Below, piece by piece: positions 1 through 64,000 of a DNA stretch of 64,000 nt. The stretch comes from Agrococcus jejuensis (GTDB taxonomy: Bacteria > Actinomycetota > Actinomycetes > Actinomycetales > Microbacteriaceae). The stretch lies in NCBI RefSeq assembly GCF_900099705.1, contig NZ_LT629695.1, forward strand, positions 3,162,001-3,226,000, given 5' to 3'. The number at the start of each line of letters is the position of its first letter. Position 1 is the stretch's first letter. A program made the position numbers and the translations under genes. The notes under the pieces were generated by a model, which saw only the letters and a list, made by a program, of their open reading frames with translations, ran no database searches and was not told the origin of the DNA.

Positions 1-42
1 TTGTCGGTCGACCCGCGGGCGGTGCGGCTCCTCGCGGCGTGA
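1..42 (+). CDS. C-terminal tail of an unidentified gene (partial)
   Basis: An open frame runs from the first base to a TGA at 40-42 and encodes 13 residues ending in VRLLAA. It is probably the end of a gene that begins before the window, since moaA follows on the same strand about 120 bases later. The tail is too short to assign a family. A molybdenum cofactor gene would be a natural neighbour of moaA, but nothing in these residues shows that. It could also be chance open frame. Confidence 0.3.
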   Translation: MSVDPRAVRLLAA

Positions 43-163
43 CGCGCTGCGGAACGACCGGGCGACCGGATTGCCGGTTCTGCCATCGGCGGAAGCCCCG
101 CCAGCCTCTCGTCGCCATGCGACTCGGCCAGTAGCGTCGGAGGATGCAACAGGAGCGCCGCCC

Positions 164-1246
164 GTGACGGCGACGCCGGTCTCGATCGGGCGTCGCCCCA
201 GCATCCTGCCCGGCGACGAGGGCGCCTCCGGACCGCTCGTCGACGGCTTCGGCCGCGTGCACCGCGACCTGCGCATCTCGCTCACCGACCGCTGCTCGCT
301 GCGCTGCACCTACTGCATGCCCGAGCAGGGCATGGAGTGGCTCGCCCGTACGAGCATCCTCACGCTCGACGAGATCGAGCGCGTCGCGCGCGTCGCGGCC
401 GCCGCGGGCATCACGACGCTGCGGCTCACGGGCGGCGAGCCGCTGCTGCGCCCCGACATCGTCGAGGTCGTCGACCGGCTCGCGCGCATCCGCGGCGTCG
501 ACGGCGAGCCGCTGCACGTGGCGATGACGACGAACGGCATCCGCCTCAAGGAGCTGCTGCCGTCGCTCGTCGACGCGGGGCTGCGCCGCCTCAACATCTC
601 GATCGACACCATCGATCGCGAGCGGTTCGCGACGCTCACGCGACGCGATCGGCTCGACGACGTGCTCGAGGGCATCGAGGCCGCGCGCGCGTCGGGACTG
701 CGTCCGCTCAAGCTCAACGCCGTCGCCATGCGCGGCGTCAACGACGACGAGCTCGTCGACCTCGTCGCGTTCGCGATCGCGCACGACGCGCAGCTGCGCT
801 TCATCGAGCAGATGCCGCTCGACGCCGGCCACACGTGGGATCGCGCGACGATGGTGACGCGCGAGGAGATCCTCGAGACGCTCTCGGCGCGCTGGGACCT
901 CGAGCCCGTGCCCGGCCGCGGCGGTGCTCCCGCGGAGCGCTGGACGCTCGCGGGGGAGACGACGAGCGACGGCGAGCCCTGCACCGTTGGCGTCATCGCC
1001 TCGGTCACGGCCCCGTTCTGCGGTGACTGCGACCGTCTGCGTCTCACGGCCGACGGCCAGCTGCGCAACTGCCTGTTCTCGACGAGCGAGTACGACCTGC
1101 TGCCGGTGCTGCGCGGCGACGCGTCCACCGACGCGGCGATCGACGCCGTGCTGCGCGCCTGCATCCGCGGCAAGCTGCCCGGCCATGCCATCGACGACCC
1201 GGGCTTCCTGCAGCCCGCGCGTGGCATGAACGCCATCGGCGGCTGA
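164..1246 (+). CDS. moaA: GTP 3',8-cyclase MoaA (molybdenum cofactor biosynthesis)
   Basis: Radical SAM enzyme that, with MoaC, converts GTP to cyclic pyranopterin monophosphate, the first step of molybdenum cofactor synthesis in the cytosol. Of 360 residues, the N-terminal cluster motif is CSLRCTYC (C44, C48, C51), which binds the SAM-cleaving 4Fe-4S cluster. The C-terminal cluster ligands are C286, C289 and C303, and the chain ends in the conserved Gly-Gly tail (NAIGG). GTG at 164 was chosen because AGGAG lies at 151-155 at good spacing; an in-frame TTG at 71 would add 31 poorly conserved-looking residues and has no clear ribosome site. A TAGCGT -10-like hexamer sits at 132-137. No other moa gene is visible here. 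Confidence 0.95.
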   Translation: MTATPVSIGRRPSILPGDEGASGPLVDGFGRVHRDLRISLTDRCSLRCTYCMPEQGMEWLARTSILTLDEIERVARVAAAAGITTLRLTGGEPLLRPDIVEVVDRLARIRGVDGEPLHVAMTTNGIRLKELLPSLVDAGLRRLNISIDTIDRERFATLTRRDRLDDVLEGIEAARASGLRPLKLNAVAMRGVNDDELVDLVAFAIAHDAQLRFIEQMPLDAGHTWDRATMVTREEILETLSARWDLEPVPGRGGAPAERWTLAGETTSDGEPCTVGVIASVTAPFCGDCDRLRLTADGQLRNCLFSTSEYDLLPVLRGDASTDAAIDAVLRACIRGKLPGHAIDDPGFLQPARGMNAIGG

Positions 1247-1334
1247 GCCGCGCGCATCCCCGCCCGTCCTTGCCACGCGAGGACGGCATCCGCCTGCCCT
1301 TCGGCCGCCCGCGGATGCCGCCGCACGCACGAAC

Positions 1335-1364
1335 GACGGGGCCGGCCCGAAGGCCGACCCCGTC
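1335..1364. terminator. Bidirectional terminator between moaA and the fasciclin gene
   Basis: A 13-base-pair inverted repeat (GACGGGGCCGGCC against GGCCGACCCCGTC, one mismatch) with a 4-base loop lies between the convergent moaA and fasciclin genes. No strong T-run follows, as is usual in this genome. Confidence 0.7.
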
Positions 1365-1422
1365 GCATCTCCCGTGTCGATCTGACGATCGATCCGAACC
1401 GATCCGAGGATCGGGTGCCCGA

Positions 1423-2094
1423 TCACATCGGGGGCATCAGCACCGAGTCGATGAGGTAGACGGTCGCGTTCGCCGTCTGGACGCCGCCGCAGATGACTGC
1501 CGCGGTGCCGTTCACCGTGATGTTGTCGCCCGAGCCCTCGACCGTGAGGGTCGCGCCGTTGACCGTGGTGTGCTCGCCGTCGATGTCGTCGGGAGCGATC
1601 TGGCCGGGGATGACGTGGTACGTCAGCACCGAGGTCAGCGTCGCAGCACCCTCGGGCGTCTGCAGCGCAGCGACCGTGTCAGCCGGCAGCGCCGCGAAGG
1701 CGTCGTCGACCGGAGCGAAGACGGTGAACTCGTCGCCGTTGAGCGTGTCCACGAGGTTGACGTCGGGGTTCAGGCCACCCGACACGGCCGCCGTGAGCGT
1801 CGTGAGGAGCGGGTTGTTGGAGGCCGCGACCGCGACCGGGTCCTGGGCCATGCCCTCGACCGAGCCGGAGCCGTCCGGCACTGCCTCCGCGTACGCGGCG
1901 CAGCCGGAGCCGACGAGGTTCGCTGCGGGGTCGGCCGCGGCCGACGTCTCAGGAGCCTCCGAGGCCGAGGTCTCGGGGGCCGACGACTCGGACGAGCCGC
2001 TGTCGGAGGTGCCGGTCGAGCAGCCGACGAGCGCGAACGTCGCGACGCCTGCCAGCACGAGTCCTGCGGTGAGCGGGTTCCTACGGGTGAGCAT
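1423..2094 (-). CDS. Fasciclin (FAS1) domain lipoprotein, MPT83-like
   Basis: Predicted surface lipoprotein of 223 residues. An N-terminal hydrophobic signal ends in the lipobox LVGC (lipidated C25). A Ser/Glu/Ala-rich linker follows, then one fasciclin domain (about 80-220) with the family landmarks [10 protein letters not shown] and [11 protein letters not shown]1 domains mediate adhesion. In mycobacteria the homologous MPT70/MPT83 proteins belong to the SigK regulon, and a SigK/RskA pair lies only 2.6 kb away here. The ATG at 2094 was chosen over in-frame ATGs 24-27 bases upstream because GGAAGGAG lies 7 bases ahead of it. A promoter motif identical in layout to that of sigK lies at 2159-2185. 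Exact binding function is unknown. Confidence 0.88.
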
Positions 2095-2158
2095 CACAGC
2101 TCTCCTTCCACTGTCCATCACTGGAACGGTCTCCCGACGTTCGCCGGGGCTGTGAAGG

Positions 2159-2185
2159 CTTCGTCACGCACGGCGACATGGATTG
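2159..2185 (-). promoter_or_regulatory. Putative SigK-type promoter of the fasciclin gene
   Basis: Read on the minus strand: CAATCC (2185-2180), 15 bases, then ACGAAG (2164-2159). The same -35 hexamer and spacing, with CCGAAG as -10, occur ahead of sigK at 6110-6136. The predicted transcript start lies about 55-60 bases before the ATG at 2094. The resemblance to a mycobacterial SigK promoter (CCATCC / CCGAAT as I remember it) is from memory. The rest of the 323-base gap 2095-2417 holds the SOS-type promoter described next and nothing else I recognise. Confidence 0.6.
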
Positions 2186-2361
2186 GAATGATCCGGGGTC
2201 CGTCTGCGTTCGCGCGCGGGATCCATCCTCGGTGCGTCGGGCTCCGAAGGACTGATGCACGGCGGGGATGCCTCCTGTCCTCGCGTCCCCGTCGTGCTTG
2301 GCCTATGCGTCCTCGCCTCCCGAGTGCCGGCTCCATCGCGTTCTCCACACCCGCCAGATGC

Positions 2362-2392
2362 TTCGAACATATGTTCGAATCGATGGTATCCT
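2362..2392 (+). promoter_or_regulatory. LexA (SOS) box and promoter of the DUF222/HNH gene
   Basis: A perfect 18-base palindrome at 2362-2379 contains TCGAAC-ATAT-GTTCGA, an exact match to the actinobacterial LexA box TCGAAC-N4-GTTCGA. A -10 hexamer TATCCT at 2387-2392 follows eight bases later, so the box covers the -35/spacer region where LexA would block polymerase. The gene starts at 2418. This predicts induction by DNA damage. Confidence 0.88.
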
Positions 2393-2417
2393 GGATGCAT
2401 CGGAAGGCGGTGACGGG

Positions 2418-3875
2418 ATGCGCGATCAGGGGCAGGTCGAGACGGGAGTCGTCGATGGCCTGATCGCCCGCGAGATCGCCTTCTCGTCGCTGCCGGATGC
2501 CGAGCTGCTCGTCTCGATCGACGAGCTCGCCGCTCGCATTCGCGCGCTGGATGCCGCGATGGTGCGGGCTGCTGCGGAGGCCGCCGCGAGGTCGGAGCAC
2601 CGCCCGGCGGACGAGTCGTTGGTGCGTCGTGCCGGCTACGGGTCGGTCGAGCGGATGCTGCAGTCGAAGATCGGCGTCCGTTGGTCGGAGGCGAAGCGGC
2701 TCTGCGCCGTCGCTGCCGCCACGAGCGAGGCCGTCGCGATCTCGGGTGGATCGATCCCGGTCCGGTACCCGTCGGTCGCCGATGCGCTCGCGCAGGGGTG
2801 GCTGTCCGTGCCGCAGGCGCACGCGATCACGTCGGGCCTGGACCGCGATGGCGGTCGTGCGTCGGTGGAGGACGTCGAGGAGGCCGAGCGGCTCCTCGTC
2901 GCGGTCGGCTGCGGCACGCACGTCGACGACGTCGAGCCGGCCGTGCCTGAGACGCTCGCGCTGCTCGCGAAGCGGTGCCTCGACCACATCGACCCGGACG
3001 GCGACGAGCCGCGGTTCGAGCAGCAGCTCGCCGACCGCTTCCTGCGCATGGGGCGGCGACGCGATGGCATGTGGAAGGGCGAGTTCCTGGCCACCGCCGA
3101 GCAGGGCGAGGTGATCGCGGCGTGCTTCGACGCCGAGGTCAAGCCTCGCCGCGTCACCTTCGACGACGCCTGCGGCGCGACCGACGAGCCCACGGCAGAC
3201 GTGCCCGCGCTCGACGCCGACGGCAGCCCCGTCGAGCAGCCCGTCGACGACCGCAGCATGGGCCAGAAGCGCCTCGACGCGTTCGTGGCGATCGTCAGCC
3301 GCCACGCCGAGTCGTCGGCACCGCGCGTCTGCGGCGAGGCTCCGACGCTCACCATCACGGTCGCGGCCGGCGTGCTCCGCGGTGAGCCCGCGACGACGCT
3401 CGACGACCTCCCGACCCTGTCCCGCACCGGCGACACCGTGCCCGTGTCGATCGCTGCCCGGTACCTGTGCGATGCGTTCGTGCAGACGGTCGTGCAGGAC
3501 GAGCAGGGGCATCCGCTGCGCATGGGACGCAGGCAACGACTCTTCACGAAGTCGCAGCGTCGCGCGATCGTCGCGCGCGACCGCCACTGCCGAGCCCCGG
3601 GCTGCACCGCCCCACCCGGCTGGTGCGAGACGCATCACATCGCTCTCTGGTCCCACGGCGGCCATACCGACGTCGACAACGGCATCCTGCTCTGCCAGCA
3701 CCACCACACCGAGGTGCACCGTGGTGCGCTCACGATCGAGCCCGCACCGGATGCCGACGCGCACGAGCCGCCCGCGCCACCGCGCCAGCGATGTCCCCGC
3801 ACCCGTCAGCGCCGGTGGCGCGTCACCTCCTCGTACCCGCGCCGTCCCCGCACGAGAGCACCGATGCGCACATGA
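2418..3875 (+). CDS. DUF222 / HNH endonuclease-domain protein (13E12-type), SOS-controlled
   Basis: 485 residues. The N-terminal two thirds match the DUF222 (13E12 repeat) family. Residues about 385-435 form an HNH nuclease module with paired cysteines (CRAPGC, C at about 391 and 396), WCETHHI, the WSHGGHTDVDNG core, and LCQHHH with a final VH. These are the zinc-knuckle and metal-site residues of the family. Such proteins are abundant in actinobacteria, and some mycobacterial members are LexA-regulated; their true function is unsettled. ATG at 2418 follows GGAAGG with 10 bases spacing, and the perfect LexA box at 2362-2379 lies just upstream. The C-terminal 50 residues are Pro/Arg-rich and likely disordered. 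Confidence 0.88.
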   Translation: MRDQGQVETGVVDGLIAREIAFSSLPDAELLVSIDELAARIRALDAAMVRAAAEAAARSEHRPADESLVRRAGYGSVERMLQSKIGVRWSEAKRLCAVAAATSEAVAISGGSIPVRYPSVADALAQGWLSVPQAHAITSGLDRDGGRASVEDVEEAERLLVAVGCGTHVDDVEPAVPETLALLAKRCLDHIDPDGDEPRFEQQLADRFLRMGRRRDGMWKGEFLATAEQGEVIAACFDAEVKPRRVTFDDACGATDEPTADVPALDADGSPVEQPVDDRSMGQKRLDAFVAIVSRHAESSAPRVCGEAPTLTITVAAGVLRGEPATTLDDLPTLSRTGDTVPVSIAARYLCDAFVQTVVQDEQGHPLRMGRRQRLFTKSQRRAIVARDRHCRAPGCTAPPGWCETHHIALWSHGGHTDVDNGILLCQHHHTEVHRGALTIEPAPDADAHEPPAPPRQRCPRTRQRRWRVTSSYPRRPRTRAPMRT

Positions 3876-3894
3876 CCGCCGCGGTCGCGGTCGA

Positions 3895-4554
3895 TCACAC
3901 CGCCGAGTCGCTCCCAACCGTGCGAGGAGGCCACGGCAGCCACCGATCGCCGGCGCGTGCTGCGAGGCGCGCCCGAGCCGCGCGCCGTCGAGCCACGTCA
4001 GGGCCCGTCGCCGAGCCCCAGCCGCTCGCGACCTCGGCGCCCGTGGCGTCCTCGATCGCGTACCCGATGCCGCGATCCATCGACTCCTGCAGTCGACCCT
4101 CGGCGACGGCGAGCACGAGCTGCTCGAGGTCGTCGGCGGCTCGCTCCCACGGCTCGTCACACGCCTCGCACCCGCACACCGGGTAGTGCCCGCCGTGCGC
4201 TGCACCCGCGCGCACGAGGATGCCGGGGTAGTCGCTCCACGCGATCGCGATCGGCGCCGCATCGCGTGCGGCCGGCTCGAGGTGCACCGCTCGAAGCACA
4301 TCCGGCCCGCCGCCCGCGAACCACGACCGTGCGTCGTCGAGCGCATCCACGACGCTCGCTTCGTACGTCGCGGCGAGGTGCACGACGAGCGCGTCGGCGA
4401 TCGCATGCAGCGGAGCGAACCGCTCGGGGTGCGCATCGACCGAGTACGCGTCCTCCGGCGGCGCATCCATGCCCCAGCGCTCGCCGAACGGGATGGGCAC
4501 GCCCTCGGCGTCCACGATCCGCGGCACGTCGAGGGCAGGGCGGGCGTAGGGCAT
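3895..4554 (-). CDS. Conserved actinobacterial protein, DUF6226-like
   Basis: 219 residues, soluble, no signal peptide or membrane segment. The N-terminal pattern (YARPALDVPRIVDAEG, then SVDAHPERFAPLHAIADAL) and a mid-protein Cys-rich motif VCGCEACDE resemble a family I remember as DUF6226; this match is from memory. The three cysteines in that motif could bind metal. The start is uncertain: ATG at 4554 fits the family N-terminus but has no clear ribosome site, while GTG at 4581 would add nine residues and has AGGAG almost touching it. It is convergent with the HNH gene (19-base gap) and follows the anti-sigma gene terminator. Function unknown. Confidence 0.7.
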   Translation of the reverse strand: MPYARPALDVPRIVDAEGVPIPFGERWGMDAPPEDAYSVDAHPERFAPLHAIADALVVHLAATYEASVVDALDDARSWFAGGGPDVLRAVHLEPAARDAAPIAIAWSDYPGILVRAGAAHGGHYPVCGCEACDEPWERAADDLEQLVLAVAEGRLQESMDRGIGYAIEDATGAEVASGWGSATGPDVARRRAARARLAARAGDRWLPWPPRTVGSDSAV

Positions 4555-4591
4555 GTCACATGGTCGCAGTCGAGGCTCCACTCCTGCACGA

Positions 4592-4625
4592 CGACGCCCC
4601 CGGTCGGCGAGGACCGGGGGCGTCG
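4592..4625 (-). terminator. Terminator after the sigK-rskA operon
   Basis: A perfect 14-base-pair stem (CGACGCCCCCGGTC / GACCGGGGGCGTCG) with a 6-base loop, 27 bases past the anti-sigma stop codon and before the next gene on the same strand. Confidence 0.75.
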
Positions 4626-4651
4626 GATCTGTGCGTCGCTGAGCGCGGCTG

Positions 4652-5449
4652 CTAGGTGAGCATCACGAGCAGCGGCTGCGTGGTCGGCTGCTCCGAGCCG
4701 CCCTCGGGCTCGACGGTGATGGCGACGCCGTCGCCCTCCTCGAGCGTGCCGTCGAGCGCGTGCACGACGCTGCCGTCGCCGCCCGCGAACGTGCCGGCCG
4801 GGATCGGGTCGCCGTCGGCGGGCATGAACCACGCCTGGTAGACCTGCTCGGCCTCGAGTTGCGACAGCCCCTGGAAGACGAACGCCGCCTCACCCTGCTC
4901 GTCGGACCACATGAGCGTGGCGCGCGACCCGTCGGCGAGCGACGCCGTCTGCGTGCGCACGTCGGCGGCGTGCACGAGCGCCGACACCGGGTCGGGCGTG
5001 CGGATGGCCTGGCCGATGCCGATGCCGCCCACGAGCAGCACGACCGCTGCCGCGGCAGCGCCCAGCAGCGAGCCGGGACGCTGGAACCAGCGACGGCGCG
5101 CCGCGAGCTCGCGCGGACCGGCGACCGTCGAGCCGCCGCCAACGAGCGCGGGCTCGCGGTCGTCGAGCGTCTCGGCGTCGACCGTGTCGTCCGACTCGAC
5201 GGCGGCCAGCACGGGCGTCGTCTCCTCGGCCGTCAGCTGCTCGGTCGCAGCGACCTGCTCGAAGATGCGGGCACGCAGATCCGCAGGCGGCGCCACGGCG
5301 ACCGCATCGGCGAGTGCCGCCGCGGTCTGCTGCATGTCGGCCAGCTCGGCGAGCGTCGCCTCGTCCGCCTCTGCGTCGAATCGTCGACGCTCCTCGGTCT
5401 CGAGCGCATCGAGCGCCCGAGCCGCGATGTCTTCACGGTGCTTCATCAT
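4652..5449 (-). CDS. rskA: Anti-sigma-K factor RskA
   Basis: 265-residue membrane anti-sigma factor. The N-terminal cytosolic part (1-100) would bind the sigma factor. One transmembrane helix is at about 128-149. The extracytoplasmic C-terminal RskA domain carries the family pattern YQAWFMPADGDPIPAGTF and a closing VEPEGGSEQPT. Members release the sigma factor after regulated proteolysis triggered from outside. The ATG at 5449 overlaps the sigma factor stop (TGATG) with GGGGGT as ribosome site, so the pair is translationally coupled. A second ATG follows immediately at 5446. No zinc-binding HxxxCxxC motif is present, as expected for RskA rather than a ZAS protein. Confidence 0.9.
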   Translation of the reverse strand: MMKHREDIAARALDALETEERRRFDAEADEATLAELADMQQTAAALADAVAVAPPADLRARIFEQVAATEQLTAEETTPVLAAVESDDTVDAETLDDREPALVGGGSTVAGPRELAARRRWFQRPGSLLGAAAAAVVLLVGGIGIGQAIRTPDPVSALVHAADVRTQTASLADGSRATLMWSDEQGEAAFVFQGLSQLEAEQVYQAWFMPADGDPIPAGTFAGGDGSVVHALDGTLEEGDGVAITVEPEGGSEQPTTQPLLVMLT

Positions 5450-6048
5450 CACGACACCCCCAATGCCGCGCGGAGACGGATCATGCCGTCTCGCAGTCTC
5501 GTCTTCACGGTCCCGAGCGGCGTCTCCAGCCGCTCGGCGATCTCGGTCTGCGTGAGCCCGCCGTAGTAGGCGAGCACGATCGCCTCGCGATGCGCCTCGG
5601 TCAGCGTCGCGAGCGCCTCGCGAACGCGAGCACCCTCGACCTTCACGTCTGCGGACTCGCTGACGACGTCGAACGGCGCCACGGAGTCGCGGATGCCGAT
5701 GCGCTCGTCGCGGTCGCGCTGCGCCTGCGACGACCGCACGCGGTCGACCGCCTTCGAATGCGCGAGCGCGAGCGCCCACCCGACCGAGGAGCCCCGGGCA
5801 GGGTCGAACGTCTTGGCCTTGCGCCACATGTCCACGAACACCTCCTGGGTCACCTCCTCCGCCTGCGAGCGATCGACGAGCACGCGCAGCACGAGTCCGA
5901 AGACTCGTGCCGACAGCGCGTCGTACACGACCGCAAATGCCTCGCGATCGCCGCCGGCGACGCGCACGAGCGCATCGTCGACGTCGGTCGCACGCCTCGT
6001 AGGCGTCACAGGGCTCGACTCAGGGACTGCTGGCACATGTACCAGCAT
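5449..6048 (-). CDS. sigK: ECF RNA polymerase sigma factor SigK
   Basis: 199-residue group IV sigma factor. Region 2 is around 20-90 (AEEVTQEVFVDMWRKAKTF). Region 4 is at the C-terminus, with the helix-turn-helix YYGGLTQTEIAERLETPLGTV cut here to its core LTQTEIAERL and GTVKTRLRDGM. Assignment to SigK rests on the adjacent RskA-type anti-sigma factor. ATG at 6048 (GGAG 10 bases upstream) is preferred over the in-frame start at 6147: the putative promoter at 6110-6136 lies between the two, so a longer protein could not be made from that transcript. Autoregulation is predicted from that motif, which is shared with the fasciclin lipoprotein gene. Confidence 0.88.
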   Translation of the reverse strand: MLVHVPAVPESSPVTPTRRATDVDDALVRVAGGDREAFAVVYDALSARVFGLVLRVLVDRSQAEEVTQEVFVDMWRKAKTFDPARGSSVGWALALAHSKAVDRVRSSQAQRDRDERIGIRDSVAPFDVVSESADVKVEGARVREALATLTEAHREAIVLAYYGGLTQTEIAERLETPLGTVKTRLRDGMIRLRAALGVS

Positions 6049-6109
6049 CCCACGTGGGCTCCGAGACACCGGTCGGTGCCACGGCGTTGCGATCGTCGTC
6101 ACGAGTGTG

Positions 6110-6136
6110 CTTCGGAACCCCTCCCGAGACGGATTG
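6110..6136 (-). promoter_or_regulatory. Putative autoregulated promoter of sigK-rskA
   Basis: On the minus strand CAATCC (6136-6131), 15 bases, CCGAAG (6115-6110), about 55 bases of predicted leader, then the ATG at 6048. The only other copy of this arrangement I found lies ahead of the fasciclin lipoprotein gene (2159-2185). Similar -35 and -10 words are recalled for mycobacterial SigK promoters. Confidence 0.6.
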
Positions 6137-6209
6137 CCAGTCTCCAACGGGGGACACGCCCGGTTGGGCTAGACTCGCTCGGTGCGCCTCTGCCAGGGCT
6201 GGGCGCCCA

Positions 6210-6284
6210 CGGGGCGTAGCTCAGCCTGGCTAGAGCACCCGCTTTGGGAGCGGGAGGCCGCGGGTTCGAATCCCGCCGCCCCGA
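6210..6284 (+). tRNA. tRNA-Pro (anticodon TGG)
   Basis: A 75-base cloverleaf: acceptor stem CGGGGCG (6210-6216) pairs with CGCCCCG (6277-6283) and the discriminator is A at 6284. The anticodon stem CCCGC/GCGGG encloses loop TTTGGGA with anticodon TGG. The T-arm is GCGGG-TTCGAAT-CCCGC. The 3' CCA is not encoded. It lies immediately ahead of tig on the same strand. Confidence 0.95.
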
Positions 6285-6327
6285 CCCCCACAAGAACCAC
6301 CCGAATCCGAATCCAGGAGACGACCAC

Positions 6328-7680
6328 GTGAAGACCACGGTCGAGCAGCTCGAGCCCACGCGCGCGAAGCTCACCATCGCGGTGACGCCCGAGGAGCTGC
6401 GTCCCGCCATCGACGCCGCCTACAAGGAGATCGCGGAGCAGATCCAGATCCCCGGCTTCCGCAAGGGCAAGGTCCCCGCGGCGATCATCGACCAGCGCAT
6501 CGGTCGCGACCAGGTGCTGAGCCAGGCCGTGTCCGAGTCGATCGACGAGCACTACCGCGCCGGCGTCGCCGAGTCGGGCATCAAGCCCCTCGGTCGCCCG
6601 AGCGCCGACATCGCCACGTGGCCCGAGGCCAAGGACTACTCCGGCGACCTCGTGCTCGAGATCGAGGTCGACGTGCGCCCCGAGTTCGACATGCCCGCCC
6701 TCGAGGGCCGCACGGTCGAGGTCTCGCCCGTCGCGATCGGCGACGAGGCGATCGACGCCGAGCTCGACACGCTGCGCTCGCGCTTCGGCACGCTCGTGAC
6801 GGTCGACCGTCCCGCTGCCAAGGGCGACTTCGTGACCCTCGACCTCGTCGCCACCATCGACGGTGCAGAGGTCGACCGCGCCGCGGGCGTGTCGTACGAG
6901 GTCGGCTCGGGCGAGCTGCTCGACGGCATCGACGACGCCGTCGAGACCCTGACGGCCGGCGAGGACACCACGTTCACGTCGACGCTCGTCGGCGGCGAGC
7001 ACGCAGGTGCCGACGCCGAGGTCGCCGTGTCGGTCACGGCCGTCAAGGAGCGCGAGCTGCCGGCCGCCGACGACGACTTCGCCCAGATGGCGAGCCAGTT
7101 CGACACCATCGCCGAGCTGCGCGACGACCTGTCGACGAACGTCGCCCGTCGCGAGACGCTGCGCCAGGCGCAGGACGCTCGTGCGGCGCTGCAGGAGGCC
7201 CTCGTGGCCGACGCCGAGATCCCCGTGCCGACGCAGGCCGTCGAGGACGAGGTGCACCGCCACCTCGAGGGCGAGAACCGCCTCGAGGACGACGTGCACC
7301 GCGCCGAGGTGACCGAGGAGACGCAGAAGCAGATCCGCTCGGGCATCCTCTTCGACCGCATCGCCGAGGAGCAGGACCTGCAGGTCTCGCAGACCGAGCT
7401 CTCGCAGTACGTCATGCAGATGGCGCAGCAGTACCAGATGGCGCCGCAGGAGCTCGTCGAGATCCTGCAGCAGAACGGCCAGCTGCCGACGATCCTCGCC
7501 GACCTGCTGCGCGGCAAGGCACTCACCTGGGCCCTCGGCCAGGTCGAGGTCAAGGACACCGACGGCGCCGTCGTCGACCTGTCCGAGTTCACGCAGACGG
7601 AGCCCGAGACGACCGAGAGCGACGTCGAGGCCGCCATCCGTCAGGCCGAGGCGCGCATCGCCGCCGAGGCGCAGGACTGA
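6328..7680 (+). CDS. tig: Trigger factor (ribosome-associated peptidyl-prolyl isomerase chaperone)
   Basis: 450-residue chaperone that docks on the ribosome exit tunnel and folds nascent chains. The ribosome-binding signature GFRKGKVP is at 43-50. The FKBP-like isomerase domain is at about 155-240, followed by a long helical C-terminal domain. The tail (about 435-450) is acidic. The GTG at 6328 has AGGAGA about 8 bases upstream; an earlier frame start would fall inside the tRNA and is rejected. It is followed by a strong terminator and then clpP1-clpP2, the usual bacterial folding/degradation neighbourhood. Confidence 0.96.
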   Translation: MKTTVEQLEPTRAKLTIAVTPEELRPAIDAAYKEIAEQIQIPGFRKGKVPAAIIDQRIGRDQVLSQAVSESIDEHYRAGVAESGIKPLGRPSADIATWPEAKDYSGDLVLEIEVDVRPEFDMPALEGRTVEVSPVAIGDEAIDAELDTLRSRFGTLVTVDRPAAKGDFVTLDLVATIDGAEVDRAAGVSYEVGSGELLDGIDDAVETLTAGEDTTFTSTLVGGEHAGADAEVAVSVTAVKERELPAADDDFAQMASQFDTIAELRDDLSTNVARRETLRQAQDARAALQEALVADAEIPVPTQAVEDEVHRHLEGENRLEDDVHRAEVTEETQKQIRSGILFDRIAEEQDLQVSQTELSQYVMQMAQQYQMAPQELVEILQQNGQLPTILADLLRGKALTWALGQVEVKDTDGAVVDLSEFTQTEPETTESDVEAAIRQAEARIAAEAQD

Positions 7681-7688
7681 TCCGATCG

Positions 7689-7720
7689 AAGGGGCCCGAC
7701 CGCATGCGGTCGGGCCCCTT
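7689..7720 (+). terminator. Terminator after tig
   Basis: A perfect 14-base-pair stem (AAGGGGCCCGACCG / CGGTCGGGCCCCTT) with CATG loop, starting 8 bases past the tig stop codon. Confidence 0.85.
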
Positions 7721-7733
7721 CGTCGTCCCCGCA

Positions 7734-7781
7734 CGCCTGCGGCGAACAGGGCCCGGCGCGTGCGTTGCACCCCCATAGGGT
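7734..7781 (+). promoter_or_regulatory. ClgR box and promoter of clpP1-clpP2
   Basis: CGC-CTGCG-GCGAAC at 7734-7747 is an exact reverse match to the actinobacterial ClgR operator GTTCGC-N5-GCG. A -10 hexamer TAGGGT lies at 7776-7781, placing the box centre near -47, where an activator would act. ClgR activates clpP operons in Streptomyces, Corynebacterium and Mycobacterium. The ribosome site GAAGGAG lies just before the GTG at 7806. Confidence 0.75.
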
Positions 7782-7805
7782 TGATCCCGACCGAAGGAGC
7801 ATGAC

Positions 7806-8402
7806 GTGGCTGAAACCGGCTTCCCGCCCACTGTCTTCGACCGGCTGCTGCGCGATCGCATCATCTGGCTCGGCGAGGACGTGCGCGACGACAACGCGAA
7901 CGAGATCTGCGCGAAGATCCTGCTGCTCGCAGCCGAGGATCCGAACAAGGACATCTACCTCTACATCAACTCGCCCGGCGGCTCGGTCACCGCGGGCATG
8001 GCGATCTACGACACGATGCAGTTCGTGCCGAACGACATCGTCACCGTCGGCATCGGCATGGCCGCCTCGATGGGGCAGCTGCTGCTCACGTCCGGCACGA
8101 TCGGCAAGCGCTACATCACGCCGAACGCGCGCGTGCTGCTGCACCAGCCGCACGGCGGCTTCGGCGGCACCTCGTCCGACATCCAGACGCAGGCGCAGCT
8201 CATCCTCGACATGAAGCGCCGCCTCGCCGAGATCACGGCCGAGCGCACCGGCAAGACGGTCGAGCAGGTCAACGCCGACGGCGACCGCGACCGCTGGTTC
8301 ACGGCGCAGGAGGCGCTGGAGTACGGCTTCGTCGACCACCTCCGCGAGTCGGCGACCGACGTCGCGGGCGGCGGCGGCACCGATCAGGAGGAGAACCGAT
8401 GA
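7806..8402 (+). CDS. clpP1: ATP-dependent Clp protease proteolytic subunit ClpP1
   Basis: 198-residue serine peptidase subunit. Catalytic triad: S88 in [10 protein letters not shown]113 in LLHQPHG and D162 in DRDRWF. In actinobacteria ClpP1 and ClpP2 form a mixed double ring of two heptamers that degrades unfolded proteins fed by ClpX or ClpC. The GTG start is set by GAAGGAG upstream. The stop overlaps the ATG of clpP2 (ATGA), so the two subunits are co-translated. A ClgR box precedes the pair. Confidence 0.96.
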
Positions 8403-9061
8403 CCCCGACCTTCGAGGCGGGCGGGCAGTCGCTCGCGCTGCCGCAGTCGCGCTACATCCTGCCGCAGTTCGAGGAGCGCACGCCCTACGGCTTCAAGCGC
8501 CAGGACCCGTACAACAAGCTGTTCGAGGACCGCATCATCTTCCTCGGCGTGCAGGTCGACGACGCGTCTGCCGACGACATCATGGCGCAGCTGCTCGTGC
8601 TGGAGTCGCAGGACCCCGAGCGCGACATCGTCATGTACATCAACTCGCCCGGCGGCTCGTTCACGGCCATGACGGCGATCTACGACACGATGCAGTACAT
8701 CCGTCCGCAGGTGCAGACGGTGTGCCTCGGCCAGGCGGCGTCCGCCGCCGCCGTGCTGCTCGGCGCCGGCGAGCCCGGCAAGCGCCTCGCGCTGCCGAAC
8801 GCGCGCATCCTCATCCACCAGCCGTCGACGTCGGATGCGTCGCGCGGCCAGGCCTCGGACATCGAGATCCAGGCCCGCGAGGTGCTGCGGATGCGCTCGT
8901 GGCTCGAGCAGACGCTCGCGTCGCACACGAAGAAGGACGTCGAGCAGGTGTCGAAGGACATCGAGCGCGACACGTTCCTCTCGGCCGAGGAGGCGCTGGA
9001 GTACGGCCTCATCGACCAGGTGCTGACGTCGCGCAAGACGCAGCCCGCGCTGCTGGGCTGA
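8399..9061 (+). CDS. clpP2: ATP-dependent Clp protease proteolytic subunit ClpP2
   Basis: 220-residue second ClpP subunit, with S115 (LGQAASAAA), H140 (ILIHQPS) and a conserved Asp near IERDTFLS. It has a longer N-terminal propeptide-like segment than ClpP1 (about 35 residues before [10 protein letters not shown]), which in homologues is processed. It is coupled to clpP1 by ATGA overlap. A terminator follows 15 bases after the stop, so clpX, 0.9 kb downstream, is transcribed separately. Confidence 0.96.
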
Positions 9062-9076
9062 GCCGAAGGCCACGCA

Positions 9077-9110
9077 CGAAGGCCCCCACCCGATCGGGTG
9101 GGGGCCTTCG
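9077..9110. terminator. Bidirectional terminator between clpP2 and the CopC-like gene
   Basis: A perfect 15-base-pair stem (CGAAGGCCCCCACCC / GGGTGGGGGCCTTCG) with loop GATC, between the two convergent genes. Confidence 0.85.
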
Positions 9111-9138
9111 TCATGCGCGGCGCGACGGGCGCAGCGGG

Positions 9139-9882
9139 TCAGCGCGCGTCGGGGTCCCGGGGCTCGTCGGGATCCTGCGGCTCGTCGCGGTCGCTGAGCT
9201 CCTTGCGCAGCCCACGGCGGTACGTGGCGATGATGACGCCGGCGACGGCGGCGAGCAGGGCGATGCCGATGCCGACGTACGCGAGCGCGGGCAGGCCGCC
9301 CTCGCCGTCGCCCTCCTCGGGAGCGCCCGTCGGGGCCGTCGACGGCGCGGTGCTCGACGACGGCGGCTCGGAGCTCGCGGTCGGCTCCGCGGACTCGGTG
9401 GGCTCGGCCGTCGGCTCGGGCGTCGGCGTCTCGCTGGGCGTCGTCGCCCCGCACGTCGGCGCGGAGGACTGGCCGGGCACGGCTGCGGCGTCGTCGCCGG
9501 GCTGCCACGCGAAGTCGACGACGCCCTCGATCGGGTGGCCGTCGGCCGAGACGAGGCCGTAGCGCATCGTGTAGACGCCCGCCTCGCCGAGCGTGGCTGC
9601 CGTCGAGAGCGTCGGGCCCGAGGCGGTGGTGCAGCCGTCGCCGTAGTAGAGGCCGGCCTGGTCGGTGATGAGGATGACGTTCGACGTCGAGCCCTCGACG
9701 GCGAGCACGTCCTCGCTCGCCGTCACGGTGAACGTCTCCGGCAGCGTCGTGATCGTCGCGCCGTCCTGCGGGTTCGTGTCGACGATCGAGGCGTGGGCGG
9801 GCAGCGGCAGCACGAGGGATGCGGCGGCGGCCGCGAGCGCGAGGGTCTGGATCACGCCTCCACGGTAGCCGCGCGGATGCAC
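9139..9882 (-). CDS. CopC-domain, membrane-anchored copper-binding-like protein
   Basis: 247 residues, exported and anchored by a C-terminal helix (about 207-227) followed by a basic stop-transfer sequence. The CopC domain follows the signal peptide. Predicted cleavage after LPA would leave His (H30) as the mature N-terminus, matching the copper ligand of CopC proteins; the pattern HASIVDTNPQDG and later VSADGHPIEG (a second likely His ligand) agree. A Pro/Thr/Ser/Glu-rich spacer (about 145-200) spans the wall. The GTG at 9882 was chosen because it gives the signal peptide a basic n-region (HPRGYRGG); a GTG at 9855 lacks this. It is divergent from clpX. The exact role in copper uptake or handling is not shown. 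Confidence 0.82.
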   Translation of the reverse strand: MHPRGYRGGVIQTLALAAAAASLVLPLPAHASIVDTNPQDGATITTLPETFTVTASEDVLAVEGSTSNVILITDQAGLYYGDGCTTASGPTLSTAATLGEAGVYTMRYGLVSADGHPIEGVVDFAWQPGDDAAAVPGQSSAPTCGATTPSETPTPEPTAEPTESAEPTASSEPPSSSTAPSTAPTGAPEEGDGEGGLPALAYVGIGIALLAAVAGVIIATYRRGLRKELSDRDEPQDPDEPRDPDAR

Positions 9883-9969
9883 CGGTTCTCGACGCCACGC
9901 GTCACGCTGCACGTTCCTGTCAGCGCGCGACGCTAGGCTCTGTGGCACCGATGGGGAAGGAGCGGTGCC

Positions 9970-11247
<1,278 letters not shown>

Positions 11248-11283
11248 CTCGTGAGGCGGGCGTGGTCGCGCCCGGCATGCAGG

Positions 11284-11302
11284 TGAGGGTAGCCTTACCT
11301 CT
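11284..11302 (+). promoter_or_regulatory. IdeR/DtxR iron box overlapping the importer promoter
   Basis: The 19 bases agree at 14 positions with the DtxR/IdeR consensus TTAGGTTAGCCTAACCTAA, including the central TAGCCT and both GG/CC arms. The TAGCCT at 11290-11295 can serve as the -10 hexamer, which puts transcript start at or next to the GTG at 11304. Iron-loaded IdeR would therefore cover the promoter, giving expression only when iron is scarce. Confidence 0.75.
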
Positions 11303-11303
11303 C

Positions 11304-12113
11304 GTGACGGATCCGCAGCGCCTCTCCGCGACCGACCTCCGCCTCGCCTACGGCAGGCAGGACGTCGTGCACGACGCGTCCATCACGCTCGAGCCCGGCC
11401 GCGTGACGGTGCTCGTCGGCCCGAACGGCAGCGGCAAGTCCACGCTGCTGCGCGGCCTCACGAGCCTGCACCGCCCCTCCGACGGCGCGATCGTCTACGG
11501 CGACGGCATCATGGCCGCCGACCTCAGCGAGCGGCAGCTCGCGCAGCGCGTCGCGATGCTGTCGCAGTCGCGCCCGACCCCGTCGGGCGTGACGGTGCGC
11601 GAGGTCGTCGAGTACGGCCGCTTCCCGCATCGCGGCCGCCTGCGCCGCCGCGACCCCGAGGGCCCCGGCGTCGTCGACCGTGCGCTCGCCGCGACGGGCG
11701 TCGTCGAGCTCGCCGACCGCCCGGTCGCCGAGCTCTCGGGCGGCCAGCGCCAGCGCGTGTGGCTCGCCTCGTGCCTCGCGCAGCAGACGGGCATCGTGCT
11801 GCTCGACGAGCCCACGACGTACCTCGACCTGCGCTTCCAGGTCGAGATCCTCGACATCGTGCGCGACCTCGCCGACGACGGCGTCGCCGTGGGCGTCGTG
11901 CTGCACGACCTCGACCAGGCCGCCGACGTCGCCGACGACGCCGTGCTGCTCGTCGACGGCCGCATCGTCGCCGCGGGCGCGCCCGCAGACGTGCTCACGG
12001 CCGAGCGGCTCAGCGCCGCCTACGGCGTCGCGATCGACGTCGTCACCGACGAGGACGGGCATCTGCACGTCCGCCCTGCGCGCCGCTCGCGGCGCACCCC
12101 TGCCGCCGCCTGA
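11304..12113 (+). CDS. Iron-siderophore ABC transporter, ATP-binding protein
   Basis: 269-residue ATPase of the FepC/FhuC type that powers import of ferric siderophores. Walker A is GPNGSGKS (39-46), the signature LSGGQ is at 144-148 and Walker B is IVLLDEP (164-170), with the switch His in VVLHDLDQ. The GTG at 11304 has no ribosome site; together with the -10 element 8 bases ahead it suggests a leaderless message. In-frame starts at 11262 and 11277 lie inside or before the iron box and are less likely. Binding-protein and permease genes follow at once. Confidence 0.9.
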   Translation: MTDPQRLSATDLRLAYGRQDVVHDASITLEPGRVTVLVGPNGSGKSTLLRGLTSLHRPSDGAIVYGDGIMAADLSERQLAQRVAMLSQSRPTPSGVTVREVVEYGRFPHRGRLRRRDPEGPGVVDRALAATGVVELADRPVAELSGGQRQRVWLASCLAQQTGIVLLDEPTTYLDLRFQVEILDIVRDLADDGVAVGVVLHDLDQAADVADDAVLLVDGRIVAAGAPADVLTAERLSAAYGVAIDVVTDEDGHLHVRPARRSRRTPAAA

Positions 12114-12168
12114 TCGGGCGACGACACCGACTGGGTGCGCTGTCGCGCGCCCGCAGAGAGGATCCGAC

Positions 12169-13143
12169 ATGCGTCGAACCCTGGCCGTCACGGCGATCGC
12201 CGCCGCAGCCGCCATCGCGCTCGCAGGCTGCGGCACGACCGAGGCCCCCGAGGAGGAGGGCGCGGCATCGGGAGAGTCCATCACCGTGACCGACGCTCGC
12301 GGCGTCGAGGTCACGATCGAGGGCCCTGTCGAGTCCGTCGTCGCCCTCGAGTGGGTCGCCGTCGAGCACGTGCAGACCGTGGGTCTCGAGCTCGCGGGCG
12401 TCGCCGACGTCTCGGGCTACGAGGACTGGTCGGGCACGGGCGCGCCGCTCGAGGGCGACCCGGTCGACGTCGGCACGCGCGGCGAGTCGAGCGTCGACGC
12501 CGTCGCCGAGATCGCCCCCGACCTCATCATCGGCGTCGCAGGCGGCACCGACGAGCAGGTCGAGCAGATGGAGGCCATCGCGCCCGTCGTGATCCTGCAG
12601 GCGGCCGACGCGTCGGCGCCGCTCGACACGATGCTCGCCGACCTGCGCCTCGTGGGCGAGGCGACGGGTCGCGAGGATGCGGCCGAGACGGCGATCGCCG
12701 AGTTCGAGACGCACCTCGACGAGCTGACGTCGACGGTCGAGGAGGCGGGTCTCGCCGGCACGCCCATCGGCCACCTCGACGGCTACGAGAACGGCGGCCA
12801 GGTCGAGATCCGCACCTACGAGCGCGGCTCGCTGCTCGCTGCCGCCGCGGAGCGCATCGGCTTCACGACCGCCTTCACGGGCGAGGGCGACGAGCAGTAC
12901 GGCCTCGGCATCACCGACGTCGAGGGCCTCACCGACCTGCCCGACGATGCACGCCTCGTCTACATGACCGTCGGCGACGACGACGTCTTCGCGGGTGCGC
13001 TGCAGTCGAACGCCATCTACACGGGCCTCGCAGCCGTGCAGCAGGGGCACGTCACGCGCCTGTCCGACGGCATCTGGCTGTTCGGCGGCGTGCACTCGGT
13101 GTCGTCGTACCTCGACGAGCTCGTCGCGGCAGTCCAGGCATGA
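12169..13143 (+). CDS. Iron-siderophore ABC transporter, substrate-binding lipoprotein
   Basis: 324 residues. A signal peptide ends in LAGC (lipidated C21), then comes a helical-backbone binding fold of the FepB/FecB class (ESVVALEWVAVEHVQTVG; PDLIIGVAGG). It captures the ferric chelate outside the membrane and hands it to the permease. GAGAGG precedes the ATG at 12169. The stop codon overlaps the permease ATG (ATGA). The specific siderophore is not predictable from sequence. Confidence 0.9.
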   Translation: MRRTLAVTAIAAAAAIALAGCGTTEAPEEEGAASGESITVTDARGVEVTIEGPVESVVALEWVAVEHVQTVGLELAGVADVSGYEDWSGTGAPLEGDPVDVGTRGESSVDAVAEIAPDLIIGVAGGTDEQVEQMEAIAPVVILQAADASAPLDTMLADLRLVGEATGREDAAETAIAEFETHLDELTSTVEEAGLAGTPIGHLDGYENGGQVEIRTYERGSLLAAAAERIGFTTAFTGEGDEQYGLGITDVEGLTDLPDDARLVYMTVGDDDVFAGALQSNAIYTGLAAVQQGHVTRLSDGIWLFGGVHSVSSYLDELVAAVQA

Positions 13144-15218
13144 CCCTCGCGACCGCGAGCACGCCGACGCCGGCCGCGACGCCCGCGCGTCGCACCGGCG
13201 CGGGCGTCGTCGTGCTCGCGGTCGCGCTCGTCGTGCTCATCGCGCCGCTGTCGATCTGGCATCTGTCGCAGGGCACGACCTCCCTCGGCCTCGCCGACGT
13301 CGTCGCGTGGGCGCTCGGCGACGCGCGCCACGACGCGATCCTGCAGGACGGCCGTGTACCGCGCCTCGCCGCCGCGCTCGTCGTGGGCGTCGCCCTCGGC
13401 GTCGCCGGATACGCGATGCAGTCGCTCGTGCGCAACCCGCTCGCGTCGCCCGACACCCTCGCTGTCAACGCGGGCGCCGCAGCGGCGCTCGGGCTCACGG
13501 CGGCGTTCGGCATCACGCTGCCCTTCCTCGGCGGCGCTGCGCTCGCGTTCGTCGGCGGCATCGCCGCAGCCGCCATCGTCGTGGCGATCGGCCGCGGCAA
13601 GGGCCAGAGCACGCGGATGATCCTCGTCGGCACCGCCCTCGCGCTCGCGCTGCAGAGCGTCGTGACCGTGACGATCCTGCTCGCCGAGCAGCAGACGCGC
13701 GGCCTCTTCGCCTGGGGCGTCGGGCAGCTGTCGCAGAACGGCATCGGCACCGTCGTGCAGGCGCTGCCGATCGTCGTCGGCGGCATCGCCGTGCTGCTCG
13801 TGCTCGCCAGGCGCCTCGACCTCCTCGCGCTCGGCGAGGACACCGCCTCGCTGCTCGGCGTCGGCGTGCGCTCCCTGCGCCTCACGACCCTCGTCGCCTC
13901 GGTGCTGCTGGCAGCGAGCGCCGTCGCGATCGCCGGCCCCATCGGCTTCGTCGGCCTCGCAGCCCCGGCGGCGATCCGCCTCGCGGGCTCGCGCATCGCC
14001 GGCCTCCACCGCCACATCCTCGCGCTGCCCATCGCGGGGCTCGCGGGCGCGGCGCTCGTGCTCGTCGCCGACGTGCTGCTGCGCGCCGTGCTGCAGGGCC
14101 GGGCGTCGCTCGACGTGCCGACGGGCGTCGTCACGAGCATCGTCGGCGCCGTCTTCCTCGTCGTGCTCGCTCGCACGCTGCCGGGCGCGAACCAGGCGGA
14201 GCCGATGTCGGCGCTCGGCGAGCGCTCGACGTTCCGCCGGGCGTGGATCCCGATCGCCGTCGCGGCCGTCGCGCTGCTCGCCGTCGTGATCACGGGGCTG
14301 CTCGTCGGCGGCCGACCGATGCTGCTCGGCGACGTCATGAACTGGCTGCAGGGGCAGGCGGGCAGGCAGGTCTCGATCGCGCTCGACGCCGGCGCGCCGC
14401 GCGTCGTCGCGGGCGTGCTCGCCGGCGCTGCCCTCGCCCTCGCGGGCTCGCTCGTGCAGACCGTCGCCCGCAACCCGCTCGCCGACCCGTACCTGCTCGG
14501 CGTCGCGAACGGCGCAGGATTCGGCGCCATCACCGTCATCACGCTGTCATCGGCGGCATCCGGCTGGCTCATCGCCGGCGGGGCGCTCGCCGGCGGCATC
14601 GTCGCGGCGGGCATCGTGCTCGCCGTCGTCGGCTGGCGCATGCTCGGCGCGCTGCGGCTCGTGCTCACCGGCATCGGCGTGAGCGCGGCGTTCGGCGCGC
14701 TCACGAGCATGCTCATCACGACGACCGACCCGTGGAACGCCGCGAAGGCCATCACGTGGCTCGGCGGCAGCACCTACGGCCGCGGCTTCGAGGACTCGCT
14801 GCCCGTGCTGGGCGCGCTCGTCGTCTGCGGCGTCGTCGCCTGGGGCATGCGCCACGACCTCGACCTCGTGCAGCTCGACCAGGACACCCCGCGCCTGCTG
14901 GGGGTGCGCCTGTCGCACGTGCAGCTGCTCGCGCTCGTGCTCGCGGTGCTGCTCACGGGCACCGCCGTCGCCGCCGTCGGCGTCGTCGCGTTCGTCGGCC
15001 TCATCGCGCCGCATGCGGCCCGCGCGCTCGTCGGGTCGGCGCACCACCGCTTCGTGCCGCTCGCGATCCTGCTCGGCGCGACGCTCGTGGGGGTCGCCGA
15101 CCTGCTCGGCCGTCGCCTCATCTACCCCGAGCAGCTTCCCGCGGGCATCATGACGTCGCTCGTCGGCGTGCCGTACTTCATCCTGCTCGTCCTGCAGTCG
15201 CGGCGCCGCGCCCAGTAG
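13140..15218 (+). CDS. Fused double-length iron-siderophore permease (two FecCD domains)
   Basis: 692 residues made of two complete FecCD-type permease units in tandem (about 30-345 and 360-690), each with roughly ten membrane helices. Each contains the family motifs: LVRNPLASPDTLAVNAGAA with GPIGFVGLAAP in the first half, and VARNPLADPYLLGVANGAG with VGVVAFVGLIAPHAAR in the second. Most importers use two separate permeases; the fused form is as in FhuB. It starts by ATGA overlap with the binding-protein gene and has no strong ribosome site of its own. It completes a three-gene importer. Confidence 0.93.
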   Translation: MTLATASTPTPAATPARRTGAGVVVLAVALVVLIAPLSIWHLSQGTTSLGLADVVAWALGDARHDAILQDGRVPRLAAALVVGVALGVAGYAMQSLVRNPLASPDTLAVNAGAAAALGLTAAFGITLPFLGGAALAFVGGIAAAAIVVAIGRGKGQSTRMILVGTALALALQSVVTVTILLAEQQTRGLFAWGVGQLSQNGIGTVVQALPIVVGGIAVLLVLARRLDLLALGEDTASLLGVGVRSLRLTTLVASVLLAASAVAIAGPIGFVGLAAPAAIRLAGSRIAGLHRHILALPIAGLAGAALVLVADVLLRAVLQGRASLDVPTGVVTSIVGAVFLVVLARTLPGANQAEPMSALGERSTFRRAWIPIAVAAVALLAVVITGLLVGGRPMLLGDVMNWLQGQAGRQVSIALDAGAPRVVAGVLAGAALALAGSLVQTVARNPLADPYLLGVANGAGFGAITVITLSSAASGWLIAGGALAGGIVAAGIVLAVVGWRMLGALRLVLTGIGVSAAFGALTSMLITTTDPWNAAKAITWLGGSTYGRGFEDSLPVLGALVVCGVVAWGMRHDLDLVQLDQDTPRLLGVRLSHVQLLALVLAVLLTGTAVAAVGVVAFVGLIAPHAARALVGSAHHRFVPLAILLGATLVGVADLLGRRLIYPEQLPAGIMTSLVGVPYFILLVLQSRRRAQ

Positions 15219-15224
15219 GCCGCG

Positions 15225-16037
15225 TCAACCGGCGAGCGCCCGCAGCGACCGCACGTAGGCGGCGGGCGTCACGCCCGCGACGGTGCGCAGGTCATTCGTG
15301 AGGTGCGCCTGGTCGGCGTAGCCGAGCGCCGACGCGACGTCGGCAGGCGTCGCGTCGGGGAGCGCGAGCAGCCGCGCGGCCTCCTGCAGGCGGATGCGGC
15401 GAGCGACGGCCTTCGGTCCCATGCCGACCGTCGATGCGAGGGCACGCTGCACCGCGCGATCGCTGCTGCCGGCGAGCACGCCCGACGAGCGTGCGCGCAC
15501 CGCATGGGACATCGCGGCGACGGCGGCGTTCGCCGTCAGGCCCTCGCGCGTCGGCACACGGTCGGCAGTCGCGGCGAGCAGCGCCGCATCGGCGGCGCGG
15601 AGGCGCCCGTCGAGCGAGTCCGCCGCGGCGACGGTCGCGAGGATCGCGTGCAGTCGGGCGTCGGCCTCCGCGTCGACGGCGGTCGTGCCCGGGGCGCCGA
15701 TCGGCACGTCGGAGACGACCGCGAGCCCCGCGGGCCGCAGGCGGATGCCCAGCACCTCGCCGGCGCCGCGGATCGTGCGCGTCCACGCTCGCGGCCCCGG
15801 CGTCGTGCGCACGAGCGGCCACGGCACGTCGCCGTGCTCGACGGACACGGTCACGGCCGGCGCCTCGATGATCCGCTGCTCGACGACCTCGTCGCCGAGC
15901 GACCACGCGACGTGCCAGTACGTCTCGACGACGTTCGCGAGTCCGGGATGCGGCGCGTGCCAGGTCGCGGCGAACCGGGCAAGGTTCGCGGGCTCGAGCA
16001 CGCCCGACCGCTCCTCGGGATCGATGGGCTCGGCCAT
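15225..16037 (-). CDS. AraC-family transcriptional regulator
   Basis: 270 residues. The C-terminal AraC DNA-binding domain (about 170-265) contains two helix-turn-helix units, with the second-helix landmarks VASALGYADQAHLTNDLR and the family ending VAGVTPAAYVRSLR. The N-terminal part (about 20-140) resembles the ligand or sensor domain of the DUF6597-type regulators (WHVAWSLGD...). It is convergent with the siderophore permease (6-base gap) and divergent from the DUF6157 gene 48 bases away, the likeliest target. The ATG at 16037 has only a weak ribosome site. Confidence 0.85.
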   Translation of the reverse strand: MAEPIDPEERSGVLEPANLARFAATWHAPHPGLANVVETYWHVAWSLGDEVVEQRIIEAPAVTVSVEHGDVPWPLVRTTPGPRAWTRTIRGAGEVLGIRLRPAGLAVVSDVPIGAPGTTAVDAEADARLHAILATVAAADSLDGRLRAADAALLAATADRVPTREGLTANAAVAAMSHAVRARSSGVLAGSSDRAVQRALASTVGMGPKAVARRIRLQEAARLLALPDATPADVASALGYADQAHLTNDLRTVAGVTPAAYVRSLRALAG

Positions 16038-16085
16038 GTCGCGATTCTGCAAGACGGATGCTGGACATCGCGCGAGGATCGCAGC

Positions 16086-16544
16086 ATGACGACGAACTAC
16101 GCAGGCGCCTTCATCGAGGTCGCGCCCGACTCGACCGCCGCAGGCCCAGAGGTGCCGCCGGCACGCGCGACCCCGAGCGTCGCCGAGCTGCAGCACGCGC
16201 TGCTCGCCGAGCATCCGTACCGGTACACGTCCGACGAGCTGCTCTTCGAGGTCCACGCCATCCGCTCGAGCATTGCGGACGCCGACCGCGACGCCGCGCG
16301 CGCGGCGTTCCTCGCGAAGGACCAGGCGTGCCTGCGCGCGTCGCCGCTGAGCAAGCGCTACGGCTGGGGCACGCACCACGACTCCGACGGTCGCGTCGCC
16401 CTCGTCGGCGTCGGCACCGCGGAGTACGCGGCGCTCGCCGCCGACCCGACGCTCGAGCACCGCCAGGCGATGCGGTCGTCGCGCGCCTGTCCGGGGTCGA
16501 CCAGGCGCGCGACGCCGCGGGTCACTCCAGGCCGCGGCGCGTGA
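16086..16544 (+). CDS. DUF6157 family protein
   Basis: 152-residue cytosolic protein. Family landmarks (from memory of DUF6157) are TTNYAGAFIEVAPDS at the start, HPYRYTSDELLFEVHA, then CLRASPLSKRYGWGTHHD and a closing AMRSSRA. No catalytic motif is known. The C-terminal 18 residues after that block look unrelated and Arg/Pro-rich, and the end overlaps the convergent dcp gene by 23 bases. It shares a short divergent intergenic region with the AraC regulator. Confidence 0.75.
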   Translation: MTTNYAGAFIEVAPDSTAAGPEVPPARATPSVAELQHALLAEHPYRYTSDELLFEVHAIRSSIADADRDAARAAFLAKDQACLRASPLSKRYGWGTHHDSDGRVALVGVGTAEYAALAADPTLEHRQAMRSSRACPGSTRRATPRVTPGRGA

Positions 16545-18552
16545 GGAGGGGAGCGAGGTCGGCGTCGCGTCCGCGGAAGTCGCGGTACGCCTCCAGCGGG
16601 TCCTTCGAGCCGCCGACGCCCAGCAGCCGCTCGCGGAAGCGCTGGCCGGACTCGCGCGTCGCGCCGTGCTCCTGGAACCACTGCACGGTGTCGGCGTCGA
16701 GCACCTCCGACCAGATGTACGAGTAGTAGGCGGCGGAGTAGCCACCCGAGAACACGTGCTGGAAGTAGCCGGACGAGTAGCGCGTCGGCACGGTGTCGAG
16801 CAGCAGCCCGACGCGCTCGAGCGCCGCACGCTCGAACGCCGCGACGTCGTCGACGGACTCGCCGGGCGCGAGCGTGTGCCACGCCTGGTCGAGCAGCGCC
16901 GCCGCGAGGTACTCGCTCGTCGCGTGCCCCTGGTCGAACGTCTCCGTCGCGCGGATGCGCTCGAGCACGTCGGCGGGGATGGGCTCGCCGGTCTCGACGT
17001 GGCGCGCGTACTGCTCGACGATGCCGGGCCACAGCATCCACATCTCGTTCACCTGGCTCGGGAACTCGACGAAGTCGCGCGGCACGTTCGTGCCGGCGAC
17101 GCTCGGGTAGCCGACGATGGCGAAGAGGCCGTGCAGCGCGTGGCCGAACTCGTGGAAGAGCGTGTTCGTCTCGTCGAACGTCAGCAGCGTGGGGGAGCCG
17201 GCGGGCGGCTTCGGCACGTTGAGGTTGTTCATGACGACGGTCGGCTGGTCGAGCAGGCGGTTCTGCGAGATGAGCGGATTCATCCAGGCGCCGCCGCGCT
17301 TCGAGTCGCGCGTGTAGAGGTCGAGCAGGTACAGGCCGACCTCGCTGCCGTCGGCGTCGTGCACCTCGAAGACGCGCACGTCGGGGTGGTAGCCGTGCAG
17401 GTCGTCGCGCTCGGCGAACGTCACGCCGTAGATCTGCGTCGCGGCGGCGAAGACGCCGTCCTGCAGCACGCGCTCGGCGGGGAAGTACGGCTTGAGCGCC
17501 TGCGTGTCGACGTCGTAGCGGGCCGTACGCAGCCGCTCGGTCCAGAACGCCCAGTCCCACGACGCGAGCGCGTAGTCCTCGCCCGCCTCGTCGACGAGCG
17601 CCTGCAGGTCGGCGGCCTCGGCCTGCGCGTTGCGCGCGGCAGCCGGTGCGAGTCGCGACAGCATGGCGTCGACCGCCTCGGGCGTCTTCGCCGTCGCATC
17701 CGCCGTCACGACGTGCGCGTGCGTCGGGAAGCCCAGCAGCGCGGCGCGCTCGGCACGCAGCGCCACGATCTCGAGGATGACTGCGCGGTTGTCGTGCGCG
17801 TTGCCGCGCGTGCCGCGCGCGAGCGACGCCTCCATGACCCGCTGGCGCAGGGCACGGTTCGTGAGCTGCGAGAGCCACGGGTGACCAGAGAAGAGCGGCA
17901 GCGTGATGAGGTGCTTGTCGTCGAGCCCGCGGTCGGCCGCAGCCTGCGCGGCCGAGGCGATGTCGCCTGCCGAGAGGCCGTCGAGCTCCTCGGCGGTGTC
18001 GACGACGACGGCGAGGTCGTTCGTGTCGGCCTGCAGCTGCTGGTCGAACGTCGTCGTGAGCGTGGCGAGGCGCTGGTTGAGCGCCTTGAGGCGGGTCGTG
18101 CTCGCCTCGTCGAGCGCCGCGCCCGCGAGCGTCATGCGCAGGTGCCACTGCTCGACGACCCACGACTGCTCGGGCGTCCACGACGCGTCCGGGTGCTCGT
18201 GCAGGTGGGCGATGCGCGCGTAGAGCGCCGGATCGAGCTCGATGGCGTCCGAGTGCGCCGCCCAGCGCGGCGCGATCTCGGCCTCGAGCTCGTCGAGGAA
18301 CGGCGTCGTGTCCGACGACGACAAGGCGAAGAACACGTGGCCGACGCGGCCGAGGATGGCGCCGGATGCCTCGAGCGGCGCGATCGTGTCGTCGAACGTC
18401 GGCGTGCCCGGCTGCGCCGTGATGGCGGCGATCTCCTCGAGCTGCTGCGCGAAGCCCGCGTCGAACGCGGGGCGGTAGTGCTCATCGCGCACGTCGGCGA
18501 ACGGCGGCAGCTGGTAGGGCAGGGAGGACGGCTCGAAGAACGGGTTCTGCAT
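16522..18552 (-). CDS. dcp: Peptidyl-dipeptidase Dcp (M3 family metallopeptidase)
   Basis: 676-residue zinc peptidase, full length for the family. The HEFGHALHG motif (HEFGH at 467-471) supplies two zinc ligands and the catalytic Glu, and the third ligand Glu lies about 25-30 residues later. No signal peptide is present, so it is probably cytosolic and degrades short peptides by removing C-terminal dipeptides. Start ATG is at 18552. The family also contains oligopeptidase A; overall length and the N-terminal pattern favour Dcp. Confidence 0.9.
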   Translation of the reverse strand: MQNPFFEPSSLPYQLPPFADVRDEHYRPAFDAGFAQQLEEIAAITAQPGTPTFDDTIAPLEASGAILGRVGHVFFALSSSDTTPFLDELEAEIAPRWAAHSDAIELDPALYARIAHLHEHPDASWTPEQSWVVEQWHLRMTLAGAALDEASTTRLKALNQRLATLTTTFDQQLQADTNDLAVVVDTAEELDGLSAGDIASAAQAAADRGLDDKHLITLPLFSGHPWLSQLTNRALRQRVMEASLARGTRGNAHDNRAVILEIVALRAERAALLGFPTHAHVVTADATAKTPEAVDAMLSRLAPAAARNAQAEAADLQALVDEAGEDYALASWDWAFWTERLRTARYDVDTQALKPYFPAERVLQDGVFAAATQIYGVTFAERDDLHGYHPDVRVFEVHDADGSEVGLYLLDLYTRDSKRGGAWMNPLISQNRLLDQPTVVMNNLNVPKPPAGSPTLLTFDETNTLFHEFGHALHGLFAIVGYPSVAGTNVPRDFVEFPSQVNEMWMLWPGIVEQYARHVETGEPIPADVLERIRATETFDQGHATSEYLAAALLDQAWHTLAPGESVDDVAAFERAALERVGLLLDTVPTRYSSGYFQHVFSGGYSAAYYSYIWSEVLDADTVQWFQEHGATRESGQRFRERLLGVGGSKDPLEAYRDFRGRDADLAPLLTRRGLE

Positions 18553-18605
18553 GTCGCCAGCCTAGGTGCGTCGCACGGGTCGCGGGCTGGCTAGGCTCGG
18601 CTGTC

Positions 18606-19403
18606 GTGAGCGACGTCGTCTACTCCCACGGCCACCACGAGTCCGTCACGCGCGCGCACGCCGCGCGCACGGTCGAGAACTCGGCCGCGTACCTCGTGCC
18701 GTACCTCGAGCGCGGCCAGCGCATCCTCGACGTGGGCTGCGGGCCTGGCTCGATCACGATCGACCTCGCGCGCCGCGTCGGCGACGGCGAGGTCGTGGGC
18801 ATCGACGCGAGCGCGCAGGTCGTCGAGCAGGCGCGGGCGCTCGCCGAGGCGTCGGGCGTCACGAACGTGCGCTTCGAGGTCGGCGACGCGTACGCGGTCG
18901 ACGCGGCCGACGGGTCGTTCGACGTCGTGCACGCCCACCAGGTGCTGCAGCACCTCGGCGAGCCCGTCGCGGCGCTCGCCGAGTGGCGGCGCGCATCGCG
19001 CGGCATCGTCGCGGCGCGCGACGTCGTCTACTCGGCGACGGCGATCCACCCCTTCAGCGAGGGGCTGCGCGAGTGGCGCCGCATCATCGTTGCGCTGCAG
19101 GATGCGAACGGCGGCGAGGCCGACGCGGGCTCGCACCTCAAGGCATGGGCGCGAGCCGCGGGCTTCACGGACATCGCGACCGACGTCGAGACCTGGTGCT
19201 TCGAGTCCGACCAGGCGCGCACGTGGTGGGGCCACCAGTGGGCCGAGCGGGCGATCGCGTCGAGCTTCGCGACCGGCACCGATGAGCACGGGCTCGCGAC
19301 GCCCGCGGACCGCGAGGCGATCGCGGAGGCGTGGACCGCGTGGGCGGCCGATCCCGACGGCTGGATGTCGATGATCCACGGCTGGATCGTCGCGCGCGCC
19401 TGA
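18606..19403 (+). CDS. Class I SAM-dependent methyltransferase
   Basis: 265 residues. Motif I ILDVGCGPGS (40-49) and the acidic loop VVGIDAS bind SAM; FDVVHAHQVLQHL is motif IV/V. This is the Methyltransf_11/UbiE-like group with an N-terminal YSHGHHESVTRAHA segment and a C-terminal lid. The substrate cannot be inferred. It is divergent from dcp, with a GTG start and a 94-base gap to the next gene. Confidence 0.85.
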   Translation: MSDVVYSHGHHESVTRAHAARTVENSAAYLVPYLERGQRILDVGCGPGSITIDLARRVGDGEVVGIDASAQVVEQARALAEASGVTNVRFEVGDAYAVDAADGSFDVVHAHQVLQHLGEPVAALAEWRRASRGIVAARDVVYSATAIHPFSEGLREWRRIIVALQDANGGEADAGSHLKAWARAAGFTDIATDVETWCFESDQARTWWGHQWAERAIASSFATGTDEHGLATPADREAIAEAWTAWAADPDGWMSMIHGWIVARA

Positions 19404-19462
19404 GCCGGTCGTGGCTGCGCGGGGCAGCGAGCACGCTCGGCGCGAACACGCCGAGGATCCTT

Positions 19463-19491
19463 TGCAAAGACATCTTTGCATTCGGTAGGCT
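19463..19491 (+). promoter_or_regulatory. Palindromic operator and promoter of the ArsR-like operon
   Basis: TGCAAAG-ACAT-CTTTGCA (19463-19480) is a perfect 7-4-7 inverted repeat. A -10 hexamer TAGGCT (19486-19491) lies 5 bases on and the ATG at 19498 only 6 bases further, so the mRNA is probably leaderless. The palindrome fills the -35/spacer region and is the natural binding site for the regulator encoded just downstream. Confidence 0.75.
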
Positions 19492-19497
19492 GACGGC

Positions 19498-20133
19498 ATG
19501 CCCGTCGCCGACGATGGTCGGCGCGCATCCGTCGACCTGCCCTCGCTCAAGGCCCTCGCGCACCCGCTGAGGGTCGCGCTGCTGCACGCGCTCACGACGC
19601 ACGGGGCCCAGACCGCCTCCGCGCTCGGCGCCAGGCTGGGGGAGTCGAGCGGCTCGACGAGCTACCACCTGCGCCAGCTCGAGCGCGCCGGCTTCGTGCG
19701 CGAGGTCGAGGGTCGCGGCACGGCGCGCGAGCGTTGGTGGGAGCGCGCCGTCGGCGACGTCGACGTGTGGACGCCCGAGCTCGCCGCGATGCAGGAGGGC
19801 CGTGCCGCCGCCGCGGCCGTGCTCGGTGCCTGGAGCGCCGAGGGTACGCGCCTGCTGCAGGAGTTCATCGACCACGGCGAGGACGACTTCGCCCCCGAGG
19901 TCAACGACGCCGCGCGCGTCGCCACGCTGCACGGCCACCTCGCCGTCGACGAGCTGCGCGCACTGACTCGCGACGTGGAGGCGCTCATCGCCGAGCGCCT
20001 CGCCGCGTCGCGCACGCACGAGGGCGACGAGGACGCGTTGCGCGTGCTCGTGCAGCTCCACGCCTTCCCGGTGGCCGACCGGGCGCCAGCCGCGTCTCCT
20101 GCCAGGGACGCACCTACGAGAGGAGCTCCATGA
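19498..20133 (+). CDS. ArsR-family (winged helix) transcriptional regulator
   Basis: 211 residues. The N-terminal winged helix-turn-helix (about 14-80) has LKALAHPLRVALLHAL, then GARLGESSGSTSYHLRQLERAG as the recognition region (seen as GSTSYHLRQLERAGFV). The C-terminal 120 residues are helical and unrecognised. No metal-binding Cys cluster is seen, so the ligand is unlikely to be a metal bound by thiols. Start at 19498 follows the -10 element by six bases (leaderless). The stop overlaps the ATG of a 30-residue gene. Autoregulation through the palindrome upstream is inferred. Confidence 0.85.
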   Translation: MPVADDGRRASVDLPSLKALAHPLRVALLHALTTHGAQTASALGARLGESSGSTSYHLRQLERAGFVREVEGRGTARERWWERAVGDVDVWTPELAAMQEGRAAAAAVLGAWSAEGTRLLQEFIDHGEDDFAPEVNDAARVATLHGHLAVDELRALTRDVEALIAERLAASRTHEGDEDALRVLVQLHAFPVADRAPAASPARDAPTRGAP

Positions 20134-20222
20134 GCAAGCACGAGCAGCCGGTGACGCGACCCATCGCGATCGTCAACGACACGTTCGTCGTCGCGCAGAT
20201 GGTCATGCGCCCCATGCGCTGA
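20130..20222 (+). CDS. 30-residue microprotein coupled to the ArsR-like regulator
   Basis: An uncommonly well-supported tiny gene. Its ATG overlaps the regulator's stop (ATGA). A strong ribosome site GAGAGGAG ends 4-5 bases ahead, although it is still inside the regulator's coding sequence, and a perfect terminator begins 14 bases after the stop. The peptide starts MSKHEQPVTRPIAIVND and ends VVAQMVMRPMR: short polar head, then a moderately hydrophobic segment flanked by basic residues, possibly amphipathic rather than a clear membrane helix. I recognise no family. It could bind the regulator, act at the membrane, or be the coupled target of regulation; these are guesses. Confidence 0.7.
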   Translation: MSKHEQPVTRPIAIVNDTFVVAQMVMRPMR

Positions 20223-20235
20223 TCCGAGGAACGAG

Positions 20236-20263
20236 GAAGGCCCCCGCTCGCGCGGGGGCCTTC
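20236..20263 (+). terminator. Terminator of the ArsR-microprotein operon
   Basis: A perfect 12-base-pair stem (GAAGGCCCCCGC / GCGGGGGCCTTC) with loop TCGC. It closes the two-gene operon and also lies past the end of the convergent 75-residue gene. Confidence 0.85.
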
Positions 20264-20294
20264 GTCATGTCCGGAGCGATGCGGATGCGTCGCG

Positions 20295-20522
20295 TCAGTC
20301 GCGCTCCACGAGCACGCCGTCGCCCGCGAGGGTGATGCGCGTGCCGTCGTCGCACTCGACGATCGGCGCGCCCTCGAGGTACGTGAGCGTCCAGCCCCAG
20401 CCCGTCGTGTCGGCGCCGAGGTCGACGAGCGCTCGCTCCTCGGCGGCGATCGCCTCGCGCACGACGGGCGGCAGCGACGCGGGAGCGTCGCCGCCGACCG
20501 GCCAGCGCGAGCCGATGTTCAT
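20295..20522 (-). CDS. Conserved small hypothetical protein downstream of valS
   Basis: 75 residues, soluble, acidic. The pattern GWGWTLTYLEGAPIVECDDGTRITL is a short beta-rich motif I associate (from memory) with uncharacterised proteins of this family of bacteria. It starts 13 bases after the valS stop on the same strand, so it is probably co-transcribed. Function unknown. Confidence 0.65.
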   Translation of the reverse strand: MNIGSRWPVGGDAPASLPPVVREAIAAEERALVDLGADTTGWGWTLTYLEGAPIVECDDGTRITLAGDGVLVERD

Positions 20523-20535
20523 CGACGGCCCGCGT

Positions 20536-23103
20536 TCACGCCTGCTGCTCGCCTTCGGGCGCGAGCTCGATCGAACGCACCTCGAGGGCGTCGCCCGCGA
20601 CGAGCTCGAGCCGCTCGATGCGGCCCACGTCGGCGAGGTCGCGCGCCGCCTGCTCGAGCAGGCCGAGCTGCGTCGACGGCGCCGCGAGCACCGCGTGCGT
20701 CACGGGCGTGCGCTGGCTGGCCTTCGCATCCGACTTCGCACGGCGGATGCCGATGAGCGCCTCCGACACCGCGGGCAGCAGGCCCGTGGGGCCGGCGCTC
20801 GTGGGCAGGTCGCTGCGCGTCGGCCAGGCGGCGACGTGGATCGAGCCCTCGTGCGTCCACGACCACACCTCCTCGGTCGCGAACGGCAGCACCGGCGCGA
20901 GGAGGCGCAGCAGCACGTCGATCGCGGCGCGCAGCGCGCCGATGGCCGACGCACGGCCGATCTCGTCGCCCTGGTACGCGCGCTGCTTCACGACCTCGAG
21001 GTAGTCGTCGCAGAACGTCCAGAAGAACGTCTCGGTGAGCTCCAGCGCACGCGCGTGGTCGTAGCGCTCGAGGGCCGCGGTGGCCTGGTCGATGACCTGG
21101 CCGAGCTCCGCGAGCATGTCGATGTCGATCGGGTTCGCGATCTCGCCGGGCTCGCCCTCCATCTGGTACACGAAGCGCGCCGCGTTGAGCACCTTCATCG
21201 CCAGGCGACGACCGATCTTGATCATCTTCGGGTTCTGCGGGTCGAGCGTCGCGTCGACGCCGAGGCGCGACGAGAGCGCCCAGTAGCGCACGCCGTCGGC
21301 GCCGTGCTCCTCGAGCATGCCGAGCGGCGTGACGACGTTGCCCTTCGACTTCGACATCTTCTTGCGGTCGGGGTCGAGGATCCAGCCCGAGATCGCCGCG
21401 TGGCGCCACGGAGCCTTGCCGCCCTCGAAGAGCGCGCGCAGCGCCGTCGAGAACAGCCAGGTGCGGATGATGTCCTGGCCCTGCGGGCGCAGGTCGAACG
21501 GCGCCACGAGGTCCCAGAGCTCGTCGTCGACGCCGCCCCAGCCGCCTGCGAGCTGCGGGGTGAGCGACGACGTCGCCCACGTGTCCATGATGTCGACCTC
21601 GCCGACGAAGCCGCCGGCCACGCCGCGCTGGTCGGCCTCGAAGCCGTCGGGCACGTCGGTCGACGGGTCGACCGGCAGCTGCGACGGGTTCGGCAGCAGC
21701 ACGTCGTCGAAGAGGGTCTCGCCGTCCTCGCCCACGCGGTACCAGACGGGGATGGGCACGCCGAAGTAGCGCTGGCGCGAGATGAGCCAGTCGCCCGCGA
21801 GGCCCTGCACCCAGTTCTCGTAGCGCACGCGCATGTGGTCGGGGTGCCACTCGATGCCGCGGCCGAGCTCGAGCAGGCGCTCGCGCAGCTCTGCGTCACG
21901 GCCGCCGTTGCGCACGTACCACTGGCGCGTCGTGACGATCTCGAGCGGCTTGTCGCCCTTCTCGTAGAACTTCACGGGATGCGTGATGCGGCGCGGCTCG
22001 CCGACGGTGCGCTCGGCGGCCGTGAGCGCGGCCACGAGGGCCTCCTTGGCGCTGAACACCGTCTTGCCGGCGAGCTCGGCGTAGAGGGCCGTGCCCGCTG
22101 CCGAGGCGATGGCGGCAGGCGCGTCCGGCAGGAAGCGACCGTCGAAGCCGATGACCGGGCGAGCGGGCAGGTCGAGCTCGCGCCACCAGATCACGTCGGT
22201 CATGTCGCCGAACGTGCAGACCATCGCCACGCCGGTGCCCTTGTCGGGCTGGGCGAGGTGGTGCGCCAGGAACGGCACCTCGACGTCGAAGACGGGCGTG
22301 CGCACCGTCGTGCCGAAGAGGTGCTGGTAGCGGGCGTCGTCGGGGTGCGCCACGACGGCCACGCACGCCGGCAGCAGCTCGGGGCGCGTCGTGTCGATGC
22401 GCAGGTCGCCGTCGCCGCTCGTGAAGAGCAGCGTGTGGAACGTGCCGGGCTGCTCGCGGTCCTCGAGCTCGGCCTGCGCGACGGCCGAGCGGAACGTCAC
22501 GTCCCACAGCGTCGGCGCGTCGGACTGGTACGCCTCGCCGCGCTCGAGGTTGCGCAGGAAGGCGCGCTGGCTCGTGGCCCGTGCGTGGTTCGAGATCGTG
22601 CGGTACGTCTGCGACCAGTCGACCGAGAGGCCGAGCGTGCGCCAGAGCTCCTCGAACTTGCGCTCGTCCTCCTCGGTGAGGCGCTCGCAGAGCTCGATGA
22701 AGTTCTGGCGCGAGACGGGCTGCTGCTGGGCCTTGGCCGGGGCGTCGCCGTCGAACGGCGGCGTGAAGTCGGCGTCGTAGGGCAGCGTCGGGTCGACGCG
22801 CACGCCGTAGTAGTTCTGGACGCGGCGCTCGGTCGGCAGGCCGTTGTCGTCCCAGCCCATCGGGTAGAAGACCGTGCGGCCGCGCATGCGCTGGAAGCGC
22901 GCGATGACGTCGGTGTGCGAGTACGAGAAGACGTGCCCGACGTGGAGCGATCCGGAGGCGGTGGGCGGCGGCGTGTCGATCGAGTAGATCGTGTCGCGGC
23001 TCTGGCCCGTGCGGTCGAACCGGTACGTGCCCTCCTGCTCCCAGTGGGCGTCCCACTTCGTCTCGAGTCCCTCGAGGGCGGGCTTCTCCGGCATGGCGCT
23101 CAT
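20536..23103 (-). CDS. valS: Valine-tRNA ligase
   Basis: 855-residue class I aminoacyl-tRNA synthetase charging tRNA-Val. The HIGH-type motif is HVGH (54-57) and the KMSKS loop is intact (582-586, KKMSKSKGN). A CP1 editing domain lies between, and the DALRYWALS-type anticodon-side start appears as DGVRYWALSS. It is slightly short and ends without the C-terminal coiled-coil arm seen in many bacterial ValS. Start ATG at 23103 has GAAGGGG 6 bases upstream; a TAGACT -10-like element lies at 23167-23162. Confidence 0.96.
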   Translation of the reverse strand: MSAMPEKPALEGLETKWDAHWEQEGTYRFDRTGQSRDTIYSIDTPPPTASGSLHVGHVFSYSHTDVIARFQRMRGRTVFYPMGWDDNGLPTERRVQNYYGVRVDPTLPYDADFTPPFDGDAPAKAQQQPVSRQNFIELCERLTEEDERKFEELWRTLGLSVDWSQTYRTISNHARATSQRAFLRNLERGEAYQSDAPTLWDVTFRSAVAQAELEDREQPGTFHTLLFTSGDGDLRIDTTRPELLPACVAVVAHPDDARYQHLFGTTVRTPVFDVEVPFLAHHLAQPDKGTGVAMVCTFGDMTDVIWWRELDLPARPVIGFDGRFLPDAPAAIASAAGTALYAELAGKTVFSAKEALVAALTAAERTVGEPRRITHPVKFYEKGDKPLEIVTTRQWYVRNGGRDAELRERLLELGRGIEWHPDHMRVRYENWVQGLAGDWLISRQRYFGVPIPVWYRVGEDGETLFDDVLLPNPSQLPVDPSTDVPDGFEADQRGVAGGFVGEVDIMDTWATSSLTPQLAGGWGGVDDELWDLVAPFDLRPQGQDIIRTWLFSTALRALFEGGKAPWRHAAISGWILDPDRKKMSKSKGNVVTPLGMLEEHGADGVRYWALSSRLGVDATLDPQNPKMIKIGRRLAMKVLNAARFVYQMEGEPGEIANPIDIDMLAELGQVIDQATAALERYDHARALELTETFFWTFCDDYLEVVKQRAYQGDEIGRASAIGALRAAIDVLLRLLAPVLPFATEEVWSWTHEGSIHVAAWPTRSDLPTSAGPTGLLPAVSEALIGIRRAKSDAKASQRTPVTHAVLAAPSTQLGLLEQAARDLADVGRIERLELVAGDALEVRSIELAPEGEQQA

Positions 23104-23196
23104 GGCGTCCCCTTCTCGCTCTGCGCGGCATCGTGTCCGTGGATGCCTGGTTGTGCAGTCGAGTCTATCGATCCCTGATGGATCCGACGATCGTGC

Positions 23197-23406
23197 TCAG
23201 GGCGCGTCGTCGCTCGCAGGCGGGTCGGGGTAGCGCCGCTCGCGGCTGGGCTTGATGACGAGGAGGAACGCGAGCACGAGGGTGCCGATCGACGCCATGA
23301 GCAGGATGTCGCGCACGAGCATGTGCTCCATCGTCATGCCGACGAGGCCGAGCACGGCGGCGAAGGCCACGAGGATCCAGGTGGCGCGGGGGATGCGGCG
23401 CAGCAT
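23197..23406 (-). CDS. Small two-helix membrane protein
   Basis: 69 residues with two predicted membrane helices (about 8-27 and 32-50) and a polar Pro/Asp-rich C-terminus. No family is recognised. It lies between a DinB-like gene and valS on the same strand and may belong to either transcript. Confidence 0.6.
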   Translation of the reverse strand: MLRRIPRATWILVAFAAVLGLVGMTMEHMLVRDILLMASIGTLVLAFLLVIKPSRERRYPDPPASDDAP

Positions 23407-23445
23407 GCTCCGAGCGTAGCCAGCGATCCGTCGGTCCGGCGCGCG

Positions 23446-24150
23446 TCAGGGTGCGAGCGGCAGCGCCAGCACCGCGCGACCGGCGGCGACGTCGCCCGAC
23501 CAGCGCAGCCGATCGTCGTCGGCGGGGATGCGGTGCCACAGCGCGAGCGCGAGCGCCGCGGGCTCGCCCTCGAGCGTCGCGGCCGCCTCGCTGCCGAGCA
23601 GCCACGCGCCACCGCCGTCGGCGACGAGCGCGAGACCCGCGGTCGGCTCCTCGACGCGGCCGAGCCGCAGCTGCCTCGGCCACATGGTGCCGACGATCTC
23701 GTCGATGCCGTCGGCGGCGAGCTCCGCGTCGAGCGCAGGCACGTCGCCGAGCGCCGCCGCGGCATCCCACGCGTGGATCGCGTGCTCGTGCGCCTGCCTG
23801 CGGATCCAGAACCCGACGGTGCGGGGCGGCGCGATGGTCCACGCGTGCGTCGCCGCGTCGACGGCGAGGGCCTCGAGCAGCGCCTGCGCCGAGTCGGCGA
23901 GCCAGGCGGCGAGCCCGGCGTCGTCGGGCACGCGCGGCGCGGGCGCGTCGCCGTCGCCGTGCGCGAGCGCGTGCAGCACCCAACGCTCGATCTCGCCGAC
24001 GTGCGCGACGAGGTCGCGCAGCGTCCAGCCGGGGCACGACGGCACGGGCGCGGACCACGCGCCCTCGTCGACGGCGCGGCGGGCGAGTGCGACCATCGTC
24101 CGCACCTCGCGGGCGAGGTGGATGCGCAGGTCGGTCGTCTCGAGGGTCAT
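23446..24150 (-). CDS. Maleylpyruvate isomerase / mycothiol-dependent DinB-like family protein
   Basis: 234 residues. The N-terminal four-helix DinB-like bundle has the family pattern VPSCPGWTLRDLVAHVGEIERW and, near residue 130, RRQAHEHAIHAWDA: His residues typical of the metal site of mycothiol-dependent enzymes. The C-terminal domain follows. Members use mycothiol, the actinobacterial thiol, for isomerisation or detoxification. The substrate is unknown. Its ATG overlaps the stop of the preceding 136-residue gene (ATGA). Confidence 0.82.
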   Translation of the reverse strand: MTLETTDLRIHLAREVRTMVALARRAVDEGAWSAPVPSCPGWTLRDLVAHVGEIERWVLHALAHGDGDAPAPRVPDDAGLAAWLADSAQALLEALAVDAATHAWTIAPPRTVGFWIRRQAHEHAIHAWDAAAALGDVPALDAELAADGIDEIVGTMWPRQLRLGRVEEPTAGLALVADGGGAWLLGSEAAATLEGEPAALALALWHRIPADDDRLRWSGDVAAGRAVLALPLAP

Positions 24151-24557
24151 CGTGCCGCCCAGCGTACGAGCGCGCGCTCGACGGCTGCGCGCACGCGCGG
24201 CACGGCGTCGTCGCGCAGCGCCTCGACCGCGGGCAGCGCCTCGTCGACGCCGCGCGCGACCGCGACGGCGACGGCCATGGCGCGCACGCGGCCGTGCTCG
24301 TCGTGCAGCGCGAGCAGCACGGTGGCGTCGGCGCCGTCGCCCCACGCGTAGCGCAGGCCGCGCACGCCCCACTCGCGCTGCCAGTGCGCGGGCCAGTCCT
24401 CGGTGCCGCCGAGGAACGCGAGCGGGTGCCGCGACTCGGCGCCGGCCACGAGCTCGCCGCACCAGTCGACGACCGCCTGCTCGCCGAGCGCACGCACGGC
24501 CGCGGCCACGGCATCCCTCGGATGCGCGTCGGGCAGCGGGAGGCTCACGCTCTGCAT
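24147..24557 (-). CDS. Hypothetical protein coupled to the DinB-like gene
   Basis: 136 residues, soluble, rich in Ala/Val/Asp; the C-terminal half (EALPAVEALRDDAVPRVRAAVERAL) looks like a HEAT-type helical pair. A Trp-rich middle (EDWPAHWQREWGVRGLRYAWGDGADATV) is distinctive but unrecognised. It is translationally coupled by ATGA to the DinB-like gene, suggesting a shared process. Function unknown. Confidence 0.65.
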   Translation of the reverse strand: MQSVSLPLPDAHPRDAVAAAVRALGEQAVVDWCGELVAGAESRHPLAFLGGTEDWPAHWQREWGVRGLRYAWGDGADATVLLALHDEHGRVRAMAVAVAVARGVDEALPAVEALRDDAVPRVRAAVERALVRWAAR

Positions 24558-24593
24558 CGTGCCACCCGCCGCCGACGAGACGCGAGGCCCCGA

Positions 24594-25925
24594 TCAGACG
24601 GTCGCGGGCTCCCGCGCGGGCGCGGCCTGCGCCGCATCCGCCTCCTCGTCGCCGAGCTTGCGCATCGAGCGCGCAGCGAGCGAGCCGACGAGCGTCGCGA
24701 CCGACAGCACGGCGAGCACGATGCCCGGGTGCCACCACGCGTTCGCCGTCGCGTCGCCGAGCGCGTCGGTCACGAGCGGGATGAAGCCCGAGATCACGGC
24801 GGCGATCGCGTACGCCATCGACAGCGCCGAGTATGCGTGGCGACCGCGGAACAGCTCGCTCATCGTGCCGCCGAGCGCCGCCCACGACGCCGTGGGCAGC
24901 ACGCCGCCGACGAGCATCATCGTCACGAGGAACCCGAACGTCGCGCTCGAGAGCAGCCAGTACATGGGGAAGGCGATGAGCAGCGTGCCGATCGCACCGA
25001 TCGCGACGACGGTCGGCGAGCCGATGCGGGTCGCGAGCCAGCCGAAGGCCGGCACCGTCACGAACTGGAGCAGGCCGCCGATCGTCGCGGCGAGCAGCAG
25101 CTGCATGGGGTCGAAGCCGAGCGACTCGGCGCCGTAGTCCATCGTGTACGTGTTCATCAGCGAGTACGAGCCGATGCCCAGCAGCGCCGTGAGGATCGCG
25201 ACGACGAACGCAGCGGGCTGGCTCGCGATCGCGGCGAGCGCGGGCACGCGCTGGCGCTCGCCGCGCTGCTCGAGCGCCTTGAAGACGGGCGTCTCGTCGA
25301 CCGACGCGCGCAGGTACAGCGAGACGGCGATGAGCGGGATCGCGACGAGGAACGGGATGCGCCAGCCCCACGCCGAGACGGCCTCGGGGCCGAGGCCGAA
25401 GAACAGCGCGAGCATGAACCCGCCGGCGGCGACGGAGCCGATGGGGGAGCCGAGCTGCGGCAGCGACGCGAAGAACGGGCGACGGCGGGCGTCGGCGTGC
25501 TCGGTCGCGAGCAGGATCGCGCCGCCCCACTCGCCGCCGAGCGAGAGGCCCTGCACGACGCGCAGCAGCACGAGCACGACGGCGCTCATCGCGGCCCACT
25601 CGGTGCCGGTGGGCAGCAGGCCGACGAGGCCGGTCGCGACGCCCATGAGCGTGACGGTGAGGATGAGCGTGCGACGGCGGCCGAGGCGGTCGCCCAGGTG
25701 GCCGAAGATCACGGCGCCGATGGGGCGCACGACGAAGGCGATGCCGATCGTCGCGAACGCGGCGAGCTGCGCCCCGGCGGCGCCGAGCGCGGAGAAGAAG
25801 AAGGGGCCCGCGAAGAACGCGGCGAAGTACGAGTAGACGTAGAAGTCGTACGACTCGAGCGCGGTGCCGATCGTGGCGGCCGCGGCGACGCGGCGGGGGC
25901 TCGAGGTGCGCGAGGTGCTGCTCAC
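24594..25925 (-). CDS. MFS transporter, metabolite:proton symporter (ShiA/ProP-like) type
   Basis: 443 residues with about 12 membrane helices. The loop 2-3 signature is GHLGDRLGRRR, and the N-terminal helix carries the metabolite:H+ symporter pattern GTALESYDFYVY. Members import organic acids, shikimate, alpha-ketoglutarate or osmolytes; the substrate here is unknown. The GTG at 25925 (GGAG 7 bases ahead) is preferred over an in-frame start 66 bases upstream that lacks this site. It is divergent from a TetR regulator 64 bases away. Confidence 0.87.
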   Translation of the reverse strand: MSSTSRTSSPRRVAAAATIGTALESYDFYVYSYFAAFFAGPFFFSALGAAGAQLAAFATIGIAFVVRPIGAVIFGHLGDRLGRRRTLILTVTLMGVATGLVGLLPTGTEWAAMSAVVLVLLRVVQGLSLGGEWGGAILLATEHADARRRPFFASLPQLGSPIGSVAAGGFMLALFFGLGPEAVSAWGWRIPFLVAIPLIAVSLYLRASVDETPVFKALEQRGERQRVPALAAIASQPAAFVVAILTALLGIGSYSLMNTYTMDYGAESLGFDPMQLLLAATIGGLLQFVTVPAFGWLATRIGSPTVVAIGAIGTLLIAFPMYWLLSSATFGFLVTMMLVGGVLPTASWAALGGTMSELFRGRHAYSALSMAYAIAAVISGFIPLVTDALGDATANAWWHPGIVLAVLSVATLVGSLAARSMRKLGDEEADAAQAAPAREPATV

Positions 25926-25949
25926 GGATGCTCCAAGGAATGATGGATC

Positions 25950-25972
25950 GGGTCCAGGAACGCCTGCGACCC
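25950..25972. promoter_or_regulatory. Candidate TetR operator in the MFS/TetR divergent region
   Basis: GGGTCCAGG-AACG-CCTGCGACCC is a near-perfect inverted repeat (one bulged base) midway between the two divergent starts. A CATACT -10-like hexamer at 25976-25981 follows, 8 bases before the tetR ATG, again suggesting a leaderless message. Confidence 0.5.
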
Positions 25973-25989
25973 TCGCATACTGTAGTCCC

Positions 25990-26535
25990 ATGGCAGCAGG
26001 CGTCCGCGGCAGACCGCGCTCCTCGTCGGTCGCGGACCTCGAGGAGGCCGCGGTCGAGCTCTTCCTCGAGCAGGGCTACGAGTCGACGTCGATCGACGAC
26101 ATCGCCCGCCGCGCCGGCATCTCGCGCAGCGCGTTCTTCGGCTACGTGGGCGCGAAGTCCGACCTGCTGTGGCACGACGTCGACCAGGTGGTCGTGCGCG
26201 TGCGCCTCGTCGACGGCATGCAGCGCGCCGCGGTCGTGGAGTCGATCGCGGTCGCGCTCGAGCCGTGGGCCGATCGTGTGCCGTGGATGCTGCGCGAGAC
26301 GGCGATCATGGGCACGGATGCCGTGCTGCGGCAGTCGGCGTTCGAGCGCCTCGAGCCGCTCGTCGCCCGCGTCGAGCGGGCGCTGCGCGGCAGCGAGGGG
26401 CGGGCGGCGCTGCCCGCTGCGGCCGGTCTCGTCGCGGCCATCGCGACGGGCATCGTCGAGTGGAGCCACGACGGCCGCTCGCGAGGCTCGGCGGCCGACG
26501 CCGCGAGACGTGCCGCTCGCTGCATGGACGGCTGA
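25990..26535 (+). CDS. TetR-family transcriptional regulator
   Basis: 181 residues. The N-terminal helix-turn-helix (about 15-60) has LEEAAVELFLEQGYESTSIDDIARRAGISRSAFFGYVGAKSD; its core STSIDDIARRAGISRSAFF is classic TetR. The C-terminal ligand domain is unrecognised. The ATG at 25990 gives the normal short lead into helix 1; upstream in-frame starts would run into the divergent transporter. It probably represses the divergent MFS gene. Confidence 0.88.
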   Translation: MAAGVRGRPRSSSVADLEEAAVELFLEQGYESTSIDDIARRAGISRSAFFGYVGAKSDLLWHDVDQVVVRVRLVDGMQRAAVVESIAVALEPWADRVPWMLRETAIMGTDAVLRQSAFERLEPLVARVERALRGSEGRAALPAAAGLVAAIATGIVEWSHDGRSRGSAADAARRAARCMDG

Positions 26536-26646
26536 GCGCCGCGCGAGCGCTGCGATCGACCCGGGATCGTCACGATCCGATCACGACGACCGGATGCACG
26601 GTGGGCGCAGGGCGTTCCCACAGCATGCCTCCATGAGCATGGACTC

Positions 26647-27504
26647 GTGCGCATCCCCGCCCTCCTCGCAGCCGCTGCTGCCGTCGTCGTCCTCACCGCC
26701 TGCGCTCCGAGCGCGCCCGTCGTCGAGACGGAGACCGTCGGCGCCGATGCGCCCACGACGCCCGTGCCGACGTCGGTCGTCGTCGCCGAGCCCGCAGACG
26801 AGGCGGGCGATGCAAGCATCGTGCGCGACGACGTCGTGGTGACGCAGCCCGCGTCCACGCCGACCGCGAGCCCGAGCGCAGCGCCGACCGACGGGGTGTG
26901 GGACGACGTGAGCCCCGCCGAGCCCACCGTCTGGGCGGAGGACCTCTCGAGCCTCTTCGTGACGGCCGACGACGTCGCGGCGGTCGAGTGGGTCGATGCG
27001 TTCCAGCAGCAGCGCTCCAGCCCCTGGGTCACGGCCTGGGCACCAGCGTCCACCGAGCTGTTCTCGCTGCGCTGGTCGCTCGACTCCGCCGCCGGCTCCG
27101 GCCAGGCGTGCTCGCCGCTCTTCGCCGAGGCCGCGCAGATCCCCGTCGTCGCCGCGTACTCCACCGGGCTCCAGACGCCCGACTACGCGCTCGACTACGT
27201 CTACGAGCTCTCGCTCACGCGCATGCAGAGCGCCGCCGACGCGCAGCGGATGACCGACCTCTACGCGCAGGGCTCCGCGCTGTGCCCGCTCGCGAGCTCG
27301 CTGCCGACCGACGTCGTCGTGACGGGCCGCAGCCCCGACGTTCCCGGAGGCGCGGCGTTCCAGTACTACGTCGGCCACACGGCGTGGGAGACGCAGGCCG
27401 TCGCCGTCGGCGACCTGCTCGTCGAGCTGCGCTACATCCAGGAGGTCACGTACCTCGGCAGCCCGCCCGTGCTCCAGGCGCAGCTCGCGGCGCTCGGCGC
27501 CTGA
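26647..27504 (+). CDS. Predicted lipoprotein of unknown function
   Basis: 285 residues. The signal peptide ends in LTAC (Cys19). A Thr/Pro/Val-rich spacer runs to about residue 85, followed by a globular domain of about 195 residues with two widely spaced cysteines (GQACSPLF and SALCPLAS), possibly a disulfide. No family is recognised. The GTG start has no evident ribosome site. It is convergent with pabC (12-base gap). The 111 bases before it show nothing I recognise. Confidence 0.72.
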   Translation: MRIPALLAAAAAVVVLTACAPSAPVVETETVGADAPTTPVPTSVVVAEPADEAGDASIVRDDVVVTQPASTPTASPSAAPTDGVWDDVSPAEPTVWAEDLSSLFVTADDVAAVEWVDAFQQQRSSPWVTAWAPASTELFSLRWSLDSAAGSGQACSPLFAEAAQIPVVAAYSTGLQTPDYALDYVYELSLTRMQSAADAQRMTDLYAQGSALCPLASSLPTDVVVTGRSPDVPGGAAFQYYVGHTAWETQAVAVGDLLVELRYIQEVTYLGSPPVLQAQLAALGA

Positions 27505-27516
27505 CGCGCAGCGCCG

Positions 27517-28368
27517 TCAGGACGCGCGCACCTCGAGCACCGTGAACAGCGCGTCGTGCAGCGGCGACGCCGGGTAGGCGACGCCGTCGATCGACGTGAT
27601 GGCCGACGCGAGCCTGCCCGACGAGATGAGCCAGCCGCCGCGCGCTCGTGCGAGGTCGTCGCGCGTGAGCGGCGCGTGCCGCACCGTGAGCCCGTGGGCG
27701 GGCGCGTCGCGCTCGAGCTGCTCGAGCGTGATCGACGCGAGGATGCCGTCCTGCTCTGGCGTGAGCAGCTCGCCGTCGACGTCGAGCACGAGCGTCGACG
27801 TCGGTCCCTCGAGCAGGCGCCCGGACGGCGCGACGAACAGCACGTCGTCGGCGCCGTGCTCGTGCGCGTACCGCTTCGCCGCCATGTTGATCGAGTACGA
27901 CAGGCTCTTCGCGCCGGGCAGCAGCCACGGCATCGCCGCGACGACCTCGCCGTCGAAGCCGCGGTCGAGCAGCAGCACGCGCACGCCCGTCGTGCGCTCC
28001 GCGATCACCGCCTCCGAGAGGGCCTGCAGCAGCACGTACGCCGTCGGCGGGTGCCCGCCGCCCTCCGGGCCGCGCGTCAGCACGAGCCTCGCGACGGCCT
28101 CGGGCGCCGCATCCCAATCCCACGCCTCGACGAGCGCGGCGATCGCACGCCGGTAGCCGTCGCGGTCGGGAGCGGGCAGCGCGAGGATCTCGGCCGACCG
28201 CGCGAGGCGGTCGAGGTGCGCGTCGGTGTCGCGCAGCTCGCCGTGGCGCACGAGCGTGGCGTCGAAGACGCCGTCGCCGCGCACGACGCCCAGGTCGTCG
28301 GCTCGGATGATGGGGGTCGCGACGTCGACGATCGAGCCGTCGAGCAGCGCGAGCAGGGGAGCGCTCAT
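27517..28368 (-). CDS. pabC: Aminodeoxychorismate lyase (class IV PLP enzyme)
   Basis: 283-residue fold-type IV PLP enzyme. The Schiff-base lysine sits in GAKSLSYSINMAAKRYAHEHG (the Lys of AKSLSY or KRYA region), with the cofactor Glu in LLEGPTSTL and the phosphate loop ILASIT. Aminodeoxychorismate lyase makes 4-aminobenzoate for folate. The alternative is a branched-chain or D-amino-acid aminotransferase, which has the same fold; the short length and RADDLGVVRGDGVFD start favour PabC. No pabA/B partner is nearby. Confidence 0.75.
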   Translation of the reverse strand: MSAPLLALLDGSIVDVATPIIRADDLGVVRGDGVFDATLVRHGELRDTDAHLDRLARSAEILALPAPDRDGYRRAIAALVEAWDWDAAPEAVARLVLTRGPEGGGHPPTAYVLLQALSEAVIAERTTGVRVLLLDRGFDGEVVAAMPWLLPGAKSLSYSINMAAKRYAHEHGADDVLFVAPSGRLLEGPTSTLVLDVDGELLTPEQDGILASITLEQLERDAPAHGLTVRHAPLTRDDLARARGGWLISSGRLASAITSIDGVAYPASPLHDALFTVLEVRAS

Positions 28369-28399
28369 GCCGCCAGGCTACGAGCGATCCCGCGCGGGG

Positions 28400-28858
28400 T
28401 CACTGCGCCGCGCAGTACTCCTGCAATGCCGTGACGGCGGGCTGCACGTCGGTCGCCGCCTGCGACAGCGCGTCGATGGCGCCCTGCGTGTCGCCTTGCG
28501 CGATCGCCGACTGCGCATCCTCGACCGCGGTCGTCGCGACCGACGTGATCGAGTCGACGTGCGCGGCGAGCTCGGGGTCCGTCACCTGGTCGCCGAGCGT
28601 CGTGACGCGGTCGACGATGCCGGGCACCGAGGCGAGCGCGCCCAGCGGGTCGCTGCCGAAGCGCGTCGCGAGCTCCGACACGTCGGCCATGAGCTGCTCG
28701 GCGTCGGAGAGCACCTGCTCGCACTGCGACGCGGTCGACGCCTCGGCCGTCGGCGACGGCGAGGCGGAGGCCGAGGGATCGGTCTGGCCGCCGCCGGAGC
28801 ATGCGGTCAGCATCGCGATCGCCGCGAGGGCGAGGGGGAGTCCGGTGCGGATGCGCAT
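28400..28858 (-). CDS. Predicted small lipoprotein
   Basis: 152 residues. The signal peptide ends in LTAC, then a Ser/Pro/Ala spacer and an all-helical domain with two cysteines (SQCEQVLSDAEQL and the C-terminal EYCAAQ) that could close a disulfide around the bundle. Resembles other uncharacterised actinobacterial helical lipoproteins. The ATG at 28858 starts a clean signal peptide; an in-frame start at 28885 would add nine residues. Confidence 0.7.
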   Translation of the reverse strand: MRIRTGLPLALAAIAMLTACSGGGQTDPSASASPSPTAEASTASQCEQVLSDAEQLMADVSELATRFGSDPLGALASVPGIVDRVTTLGDQVTDPELAAHVDSITSVATTAVEDAQSAIAQGDTQGAIDALSQAATDVQPAVTALQEYCAAQ

Positions 28859-28926
28859 GATCGCCAGGATAGGACGCGTTCCCATGCGTCGCCTTTGACG
28901 GGAACAGCGTCAGCCGACGTCGCAGG

Positions 28927-29484
28927 TCAGCCGAGGTCGCAGGGCAGCACGACGCCCGCGGCGGCGTAGAGGATGTCGAGCGAGTACGGGATCGTGCCGA
29001 GCAGCGACACCTCGTCGTCGTCGCGCCTCGCCACGACGCCCGCCGCATCCGTGATCGCCGTGTCGAGCGCGGGCGCGGCCGAGAGCAGCACGGGATCGGT
29101 GGTCGCGGCGAGCCACGCGTCGTACTGGGCGCGGATGTCGGCGATCACGACGTCGGCCGTGGCCCAGTCGTTGACGTCGTCGCCGGGCACCGCGGCGTCG
29201 AGCGCGCCCGTCGTCTCGATGATGCGCGCCATCGCGGCGTCCGACGCCTGGCACTGGGCGGCGTCGGGCTCGGGCTGCACCTCGGGCGTCGCCGAGGGCG
29301 TCGTCGTCGGGGTCGCGCTCGGCGTGGGTGCCGCGCTCGGCGTCGGGGTGGCCGAGGGGAGCGGCTCGGCCGGCGTCGTCGCCGCCGGCATCGCGGGCGG
29401 CAGCACGACGCAGCCGGCGAGCACCGCCGTCGCCAGCACCGTCAGCAGCGTCGACCGCATCGCTCGTGCTCGCGTGGTGCGCAT
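28927..29484 (-). CDS. Predicted lipoprotein, related in layout to its neighbour
   Basis: 185 residues. The signal peptide ends in LAGC, then a long Pro/Thr/Ser/Ala spacer (about 30-75) with several PTPSA-like units, then a helical domain with two cysteines (AAQCQAS and the terminal VLPCDLG). The architecture parallels the gene at 28400-28858 (spacer, helices, early and terminal Cys), suggesting an old duplication. GGGGAGG precedes the ATG at 29484. Confidence 0.72.
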   Translation of the reverse strand: MRTTRARAMRSTLLTVLATAVLAGCVVLPPAMPAATTPAEPLPSATPTPSAAPTPSATPTTTPSATPEVQPEPDAAQCQASDAAMARIIETTGALDAAVPGDDVNDWATADVVIADIRAQYDAWLAATTDPVLLSAAPALDTAITDAAGVVARRDDDEVSLLGTIPYSLDILYAAAGVVLPCDLG

Positions 29485-29570
29485 CGCGGACCTCCCCGTC
29501 GAGCGTCGACGCTAGACGTGTCGCCTGGACGCGGCATGCGCGGGCCGCGGCGAGCGCGTACGATGGCAGG

Positions 29571-29773
29571 CACAGACGTCGATCCGGCCATCACCGGGGA
29601 GTCCTCGGCAGAACCGTCGAAGCCCGCGAGGGTGGAGGCGCAGTAGATCCGAGCGGGTCCGGCCCGTCACAGCCGAAGAGCGAGCGGCAGCCTCCACGAG
29701 GCTGCAAGCCGGGTGGTACCGCGCGAGAGCGTCCCGGCTCTTCAGAAGCAGCAGCAGCTGGATAGAGGAGTCG
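29571..29773 (+). promoter_or_regulatory. T-box riboswitch (isoleucine), translational type, ahead of ileS
   Basis: The invariant T-box GGGTGGTACCGCG is at 29711-29723; its TGGT would pair with the uncharged ACCA end of tRNA-Ile. The specifier codon ATC (Ile) is at 29590-29592 in the short stem I typical of actinobacterial ileS leaders. An 8-bp hairpin at 29687-29705 precedes the T-box. The antisequestrator pairs AGCCGGG (29707-29713) with CCCGGCT (29733-29739). The competing sequestrator pairs 29735-29743 with 29765-29773, burying the ribosome site GAGGAG (29765-29770). Uncharged tRNA would therefore free translation. A TACGAT -10 is at 29559-29564. Confidence 0.93.
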
Positions 29774-29774
29774 A

Positions 29775-32700
29775 GTGGACGAGCAGCGCTACCCGAGGCA
29801 CGGCGGCACCGTCGTGCCCAATCCGTCGTTCCCCGCGGTCGAGGAGGGCATCCTCGCGTTCTGGAAGGGCGACGACACCTTCCAGGCGTCGATCGACCAG
29901 CGCGACGGCTGCGAGGAGTGGGTCTTCTACGACGGGCCGCCGTTCGCGAACGGCCTGCCGCACTACGGCCACCTGCTCACGGGCTACGCGAAGGACGTGT
30001 TCCCGCGCTACCAGACGATGCGCGGCAAGCAGGTGCAGCGCCGCTTCGGCTGGGACACGCACGGCCTGCCCGCCGAGCTCGAGGCGATGAAGCAGCTCGG
30101 CATCACCGAGAAGGCCGAGATCGAGGCCATGGGCGTCGACGTCTTCAACGCGAAGGCGCGCGAGTCGGTGCTCGAGTACACGCGCGAGTGGCAGGACTAC
30201 GTCACGCGGCAGGCGCGCTGGGTCGACTTCGAGCACGACTACAAGACGCTCGACGTCGGCTACATGGAGTCGGTCATCTGGGCGTTCTCCGAGCTCTACG
30301 CCAAGGGCCTCGCCTACGAGGGCTACCGCGTGCTGCCGTACTGCTGGCGCGACGAGACGCCGCTGTCGGCGCACGAGCTGCGCATGGACGACGACGTGTA
30401 CCAGGAGCGCCAGGACCCGTCGGTGACCGTGACGTTCCCGCTCGAGGGCGACGCGGCGGATGCCGCGGGGCTCGCGGGCGTGCGGATGCTCGCCTGGACG
30501 ACGACGCCGTGGACGCTGCCCACGAACATGGCCCTCGCGGTCGGACCCGGCATCGCGTACGTCGTCGTGGCCGCAGGCCCCGCCGGCGCGGCCGACGGCG
30601 GCGTCGCGGGGGAGACGCGATACCTGCTCGCCGCCGACACGCTCGGCGCGCACGCCAAGGTGCTCGGCTACGACGAGGGCGCGCCCGAGGTGCTGCGCAC
30701 CGTCACGGGCGCCGACCTGGGCGGCCTTGCCTACCGGCGCCTGTTCGACGACTTCGCCGACGCCGACGAGTGGGGCACCGGCACCGCCTGGCGCGTGCTC
30801 GTCGACGACTACGTCGCGACGGGCGAGGGCACGGGCATCGTGCACCAGGCGCCCGCGTACGGCGAGGACGACCAGCGCGTCACGGCCGCCGCCGGCATCC
30901 CCACGATCCTGTCCGTCGACGACGGCGGCCGCTTCCTGCAGCTCTTCGCGACCGGCGAGCTCGCCGAGATCGCCGGCGTGCAGGTGTTCGAGGCGAACCG
31001 CACGATCATCCGCGCCCTGCAGGCGAAGGGTCGTCTGCTGCGCGAGGCGTCGTACCTGCACCCGTACCCGCACTGCTGGCGCTGCCGCAATCCGCTCATC
31101 TACAAGGCGGTCTCGTCGTGGTTCGTGCGCGTCACGGACATCAAGGACGACCTGATCGCGGCGAACGAGCGCATCAACTGGGTGCCCGAGAACGTGAAGC
31201 ACGGCCAGTTCGGCAAGTGGCTCGAGGGTGCGCGCGACTGGTCGATCAGCCGCAACCGGTACTGGGGCAGCCCCATCCCGGTGTGGAAGAGCGACGACCC
31301 GAACTTCCCCCGCATCGACGTGTACGGCTCGCTCGACGAGCTCGAGCGCGACTTCGGCGTGCGGCCCGCCGACCTGCACCGCCCGTACATCGACGAGCTC
31401 ACGCGGCCGAACCCCGACGACCCGACCGGGCGGTCGACGATGCGCCGCATCCCCGACGTGCTCGACGTGTGGTTCGACTCGGGCTCGATGCCGTTCGCGC
31501 AGGTGCACTACCCGTTCGAGCAGCAGGAGTGGTTCGACACCCACAGCCCCGCCGACTACATCGTCGAGTACATCGGGCAGACGCGCGGCTGGTTCTACGT
31601 GCTGCACGTGCTCTCGGTGGCGCTCTTCGGTCGCGAGGCGTTCCGCAACGTCATCAGCCACGGCATCATCCTCGGCGACGATGGCTTCAAGGCCTCGAAG
31701 TCGCGGCGCAACTACCCCGACGTCAACGAGTCGTTCGACGCGTACGGCTCGGATGCCGTGCGGTGGAACCTGCTGCAGGGCTCGATCCTGCGCGGCGGCA
31801 ACTTCATCGTGTCCGAGGAGGGCATCCGCGAGGCGCTGCGGCAGTTCCACCTGCCGCTGTGGTCGACGTGGTACTTCCTCACGACGTACGCGAACCGTGC
31901 GAAGGACGGGCAGCCGTACGTCGCGACGCCGCGCGCCGACTCGACCGACGTGCTCGACCGCTACGTGCTCGCGAAGCTGCGCGAGACCGTCGAGGCCGTG
32001 ACGAGCGCGATGGATGCGCTCGACGCGACGGGCGCCACGCTCGCGCTGCGCGAGTTCACCGACACGCTCACCAACTGGTACGTGCGTCGCTCGCGCGACC
32101 GCTTCTGGGCCGGCGTGACCGACGATCCGCGCTCGACGGAGGCGTTCGACACGCTCGCGCTGGTGCTCGAGACGCTCACGACGATCGCGGCGCCCCTCGC
32201 GCCGCTCGTCGCGGAGGAGGTCTGGCGCGGGCTCACGGGCGGTCGCTCGGTGCATCTCACCGACTGGCCCGACGCATCCGCGCTGCCCGCCGACCCGGCG
32301 CTCGTCGCGCAGATGGACGAGGCACGCGCCGTCGTCAACGCACTGCACGGCATGCGCAAGCAGCGCAGGCTGCGGGTGCGCCTGCCGCTCGCCGAGGCGA
32401 CGATCACGAGCCGCGTCGACCTGTCGGCGTTCGCCGATCTCGTGCGCGACGAGGTCAACCTCAAGGCCGTGCACGTCGTGCACGTCGCCGACGACGAGGA
32501 GCTGCCGGGCCTGTCGAAGACGGCGCAGATCGTCTCGAAGGTCGCCGCGCCGCGCCTGAAGGGCGACTTCAAGCGGGTCTTCGCGGCGATCCGCGCGGGC
32601 GAGTGGACCGTCGACGGCGAGCGCCTGCTCGTCGACGGCGTCGTGCTCGAGCCCGGCGAGTTCGCGCTGCTCGACGAGCCGACCGAGTCGGCGTACGAGG

Positions 32701-33041
32701 GCGGCGAGACGACGCTGCTGGGCCACACGCACCTCGACCTCGACACGGCCACGACGTCCGCGCTCGAGGCCGAGGGCCTCGCGCGCGACGCCGTGCGCGC
32801 GATCCAGGATGCGCGCAAGCAGGCCGACCTCGACGTCTCCGACCGCATCGTGCTCGTGCTCGGCAGCGACGCGCACGGCGTCGCGGCGCTCGAGACGCAC
32901 CGCGACCTCGTGGCGGGCGAGACCCTCGCGACGACGCTGACGATCGAGCGCGTCGACGACACGGCAGGCGAGGCGGCCGACGCCGCCGACGTGCGCGTCG
33001 GCGACGGCTCCCCGCTGACGATCCGACTGGAGCGCGCATGA
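29775..33041 (+). CDS. ileS: Isoleucine-tRNA ligase
   Basis: 1088-residue class I synthetase charging tRNA-Ile. The HIGH-type motif is HYGH (63-66), a CP1 editing domain follows, and the C-terminus is the long anticodon-binding region. Length and the NYPD context place it with the eukaryote-like (type 2) IleS group, which is often mupirocin-insensitive. The KMSKS loop reads KASKS (639-643), so Met is replaced by Ala. The GTG start has GAGGAG 4 bases upstream, controlled by the T-box. The stop overlaps the folC start (ATGA). Confidence 0.96.
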
Positions 33042-34615
33042 GCGACGACCGCGACCCGCGGCACCCCGAGCCGACCCGGCGCAACGCCGACGGCGACGAG
33101 ATGAACGCGTGGGACGACGCGTACGAGGAGGAGGTCGACGTCGACGGCGAGGCCATCGACCTCGACGACCTCGAGTCGGGTGGGGGCATCCCGTTCCCGT
33201 CGGCCGACGCCGACGAGGATGACGAGGGCGCCGAGCAGGACGCGACCGACGAGCGCATCCTCGACTCGCTCGAGGACCGCGAGGCCGCCGACGCCGCGTA
33301 CGCGCAGCTGCTCGAGCGCGCGGGGGAGACGGCGATCGAGCCGCGCCTCGCCGCGACGGCGCGCGCCGTGGAGCTGCTCGGCGACCCGCAGCGCTCGTAC
33401 GGCGTCGTGCACGTGACGGGCACGAACGGCAAGGGCTCCACGGCCCGCATCGCCGAGTCGCTGCTGCGCGCCCACGGGCTGCGCACGGGCCTGCTCACGA
33501 GCCCGCACCTCGAGCGCGTGACCGAGCGCATCCTCATCGACGGCGAGCCCGTGTCGGATGCGGTGTTCGCGCGCGTGTGGGACGAGATCGCGCCGTTCCT
33601 CGACCTCGTCGACGGCGAGCTCGAGCAGGGCGGGCAGCGTCGACTCACGTTCTTCGAGGCCATCACGGTGCTCGCCTACGCGATCTTCGCCGACGCGCCC
33701 GTCGAGGTCGCGGTCGTCGAGGTCGGCATGGGCGGCACGTGGGACTCGACCAACGTCGCCGACGGCGACGTCGCCGTGCTGACCCCCATCGCGCTCGACC
33801 ACACGAACCGGCTCGGCTCGACCGTCGAGGCGATCGCGACCGAGAAGGCGGGCATCGTGAAGCCCGGCGCCATCGTCGTCACCGCGGAGCAGGAGCCCGG
33901 CGTCCTCGCGATCATCGAGGCGCGTGCCGCCGAGGTCGGCGCGTCGCGCGTGCTCGTCGAGGGCCGCGACTTCGAGCGCGAGAGCACCCTCGCGGTCGGC
34001 GGCCAGCTCGTGACGATCCGCGGCCTCGCCGCCGCGTACGAGGACCAGCCGCTGCCGCTGCTCGGTCGTCACCAGGGCCAGAACGCCGCGCTCGCGCTCG
34101 TCGCGGTCGAGGCCTTCCTCGGCGGCGGCACGCGACCGATCGCGCAGGACGTGCTGTCGACGGCGTTCGGCGCCGTCACGTCGCCCGGCCGGCTCGAGGT
34201 CATCGGCACCGACCCCAGCGTCGTCGTCGACGCCGCGCACAACCCACACGGCGCGCAGGCGCTTGGCGTGGCGCTGCAGGAGGTGTTCGCGTTCGAGCAC
34301 GTGCAGCTCGTCGTCGGCATGGTCGAGGGCAAGGACGTCGCAGGCGTGCTGCGCATCCTCGAGCCGCACGTCGAGGAGGTCGTCGTGACGCAGTCCGACT
34401 CCGAGCGCGCCGTGCCCGCCGACGACCTCGCCCGCGTGGCCGTCGAGGTGTTCGGCGCCGAGCGCGTGTCGGTCGAGCCGGTGCTCGAGCGCGCCGTCGA
34501 GGCGGCGCGCGAGCAGGCGGAGGATCGCGGCGGCGCCGTGGTCGTGACCGGCTCGATCACGCTGCTCGGCGCCGTGCAGGCGAAGGCGCGCGCCGAGCGC
34601 TGGATGCACCGATGA
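33038..34615 (+). CDS. folC: Dihydrofolate synthase / folylpolyglutamate synthase with acidic N-terminal extension
   Basis: 525-residue Mur-ligase-type enzyme that adds glutamate to folates. The ATP loop GTNGKGS is at 128-134, SPHL and the [13 protein letters not shown] motif follow, and DAAHNPHG marks the C-terminal domain. The usual P-loop position is near residue 45-50; here an extra ~80 residues precede it, strongly Asp/Glu-rich with few hydrophobics (disordered). The ATG at 33038 overlaps the ileS stop (ATGA). Whether the extension is translated depends on this start; a later ATG at residue 22 ([10 protein letters not shown]) would still leave most of it. Confidence 0.93.
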
Positions 34616-34956
34616 CCGCCGCAGCTCGCCGCGAGCGCGGCCTGCTCGAGAAGCTCCTCACGATCGTGCACGGCCTCGAGGTGCTCGCCCTCGCGTTCGG
34701 CGCCCTCGCGGTGTGGGGCGTCACGCGCGACTGGCCGGCGCCGACGGCGTTCGCGGTCGTCGCCGTCGTCCTCGTGCTCAGCCTCAAGGTGCTGCGCTAC
34801 CGGTGGGGATGGGTGGCCAGCCTCGTCGCGCAGGCGCTCATGGCGTGCCTCGCGCTCGTCGAGCCGGTGACGATCGGCGTCTCCCTGGCGTTCATCGCGA
34901 TGTGGATATTCTGCTTCGTGCGCGCGCGCCAGATCGAGCGCGGCGCGCAGCAGTGA
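34612..34956 (+). CDS. DUF4233 membrane protein
   Basis: 114 residues with about three to four membrane helices (about 22-40, 46-62, 68-85, 88-103). DUF4233 proteins characteristically sit between folC and ndk in actinobacteria, as here. ATGA overlap with folC and 26 bases to ndk indicate one operon. Function unknown. Confidence 0.85.
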   Translation: MTAAARRERGLLEKLLTIVHGLEVLALAFGALAVWGVTRDWPAPTAFAVVAVVLVLSLKVLRYRWGWVASLVAQALMACLALVEPVTIGVSLAFIAMWIFCFVRARQIERGAQQ

Positions 34957-34982
34957 AGCAGTACAGCGAAGGAAGTCATTCG

Positions 34983-35393
34983 ATGCAGCAGACCCTCGTC
35001 CTCGTGAAGCCCGACGGCGTCGCCCGTGGACTCACCGGCCAGATCCTCAGCCGGATCGAGGCGAAGGGGTACCGCATCGCCGACCTCCGGCTCGTGCAGC
35101 CCGAGCGCGCGCTGCTCGAGGAGCACTACGCCGAGCACGACGGCAAGCCGTTCTTCGAGCCGCTCGTCGAGTTCATGCTCTCGGGCCCGTCGGTCGCGGT
35201 GCGCCTCGAGGGCGACCGCGTCATCGAGGGCTTCCGCTCGCTCGCGGGCACGACCGACCCGACGACGGCGGCGCCCGGCACGATCCGCGGCGACCTCGGC
35301 CGCGACTGGGGCCTCAAGGTGCAGCAGAACCTCGTGCACGGCTCGGACTCCGAGGAGTCGTCGGCGCGCGAGCTCGCGCTCTGGTTCGCCTGA
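34983..35393 (+). CDS. ndk: Nucleoside diphosphate kinase
   Basis: 136-residue enzyme that exchanges gamma-phosphate between nucleoside tri- and diphosphates through a phospho-His intermediate. The active-site H119 lies in NLVHGSDS; LVKPDGVARG begins the fold. GAAGGAAG lies 8 bases before the ATG. Last gene of the ileS-folC-DUF4233-ndk transcript; a strong terminator follows 17 bases after the stop. Confidence 0.97.
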   Translation: MQQTLVLVKPDGVARGLTGQILSRIEAKGYRIADLRLVQPERALLEEHYAEHDGKPFFEPLVEFMLSGPSVAVRLEGDRVIEGFRSLAGTTDPTTAAPGTIRGDLGRDWGLKVQQNLVHGSDSEESSARELALWFA

Positions 35394-35409
35394 GCCGCAT
35401 CCACCCAGA

Positions 35410-35447
35410 CGACGACGCCCCCGGCCATGCGGCCGGGGGCGTCGTCG
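35410..35447. terminator. Terminator between ndk and VKOR gene
   Basis: A perfect 17-base-pair stem (35410-35426 with 35431-35447) and ATGC loop, between two convergent genes; serves both strands. Confidence 0.9.
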
Positions 35448-35469
35448 CGTCTGCGGGTCGTCGGTGGGG

Positions 35470-36132
35470 TCAGTAGCCCAGCAGCAGGTACCGGGGGATG
35501 TCGGGCAGGCGCACGACGATGACGAGCACGACGACGAGCGCGAGCACGATGCTCAGCACCCACGACCACTCGCCCCAGCGCGCGGCGAACGCGCGCAGGC
35601 CGGCCGGCGCCACCATGGCGCCCGAGCCGATCGACCACGTCACGAACGTCGGGGCCATCGCCGACATCGCCATGTAGACGAGGAAGCACCAGGGGCACAC
35701 GAGGCCGAGCTCGAACACGCTCTGCTGCCAGAGCCACAGCGCGAACGCCAGGCCGCCGAGCACGCCGACCGTGAACGTCGACCACACCCAGCGCGGCATG
35801 CGCACGAGCGCGAGGGCGAGCACGCCCATCACGATGACGATGGGGAAGGCCATGAGGCCGATGAAGGGGTTCGGGAAGCCCAGGAGGCTGCCCTGCCACG
35901 ACTCCATCGCGCCGGAGCAGCTGACGAACGGGCTGATGTCGCAGCCGAGACCCTCGTCGGGGAACTGCAGCAGGTGGATCCGCTCGATCGACAGCGTGAG
36001 CGCTGCCGTGAGTCCTGCGGCACCCGTCACGATGAGCAGGATGCCGAGCCACCGCGGCGGCGTGAACCCGGCGGGCGCCGGCACGGCGTCGTCCTTCGCG
36101 GGCGCTGCGCGCTCGGTCTGCTTCGTGGCCAT
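35470..36132 (-). CDS. Vitamin K epoxide reductase (VKOR) family protein
   Basis: 220 residues with about five membrane helices. The redox motif CPWC is C146-C149 and the loop pair is C64 and C72 (CDISPFVSCSG). In actinobacteria VKOR re-oxidises DsbA-like proteins using menaquinone, forming disulfides in exported proteins. No DsbA-like gene is adjacent. The ATG at 36132 was chosen because it starts a typical short charged head; an in-frame start 57 bases upstream is Arg/Cys-rich and unlikely. Confidence 0.92.
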   Translation of the reverse strand: MATKQTERAAPAKDDAVPAPAGFTPPRWLGILLIVTGAAGLTAALTLSIERIHLLQFPDEGLGCDISPFVSCSGAMESWQGSLLGFPNPFIGLMAFPIVIVMGVLALALVRMPRWVWSTFTVGVLGGLAFALWLWQQSVFELGLVCPWCFLVYMAMSAMAPTFVTWSIGSGAMVAPAGLRAFAARWGEWSWVLSIVLALVVVLVIVVRLPDIPRYLLLGY

Positions 36133-36287
36133 GTCCACCCCTCGGCTGCGGGCATCGCGGTCGCGCATGCCTCGGCATGAGCATCCCACCAGCAGACCCT
36201 ATGCATCGGCCGACCGGTCAGCGGACGCGGCGACCAGGTCGTGCGTGGTCGTGAGCGCCGCTCACGGACGACACGCCGACCGTGGGG

Positions 36288-36487
36288 TATCGTGGGTGAC
36301 GGCGCACCAGCGCCGCAGATTTGACCGGGCACACCGGGCCGCTCCCGCGAGGGGGTGTCGGATCGCCAGCTCCGAGCAGACGAACAGGTGCCGTGCGACA
36401 CCGCACGCACCCACAGGGATTCGCGGCGGGCACTGCCAGCCGCGCGAGAGTCGCCCGGCGATGCCGGGCCTGAGGAGTACGCCAGCG
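36288..36487 (+). promoter_or_regulatory. Promoter and long structured leader of the RNase E/G gene
   Basis: A TATCGT -10 hexamer lies at 36288-36293, the same word as in the rplU promoter, but without a good -35. About 190 bases of G+C-rich leader precede the ATG at 36488, with several potential hairpins (for example CCCGGCGATGCCGGG at 36454-36468). RNase E in other bacteria regulates itself through its leader; that this leader does so is inference. The 155 bases between VKOR and the -10 hold nothing else I recognise. Confidence 0.45.
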
Positions 36488-38935
36488 ATGGTGGATGCAC
36501 ACGACGCGTCGGCAGACGCGAACCACGACGAGACCAGCACCGAGATCGCGACGCCCGTCGCCGAGATCGAGACGACCGGGCAGGCCGAGGTGGCCGAGCA
36601 GGCTGCCGAGCAGCCCGCCGTCGAGCAGGAGCAGCCCGCCGAGGCGCCCGTCGCCTCCGACGGCGAGCCCGAGCCCGGCCACGAGCCGGGTCTCGAGGGT
36701 CCTGCCGAGCTCGCGCTGCCCGAGCGCGGCGAGGATGCGCTGCCGTTCGCGATCCAGTTCTTCGCGCCCGACATCGCGAGCCTCGCACCGCTGCCGCCGC
36801 TGCCCTCGCAGCGCCGCGACCCGGTCGACGACGACGAGGACGACGACGAGCCCCGATCGAACCGCCGTCGCCGGCGCAGCGGCCGCAGCCGCGAGGAGCG
36901 TCAGGCCGAGCGTCCGCTCATCACGGAGCCGCAGAAGGTGCAGGGCTCCACGCGCCTCGAGGCGAAGAAGCAGCGCCGCCGCGAGGGCCGCGACGCGGGT
37001 CGTCGTCGCGCCGTCGTCACCGAGAGCGAGTTCCTCGCCCGCCGCGAGGCCGTCGAGCGCACCATGGTCGTGCGCTCGCGCCACGACCGCGTGCAGCTCG
37101 CGGTGCTCGAGGACGGCATCCTCGTCGAGCACTACGTCGCCAAGTCGTCGGAGACGAGCCTCATCGGCAACGTCTACCTCGGCAAGGTGCAGAACGTGCT
37201 GCCCAGCATGGAGGCGGCGTTCGTCGACATCGGGCGCGGCCGCAACGCCGTGCTCTACTCGGGCGAGATCGACTGGGAGGCCGCGGGCCTCGAGAACCAG
37301 CCGCGCAAGATCGAGCTCGCGCTCAAGCCGGGCGACACCGTGCTCGTGCAGGTCACGAAGGACCCGATCGGTCACAAGGGCGCTCGCCTGACGAGCCAGA
37401 TCTCGCTGCCCGGTCGCTACCTGGTCTCGGTGCCCGGTGGCTCGATGAGCGGCATCTCGCGCAAGCTGCCCGACACCGAGCGCGCGCGCCTGAAGAAGAT
37501 CCTCAAGGAGGTGCTCCCCGAGGGCATGGGCGTCATCGTGCGCACCGCCGCCGAGGGCGCCACGCAGGACCAGCTCACGCGCGACGTCGAGCGCCTCGGC
37601 CGCCAGTGGCAGTCGATCCAGGACCAGACGGCGAAGGGCAGCGCACCCGCGCGCCTGCACGCCGAGCCCGACCTGCTCGTCAAGATCGTGCGCGACGTCT
37701 TCAACGAGGACTTCCAGCGCATGGTCATCCAGGGCGACGAGGCGCTGTCGACCATCCGCGAGTACCTCGGCGCCATCGCGCCCGACCTGCTCGAGCGCAT
37801 CGAGCCGTTCGAGCTCGAGGTCGACCCGTTCGAGCACTTCCGCGTCTCCGAGCAGATCGACAAGGCGCTCGACCGCAAGGTCTGGCTGCCGTCGGGCGGC
37901 TCGCTCGTCATCGACCGCACCGAGGCCATGACGGTCATCGACGTCAACACCGGCCGCTTCGTCGGCCAGGGCGGCAACCTCGAGGAGACCGTCACGAAGA
38001 ACAACCTCGAGGCTGCGGAGGAGGTCGTGCGACAGCTGCGCCTGCGCGACCTCGGCGGCATCGTGGTGATCGACTTCATCGACATGGTGCTCGAGTCGAA
38101 CCGCGACCTCGTGCAGCGACGCCTCATCGAGTGCCTGTCGCGCGACCGCACGAAGCACCAGGTGGCGGAGGTCACGAGCCTCGGCCTCGTGCAGATGACG
38201 CGCAAGCGCCTGGGCCTCGGCCTGCTCGAGGCGTACTCGGAGACGTGCGAGGTGTGCGCGGGCCGCGGCCTGATCGTGCACCACGAGCCCGTGTCGCGCT
38301 CGTCGCGCGGCGGCGGCAACGGCGGCTCCGAGGGCGGCCGTCGCCGCGGCGGCAAGCGCCAGGAGCCCGCGGCGAGCGCCGGCGGCAACCAGGGCGGCCA
38401 GCAGCACTCGCAGCAGCAGGGCACGCACGGCATCACCGACGACGCCCGCAAGGGCCTGTCGCAGATGGCGGCGGCATCGAAGGGTCGCGAGCACGGCCAC
38501 GACGACGAGCACGGCCACGAGCACGGCGAGGAGTCGGCTGCCCCCGAGCAGGCGGCCCCCGCGGCGCAGCGTCAGCAGCAGCAGCCCGCGCGCGAGCAGC
38601 AGCCGCGTCGCAGCCGCCGAGCCTCGAGCCGCGGTGCTCGCGACGGCCAGCAGCAGCAGACGCAGCAGTCGCAGGGTGCACCCGCTCGCCAGCAGGAGTC
38701 CGCGCCCGCGCGCCAGCAGGAGCCGGCGGCCGACGCCGTCACGATCCTCGACATCCCCGTCGCGGCGAAGCGCGACGAGCCCACGGCACCCGCACGCTCG
38801 AACGACGTCGAGGGTCTGCTCTCGGGCGCGCTCGACGCCCTCGCGGCACCTGCGGCCGGCACAGGCAAGGCGGCGCGCCGCAGCCGTCGTGCGTCGAGCG
38901 GCGGCATCGTCACGGCGCAGCCCGACGCCCAGTAG
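36488..38935 (+). CDS. rne: Ribonuclease E/G family endoribonuclease
   Basis: 815-residue RNase E/G. The N-terminal ~180 residues are acidic/Pro-rich and then highly basic (RRRRRSGRSREER), likely RNA-binding and disordered. The catalytic core (about 190-600) has the S1 domain (LIGNVYLGKVQNVLPSMEAAF), the magnesium-site segments TVIDVNTG and VVIDFIDM, and the zinc-link Cys pair C587-x2-C590 (CEVC). The C-terminal tail (about 610-815) is Gly/Gln/Arg/His-rich with HGHDDEHGHEHG repeats. This placement, tails on both sides of the core, is typical of actinobacterial RNase E. ATG at 36488 has GAGGAG 11 bases ahead. Confidence 0.93.
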   Translation: MVDAHDASADANHDETSTEIATPVAEIETTGQAEVAEQAAEQPAVEQEQPAEAPVASDGEPEPGHEPGLEGPAELALPERGEDALPFAIQFFAPDIASLAPLPPLPSQRRDPVDDDEDDDEPRSNRRRRRSGRSREERQAERPLITEPQKVQGSTRLEAKKQRRREGRDAGRRRAVVTESEFLARREAVERTMVVRSRHDRVQLAVLEDGILVEHYVAKSSETSLIGNVYLGKVQNVLPSMEAAFVDIGRGRNAVLYSGEIDWEAAGLENQPRKIELALKPGDTVLVQVTKDPIGHKGARLTSQISLPGRYLVSVPGGSMSGISRKLPDTERARLKKILKEVLPEGMGVIVRTAAEGATQDQLTRDVERLGRQWQSIQDQTAKGSAPARLHAEPDLLVKIVRDVFNEDFQRMVIQGDEALSTIREYLGAIAPDLLERIEPFELEVDPFEHFRVSEQIDKALDRKVWLPSGGSLVIDRTEAMTVIDVNTGRFVGQGGNLEETVTKNNLEAAEEVVRQLRLRDLGGIVVIDFIDMVLESNRDLVQRRLIECLSRDRTKHQVAEVTSLGLVQMTRKRLGLGLLEAYSETCEVCAGRGLIVHHEPVSRSSRGGGNGGSEGGRRRGGKRQEPAASAGGNQGGQQHSQQQGTHGITDDARKGLSQMAAASKGREHGHDDEHGHEHGEESAAPEQAAPAAQRQQQQPAREQQPRRSRRASSRGARDGQQQQTQQSQGAPARQQESAPARQQEPAADAVTILDIPVAAKRDEPTAPARSNDVEGLLSGALDALAAPAAGTGKAARRSRRASSGGIVTAQPDAQ

Positions 38936-38947
38936 GCATCCACGCAC

Positions 38948-38979
38948 GAGGCCCCGCGACCATCCGGTCGCGGGGCCTC
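38948..38979 (+). terminator. Terminator after rne
   Basis: A 14-base-pair perfect stem (GAGGCCCCGCGACC / GGTCGCGGGGCCTC) with ATCC loop, 12 bases after the stop; the stem can extend outward with ACGCA/TGCGT. Also serves the convergent DUF4031 gene. Confidence 0.85.
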
Positions 38980-38995
38980 CTGCGTGCGCGGCGTC

Positions 38996-39259
38996 TCAGC
39001 GGTCGCGCGGTTTGACGCGCAGCCCGCTCGCGAGCAGCCGGCGCACGAGCTCGCGGCCAGGCACGGCCTCGGCGCCGAGCGCCACGAGCTCGTCGATGCG
39101 CTCGGCGGGCACGTCGTAGTGGTCGCGGTCGAAGCCCCGCTCCGGCAGTCCGGCGCGGCGTGCGAACGCGTGGAGCTCGTCGAGCGACGCGTCGCTCACG
39201 AGATGCGCCCACGTCGTGCCGTGCTTCGGCCACCGGGGCTCGTCGACGAGGATCGCCAT
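38996..39259 (-). CDS. DUF4031 domain protein
   Basis: 87 residues covering the whole DUF4031 family: AILVDEPRWPKHGTTWAHLVSD, then SLDELHAFARRAGLPERGFDRDHYDVP. Conserved His/Asp residues suggest a metal or nucleotide site but no activity is known. It may be co-transcribed with the YcaQ-like gene 54 bases upstream on the same strand. Confidence 0.85.
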   Translation of the reverse strand: MAILVDEPRWPKHGTTWAHLVSDASLDELHAFARRAGLPERGFDRDHYDVPAERIDELVALGAEAVPGRELVRRLLASGLRVKPRDR

Positions 39260-39313
39260 GCCAGCGACGCTACTCCCGATCAGCGCAGCCCGTGCCTCAG
39301 GGCAGCCCGTGCC

Positions 39314-40417
39314 TCATGGGAGCTCCGTGCGCACGCCGAGGAACGCCGCCATGCCCGCGAGCTCGTCGGCGACGGCGTCGCGCAGGCGCGCGTCGGGCTC
39401 GACGTCCCAGTGGATGGCCGCGACGCGCAGCGCCCCGGCGTCGCGGTCGCGCCGCGCGTCGACCTTGGCCACGAGCGCGTCGCCGTCGAGCACGGGCAGC
39501 GCGAACGCGCCCCAACGCCGCTTCGCGGCCGGCGTGTACTGCTCGAGCGCGTAGTCGAACGCGAAGAGGTCGCGCATGCGCTTCCGGTCGAAGATGAGGC
39601 GGTCGAGCGGCGACAGCACCGCGACGCGGCCCGCGAACCCCTCCGCCGACGCGTCGGCGGCCAGGCGCCACTCGCCGCGCGTGCCCTCGACGCGCACGGG
39701 CTCGCCGACGCCACCCACGGCGCGCGGACGTGCGAGCCCCAGCGATCCCAGCACGCGCTCTTGCCGGCGTCGCTCCGCGTCGTCGGCCGGCAGCGGCTCG
39801 GCGGGCGGCAGCACGCGCTCGGCGAGATCCCACACGCGCTCCGAGCCCACCCGCTCGACGACCGCGACGACGCCCGAGCACTGCAGGAACTCGAGCAGCA
39901 TCGCGACGTTCCTGTTGGCGTTCCAGCCGCTCGAGTCCCACGGCCACTCGGCGGTGTCGGGCACGTCGCGCTGGGGGAGCGGCCCGTCGTCGCGCAGCAG
40001 CGCGAGCACACGGACGTGGAAGCCCCGATTGTCGGAGACCCACTCCGCGACCCGCGGGTGCTCGTCGGCCCACGCGAGCATGGGCGGCAGCAGCTCGGGC
40101 AGCAGCGACGTCGGCCGCAGCGAGATCGCGAGCGGCTCGATGGGCGTCGGCTGCCCCAGGTGCTCGAAGAGCCGCTGCTCGACCTCGACGGCGCGCCGCA
40201 CGTCGCCGTACGCGAGCTCGTCGCCGAGCCGCGTCCACGCCACGTGCTCCGCCGACGGCATGACGATGTCGGTCACGTTCGCCTGCAGCATCCCCAGGTG
40301 CTCGACGACCGTGAGCAGGTCGGATGCGCCGCGCGCGTCGAGCAGCTGCGCCCGCACCGCGATGCGCCGCGCGTCGACGATCGAGAGCTCGCGGAGCGTC
40401 GCTGCACGGGTGGCCAT
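39314..40417 (-). CDS. Winged-helix DNA-binding / YcaQ-like DNA glycosylase family protein
   Basis: 367 residues of the HTH_42/YcaQ superfamily: N-terminal LSIVDARRIAVRAQLLD and VVEHLGMLQANVTDIV, central GFHVRVLALL, and the C-terminal SPLDRLIFDRKRMRDLFAFDYALEQYTPAAKRRWG. E. coli YcaQ unhooks DNA interstrand crosslinks; the QxQ catalytic motif of that protein is not obvious here, where LGMLQANV occupies the region, so activity should not be assumed. ATG at 40417 chosen; a frame start 75 bases earlier reaches into the rplU promoter. Confidence 0.78.
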   Translation of the reverse strand: MATRAATLRELSIVDARRIAVRAQLLDARGASDLLTVVEHLGMLQANVTDIVMPSAEHVAWTRLGDELAYGDVRRAVEVEQRLFEHLGQPTPIEPLAISLRPTSLLPELLPPMLAWADEHPRVAEWVSDNRGFHVRVLALLRDDGPLPQRDVPDTAEWPWDSSGWNANRNVAMLLEFLQCSGVVAVVERVGSERVWDLAERVLPPAEPLPADDAERRRQERVLGSLGLARPRAVGGVGEPVRVEGTRGEWRLAADASAEGFAGRVAVLSPLDRLIFDRKRMRDLFAFDYALEQYTPAAKRRWGAFALPVLDGDALVAKVDARRDRDAGALRVAAIHWDVEPDARLRDAVADELAGMAAFLGVRTELP

Positions 40418-40472
40418 GCAGCAGACCCTAGACTGGGGGTCGGACGCGATGGCTCGCGGCGCGTGTCGCCGT

Positions 40473-40502
40473 TTGACCGGGTGCCTGGTCACCCTGTATC
40501 GT
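40473..40502 (+). promoter_or_regulatory. Promoter of rplU-rpmA
   Basis: TTGACC (40473-40478), 18-base spacer, TATCGT (40497-40502): close to the housekeeping actinobacterial consensus. About 65 bases of leader precede the GTG at 40576. Confidence 0.8.
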
Positions 40503-40575
40503 CGTCCGTTGGCGCGGTCGCGAACGCATTCGTGCGCGCCAGAGACTTTCCATCCATACCGAGTGAGGGATTCAC

Positions 40576-40884
40576 GTGGTCTACGCAGTTGTGCGCGCCG
40601 GCGGGCGTCAGGAGAAGGTCGAGGTGGGCTCGGTGCTCGTCGTCGACCGCATCGCCCCCTCCGAGGACGGCACGGTCGAGCTCGCTCCCGTGCTCCTCGT
40701 CGACGGTGACACCGTCACGTCCGACGCGAAGAGCCTCGCGAAGGTCACGGTCACGGCCGAGTTCGTGAACGACCTCCGCGGCCCGAAGATCGTCATCCAG
40801 AAGTTCAAGAACAAGACCGGGTACAAGAAGCGCCAGGGCCACCGCCAGGACCTGACGCGCCTCAAGGTCACCTCGATCAAGTAG
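40576..40884 (+). CDS. rplU: 50S ribosomal protein L21
   Basis: 102 residues, complete L21: begins [18 protein letters not shown] and ends with the conserved [15 protein letters not shown] block that contacts 23S rRNA. GTG start. Ten bases ahead of rpmA in one transcript with a strong promoter upstream. Confidence 0.97.
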
Positions 40885-40894
40885 GAGCGCAGCA

Positions 40895-43608
<2,714 letters not shown>

Positions 43609-43612
<4 letters not shown>

Positions 43613-44040
43613 GCGCAGCCGACGCGGTGCCCGACGTGCGCGAGCTCGTCGCCACCGACGTCGACGCCATCGTGGCGCTGTGGCACGAGGCGGGCCTCAC
43701 ACGGCCGTGGAACCCGCCGCACGACGACGTGGCCCTCGCGCTCGCCGGGCCCTCGTCGACGATCCTCGGCATCGACGTCGACGGCGTGCTCGCCGCGACG
43801 GCGCTCGCCGGGCACGACGGCCACCGCGGCTGGCTGTACTACGTGGCCGTGGCGGATGCGCACCGCGGCACGGGCCTCGGACGCGCGGTCGTGACGGCGG
43901 CGGAGGCGTGGCTGTCGCGCCGCGACATCCGCAAGGTGCAGCTCATGGTGCGCGCGGGCAATCCCGCTGCCGGGCTCTACGAGCACCTGGGCTACGAGCG
44001 CCAGGACGTCACGGTGCTGGGGCGCTGGCTCGACGCCTAG
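43609..44040 (+). CDS. GNAT-family N-acetyltransferase (YpeA-like)
   Basis: 143 residues. Acetyl-CoA site motif A appears as YYVAVADAHRGTGLGRAVV (about 69-87), and the C-terminal VRAGNPAAGLYEHLGYER is typical of YpeA/RimI-like acetyltransferases. It is inserted between proB and proA, coupled to proB by ATGA and 10 bases from proA. Substrate unknown; a role linked to proline synthesis is not implied by the sequence. Confidence 0.85.
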
Positions 44041-44049
44041 GATCGGATC

Positions 44050-45282
44050 GTGACCGACCTCGCGACGCTGCTGCACGCCTCTCGACGCGCCGCGAGGGTG
44101 CTCGCCGTGGCGGGCACCGAGCCGCGGAAGGCGGCGATCCTCGCGATCGCCGACGCGATCGACGCCTCCGTCGACGCGATCGTCGCCGCGAACGCCGAGG
44201 ACCTCGAGCGGGGCCGCGGCACGCTCGCCGACGGTCTGCTCGATCGCCTCGCGCTCGACGCGACGCGCGTCGCCGCCCTCGCCGCCGCCGCCCGCGAGCT
44301 CGCCGACCTGCCGGACCCCGTCGGGGAGGTGACGCGCACGCGCACGCTCGAGAACGGCCTCGAGCTCACCGAGGTGCGCGTGCCGTTCGGCGTCGTCGGC
44401 GCCATCTACGAGGCGCGCCCCAACGTCACGGTCGACCTCGCGTGCATCGCGCTCGGCTCGGGCAACGCCATCGTGCTGCGCGGCGGCAGCGCCGCCGAGC
44501 AGACGAACGCCGTGCTCGTCGAGACGATGCAGCGCGCCATCGCCTCCGTGGGCCTGCCCGCGGAGTCCGTGCAGACGATCGACCGGTTCGGCCGCGCGGG
44601 CGCCACCGAGCTCATGCGCGCCCGCGGCCTCGTCGACCTGCTCGTGCCGCGCGGCAGCGCCTCGCTCATCGAGACCGTCGTGCGCGAGTCGCAGGTGCCC
44701 GTCATCGAGACGGGCGCTGGCGTCGTGCACGCGTTCGTCGACGCCGCCGCCGACCTCGAGCAGGCCATCCCGCTGCTGCTCAACGCCAAGACGCAGCGCA
44801 CGAGCGTGTGCAACTCGCTCGAGACCGTGCTCGTGCACCGTGCGATCGCCGACGAGGCCGTGCCCGTCGTCGTCGACGCCATGCGCGCCGCCGGCGTCAC
44901 GGTGCACGCCGACGGCGACGTCGAGGGTGCCGCGCCGCTGGGGCCCGAGGGCTGGGCGACCGAGCATCTCTCGATGGACGTCGCCGTGCGCGTCGTCGAC
45001 GACCTCGATGCCGCGATCGACCACATCGAGCGCTTCGGCACGCACCACACCGACGTCATCCTCACCGAGGATGCGGCGGCAGCCGAGCGCTTCCTCGCCG
45101 AGGTCGACTCGGCCGTCGTCATGGTGAACGCGTCGACGCGCTTCACCGACGGCGGGCAGTTCGGCTTCGGCGCCGAGGTGGGCATCTCGACGCAGAAGGC
45201 GCACGCGCGCGGGCCCATGGGCCTGCCGGAGCTCACGAGCACGAAGTGGCTCGTGCGCGGCACCGGCCAGGTGCGCGCCTGA
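44050..45282 (+). CDS. proA: Glutamate-5-semialdehyde dehydrogenase (gamma-glutamyl phosphate reductase)
   Basis: 410-residue aldehyde-dehydrogenase-fold enzyme reducing gamma-glutamyl phosphate, the second step of proline synthesis. The catalytic Cys is C254 in TQRTSVCNSLET; the ProA signature with VNASTRFTDGGQFGFGAEVGIS is near the C-terminus (core VNASTRFTDGGQFG). GTG start at 44050. Placed after proB and the GNAT gene in one transcript. Confidence 0.96.
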   Translation: MTDLATLLHASRRAARVLAVAGTEPRKAAILAIADAIDASVDAIVAANAEDLERGRGTLADGLLDRLALDATRVAALAAAARELADLPDPVGEVTRTRTLENGLELTEVRVPFGVVGAIYEARPNVTVDLACIALGSGNAIVLRGGSAAEQTNAVLVETMQRAIASVGLPAESVQTIDRFGRAGATELMRARGLVDLLVPRGSASLIETVVRESQVPVIETGAGVVHAFVDAAADLEQAIPLLLNAKTQRTSVCNSLETVLVHRAIADEAVPVVVDAMRAAGVTVHADGDVEGAAPLGPEGWATEHLSMDVAVRVVDDLDAAIDHIERFGTHHTDVILTEDAAAAERFLAEVDSAVVMVNASTRFTDGGQFGFGAEVGISTQKAHARGPMGLPELTSTKWLVRGTGQVRA

Positions 45283-45311
45283 ACCTCGATCCCACGGGTA
45301 GGATCGGAGGC

Positions 45312-45497
45312 ATGGACCTCCTCCTCGCGGCGACCGAGCACCACAGCGATCCCGGCATCATGCCGTACATCGTCGGCGGCATCGCCGCGGCGGTCTTCGT
45401 GATCCTCGGCATCGTGACGCACTCGTACCGCGACGTCGCGAACCGGCACAGCCACAAGTTCGACCAGAGCACGCAGAACACCTCCGGTCACCACTAG
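45312..45497 (+). CDS. Small single-helix membrane protein between proA and nadD
   Basis: 61 residues. One membrane helix (about 18-38), short outside-facing N-terminus ([11 protein letters not shown]) and a polar C-terminus rich in His/Ser/Asn ending SGHH. GGAGG precedes the ATG at 45312. Genes of this size and shape at this locus recur in Microbacteriaceae in my recollection. Function unknown. Confidence 0.75.
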
Positions 45498-45508
45498 GCC
45501 GACGCCGC

Positions 45509-46105
45509 ATGGCACCTCGCCGTCGCCGCCTCGGCATCATGGGCGGCACGTTCGACCCCATCCATCACGGCCACCTCGTGGCCGCGAGCGAGGTCGCGCA
45601 GCACTTCGAGCTCGACGAGGTCGTGTTCGTGCCCACGGGCACGCCGTACCTGAAGTCGGATGCGAGCCCCGCCGAGCACCGATATCTCATGACGGTCGTC
45701 GCGACCGCCTCGAACCCGCGGTTCACCGTGTCGCGCGTCGACGTCGACCGCGACGGTCCGACGTACACGATCGACACGCTGCGCGACATGCGCGCGCTGC
45801 ATCCCGACGCCGACCTCTTCTTCATCACGGGGGCCGACGCGTTCCAGTCGATCGTGGGCTGGAAGGACGTCGGCGAGCTCTGGGATCTCGCCCACTTCGT
45901 CGCCGTGTCGCGGCCCGGGCACCAGCTCTCGGTGCGGGGGTACCCCGATGACGCGGTATCCTCGTTGGAGGTTCCCGCGCTCGCCATCTCGTCCACCGAC
46001 TGCCGAGCCCGTGTGGCAGCCGACTACCCGGTGTGGTATCTGGTCCCCGATGGGGTGGTTCAATACATCACCAAGCACGCTCTGTACAGGATGATCGACG
46101 CATGA
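45509..46105 (+). CDS. nadD: Nicotinate-nucleotide adenylyltransferase
   Basis: 198-residue NAD synthesis enzyme. The nucleotidyltransferase motif [12 protein letters not shown] is near the N-terminus (12-23), and the second motif is SSTDCR in place of the usual SSTxIR near residue 162. The stop overlaps the next gene (ATGA). Confidence 0.95.
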
Positions 46106-47388
46106 CCGACTACGACGGCCCGCCGCTGACGCGCCGCGAACGCAAGGAGCGCGAGCGCCTCCTTGCCGAGACGACCGGCCAGACGCCGGCCGTCGATGCG
46201 CCGATCGCGGACGGAGCGGCCGTCGAGGCGGAGCCGGTCGAGTCCCAGGTCGTCGAGCCCGAGGCCGTCGAGCCCGAGCAGAGCGCGACGCCCGTCGAGG
46301 CCACGGTCGTGGACGAGGAGCCCGTCGACGAGGCGCCCGCCGAGCGTGCGCCCGAGCCCGACGAGACGCAGGCGATCGACGTCTCCGAGCTCATCGCAGA
46401 CCTCAAGCCCCAGTCGACGCCGGCCCCCGACGCCGCCGTCGCAGGCGTGCCCGCCGCCGGCGAGGCGCGCGTGCAGGAGGCCATCGGGGCCGACGCCGCC
46501 GCCGAGGAGGCGCCTGCCGATGTGCCCGCGCCGTCGGGCTTCGGCCGATTCTTCGGTCGCCGTGGCCCCGCGCAGGAGGCGCAGGCCGAGCCCGCCGCCG
46601 AGCAGTCGGCGCCCGAGTCGATCGCCGACGTGCTCGCCGACCTCCAGGGCGACCGTGACGAGGCTGCAGCACCGAGCCAGCCCATGCAGCGCATCGAGGT
46701 CGACGACCTCGACCCGGTCGACGACGCCGAGATCGATCGCCTCGAGATCGACGAGGTCGATGTGCCGTCGGCACGCGTCTCGTCGCGACGCATCGCCGAC
46801 TCGACGCCCGCAGAGCTCGAGGACCGCCGCGCGCTGCTCGAGGATGCCGACGACGAGACCGACGACGAGGTCGAGGTGCAGGCGGGTCCGTCGCGCGCCA
46901 CCGGCCGCATCCCCGTCATCGTCAACGTGGTCGAGGACACCTCGCGCCACCACATCGCGGACCTGCGCGAGGACACGAGCGCCATCAGCGCGTCGAGCGT
47001 CGGCACCGGCACCTCCACGATCACGGCCAACGCGCTCGTGCTGCCCCTCTCGGGCGCCAACGAGCCGATCACGGTCGAGACCGCCGACGGCGTCATCGTC
47101 ACGGGATCGATCGACCTGCCGGAGGGCTTCGCATCGTCGGGCCGCAGCCGCGGCACGATCGACACGGCCGAGGTCGACGCCGTCGACGACGCCGGCGAGG
47201 TGCGCAGCCCCGAGACGCAGCCCGTGCGCGCGAGCCGCGCCGTGTCGTCCTACGCCAACGCTCGCGTGCGCATCGCACCGCAGCGCCGGTCGCGCAACGC
47301 GACCCCCATCGTCATCGGCGTCGCGGGAGGCATCGGCATCGTCGCCGTCGGTGCGACCGTCGTCGCCTTCATCGCCGGCTGGATCTAG
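46102..47388 (+). CDS. Acidic, largely disordered membrane-tethered protein between nadD and rsfS
   Basis: 428 residues. A basic head ([12 protein letters not shown]), then about 260 residues of Ala/Glu/Pro/Asp-rich low-complexity sequence. A more ordered stretch follows (about 275-350: [38 protein letters not shown]). One C-terminal membrane helix ends the chain (about 405-427) with hardly any tail, so it is a tail-anchored type with the long part in the cytosol. In many actinobacteria an LCP cell-wall ligase occupies this position. Coupled to nadD by ATGA; rsfS starts 5 bases after it. Function unknown. Confidence 0.75.
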
Positions 47389-47393
47389 ATCAC

Positions 47394-47762
47394 TTGACTG
47401 CAACCGCACGTACCATCGAGCTCGTCCAGGCAGCGGCCAAGGCCGCCGACGGCGTCATGGGCACCGACCTCGTCGGCCTCGACGTCTCGGAGCGCCTGCC
47501 GCTCACCGACGCGTTCCTGCTCGCGACCGGCTCGTCCGAGCGCCAGGTCTCGGCCATCGCCCGCGCGATCGAGGACGACCTCTTCGAGCTCGGCGCGAAG
47601 CCGCTGCGCCGCGAGGGGCGTGCCGACGGTCGCTGGGTGCTCATCGACCTGGGCGACCTCGTCGTGCACGTCTTCCACGAGGACGAGCGCCAGTACTACC
47701 AGCTCGAGCGGCTCTGGCGGGACTGCCCGGCCATCGCGCTCGACCTGCCCGCCGCGGACTGA
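47394..47762 (+). CDS. rsfS: Ribosomal silencing factor RsfS
   Basis: 122 residues, complete RsfS/Iojap. It binds L14 and blocks subunit joining in starvation. Landmarks: KAADGVMGTDLVGLDVS, DAFLLATGSSERQVSAIARAI, then GRWVLIDLGDLVVHVF. TTG start at 47394, five bases past the preceding stop. Last gene of the obgE-rsfS run; a perfect hairpin follows 11 bases later. Confidence 0.94.
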   Translation: MTATARTIELVQAAAKAADGVMGTDLVGLDVSERLPLTDAFLLATGSSERQVSAIARAIEDDLFELGAKPLRREGRADGRWVLIDLGDLVVHVFHEDERQYYQLERLWRDCPAIALDLPAAD

Positions 47763-47773
47763 CCTCCGGCTCG

Positions 47774-47797
47774 CCGCACCGCTTGCGAGCGGTGCGG
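47774..47797 (+). terminator. Terminator after rsfS
   Basis: A perfect 10-base-pair stem (CCGCACCGCT / AGCGGTGCGG) with TGCG loop and TTCTC after it. Its 3' half overlaps the -35 element of the next promoter. Confidence 0.8.
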
Positions 47798-47830
47798 TTC
47801 TCGGCTACCGTCGTGCTGTAAACGTTTCCA
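47783..47830 (+). promoter_or_regulatory. Promoter and LacI-type operator of the glycoside operon
   Basis: TTGCGA (47783-47788), 17 bases, TACCGT (47806-47811), then the operator TGTAAACGTTTCCA (47817-47830) with the palindromic core AAACGTTT characteristic of LacI-family sites. It sits on the transcript start, so the repressor encoded by the first gene would block its own operon. Confidence 0.82.
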
Positions 47831-47885
47831 GTTCGGTTGCAGATCGGACGGATGGAGACGCCGACGAGGTGCGAGGGAGCACGCG

Positions 47886-48875
47886 ATGGCCGAGGGATCG
47901 ACGCTCGCCGCCGTCGCCGCACGCGCAGGCGTCTCGATCGCCAGCGCCTCACGCGCCCTGAACGGCGGCATCGCCTCGACCTCGACGATCGCCCGCGTGC
48001 AGCAGGCCGCCGACGACCTCGGCTACCGGCCCAACCTCATGGCGCGCGGCCTGCAGTCGGGCCGCACCGGCCAGGTCGCGATGCTCGTGCCCGACGCCGC
48101 CAACCCCGTCTACGCGCGCATGATGAGCGCGCTGCAGTCCGAGCTCGACGCCCACGGCATCCGCCTGCTCATGCAGCAGGTGCCCGCGGCGCCCGTCGAC
48201 GCCGTCGCCGCGCTGAGCGCCGGGCTCGTCGACGGCGCGATCGTCGTGGCCCTGCGCGTCACCGACGACGTGGTCGCCGCCGTGCGCACCGCCGCCGTGC
48301 CCGTCGTCGTGCTCGGCCTCGTCGAGACGGCGGGCGTCGACAGCGTGCGCGCCGACTCCCACGCCGGCATGGGCCTGCTCGTCGACCACCTCGTCGCGCA
48401 GGGTGCGCGCCGCATCGGCCTCATCGTCGGCCCCGTCGACACGACCCCTGGTCGCACGCGCCTCGACGGCTTCGTCGCCGCGTGCGAGCGCCAGGGGATC
48501 GCGGCCGACCTCGTCGAGGTCGCCGACGACTTCACCCACGCCGCCGCGCGCCCGGCCGCTCGCGCGATGCTCGACGGCGGCGTGCCCGACGCCATCGTCG
48601 CCGCCAACGACGCCATGGCCCTCGCGACGCTGCGCGAGTGCGCGACCCGCGGCCTGCGCGTGCCGCACGACCTGCTGCTCGCCGGTCTCGACGACACCGA
48701 GCCCGCCGAGCTCTCGGTGCCGAGCCTCACGAGCATCGACCTCGGCGCCCACGACCGTGCCCGCATCGCCGCGCGCACGCTGCTGTCGCGCATCGACGGC
48801 GCCGCGCCGACCGGCCAGCAGGCCGTCGCGCCCCGCCTCGTCGTGCGCGAGTCGACCACGAAGGAGACCGCATGA
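47886..48875 (+). CDS. LacI-family transcriptional repressor, first gene of the operon
   Basis: 329 residues. The N-terminal helix-turn-helix and hinge (TLAAVAARAGVSIASASRALN; VQQAADDLGYRPNLMARGL) recognise AAACGTTT-type operators. A periplasmic-binding-protein-like sensor domain (about 62-325) follows with VPDAANPVYARMMSAL and VVANDAMAL-type contacts (seen as VAANDAMALATL). It is likely induced by the imported sugar or a product. It leads the operon and its stop overlaps the first permease gene (ATGA), so repressor and transporter levels are tied. Confidence 0.93.
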   Translation: MAEGSTLAAVAARAGVSIASASRALNGGIASTSTIARVQQAADDLGYRPNLMARGLQSGRTGQVAMLVPDAANPVYARMMSALQSELDAHGIRLLMQQVPAAPVDAVAALSAGLVDGAIVVALRVTDDVVAAVRTAAVPVVVLGLVETAGVDSVRADSHAGMGLLVDHLVAQGARRIGLIVGPVDTTPGRTRLDGFVAACERQGIAADLVEVADDFTHAAARPAARAMLDGGVPDAIVAANDAMALATLRECATRGLRVPHDLLLAGLDDTEPAELSVPSLTSIDLGAHDRARIAARTLLSRIDGAAPTGQQAVAPRLVVRESTTKETA

Positions 48876-49801
48876 CCGCCGTCGCCACGCGGCCGGAGGC
48901 ACCGACGCCTCCCCGGCCGCAGCGCCGAGGTCGTCGCGGGCGACAGGACTGGAGCGCCTACCTCCTGTTCGTGCCCGCGATGATCCCGATCCTCGCCTTC
49001 AGCGTGTACCCGCTGCTGCAGGGCATCCTGCTGGGCTTCACCGACTCGCAGTCGGGGCTCAACGCCGTCACCTCGTTCACGGGCATCGACAACTACGTGC
49101 GGCTGCTCGACTACGGGCTGTTCTGGCAGTCGTTCGGCATCGGCCTCATCTGGGCGTTCTCGGTCACGATCATCCAGTTCGTCGCCTCGCTGTGCCTTGC
49201 GCTGCTGCTCAACGCCAACCTCTGGGGCCAGGGGATCGCGCGCACGATCGCGCTCATCCCGTGGGCCATGCCGCCCGTGATCATCGCCATCATGTGGCGC
49301 TTCATGCTGCACCCCACCTACGGCGCCATCAACGGCGGCCTCGGCGCGCTCGGCCTGCCCGACGACACGAACTGGCTCGGCACGGCGCAGTGGGCGCTGC
49401 CCGCCGTCATCGTCGTGGGCGTCTGGGCGGGCATGCCGCAGACCACCATCACGCTGCTCGCGGGCCTGCAGGGCATCGACGACCAGCTGCACGAGGCCGC
49501 GCAGCTCGACGGCGCCGGCGTGTGGCAGCGGTTCTGGAACATCACCATCCCGGGCCTGCGTCCCGTGATCGTCGCGATCACGACGCTCGACTTCATCAAC
49601 AACTTCAACTCGTTCGCACTGGTCTACGTGCTCACGGCGGGCGCCTACGGCACGATGCTGCCGATGCTGTTCGCCTACAACGAGGCGTTCCGGTACGGCA
49701 ACTTCGGGCTCGCGAGCGCGATGGGCAACGTCATCGTCATCGTCATCGCGGCGTTCCTCTTCGTGTACCTCCGCGCGCAGGCGAAGGCGAGGACCGCATG
49801 A
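48872..49801 (+). CDS. Sugar ABC transporter permease (MalF/UgpA type)
   Basis: 309 residues, about six membrane helices with a basic N-terminal tail. The EAA loop that contacts the ATPase reads EAAQLDGAGVWQRFWNITIPGL. Together with the next permease it forms the channel of a CUT1-class importer. ATGA-coupled on both sides. No ATPase gene lies in the operon, so a shared MsiK-like ATPase encoded elsewhere is expected, as in other actinobacteria. Confidence 0.92.
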   Translation: MTAVATRPEAPTPPRPQRRGRRGRQDWSAYLLFVPAMIPILAFSVYPLLQGILLGFTDSQSGLNAVTSFTGIDNYVRLLDYGLFWQSFGIGLIWAFSVTIIQFVASLCLALLLNANLWGQGIARTIALIPWAMPPVIIAIMWRFMLHPTYGAINGGLGALGLPDDTNWLGTAQWALPAVIVVGVWAGMPQTTITLLAGLQGIDDQLHEAAQLDGAGVWQRFWNITIPGLRPVIVAITTLDFINNFNSFALVYVLTAGAYGTMLPMLFAYNEAFRYGNFGLASAMGNVIVIVIAAFLFVYLRAQAKARTA

Positions 49802-50628
49802 CCCGTCGTGTCTGGCGCGTGCTGCAGTACGTCGCCCTCGTGCTCTTCGTCGTCTTCCTCGGCTTCCCGCTGCTCTTCCTCGTCACGGCGGCGTTCAAGA
49901 CGCAGCAGGAGCTGCAGTCGCCCGACCCGCAGCTGCTGCCCGCGCAGTGGAACCTCGACAACTTCGTCGGCGCGATCGAGCGCGCCGGGCTCGGGCAGGC
50001 GGCGCTCAACAGCCTCGTCGTCGCCCTCGCCACGACGGTCATCGTCGTGCTCGTGGCGCTGCCGGCCGCCTACGCGCTCGCGCGGTTCCAGACGCGGCTG
50101 CGGGGGCTCGCGACGGGCTGGATCCTGCTGAGCCAGGTCTTCCCGTTCATCCTCATCATCATCCCGCTGTTCCTCATGCTGCGGCCGATCGGCCTCAACA
50201 ACACGCTCGCGGGGCTCGTCGTCGTGTACGTCGTCTGGTCGTTGCCGTTCGCGCTGTGGATGCTGCGCGGCTACGTCGCCGCCATCCCCGGCGAGCTCGA
50301 GGAGGCGGGCGCCATGGACGGCGCGTCGCGGTTCCGCGTGCTGCGGTCGATCATCATGCCGCTGCTCGGCCCCGGTCTCGTCGCCACGAGCCTCTTCGCC
50401 TTCATCGGGTCGTGGAACGAGTTCTTCTTCGCGCTCGTGCTCATCAAGGACGAGGCGCTGCAGACCCTGCCGCAGCGGCTCGCGCTCTTCGTGGGATCCG
50501 AGGGGCAGGTGGCGCTGGGGCAGCTCGCCGCCGGCAGCCTGCTCGCGTGCATCCCCTCGCTCGTCTTCTTCGCCATCATCCAACGTCGTCTCACGTCGGG
50601 CCTGCTCTCGGGCGCCGTCAAGGGATGA
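49798..50628 (+). CDS. Sugar ABC transporter permease (MalG/UgpE type)
   Basis: 276 residues, six membrane helices. EAA loop EEAGAMDGASRFRVLRSIIMPL. Partner of the preceding permease, with which it overlaps (ATGA). The conserved C-terminal half begins PFALWMLRGYVAAIPGELEEAG. Confidence 0.92.
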   Translation: MTRRVWRVLQYVALVLFVVFLGFPLLFLVTAAFKTQQELQSPDPQLLPAQWNLDNFVGAIERAGLGQAALNSLVVALATTVIVVLVALPAAYALARFQTRLRGLATGWILLSQVFPFILIIIPLFLMLRPIGLNNTLAGLVVVYVVWSLPFALWMLRGYVAAIPGELEEAGAMDGASRFRVLRSIIMPLLGPGLVATSLFAFIGSWNEFFFALVLIKDEALQTLPQRLALFVGSEGQVALGQLAAGSLLACIPSLVFFAIIQRRLTSGLLSGAVKG

Positions 50629-50651
50629 CCCCTCATCGAAAGCGGGACACC

Positions 50652-51944
50652 ATGCACCGTTCCATCCGCGCGATCGCAGGCATCGGCGCCTGCGCAGCGC
50701 TGCTCACCGGCTGCGCCTTCGGCGGCGGCGGCGCCACCGAGGCGACGACCGACCCCGACGAGGACGTCACGCTGACGTTCCAGTCGCTCGCGTTCCAGGA
50801 CGCGACCATCCAGGCCACGCAGGACATCGTCGACGCGTGGAACGCCGAGCACCCCGAGACGCAGGTCGACGTCGTGCAGGGCTCGTGGGACAACGTGCAC
50901 GACCAGCTCGTGACCCAGTTCCAGGGTGGCGAGGCGCCCGACATCATCCACAACGAGGCCTCCGACATGACGGGCTTCGCGCAGGACGGCTACCTCGCCG
51001 ACCTCTCGCCCTACCTCTCCGACGACGTCGTCGACTCGGTGGGCCAGGGCATCTGGGACTCCGTGAGCATCGGCGACGAGGTCTTCGCGGCCCCCACCGT
51101 CATGCAGTCGTACGTCGTCTTCGCGAACACGGCCGCCTTCGACGCCGCGGGCGTCGCAGTGCCGACGGGCGACGAGCTGTCGTGGGATGCGCTGCGCGAG
51201 ACCGCGCAGCAGCTCACGACCGACGGTGCCTTCGGCCTCGGCTGGGGCCTGCGGCAGCCGACGGCGCCGTTCATGAACCTCGCGCTCGGCTTCGACGGCA
51301 CGTTCTTCGACGTCGCCGACGACGGCAGCGCCACGATCGACGTGGGCGAGGGGGAGCTCGCCGTGCCCGAGGCCGTGCACGCCATGGCGTACGACGACGC
51401 GTCGCTCGACCCCATCACGCTCACGCAGTCGGGCGGCGACGTGCTGCCGGGCTTCCTCGGCGGCCAGTACGCCATGTACGTCGGCGGCTCGTACCTCGCG
51501 CAGCAGATCGCCGACTCGGCGCCCGAGGGCTTCGAGTGGACGGTGCTGCCGCCTCTCGCCGGGTCGAACGGCAGCGCGCAGGGCACGAGCCCGCAGACGC
51601 TCTCGGTGCCTGCGGAGTCCGAGCACGTCGATCGCGCCGCGGCGTTCATCGACTACTTCATGCAGGCCGACAACCTCGCCGCGATCGGCGAGGGCGACTG
51701 CCTCATCCCCGCGAGCGAGGCCGCGCGTGCCGAGCTCGAGACCGCGACGGAGGGGCAGACGGGCTGGGCCGAGATGCTCGCGTCGGGCGCGACGCTCGAG
51801 GCTGCGCCGTTCCAGCTCGCGGCGGACTACCCGCAGTGGAAGGACCAGTACGCGACGCCCGCGTTCCAGGAGTACCTCGCGGGCACCATCACGCTCGAGC
51901 AGCTCGAGCAGCGACTCGCGGACGGCTGGGACCAGGTCGGCTGA
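50652..51944 (+). CDS. Sugar ABC transporter substrate-binding lipoprotein
   Basis: 430 residues, family 1 solute-binding protein. The signal peptide ends in LTGC (lipidated C21). Typical landmarks: FQGGEAPDIIHNEASD, AAPTVMQSYVVFANTAAFDAAG, and the PQTLSVPAESEHVDRAAAFIDYF segment. Ligand-site residues cannot be assigned by eye. Placed after the permeases, 23 bases from the second, before the two glycohydrolase genes. Confidence 0.92.
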   Translation: MHRSIRAIAGIGACAALLTGCAFGGGGATEATTDPDEDVTLTFQSLAFQDATIQATQDIVDAWNAEHPETQVDVVQGSWDNVHDQLVTQFQGGEAPDIIHNEASDMTGFAQDGYLADLSPYLSDDVVDSVGQGIWDSVSIGDEVFAAPTVMQSYVVFANTAAFDAAGVAVPTGDELSWDALRETAQQLTTDGAFGLGWGLRQPTAPFMNLALGFDGTFFDVADDGSATIDVGEGELAVPEAVHAMAYDDASLDPITLTQSGGDVLPGFLGGQYAMYVGGSYLAQQIADSAPEGFEWTVLPPLAGSNGSAQGTSPQTLSVPAESEHVDRAAAFIDYFMQADNLAAIGEGDCLIPASEAARAELETATEGQTGWAEMLASGATLEAAPFQLAADYPQWKDQYATPAFQEYLAGTITLEQLEQRLADGWDQVG

Positions 51945-51991
51945 CCTGCCTGACGCATCCATCACGCACGACACGACAGGAGCAGGACGCA

Positions 51992-53140
51992 GTGGCACGA
52001 TCGATCGAGGACGCCGCGACGGGCGCGCTCGCAGGCTCGGCGGTGGGCGACGCCCTCGGCGGCGCCGCCGAGGGCAACACGCCGGAGGTCATCCAGGAGC
52101 GCTACGCCGGCACGATCGAGGGCATCGTGCCCCCGTTCCACGCCGACTGGCGCACCGCGAGGCCCATCGCGCCGTACCACAAGGGCGACGGGCACGTCAC
52201 CGACGACACCCTCATGACGAGCCTGCTCGTCGACGTGTACGCCGAGGTGCGCAGGCACCTCACGGCGCACGACGTCGCCGAGCACCTCGTGCCGCGCATG
52301 ATCGGCGAGGTGCGGTGGATCCCCGAGCTCGAGGCGGAGGCGCTGCCGCTGCAGCGCGTGTTCCTCGCCGAGAAGTGGCTCGTGGCACGCCTGCACTACG
52401 GCCACGTGGATCCGCGCGAGGCAGGCGTCGGCAACGTCGTGAACTGCGGCGCGACGATGTACGTCGCGCCCATCGGCCTCGTGAACGCCGGCGATCCGGC
52501 CGGGGCGTACGCGGAGGCGATCGACGTCGCCGGTGCGCACCAGTCGAGCTACGGCCGCGAGGCGGCGGGCGTGTTCGCCGCAGCGGTCGCGGCGGCGACG
52601 GTGCCGGGCGCGTCGGTCTCCGACGTCGTCGACGCCTCCCTCGCCCTCGCGAAGGACGGCACGCGCGCTGCGATCGAGGCGGTCGTCGACGCCGCGTCGC
52701 GGCTCGACGGCTGGCGCGACGGCGGCCTCGCGGTGCTGCGCGACGCCGTGCGCCCGTTCGACACCGTCGGCGACACGTACCGGCAGCCGGCGATGGATGC
52801 GCGGCTGCCGAGCCGCACGAAGGCCATCGAGGAGCTGCCGATCGCGTTCGGCATGCTCGTGGCGTGCGGCGGCGACTATCGCGAGGCCGTGCTGGGCGCC
52901 GTGAACTACGGCCGCGACTCCGACTCGATCGCCGTCATGGCCGGCTCGGTCGCAGGCGCGCTCGGCGGCGAGGATGCCGTGCCGGCCGAGTGGATCGACG
53001 CCGTGGGCGAGGCGTCGCGGCTCGACCTGCGGGCGCCCGGAGCCGTCATGGCCGAGGTGGCGCGCGAGGTGCTCGTCGCCGACGAGGCGCGGCTCGCGTC
53101 GCGTCGTACCGTGGCGGAGCGCCTCGGGATCGCCGCCTGA
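51992..53140 (+). CDS. ADP-ribosylglycohydrolase-family protein (first of two)
   Basis: 382 residues, DraG/ARH fold, all-helical. It binds two magnesium ions through TDDT (T70-D71-D72) and DSDS (D309-S310-D311-S312 in GRDSDSIAVMAGS), both intact. The family cleaves N- or O-glycosidic bonds to ribose; here its place in a sugar-import operon argues for a small-molecule substrate, not protein ADP-ribose. The GTG at 51992 has CAGGAG upstream. Its stop and the next ATG share one base (TGATG). Confidence 0.9.
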   Translation: MARSIEDAATGALAGSAVGDALGGAAEGNTPEVIQERYAGTIEGIVPPFHADWRTARPIAPYHKGDGHVTDDTLMTSLLVDVYAEVRRHLTAHDVAEHLVPRMIGEVRWIPELEAEALPLQRVFLAEKWLVARLHYGHVDPREAGVGNVVNCGATMYVAPIGLVNAGDPAGAYAEAIDVAGAHQSSYGREAAGVFAAAVAAATVPGASVSDVVDASLALAKDGTRAAIEAVVDAASRLDGWRDGGLAVLRDAVRPFDTVGDTYRQPAMDARLPSRTKAIEELPIAFGMLVACGGDYREAVLGAVNYGRDSDSIAVMAGSVAGALGGEDAVPAEWIDAVGEASRLDLRAPGAVMAEVAREVLVADEARLASRRTVAERLGIAA

Positions 53141-54486
53141 TGCTGCGGCTCACCTGGACGCAGCCCGAGGACCTCGCCGCCCACGCCCTCGCGGCCGCGC
53201 GACTCGACGGCGTCGACGTCGCCGACCTCGAGGCCGAGCTCGTCGCCGCGGGCGGCTCGCTCGAGGCCCCGGCGTCGGGGGCGACGCCGGAGCGCGGCTC
53301 GGACGCGCTGCGGGCCGTCGCGACGCGCGTGACGGCCGAGGCGTGCGCGCGGCCGCGACCGCGGGCGCTGCTCGACGCCGAGCCCGACGACTGGGAGGCG
53401 ATGGCGCTCGCGCCGGCATCGCTGCCCGTCGCACCGGGCCTCGACGACCGCCTGCGCGGCGCCTGGCTCGGCCGTGCGGTCGGCTGCCTCGTCGGCAAGC
53501 CCGTCGAGAAGATCCCGCGCGCCGGCATCCGCGCCATCGCCGAGGCGACGGGCCGCTGGCCCGTGCGCGGCTACTTCACCGAGGCGGGCCTGCCCGCCGA
53601 CGTCGCCGCGGCCTGGCCGTGGAATCGACGATCGCGACCCACGAGCCTCGACGGCGTCATCGACGGCATGCCCGAGGACGACGACCTGAACTTCGCCGTG
53701 CTCGCCCTCGTCGCGCAGGAGCGGCATGGCGACGCGCTCACGACCGACGACGTCGCACGCCTGTGGCTCGAGCAGCTGCCCGCCGGCCGCATCTTCACCG
53801 CCGAGCGCATCGCGCTGCGCAACCTGCTCGCGGGCGAGGAGCCCGACGTCGCCGGCGAGGTCGCGAACCCGTTCGTCGACTGGATCGGCGCGCTCATCCG
53901 CGCCGACGCGTACGGCTGGGCGCACGCGGGCGACCCCGCGACGGCCGCGCATCTCGCCGTCGTGGATGCGCGCCTCACGCACCGCCGCGCCGGCGTGCAC
54001 GGCGCCGCCTGCATGGCGGGCGCCGCCGCGGCGGCCGTCGCGGGTGCGACGCCCGCCGAGGCCATCGAGGCCGGGCTCGCGTGCGTGCCCGAGGGCTCGC
54101 GGCTCGCGGAGGCCGTGCGCCTCGGCCGCGACCTCGCCGCATCCGACCTCGACGACGAGGCCGCGATCGACGCGCTGCACGAACGGTACGGCCACCTGCA
54201 CTGGGTGCACGTGCTGCACAATGCCGCCGTCATCGCCTTCGCGGCGATCCGCGGCGCCGACGACCTCGGCCGCGCCGTGGGCCTCGCCGTCTCGGCGGGC
54301 TGGGACACCGACTCCGCCGGCGCCACCGTCGGCGGCCTCGTGGGGGCGCAGGGCACCGTTGCGATCCCCGCGCACCTCGCCGAGCCCATCCACGGCGTCT
54401 ACCGCACGACGCTCGCGGGCTTCGACGGCGTCGCGTTCGACGACCTCGCCGACCGCACGCTCGCGCTCGTGCAGGTGCCCGCATGA
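53140..54486 (+). CDS. ADP-ribosylglycohydrolase-family protein (second, divergent)
   Basis: 448 residues. An unusual ~95-residue N-terminal helical segment precedes the ARH fold, which starts at LDDRLRGAWLGRAVGCLVGKPVEK (core RGAWLGRAVGC). The first metal motif is EDDDLN (179-184) in place of TDDT; the second, DTDS (389-392), is standard. It differs enough from its neighbour that the two probably act on different bonds or substrates, or form a heteromer. Coupled at both ends (TGATG, ATGA). Confidence 0.88.
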   Translation: MLRLTWTQPEDLAAHALAAARLDGVDVADLEAELVAAGGSLEAPASGATPERGSDALRAVATRVTAEACARPRPRALLDAEPDDWEAMALAPASLPVAPGLDDRLRGAWLGRAVGCLVGKPVEKIPRAGIRAIAEATGRWPVRGYFTEAGLPADVAAAWPWNRRSRPTSLDGVIDGMPEDDDLNFAVLALVAQERHGDALTTDDVARLWLEQLPAGRIFTAERIALRNLLAGEEPDVAGEVANPFVDWIGALIRADAYGWAHAGDPATAAHLAVVDARLTHRRAGVHGAACMAGAAAAAVAGATPAEAIEAGLACVPEGSRLAEAVRLGRDLAASDLDDEAAIDALHERYGHLHWVHVLHNAAVIAFAAIRGADDLGRAVGLAVSAGWDTDSAGATVGGLVGAQGTVAIPAHLAEPIHGVYRTTLAGFDGVAFDDLADRTLALVQVPA

Positions 54487-56495
54487 CCGTGCAGCTCGCC
54501 GGCCACGACCCCGACGAGGCGGCCACGAACACGCTCGACCCGCTCGTGCCGCGGCCCATCGACCGCGCCACGATCGTGCCGGCCGACGGCGTCGTCGACG
54601 CCGCGACGTTCGACGTCGCGAAGATCCTCGCGGCTCCCGACGACCCCGCGGACTGGCCCGCGTGGCGCGACGCCATCCGTGCGCTCGCCGCCGACGCCCG
54701 CGAGCGCCTCGACCACGACGACGCCGCCTACGACGCCGTGCCGTGGGCCTCGCGCTGCCGCACGGCCGCGCAGATCTGGCTGTGGGACGAGCGCCTCTAC
54801 GACTGGCACGCGCGCCGCTTCACGCCCGATCGCCTGCTCGCCGCCTACGACGACGTCGGCGGGCTCGACGGCCTCGTGCTGTGGCACGCGTACCCGTGCA
54901 TCGGCATCGACGGCCGCAACCAGTTCGACTGGTACCGCGACGTGCCCGGGCTGCGCGAGCTCGTCGCCGACCTGCAGGCCCGCGGCGTGCGCGTGTTCGT
55001 CGACTACAACCCGTGGGACACGGGCACGCGCCGCGAGACGGATGCCGCCGGTCGCGCCCTGTCCGACGGCGAGGCGCTGCGCCGCACGGCCGACGCGCTG
55101 GGCGTCGACGGCGTCTTCCTCGACACGCTCAAGCACGCCGACGCGGACTTCCTGCGGTGGATGGGCGCGACCGACGAGCAGCGGCCGCTCGCGCTCGAGG
55201 GGGAGTCGCGTGCGCCGAACGAGCGCCTGCGCGACCACGTCGTGTCGTGGGCGCAGTGGTTCGCCGACTCCGAGGCCCCGGGCGTCATGCGCGCGCGGCT
55301 CGTCGAGCGGCGCCACATGCTGCACTCGGTGCGGCGCTGGAACCGGCAGCACGCCGAGGAGCTGCAGTCGAGCTGGATGAACGGCGTCGGCGTGCTCGTG
55401 TGGGATGCGGTGTTCGGCGTCTGGGTGGGCTGGAACGCCCGCGATCGCTCGACGCTGCGGCGCATGGCGCGCGTGCAGCGCGCTGCCCACGACGTGCTGG
55501 AGTCGGGGGAGTGGACGCCGCTCGCCGGTGCCACGTCCACTGCTGCGGCCGACGGCGTGTACGGCTCGACCTTCCGGCTCGGCGACGTGACGCTCGTCAC
55601 GCTCGTGAACCGTGCCGACGTCGATGGGGAGGGCGCGTACCTCGCGCCGGAGCTCGCGGGCCCCATCGGAACGGACGCCGCCGCCGCGTGGGACGTCACC
55701 GCCGGCACGCGCCTCGACGGCACGACCGTGCGCATCCCCGCGCACGGCATCGCCGGCGTCGTCGTCGTGCACGGCGACGAGCCCGCGTGGCTCGCGCCGC
55801 TCGTCGCCGCCGCGGCCGCGGATCCGCACGAGGCCGACGCGACGTTCCCGGCACGCGACGCGGCGCTCGTGCCGCACGCGCGCTCGACCGGAGCAGCGCC
55901 GGCCGACGCCATCCGCATCCGCCCCGGCACGCGCACGCACACGATCGAGTGGCGACGTCGCGAGACGGGGCTCGAGGGCGAGGCGCCGTACGTCGAGGAG
56001 TGGAAGCCGCTGCCGCCGCGCCTGCACGACGTGCAGCGGCACGAGCGCACCGTCACGCTCGGCGCCGTCGCCGTCGCGGCGCAGCCCGTGACGGCCGGCG
56101 AGCTCGCCGACTGGCGCGGCGAGCCTGCGCCCGCCGAACCGCACGCGGCCGCGACGCGCATCGACCTCGATGAGGCCCGCGCCTTCGCCCGCGATCGCGG
56201 CGCCCGACTGCCGACCGACGCCGAGTGGCGCGAGGCTGCGGCCGACGCGACGTTCGCGCGCCCCGCGCCGAGCCCGTGGGAGTGGACGGAGACCGAGCGC
56301 ACCGACGGCGTGACGCGGCGCGTGCTGCTCGTCGGCGGCAGCGGCGTCGTCGTGGAGGGCTCCGACTGGTACGCCGACGGCGGCCCCCAGCCGCCCGAGC
56401 GCGTGCTGTCGTGGCTGCGCACGGGGCTCGACCGCTCCGACGCCATCGGGCTGCGGCTCGCCTGGGATCTGCCGACAGAGGAGACGATCCGATGA
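54483..56495 (+). CDS. Barrel-type glycosidase-like protein fused to a formylglycine-enzyme-like domain
   Basis: 670 residues, two parts. Residues about 85-400 look like a (beta/alpha)8 glycosidase barrel, with D214 in GVFLDTLKHAD and E239 in LALEGES at the ends of successive strands, possible catalytic residues. Residues about 490-670 resemble the FGE/SUMF1 fold (LPTDAEW at 576-582, PWEWTETER, SDWYADGG, GLRLAWD). That domain has no cysteine at all, so it cannot be a copper/Cys formylglycine-generating enzyme and may instead bind ligand. I recognise no named family for the whole. Coupled to the second ARH gene and to the CoA-transferase gene by ATGA overlaps. Confidence 0.75.
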   Translation: MTVQLAGHDPDEAATNTLDPLVPRPIDRATIVPADGVVDAATFDVAKILAAPDDPADWPAWRDAIRALAADARERLDHDDAAYDAVPWASRCRTAAQIWLWDERLYDWHARRFTPDRLLAAYDDVGGLDGLVLWHAYPCIGIDGRNQFDWYRDVPGLRELVADLQARGVRVFVDYNPWDTGTRRETDAAGRALSDGEALRRTADALGVDGVFLDTLKHADADFLRWMGATDEQRPLALEGESRAPNERLRDHVVSWAQWFADSEAPGVMRARLVERRHMLHSVRRWNRQHAEELQSSWMNGVGVLVWDAVFGVWVGWNARDRSTLRRMARVQRAAHDVLESGEWTPLAGATSTAAADGVYGSTFRLGDVTLVTLVNRADVDGEGAYLAPELAGPIGTDAAAAWDVTAGTRLDGTTVRIPAHGIAGVVVVHGDEPAWLAPLVAAAAADPHEADATFPARDAALVPHARSTGAAPADAIRIRPGTRTHTIEWRRRETGLEGEAPYVEEWKPLPPRLHDVQRHERTVTLGAVAVAAQPVTAGELADWRGEPAPAEPHAAATRIDLDEARAFARDRGARLPTDAEWREAAADATFARPAPSPWEWTETERTDGVTRRVLLVGGSGVVVEGSDWYADGGPQPPERVLSWLRTGLDRSDAIGLRLAWDLPTEETIR

Positions 56496-57679
56496 CCGGT
56501 CCGCTCGACGGCGTGCGCGTCCTCGACGCGTCGACGCTCTTCGCCGGCCCGCTGGCCGCGACGTTCCTCGGCGACTTCGGCGCCGACGTGACGAAGATCG
56601 AGCATCCGCGCCGCCCTGACGCCGCTCGCGGCCACGGGCAGGCGAAGGACGGCGTGAACCTGTGGTGGAAGACGCTCGGCCGCAACAAGCGCGCCGCGAC
56701 GATCGACCTGTCGAGCGACGACGGCGGCGACCTGCTCGTCGACCTCGCGACCGATGCCGACGTGCTCATCGAGAACTTCCGGCCCGGCACGCTCGAGCGC
56801 TGGGGCATCGGTCCCGAGCGGCTGCTCGAGGCCAACCCGCGCCTCGTCATCGCCCGCGTCACGGCGTTCGGGCAGACGGGTCCGCTCGCGAGGCAGCCCG
56901 GGTTCGGCTCGATCGCCGAGGCCATGAGCGGCTTCGCGGCGCTCACGGGCGACCCCGACGGCCCGCCCATCCTGCCGCCGTTCGGGCTCGCCGACGGCAT
57001 CACGGCCCTCGCGACCGCGTACGCGTGCAGCATCGCCCTGCGGCATGCGGAGCGCACGGGCGAGGGGCAGGTGATCGACATGGCGATCATCGAGCCCATC
57101 CTCATGCTGCTCGGCGGCGGCATCACCGCCTACGACCAGCTGGGCTACCTGCAGCCGCGCACCGGAAACCGCTCGGTGAACAACGCGCCCCGCAACGTCT
57201 ACCGCACGCGCGACGGACGCTGGGTGGCGGTGTCGACGTCGTCGCAGTCGATCGCCGAGCGCGTCATGACGCTCGTCGGCCGCCCCGACGTCGTCGCCGA
57301 GCCGTGGTTCGCGACGGGGCGGGAGCGCGCGGCGCACGGCGACGAGCTCGACGCCGCCGTGGGCGCGTGGATCGCCGAGCGCGATCTCGCGGAGGTCGAG
57401 GCGGCCTTCGCGCGCGTCGAGGCGGCGATCGGCGTCGTCGACGACGTCGCGGGCGTCATGGCGAACCCGCAGTACGACGCGCTCGGCACGATCCTCGAGA
57501 TCGACGACGACGAGCTGGGCCGCATGCGCATGCAGAACGTGCTCTTCCGGCTGTCGGCGACGCCCGGGGCCGTGCGGCACACGGGCAGGCAGCACGGCGC
57601 CGACACCGCCGCGGTGCTCGCCGAGGTGGGCGTGACGCCCGAGCAGCTCGCGGCGCTGCGTGCGCGGGGCGTCGCATGA
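56492..57679 (+). CDS. CaiB/BaiF family class III CoA-transferase
   Basis: 395 residues, complete. The proposed catalytic Asp is D168 in FGLADGITAL, at the position of D169 in formyl-CoA transferase. IENFRPGTLERWGI and GEGQVIDMAI are family landmarks. Enzymes of this class move CoA between carboxylic acids such as succinate, mesaconate, citramalate or itaconate. Being followed by a CitE-like lyase, it probably activates a hydroxy- or methyl-dicarboxylic acid in this pathway. ATGA-coupled at both ends. Confidence 0.9.
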   Translation: MTGPLDGVRVLDASTLFAGPLAATFLGDFGADVTKIEHPRRPDAARGHGQAKDGVNLWWKTLGRNKRAATIDLSSDDGGDLLVDLATDADVLIENFRPGTLERWGIGPERLLEANPRLVIARVTAFGQTGPLARQPGFGSIAEAMSGFAALTGDPDGPPILPPFGLADGITALATAYACSIALRHAERTGEGQVIDMAIIEPILMLLGGGITAYDQLGYLQPRTGNRSVNNAPRNVYRTRDGRWVAVSTSSQSIAERVMTLVGRPDVVAEPWFATGRERAAHGDELDAAVGAWIAERDLAEVEAAFARVEAAIGVVDDVAGVMANPQYDALGTILEIDDDELGRMRMQNVLFRLSATPGAVRHTGRQHGADTAAVLAEVGVTPEQLAALRARGVA

Positions 57680-58479
57680 CCGTCGCGCTGTACGTGCCCG
57701 GCGACCGCGCCGACCGCTTCGCGAAGGCCGTCGCGACGGGTGCCGACGTCGTGATCCTCGACCTCGAGGACGCCGTCGCCGCCGACGCCAAGGATGCGGC
57801 GCGCTCTGCCGTGGACGCCTGGTTGCGCGAGCACGGCCCCACGGGCCTGCAGGTGCGCGTCTCGGCGGGCTCGAGCGAGGACCTCGCGATGCTCGCGCGC
57901 CACGACGTGGCGGTACGGCTGCCGAAGGTGCGCGGTGCCGCCGACGTCGACGCCGTCGTCGACCGGCTCGATCGGTCCAGGCGCTTCGTCCACGCGCTCG
58001 TCGAGGACGCGGCAGGGCTCTCGGCGCTCGACGAGATCGCACGGCACCCCGCGGTCGCGTCGCTCGCGATCGGCGAGGCCGACCTGCGCGCCGACCTCGG
58101 CGCGACGAGTCCCGCGATGCTGCAGCACGCGCGCATCCTGCTCGTCGTCGCAGCGCGCGCCGCGGGGCTGCCGGCGCCGCTCATGGCCGCCTACCCCGAC
58201 ATCCGCGACTTCGACGGGCTTGCGGCCGACTGCCGCGCAGGCGCTGCGCTGGGCTTCGGCGGGCGCACGGCGATCCACCCGAGCCAGGTCGACCGCATCC
58301 GCGCCGCGTTCGCGCCGACCGACGCCGAGGTCGCGTGGGCGCGCGACACCCTCGCCGCCCTCGGCGACGCGGGCGTCGCGACGCTCGCCGACGGGCAGAT
58401 GGTCGACGAGGCGATGGCGCGCCGCGCCCGTGCGACGCTCGCCCGGCTTCCCAGGGACGAGCGCACAGCAGACGGATAG
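57676..58479 (+). CDS. CitE-like (HpcH/HpaI aldolase family) acyl-CoA lyase
   Basis: 267 residues, TIM barrel. VVILDLEDAVA opens the active site, VEDAAGLSALDEIA and GEADLRADLG supply the metal-binding Glu and Asp, and FGGRTAIHPSQVDRI is the CoA-side signature. This family cleaves citryl-, malyl-, methylmalyl- or citramalyl-CoA to an acyl-CoA and a keto acid. It is stand-alone (no citC/D/F), so citrate lyase is excluded; the substrate is open. Last clearly catalytic gene of the operon. Confidence 0.9.
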   Translation: MTVALYVPGDRADRFAKAVATGADVVILDLEDAVAADAKDAARSAVDAWLREHGPTGLQVRVSAGSSEDLAMLARHDVAVRLPKVRGAADVDAVVDRLDRSRRFVHALVEDAAGLSALDEIARHPAVASLAIGEADLRADLGATSPAMLQHARILLVVAARAAGLPAPLMAAYPDIRDFDGLAADCRAGAALGFGGRTAIHPSQVDRIRAAFAPTDAEVAWARDTLAALGDAGVATLADGQMVDEAMARRARATLARLPRDERTADG

Positions 58480-58488
58480 CATGCGGCC

Positions 58489-59160
58489 ATGAGTGCCGCA
58501 CGCGTCACGCGTCCCAAGCGTCCCCGGCCGCGTCTCACCCTCAAGGTCGTGCTGCTGCTCGTCGCGATCGCCGTGCTCATGCCGGCCGTGACGGCGCTCG
58601 GCTCCTGGATCGCGACCCTCTACGCCGGCCCCGACGGCCTGCTGCAGACGTACCAGTTCCAGCTCTGCCGCCGCGGGAGCTGCCTCGGCGACGGCATCCA
58701 GCGCGGGCCGTCCGAGGTCGCGACCGCCGGCGCGATCCTGGGCCTGCCGTGGATGGTCGCCGCCGTCGGTCTCGGGCTGTCGCTGCTGCTGCGTCGGCGC
58801 GGCTGGATGACGATCCCGCTCACGATCGTGCACGTGCTGTTCGCGCTGACGATGTGGAACCAGATCGCCTACGCGATGGCGGGCGGCGCCTGGTGGGGCC
58901 AGATCATCCTCGTCGTGTTCCTGCTCGGCCTGCCGCTGGCGATGCTCGGCCTCGGCGAGCTCGCGATCCCCGTGCACCGCAAGCCCAAGGCGCGCACGCC
59001 CGAGCGGGTCGCGCTCGCGCAGTCGGATGTCGCGCTGGCCGCGCAGGCGAGCCGCGGCCCCGCGTGGCAGCCGCCGCCCGCCGCCGATCCGCGCCTCGCA
59101 GGCCTCGGCACGCTCGCGCAGTCGTACCCGAAGGTCGAGGCGCAGCGTGTCGGAGGCTAG
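58489..59160 (+). CDS. Membrane protein of unknown function
   Basis: 223 residues with four predicted membrane helices (about 18-42, 78-98, 105-123, 130-152), a loop carrying a close Cys pair (QLCRRGSCLGDG), and a long cytosolic C-terminus. It starts 9 bases after the CitE-like gene but has no sequence link to the pathway; it may be co-transcribed by position only. Four bases separate it from the convergent VOC gene. Confidence 0.7.
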   Translation: MSAARVTRPKRPRPRLTLKVVLLLVAIAVLMPAVTALGSWIATLYAGPDGLLQTYQFQLCRRGSCLGDGIQRGPSEVATAGAILGLPWMVAAVGLGLSLLLRRRGWMTIPLTIVHVLFALTMWNQIAYAMAGGAWWGQIILVVFLLGLPLAMLGLGELAIPVHRKPKARTPERVALAQSDVALAAQASRGPAWQPPPAADPRLAGLGTLAQSYPKVEAQRVGG

Positions 59161-59164
59161 CCCC

Positions 59165-60013
59165 TCAGCTGAGGCGGATGCGGTTGCCCCACGGGTCGTC
59201 GAACGACAGCGTGCGGCCGTCGTCGGCCGTCTGCACCCCGCGCGCCGTGAGGCGTTCGCGCGCCGCGCCCAGGCCGTCCGCGCCCGGTACGACGATGTCG
59301 ACGAGGCCGAGGCCCAGCGTGTTGGCGCGGCGACCCGCGCCGGCCGAGTTCCACGTGTTCATCGCCATGTGGTGGTGGTAGCCGCCCGCGCTCACGAACA
59401 CGGCCTGCGCGCCGTACGCCGCGGTCTCGGCGAAGCCGAGCGCATCCACGTAGAACTGGCGCGCCGTCGTCACGTCGCCCACCTGCAGGTGCACGTGGCC
59501 GACCGTCGCACCGGTGGGCGTGCCGGTCGCATCGCCCGAGCCGAGGTGCTGCGCCACGAACGCGCTGGGGTCGAAGCCCTCGGTCGTCATGTGCACGCGG
59601 TCGCCCTGCCACTGCCACGCCGAGCGCGGGCGGTCGACGTACAGCTCGACGCCGTTGCCGTCGGGGTCGACGAAGTAGAACGCCTGCGACACGTGGTGGT
59701 CGCCGACGCCGGCGAAGACCATGCCGGGGATCTGCGTCATGCGCACGACGGCGGCGGCGAGCGACGTGTGGTCGGGGTAGAGCACGGCCGTGTGGAAGAG
59801 GCCCGCGTCCTGCGGGTTCGGGCCGCGCAGGTCGGGGGCGGCCTCGAGGCGCACGAGCGTGCGGCCGTCGACGCCGAGCTCGACGACGCCGGGCGACTCG
59901 GCGACCTGCACGAGGCCGGGGCCGGCCTGGTACCAGCGCTCGAGGCGCGCGAGGTCGGCGGTGCGGAGGGTCACGGGACCCATGTGGGTCGCGTCGGGCA
60001 GCAGATCGTTCAC
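59165..60013 (-). CDS. VOC-superfamily two-domain protein (catechol 2,3-dioxygenase / CatE-like)
   Basis: 282 residues with two vicinal-oxygen-chelate domains (about 8-130 and 160-282). Candidate metal ligands are a His in VGDHHVSQAFYFVDPDGNGVELY with its Glu, and His in GHVHLQVGD. CatE-type enzymes open catechol rings, but many relatives have other or no known activity. It lies 49 bases past prpC on the same strand, so it may be read from the prp transcript. The GTG start at 60013 lacks a clear ribosome site; an ATG at 59983 is the alternative. Confidence 0.78.
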   Translation of the reverse strand: MNDLLPDATHMGPVTLRTADLARLERWYQAGPGLVQVAESPGVVELGVDGRTLVRLEAAPDLRGPNPQDAGLFHTAVLYPDHTSLAAAVVRMTQIPGMVFAGVGDHHVSQAFYFVDPDGNGVELYVDRPRSAWQWQGDRVHMTTEGFDPSAFVAQHLGSGDATGTPTGATVGHVHLQVGDVTTARQFYVDALGFAETAAYGAQAVFVSAGGYHHHMAMNTWNSAGAGRRANTLGLGLVDIVVPGADGLGAARERLTARGVQTADDGRTLSFDDPWGNRIRLS

Positions 60014-60062
60014 ATTCGAAGGAACCGCGTCGCCCGCCTCCGCATTCCGCCGACCCGTGCCG

Positions 60063-61187
60063 CTACGCGTCGACGCCCGGCACGTGCCGCTCGTCGGGCC
60101 CGTCGTACGCCGAGAGCGGGCGGATGAGCGCGTTCGAGGCCGCCTGCTCCATCACGTGCGCCGTCCATCCCGTGATGCGCGATGCCACGAACAGCGGCGT
60201 GAACGTGGGGGTGTCGAAGCCCATGAGGCGGTACGCGGGGCCCGAGGGGTAGTCGAGGTTGGGGTGGATGCCCTTGCGCGCGACGAACTCGCGCTCGAGC
60301 TCCTCGTAGAGCGCGAGCATGTCCTGCGCGCCGTAGTGCTCGACGAGCTGGTCGAGCGCGGCGCGCATCGTGGGCACGCGCGAGTCCCCGTGCTTGTAGA
60401 CGCGGTGGCCGAAGCCCATGATCTTGCGCTTCTCGGCGAGCGCCGCATCCAGCCAGCCCGACACCTTCGACGCGTCGCCGATCTCGTCGAACAGGTGCAT
60501 GACGGCCTCGTTCGCGCCGCCGTGCAGCGCGCCCTTGAGCGCGCCGATGGCACCGACGACCGCCGAGTACAGGTCGGACGTCGTCGACGTGATGACGCGC
60601 GCCGTGAACGTGGAGGCGTTGAACGAGTGCTCGGCGTAGAGCACCATCGAGCGGCGGAACGCGTCGACGACGATCGCGTCGGGCTCCTCGCCGAACGTCA
60701 TCCAGAGGAAGTTCGCCGAGAAGTCGAGGTCGTCGCGCGGCGCGACGATGTCCTGGCCGCGGCGGCGGCGCTGGTCGTACGCGACCATCGCCGGGATGCG
60801 CGCGAGCAGGCGCACGGACTTGTCGAGGTCCGACGTGGGCGATGCGTCGTTCGCATCGGGGTCGTTCGCGCCCGTCGCCGAGACGGCGGTGCGCAGCACG
60901 TCCATGGGATGCGCCGTGTCGGGGGAGCGGTCGATGAGCTCGCGCGTGAGCGGGTCGAGCGCGCGGTCGCCGCGCTCCTGCTGCATGAGCGCGTCGAGCT
61001 CGGACTCGGTGGGCAGCTCGCCGTGCCACAGCAGGTGCGCGACGGCCTCGAACGACTGGGTGTCGGCGAGCTCCTGCACGGGGTAGCCGCGGTAGAGCAG
61101 GCTGTTCGTGTCGGGGTTGACCTTCGAGATCGCCGTCGTGTCGACGACGACGCCCGCGAGGCCCTTCTTGATGTCCTGGTCGGTCAT
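60063..61187 (-). CDS. prpC: 2-methylcitrate synthase
   Basis: 374 residues, citrate-synthase fold: LHGGANEAVM and GFGHRVYKHGDSR carry the two active-site His, and the catalytic Asp is near the C-terminus (GPAYRLMGFDTPTFTPLF region). Short form typical of PrpC. Position after prpD and prpB assigns it to condense propionyl-CoA with oxaloacetate. GAAGGAGC precedes the ATG at 61187. Confidence 0.92.
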   Translation of the reverse strand: MTDQDIKKGLAGVVVDTTAISKVNPDTNSLLYRGYPVQELADTQSFEAVAHLLWHGELPTESELDALMQQERGDRALDPLTRELIDRSPDTAHPMDVLRTAVSATGANDPDANDASPTSDLDKSVRLLARIPAMVAYDQRRRRGQDIVAPRDDLDFSANFLWMTFGEEPDAIVVDAFRRSMVLYAEHSFNASTFTARVITSTTSDLYSAVVGAIGALKGALHGGANEAVMHLFDEIGDASKVSGWLDAALAEKRKIMGFGHRVYKHGDSRVPTMRAALDQLVEHYGAQDMLALYEELEREFVARKGIHPNLDYPSGPAYRLMGFDTPTFTPLFVASRITGWTAHVMEQAASNALIRPLSAYDGPDERHVPGVDA

Positions 61188-61212
61188 GCTGGCTCCTTCG
61201 CCTCGGTGCTGC

Positions 61213-62133
61213 TCAGTCCTCGGTGCGCGCGGGGTCTCCGGGCACCTGGAAGTCGAACACGCCCGCGTCGAACGACGCGTACGCCTCGTAGTCGTTGAGC
61301 TCGTAGAGCCTGGCCCGAGTCTGCATCGTCGGCACCTGGCTCGCCAGGGATCCCTCGTCGACGAGCGCGTCGAGCGCGCGCTCGATCGCGCCGAACGCGA
61401 CGCGCAGCAGCGACACCGGGTGGATGACCATGCTCACGCCGACGCTCTCGAGCTGCTGCGCCGTCCACAGCGGGCTCTTGCCGAACTCGGTCATGTTGGC
61501 GAGGATCGGCACGTCGACGGCGGCCCGGATCGCGGCGAACTCGTCGAGCGAGGCCATGGCCTCGGGGAAGATCGCGTCGGCGCCCGCATCCTGCAGCGCC
61601 TTCGCACGGTCGACCGCCGCGTCGAGACCGTCGACGCCGCGCACGTCGGTGCGCGCCATGATGACGAGGCCGGGGTCGCGGCGGGCGGCGACGGCGGCGG
61701 CGATGCGCTGCGTCGCGGTGGCGAGCGACACGACCTCCTTGCCGTCGAGGTGCCCGCACCGCTTGGGGTTCACCTGGTCCTCGATGTGCAGGCCCGCGAC
61801 GCCCGCATCCTCGAGCTCGTGGATGGTGCGGGCGACGTTCATCGGCTCGCCGAAGCCCGTGTCGGCGTCGACGAGCACGGGCAGCGACGTCTGCCTCGCG
61901 ACCTGGTGGGCGCGCTGCGCGACCTCGGTGAGCGTCGTCAGCCCGATGTCGGGCAGGCCGAGCTCGGCGGCCATGACCGCGCCAGACAGGTAGACGCCCT
62001 CGAAGCCCTTCTGCTCGATCAGCGCCGTCGAGAGCGGCGTGAACGCGCCGGGGAAGCGCTGGATGCGCCCCGACGCGAGCCCGAGGCGGAACGCCTGCCG
62101 CTTCGCGCGGGCGTCGATGGGGGAGGAGAGCAC
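61213..62133 (-). CDS. prpB: 2-methylisocitrate lyase
   Basis: 306 residues, isocitrate-lyase superfamily barrel. The catalytic Cys lies in KRCGHLDGKEVV; VDADTGFGEP holds magnesium-binding Asp residues. It splits methylisocitrate to pyruvate and succinate. The GTG at 62133 overlaps the prpD stop by one base (TAGTG). prpC starts 25 bases after its stop. Confidence 0.95.
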   Translation of the reverse strand: MLSSPIDARAKRQAFRLGLASGRIQRFPGAFTPLSTALIEQKGFEGVYLSGAVMAAELGLPDIGLTTLTEVAQRAHQVARQTSLPVLVDADTGFGEPMNVARTIHELEDAGVAGLHIEDQVNPKRCGHLDGKEVVSLATATQRIAAAVAARRDPGLVIMARTDVRGVDGLDAAVDRAKALQDAGADAIFPEAMASLDEFAAIRAAVDVPILANMTEFGKSPLWTAQQLESVGVSMVIHPVSLLRVAFGAIERALDALVDEGSLASQVPTMQTRARLYELNDYEAYASFDAGVFDFQVPGDPARTED

Positions 62134-63641
62134 TAGAACAGTCCCTGCGTCGTGTCCGGCACGATGAGCCCACTCGGCGCGACGACGTTGAGCGACCGCA
62201 CCTCGTCGGCGCTGAGCTCGGGCAGGCGCTCGGCGAGGCCGATGAAGCGGGCGAGCTCGGCGGGGTCGATGACGCCGTCGGCGAGCGTGTGCAGCTTCTC
62301 GAGGTACTGCGCCCGAGCGAACGGGCGCGCGCCGGCGGGGTGCGCGTCGGCGACGGCGATCTCGTCGACGATGCGCTCGCCGCTCGCGAGCTCGATCTCG
62401 ATGCGGCCGCCGAACGCCTTCACGTCGGGGTCGGGGTCGTGGTAGCGCGCGGTCCACACGGGGTCCTCGACGGTCGTGACCTTCTGCCACAGCGCGACGG
62501 TGTCGGGGCGACCGGCGCGCTCGGGCGCGTACGAGTCGACGTGGTGCCAGCCGCCGTCCTGCAGCGCGACCGTGACGATGTACGGGATCGAGTGGTCGAG
62601 CGTCTCGCGGCTCGCCGTCGGGTCGTACTTCTGCGGGTCGTTGGCGCCCGAGCCGATGACGTAGTGCGTGTGGTGGCTCGTGTGCAGCACGATCGACGCG
62701 ACGTTCGCCGGGTCGCGCAGCTCGGGGCGCTCGGTGCCGAGGCGGCGGGCGAGGTCGATCCACGCCTGCGCCTGGTACTCGGCCGAGTGCTCCTTCGTGT
62801 ATGTGTCGAGGATCGCGCGCTTGGGCTCGCCCGCGACGGGCAGCGGCACCTCGTAGCGCGCGTCCCAGCCGCCGAGCAGCCACGGGATGACGCCGTCCTC
62901 GCCCTCGTAGATCGGCGTGGGGCTCGTCTGGCCGCGCATCGCACGGTCGACGGCCTCGACGGCCATCTTGCCCGCGAACGCGGGCGCGTGCGCCTTCCAC
63001 GTCGAGATCTCGCCCTTGCGCGACTGCCGGGTCGCCGTGGTCGTGTGCAGCGCCTGGCCGACGGCCTGGAAGATCGTCTCGCGGTCGAGGCCGAGCAGCG
63101 TGCCGATGCCCGCGGCGGCCGAGGGGCCGAGGTGCGCGACGTGGTCGATCTTGTGCTCGTGCAGGCAGATGGCGCGCACGAGGTCGACCTGGATCTCGTA
63201 GCCCGTCGCGATGCCGCGCACGAGCGCCGCACCGTCGGCACCCGTGTGCTGCGCGACGGCGAGGATCGGCGGGATGTTGTCGCCGGGGTGCGAGTAGTCG
63301 GCGGCGAGGAACGTGTCGTGGAAGTCGAGCTCGCGCACGGCGACGCCGTTCGCCCACGCCGCCCACTCGGGGCTCACGCGGTCATCGATGCCGAAGACGG
63401 CTGCTCCCGGTCCGAAGGGGTGTCGCTGCGCCTGCTCGCGCGCCGCCGTGACGGGGGCGCGCGTGAGGCTCGCGATCGCGACCGATGCGTTGTCGAGCAC
63501 GCGGTTCACGATCATCTCGGTGACGTCGGCGTCGACGGCGACGGGGTCGGCGGCGACCTCGGCGATGCGCCACGCGAGCTGCTGCTCGCGGGGCAGGTGC
63601 TCGGCGCTGCGATGGGCTCGGAGGTTGTGGAGCTCGGTCAT
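62133..63641 (-). CDS. prpD: 2-methylcitrate dehydratase PrpD
   Basis: 502 residues, MmgE/PrpD family. Landmarks: [21 protein letters not shown] (substrate His/Asp site), [11 protein letters not shown] and [16 protein letters not shown]. It dehydrates 2-methylcitrate. The ATG at 63641 overlaps the stop of the upstream regulator gene (ATGA), so the whole prp set is one transcript on the minus strand. Confidence 0.94.
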
Positions 63642-64000
63642 CGGATCCTCTCGGGCGTGCGGTCGGTCGTGGCGGGCGCGAGCGTGCGCTCGATGCTCGC
63701 CAGGGCGTGGTGCAGGTGCACGTGGGTCGCGTGCGCTGCGAGGTCGGGGTCGCCGGCGGCGATGGCGCGGGCGATGAGCGCATGCTCGCCCGCCGAGGCG
63801 CGCAGGCGCTCGGGCCGGTCGCTCGCGAGGCGGCGCACGCGGCCGAGGTGCGCGCGCACGGGCTGCAGCGAGCGGGCGAGGAAGTCGTTCGCGACGCACG
63901 CCTCGATCGCGGCGTCGAGCTCGGCGACGCGCGCGTAGTAGGCGGCGACGTCGTCGGTGGCGTCGGCGCGCTCGAACGCCGCCGCGAGGGCGGGGAAGGG
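63638..64000 (-). CDS. GntR-family regulator, FCD domain (partial)
   Basis: The gene runs off the window; 120 C-terminal residues are visible. They form an FCD (FadR C-terminal) ligand domain: [13 protein letters not shown], then [30 protein letters not shown], with the conserved His pair that binds metal and carboxylate effectors. The DNA-binding end lies beyond 64000. Overlap with prpD (ATGA) makes it the likely propionate/methylcitrate-responsive regulator of this operon. Confidence 0.85.

Follow-up and report, generated by a model that had tools for sequence, protein, structure and literature searches.

A conserved nine-gene operon of Agrococcus jejuensis joins ARH-family genes to predicted sugar-import, GH13-like barrel and acyl-CoA functions

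The genome of Agrococcus jejuensis comprises 3.40 Mb in a single contig, of which we analyzed the 64,000 nucleotides at 3162001-3226000 (the window, to which the coordinates below refer). Nine plus-strand genes occupy positions 47886-58479, with neighbors overlapping by 1-4 bases or separated by gaps of 23 and 47 bases. Upstream lies a LacI-type operator, the near-palindrome TGTAAACGTTTCCA (47817-47830), and the first gene encodes a LacI-family regulator (47886-48875; PF00356, 34.2 bits; PF13377, 127.2 bits). The sequence at its end forms an ATGA overlap (48872-48875) with the gene for CUT1 ABC permease 1 (48872-49801; PF00528, 79.4 bits), which is joined by a second ATGA (49798-49801) to that for permease 2 (49798-50628; PF00528, 66.5 bits). 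After the 23-base gap comes a sugar-binding protein (SBP) gene (50652-51944; PF01547, SBP_bac_1, 126.2 bits), whose product is probably a lipoprotein as judged by eye, and after the 47-base gap comes ARH1, an ARH/DraG-family gene read from a GTG at 51992, a start that is itself uncertain (51992-53140; PF03747, ADP_ribosyl_GH, 170.4 bits). ARH1 and ARH2 (53140-54486; PF03747, 152.3 bits) share one base of a TGATG at 53140. The remaining junctions are all ATGA, at 54483-54486 between ARH2 and gene 7 (54483-56495; PF03781, 23.6 bits), at 56492-56495 between gene 7 and a class III CoA-transferase (56492-57679; PF02515, CoA_transf_3, 374.6 bits), and at 57676-57679 between the latter and a CitE-like acyl-CoA lyase (57676-58479; PF03328, HpcH_HpaI, 94.1 bits). 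The initial annotation of this DNA had described nine genes in a tight row behind one LacI operator, and the coordinates, junctions and Pfam families agree with that description in full. It had also allowed for a tenth member, a membrane-protein gene at 58489-59160. No relative of this gene was found in 80 loci that encode gene 7 (E <= 1e-10) or at the other Agrococcus loci (E <= 1e-8), and since the loci of relatives have no counterpart, it was removed from the operon. Among NCBIfam equivalog models, none was matched above its cut-off by any of the nine proteins (for the permeases, in the full list of matches or the best 25).

For the LacI regulator the nearest NCBIfam models were UriR and RbsR, both scoring under cut-off. 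The operator occurs at only two places in the genome when up to one mismatch is allowed. A loose operator core, picked after the upstream regions of the loci had been inspected, lay within 130 bases before LacI in 68/68 tested loci and in 4/408 control stretches of equal length inside LacI. The import claim was upheld by Pfam, which identified SBP_bac_1 and two BPD permeases as expected of a CUT1 importer. The genome holds one match to a MalK-type ATPase (OB_MalK) elsewhere, and this protein probably serves the importer of the block.

Both ARH1 and ARH2 clearly exceeded the PF03747 cut-off of 26.2 bits. At least 97% of 93 sequences, that of the window included, retain each of the ARH1 residues T70-D-D-T73, D309 and D311, and the acidic motifs are kept in both proteins; we take these acidic residues to be the two-metal motifs of the ARH/DraG superfamily. 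Against solved ARH/DraG chains, ARH1 gave weak sequence matches, mostly confined to its last 60 residues. The predicted model of ARH2 adopts the ARH/DraG fold; the presence of two ARH-fold proteins, as first proposed, is supported by family matches for both and by the model for ARH2. In this fold and in its acidic motifs ARH2 resembles the (ADP-ribosyl)hydrolases ARH3 and DraG; it differs from them, however, in ~97 extra N-terminal residues, in an identity of 17-20% over the aligned fold, and in its catabolic context.

Gene 7 had been described as a fusion of a barrel and an FGE-like domain, and this architecture was recovered. In the predicted model, residues ~62-433 form a barrel with the fold of the GH13 superfamily, followed by a C-terminal FGE/SUMF1-like domain whose score against PF03781 is just above the cut-off of 23.3 bits (65.6 bits for the gene 7 protein of locus L041). 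PF03781 was the only Pfam match at E <= 0.001, with none to GH13. In an alignment, D214 and E239/E241 were present in 43/43 sequences and there was no clear Asp at strand 7, at which H278 and H281 are invariant. Gene 7 differs from the GH13 alpha-amylase superfamily in the missing Pfam match, in the usual third Asp, which was not found, and in the FGE-like fusion. The cysteine pair of the FGE active site is absent, the only Cys residues of the protein being at 92 and 139. Since the domain of the window protein contains no cysteines, we rejected an FGE- or EgtB-type activity for gene 7. Across the 43 sequences the FGE-like domain has no majority-Cys column, and 23/43 hold at least two Cys somewhere in it.

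The CoA-transferase combines a PF02515 match with D168, which at least 97% of 95 sequences share, as expected of class III enzymes, and we take D168 to be the catalytic Asp. In the lyase, R61, E110 and D136 are individually conserved in 97% or more of 85 sequences. CitE-like lyases split beta-hydroxyacyl-CoA. The best NCBIfam model for the lyase was RipC, the citramalyl-CoA lyase of the itaconate pathway, with 164.9 bits against an equivalog cut-off of 375. RipC and the class III succinyl-CoA transferases acting on mesaconate or HMG/glutarate are among the closest named models or solved structures of the two proteins, but their scores are well under the equivalog cut-offs and a hydratase gene is absent from the kept block. 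A citramalate-like acid is our first guess for the acid, with RipC as the best model, though far below its cut-off.

To place the block among relatives, a gene 7 profile was run against genome_contigs, which yielded 337 encoding stretches, and the best 80 of the 337 were kept; 67 of these had flanks long enough for the whole block. All nine genes were found in identical order and strand in 65/67 full-context loci, a fraction that is no measure of how frequent the block is, since the loci were selected for gene 7. The initial annotation had staked its reading on the blocks staying together, and the neighborhood comparison did not separate them in the nine-gene form. Of the two exceptions, L038 has its best LacI match between ARH2 and gene 7, and L041, from Nocardiopsis, retains the permeases, SBP, ARH2 and gene 7 and has no LacI, ARH1, CoA-transferase or lyase. 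The outer flanks vary from genus to genus. Hosts extend to a second class, Acidimicrobiia, with Desertimonas (L060), and plants or soil are the habitat of many host genera. By eye, CoA-transferase and ARH1 rank high in conservation within the block. Searching 296 genomes of the phylum with gene 7 gave a match in seven, the window's own copy at full length and six to the FGE stretch alone. The nine-gene set is real and is one unit.

Within Agrococcus, ARH1 (E <= 1e-60) was found in 6/24 genomes, including that of the window. The block lies after rsfS in 6/6 genomes that carry it, and a convergent glyoxalase-like gene follows it in 5/6 within the stretch seen; in the sixth (L180) a 3.4-kb stretch contained no such gene. 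In these counts L008 and L182, and likewise L009 and L179, are by length the same contigs, and each pair was counted once. Of the 18 genomes that lack the block, 12 were examined: in eight the glyoxalase gene comes directly after rsfS, ~70 to 830 bases away, and in the other four the short stretch available did not show this gene. The block of this genus is thus a discrete insert behind rsfS. Considering its constant position and the adjacency of rsfS and the glyoxalase gene in eight of the genomes without it, it has been gained or lost as a whole. The methylcitrate genes prpC, prpB and prpD adjoin the block in 3/6 of the Agrococcus genomes with the block, within the stretches fetched; propionyl-CoA had been considered as a product on account of these neighbors and was dropped, as the adjacency is seen in only half of these genomes.

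Accessory genes in relatives bear on the substrate. In 60/76 loci, but not in the other 16/76, a ribokinase-type PfkB gene, its family assigned from one example (L053), is found between ARH2 and gene 7. The L053 kinase scored 259.6 bits against TIGR02152, under the equivalog cut-off of 299.65, and ribokinase models were its best matches by a wide margin. The Agrococcus operon has no kinase gene; a ribokinase-like gene elsewhere in the genome scored 292.7 bits, just below the same cut-off. The kinase forms a fusion with gene 7 in protein P0074, and ARH2 does so in P0034 and P0072, with two more Pfam pairings of ARH and FGE domains among the matches listed. An esterase gene of the PF00756 type follows the lyase in 17/75 loci (clustering of predicted genes placed it in 18 loci, one of them with no lyase in view). 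With gene ends taken from a simple gene caller of our own, the spacing between lyase and esterase was -3 (L019), 0 (L026) and 22 (L021) bases. By eye, the L019 and L026 esterases have no signal peptide; L032 has a stretch of beta-propeller repeats besides its esterase. A search of the A. jejuensis genome, run without a positive control, returned no relative of the esterase, and with 17/75 loci it was dropped as a general part of the pathway. Together, the frequent ribokinase-type gene and the occasional esterase suggest a riboside carrying an acid.

The ARH genes also occur beyond the nine-gene form. ARH2 had matches in 55/296 genomes of the class (E <= 1e-12), from which 20 regions were picked by hand, 19 with high scores (at least 352 bits) and the weaker L145. 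ARH1, ARH2, CoA-transferase and lyase occur together in 19/19 high-scoring regions and not in L145. Two further ARH genes lie between the SBP gene and ARH1 in L126-L133 and L135-L137, whereas in L134 two extra ARH genes follow ARH2 and the CoA-transferase and lyase genes stand ahead of LacI; L138 has no extra ARH genes. Gene 7 is present in 8/20 regions (L126, L128-L132, L135 and L138) and missing from 5/12 of L126-L137 and from 6/6 of L139-L144. The last six regions belong to one genus, which we take to be Streptomyces, partly from the trp-side locus described below. They contain four ARH genes, CoA-transferase and lyase, with a kinase in 4/6, and in none of the six did the 19 kb seen include LacI, a transporter or gene 7. 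Since some lineages thus lack gene 7 or an adjacent transporter, ARH1-ARH2-CoA-transferase-lyase looks like the core. ARH1 was found in 73/101 genomes of this genus (the search center included) and not in 28/101 (E <= 1e-60). In 6/10 of its genomes a relative of the SBP stands apart from the enzymes; these strays belong to permease-permease-SBP sets, and since the six stretches fetched held no ARH match, we see no tie between them and the pathway. In L145 and 6/16 further regions (L164, L165, L166, L169, L170 and L171, the ARH match being weak, 25-27%, in L170 and L171), more distant ARH2 relatives have CUT1 permeases, LacI-type regulators or ribokinase genes as neighbors; no sugar-transport or kinase neighbor was detected in the other 10/16.

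Downstream of the lyase, L139 has lgt, an unnamed gene, trpA and trpB, then a small ORF and trpC; by clustering, the other five regions have the same neighbors, with the trpC cluster in 5/6. Counting back from the small ORF, the lyase would be SCO2033, the CoA-transferase SCO2032 and the ARH genes SCO2031-SCO2028 of S. coelicolor, a numbering that rests on gene count (from the simple gene caller) rather than sequence and fits the kinase-less regions (2/6) but not the other 4/6. On this count, SCO2028-SCO2033 would resemble L139, where CoA-transferase and lyase genes come after four ARH genes. Between these ARH genes and the small ORF ahead of trpC lie six predicted genes (CoA-transferase, lyase, lgt, the unnamed gene, trpA and trpB), the number required if the ORF is SCO2038, reported as trpX in trpCXBA (PMC5036795, in the part available). 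In the accessible parts of the literature, SCO2028, 2029, 2030 and 2031 are among eight uncharacterized DraG/ARH homologues of S. coelicolor (PMC9411070), three of the four are named in PMC5087735, and SCO2028 appears in PMC5036795 as a primer name in the cloning of trpM, with nothing said there of the ARH gene. Neither SCO2028 nor SCO2030 was active on U-alpha-ADPr, the one substrate tried according to the part of PMC13036486 available, and they may act on others. This type of locus differs from the Agrococcus block in having no adjacent LacI, transporter or gene 7, and in print its ARH products are putative ADP-ribosylation hydrolases. In E. coli, the yegTUV operon likewise unites a putative ADP-ribosylglycohydrolase, a putative sugar kinase and a transporter, as described in the accessible part of PMC10819704, but its transporter is of the MFS nucleoside type, its regulator belongs to the GntR family, and the operon has no CoA-transferase, lyase or barrel gene.

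From the gene set and order, their conservation, the model folds and the kept residues, we infer the catalytic steps, the ribose, the acid and the sequence of events that follow. Our preferred explanation, held with guarded confidence as a whole, is that the nine genes form one LacI-controlled catabolic unit that imports a pentofuranosyl, probably ribosyl, conjugate, hydrolyzes it, and activates and splits the acid. The CUT1 transporter, energized by a shared ATPase encoded elsewhere, would import a glycoside or short oligomer, and ARH1, ARH2 and the gene 7 barrel would hydrolyze the glycosidic linkages intracellularly. The two-metal site of ARH proteins holds a cis-diol furanose; here it would bind a pentofuranose, most likely ribose, through its cis-diol. 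The ribose set free would become ribose-5-phosphate through the ribokinase-type enzyme, encoded in the operon in many relatives and elsewhere in Agrococcus. The rest of the conjugate would either be a beta-hydroxy carboxylic acid, for example citramalate or an alkylmalate, or release one when an ester is cleaved; the CoA-transferase would activate this acid and the CitE-like lyase would split it into an acyl-CoA and a 2-oxo acid. The initial annotation is partly borne out: the single unit, CUT1-type import, and CoA transfer and lyase action on an acid are supported, the tenth gene is not, and the ribosyl conjugate it had suggested is made likelier by the ribokinase-type gene of relatives. Its statement that no described pathway has this gene set also held in the literature searched, a body that left most subscription papers out of reach and yielded no matching pathway. 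Candidate substrates that we weighed (nucleosides, the ribazole of cobamides, methanopterin, malate- or HMG-conjugates and apiosides) gained no support; the accessible part of PMC13389410 bears on ribazole only. Points that we counted against the preferred explanation were the loci without kinase, the scores below cut-off (those of CoA-transferase and lyase among them), the presumed Streptomyces enzymes with no LacI or transporter adjacent, the losses of gene 7, the rarity of the esterase, the genomes of that genus without ARH1, and the ARH2 regions without sugar genes.

PfkB kinases differ in substrate, and the sugar might be another cis-diol furanose, for example apiose, on which the ribokinase-type gene product would act or which would be handled elsewhere. 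The sub-cut-off score of the L053 kinase, the 16/76 loci without a kinase, and host genera often found on plants or in soil are consistent with this, which we nevertheless consider unlikely, as ribokinase models lead by a wide margin for that kinase and the kept block contains no isomerase or dehydrogenase for another pentose. The acid half of the scheme could also be separate: CoA-transferase and lyase would then serve an unrelated acid, tied to the sugar genes by shared regulation only. The Nocardiopsis locus, which keeps its transport genes, ARH2 and gene 7 without ARH1 and these two enzymes, and L134, where both genes precede LacI, point in that direction; however, both stay with ARH1-ARH2 in 6/6 of L139-L144, regions with no LacI, transporter or gene 7 next to them, and the CoA-transferase, like ARH1, is by eye one of the block's best-conserved proteins, which makes such a separation improbable. 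Least probable of all is that the ARH genes encode genuine (ADP-ribosyl)hydrolases, which undo ADP-ribosylation and just happen to be located in a sugar operon, given their linkage to CUT1 permeases, CoA-transferase, lyase and often a ribokinase-type gene, the runs of two to four consecutive ARH genes, and the inactivity of SCO2028 and SCO2030 on the single substrate U-alpha-ADPr (PMC13036486, available part).

The block is best read as a sugar-conjugate catabolic operon, unusual in that its key hydrolases come from a family named for another job. Returning to the ribosyl conjugate, we propose more tentatively, at somewhat short of even chances, that these loci represent a widespread, undescribed actinobacterial pathway for a ribosyl-hydroxyacid conjugate, that an ARH clade including SCO2028-2031 consists of catabolic furanosidases rather than erasers of ADP-ribosylation, and that gene 7 is the founding member of a new glycosidase family that carries an FGE-fold domain at its C-terminus. 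Bacterial ARH/DraG homologues are often taken as marks of ADP-ribosylation signaling, whereas here ARH genes, four of them consecutive in the presumed Streptomyces, sit in a conserved catabolic cluster, and their substrate thereby becomes an answerable question. If the proposal is true, it would name a carbon source to which many soil actinobacteria dedicate an operon, and it could yield a new glycosidase family.

The lyase gene that closes the nine-gene operon is followed, after 9 bases, by a gene (58489-59160) whose 223-residue product, judged by eye, is a predicted membrane protein. Searches of this product against Pfam and NCBIfam gave no match in either, and no relatives of the gene were found in the other loci searched. 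A glyoxalase-like gene (59165-60013) separates the operon from genes of the 2-methylcitrate cycle, prpC, prpB, and prpD, which occupy 60063-63899 on the minus strand, convergent to the operon; prpB was assigned by eye. This succession of prp genes, glyoxalase-like gene, and operon occurs in half of the block-bearing Agrococcus genomes (3/6).

Allowing at most one mismatch, the genome of A. jejuensis holds a single other operator-like place, a perfect palindrome (TGGAAACGTTTCCA; G000:C1:1761818-1761831, on the same contig), which lies close to the end of one ORF and immediately ahead of the next.

Some relatives of the block carry additional genes. In six Kribbella loci (L059, L066, L067, L078, L085, and L087), two inserted genes on the minus strand separate ARH1 from ARH2. 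The pair of a single locus, L078, was tested: one gene encodes a PhoD-like phosphatase, the other an F5/8 type C protein. In Promicromonospora panici, the last few bases of the lyase gene are shared with a gene of the PEP_mutase family (PF13714; L072, 14150-14935).

Permease-permease-SBP sets related to the block's transporter (SBP 41-44% identity) occur in six regions of a genus taken to be Streptomyces (L172-L177), and no ARH genes were found beside these sets. A more distant relative of ARH2 (38-42% identity) is present in eight further regions (L156-L163), six of which have a CitE-like gene nearby, of a different kind (31-33% identity). Judged by eye, the surroundings of this CitE-like gene are probably those of the ethylmalonyl-CoA region.
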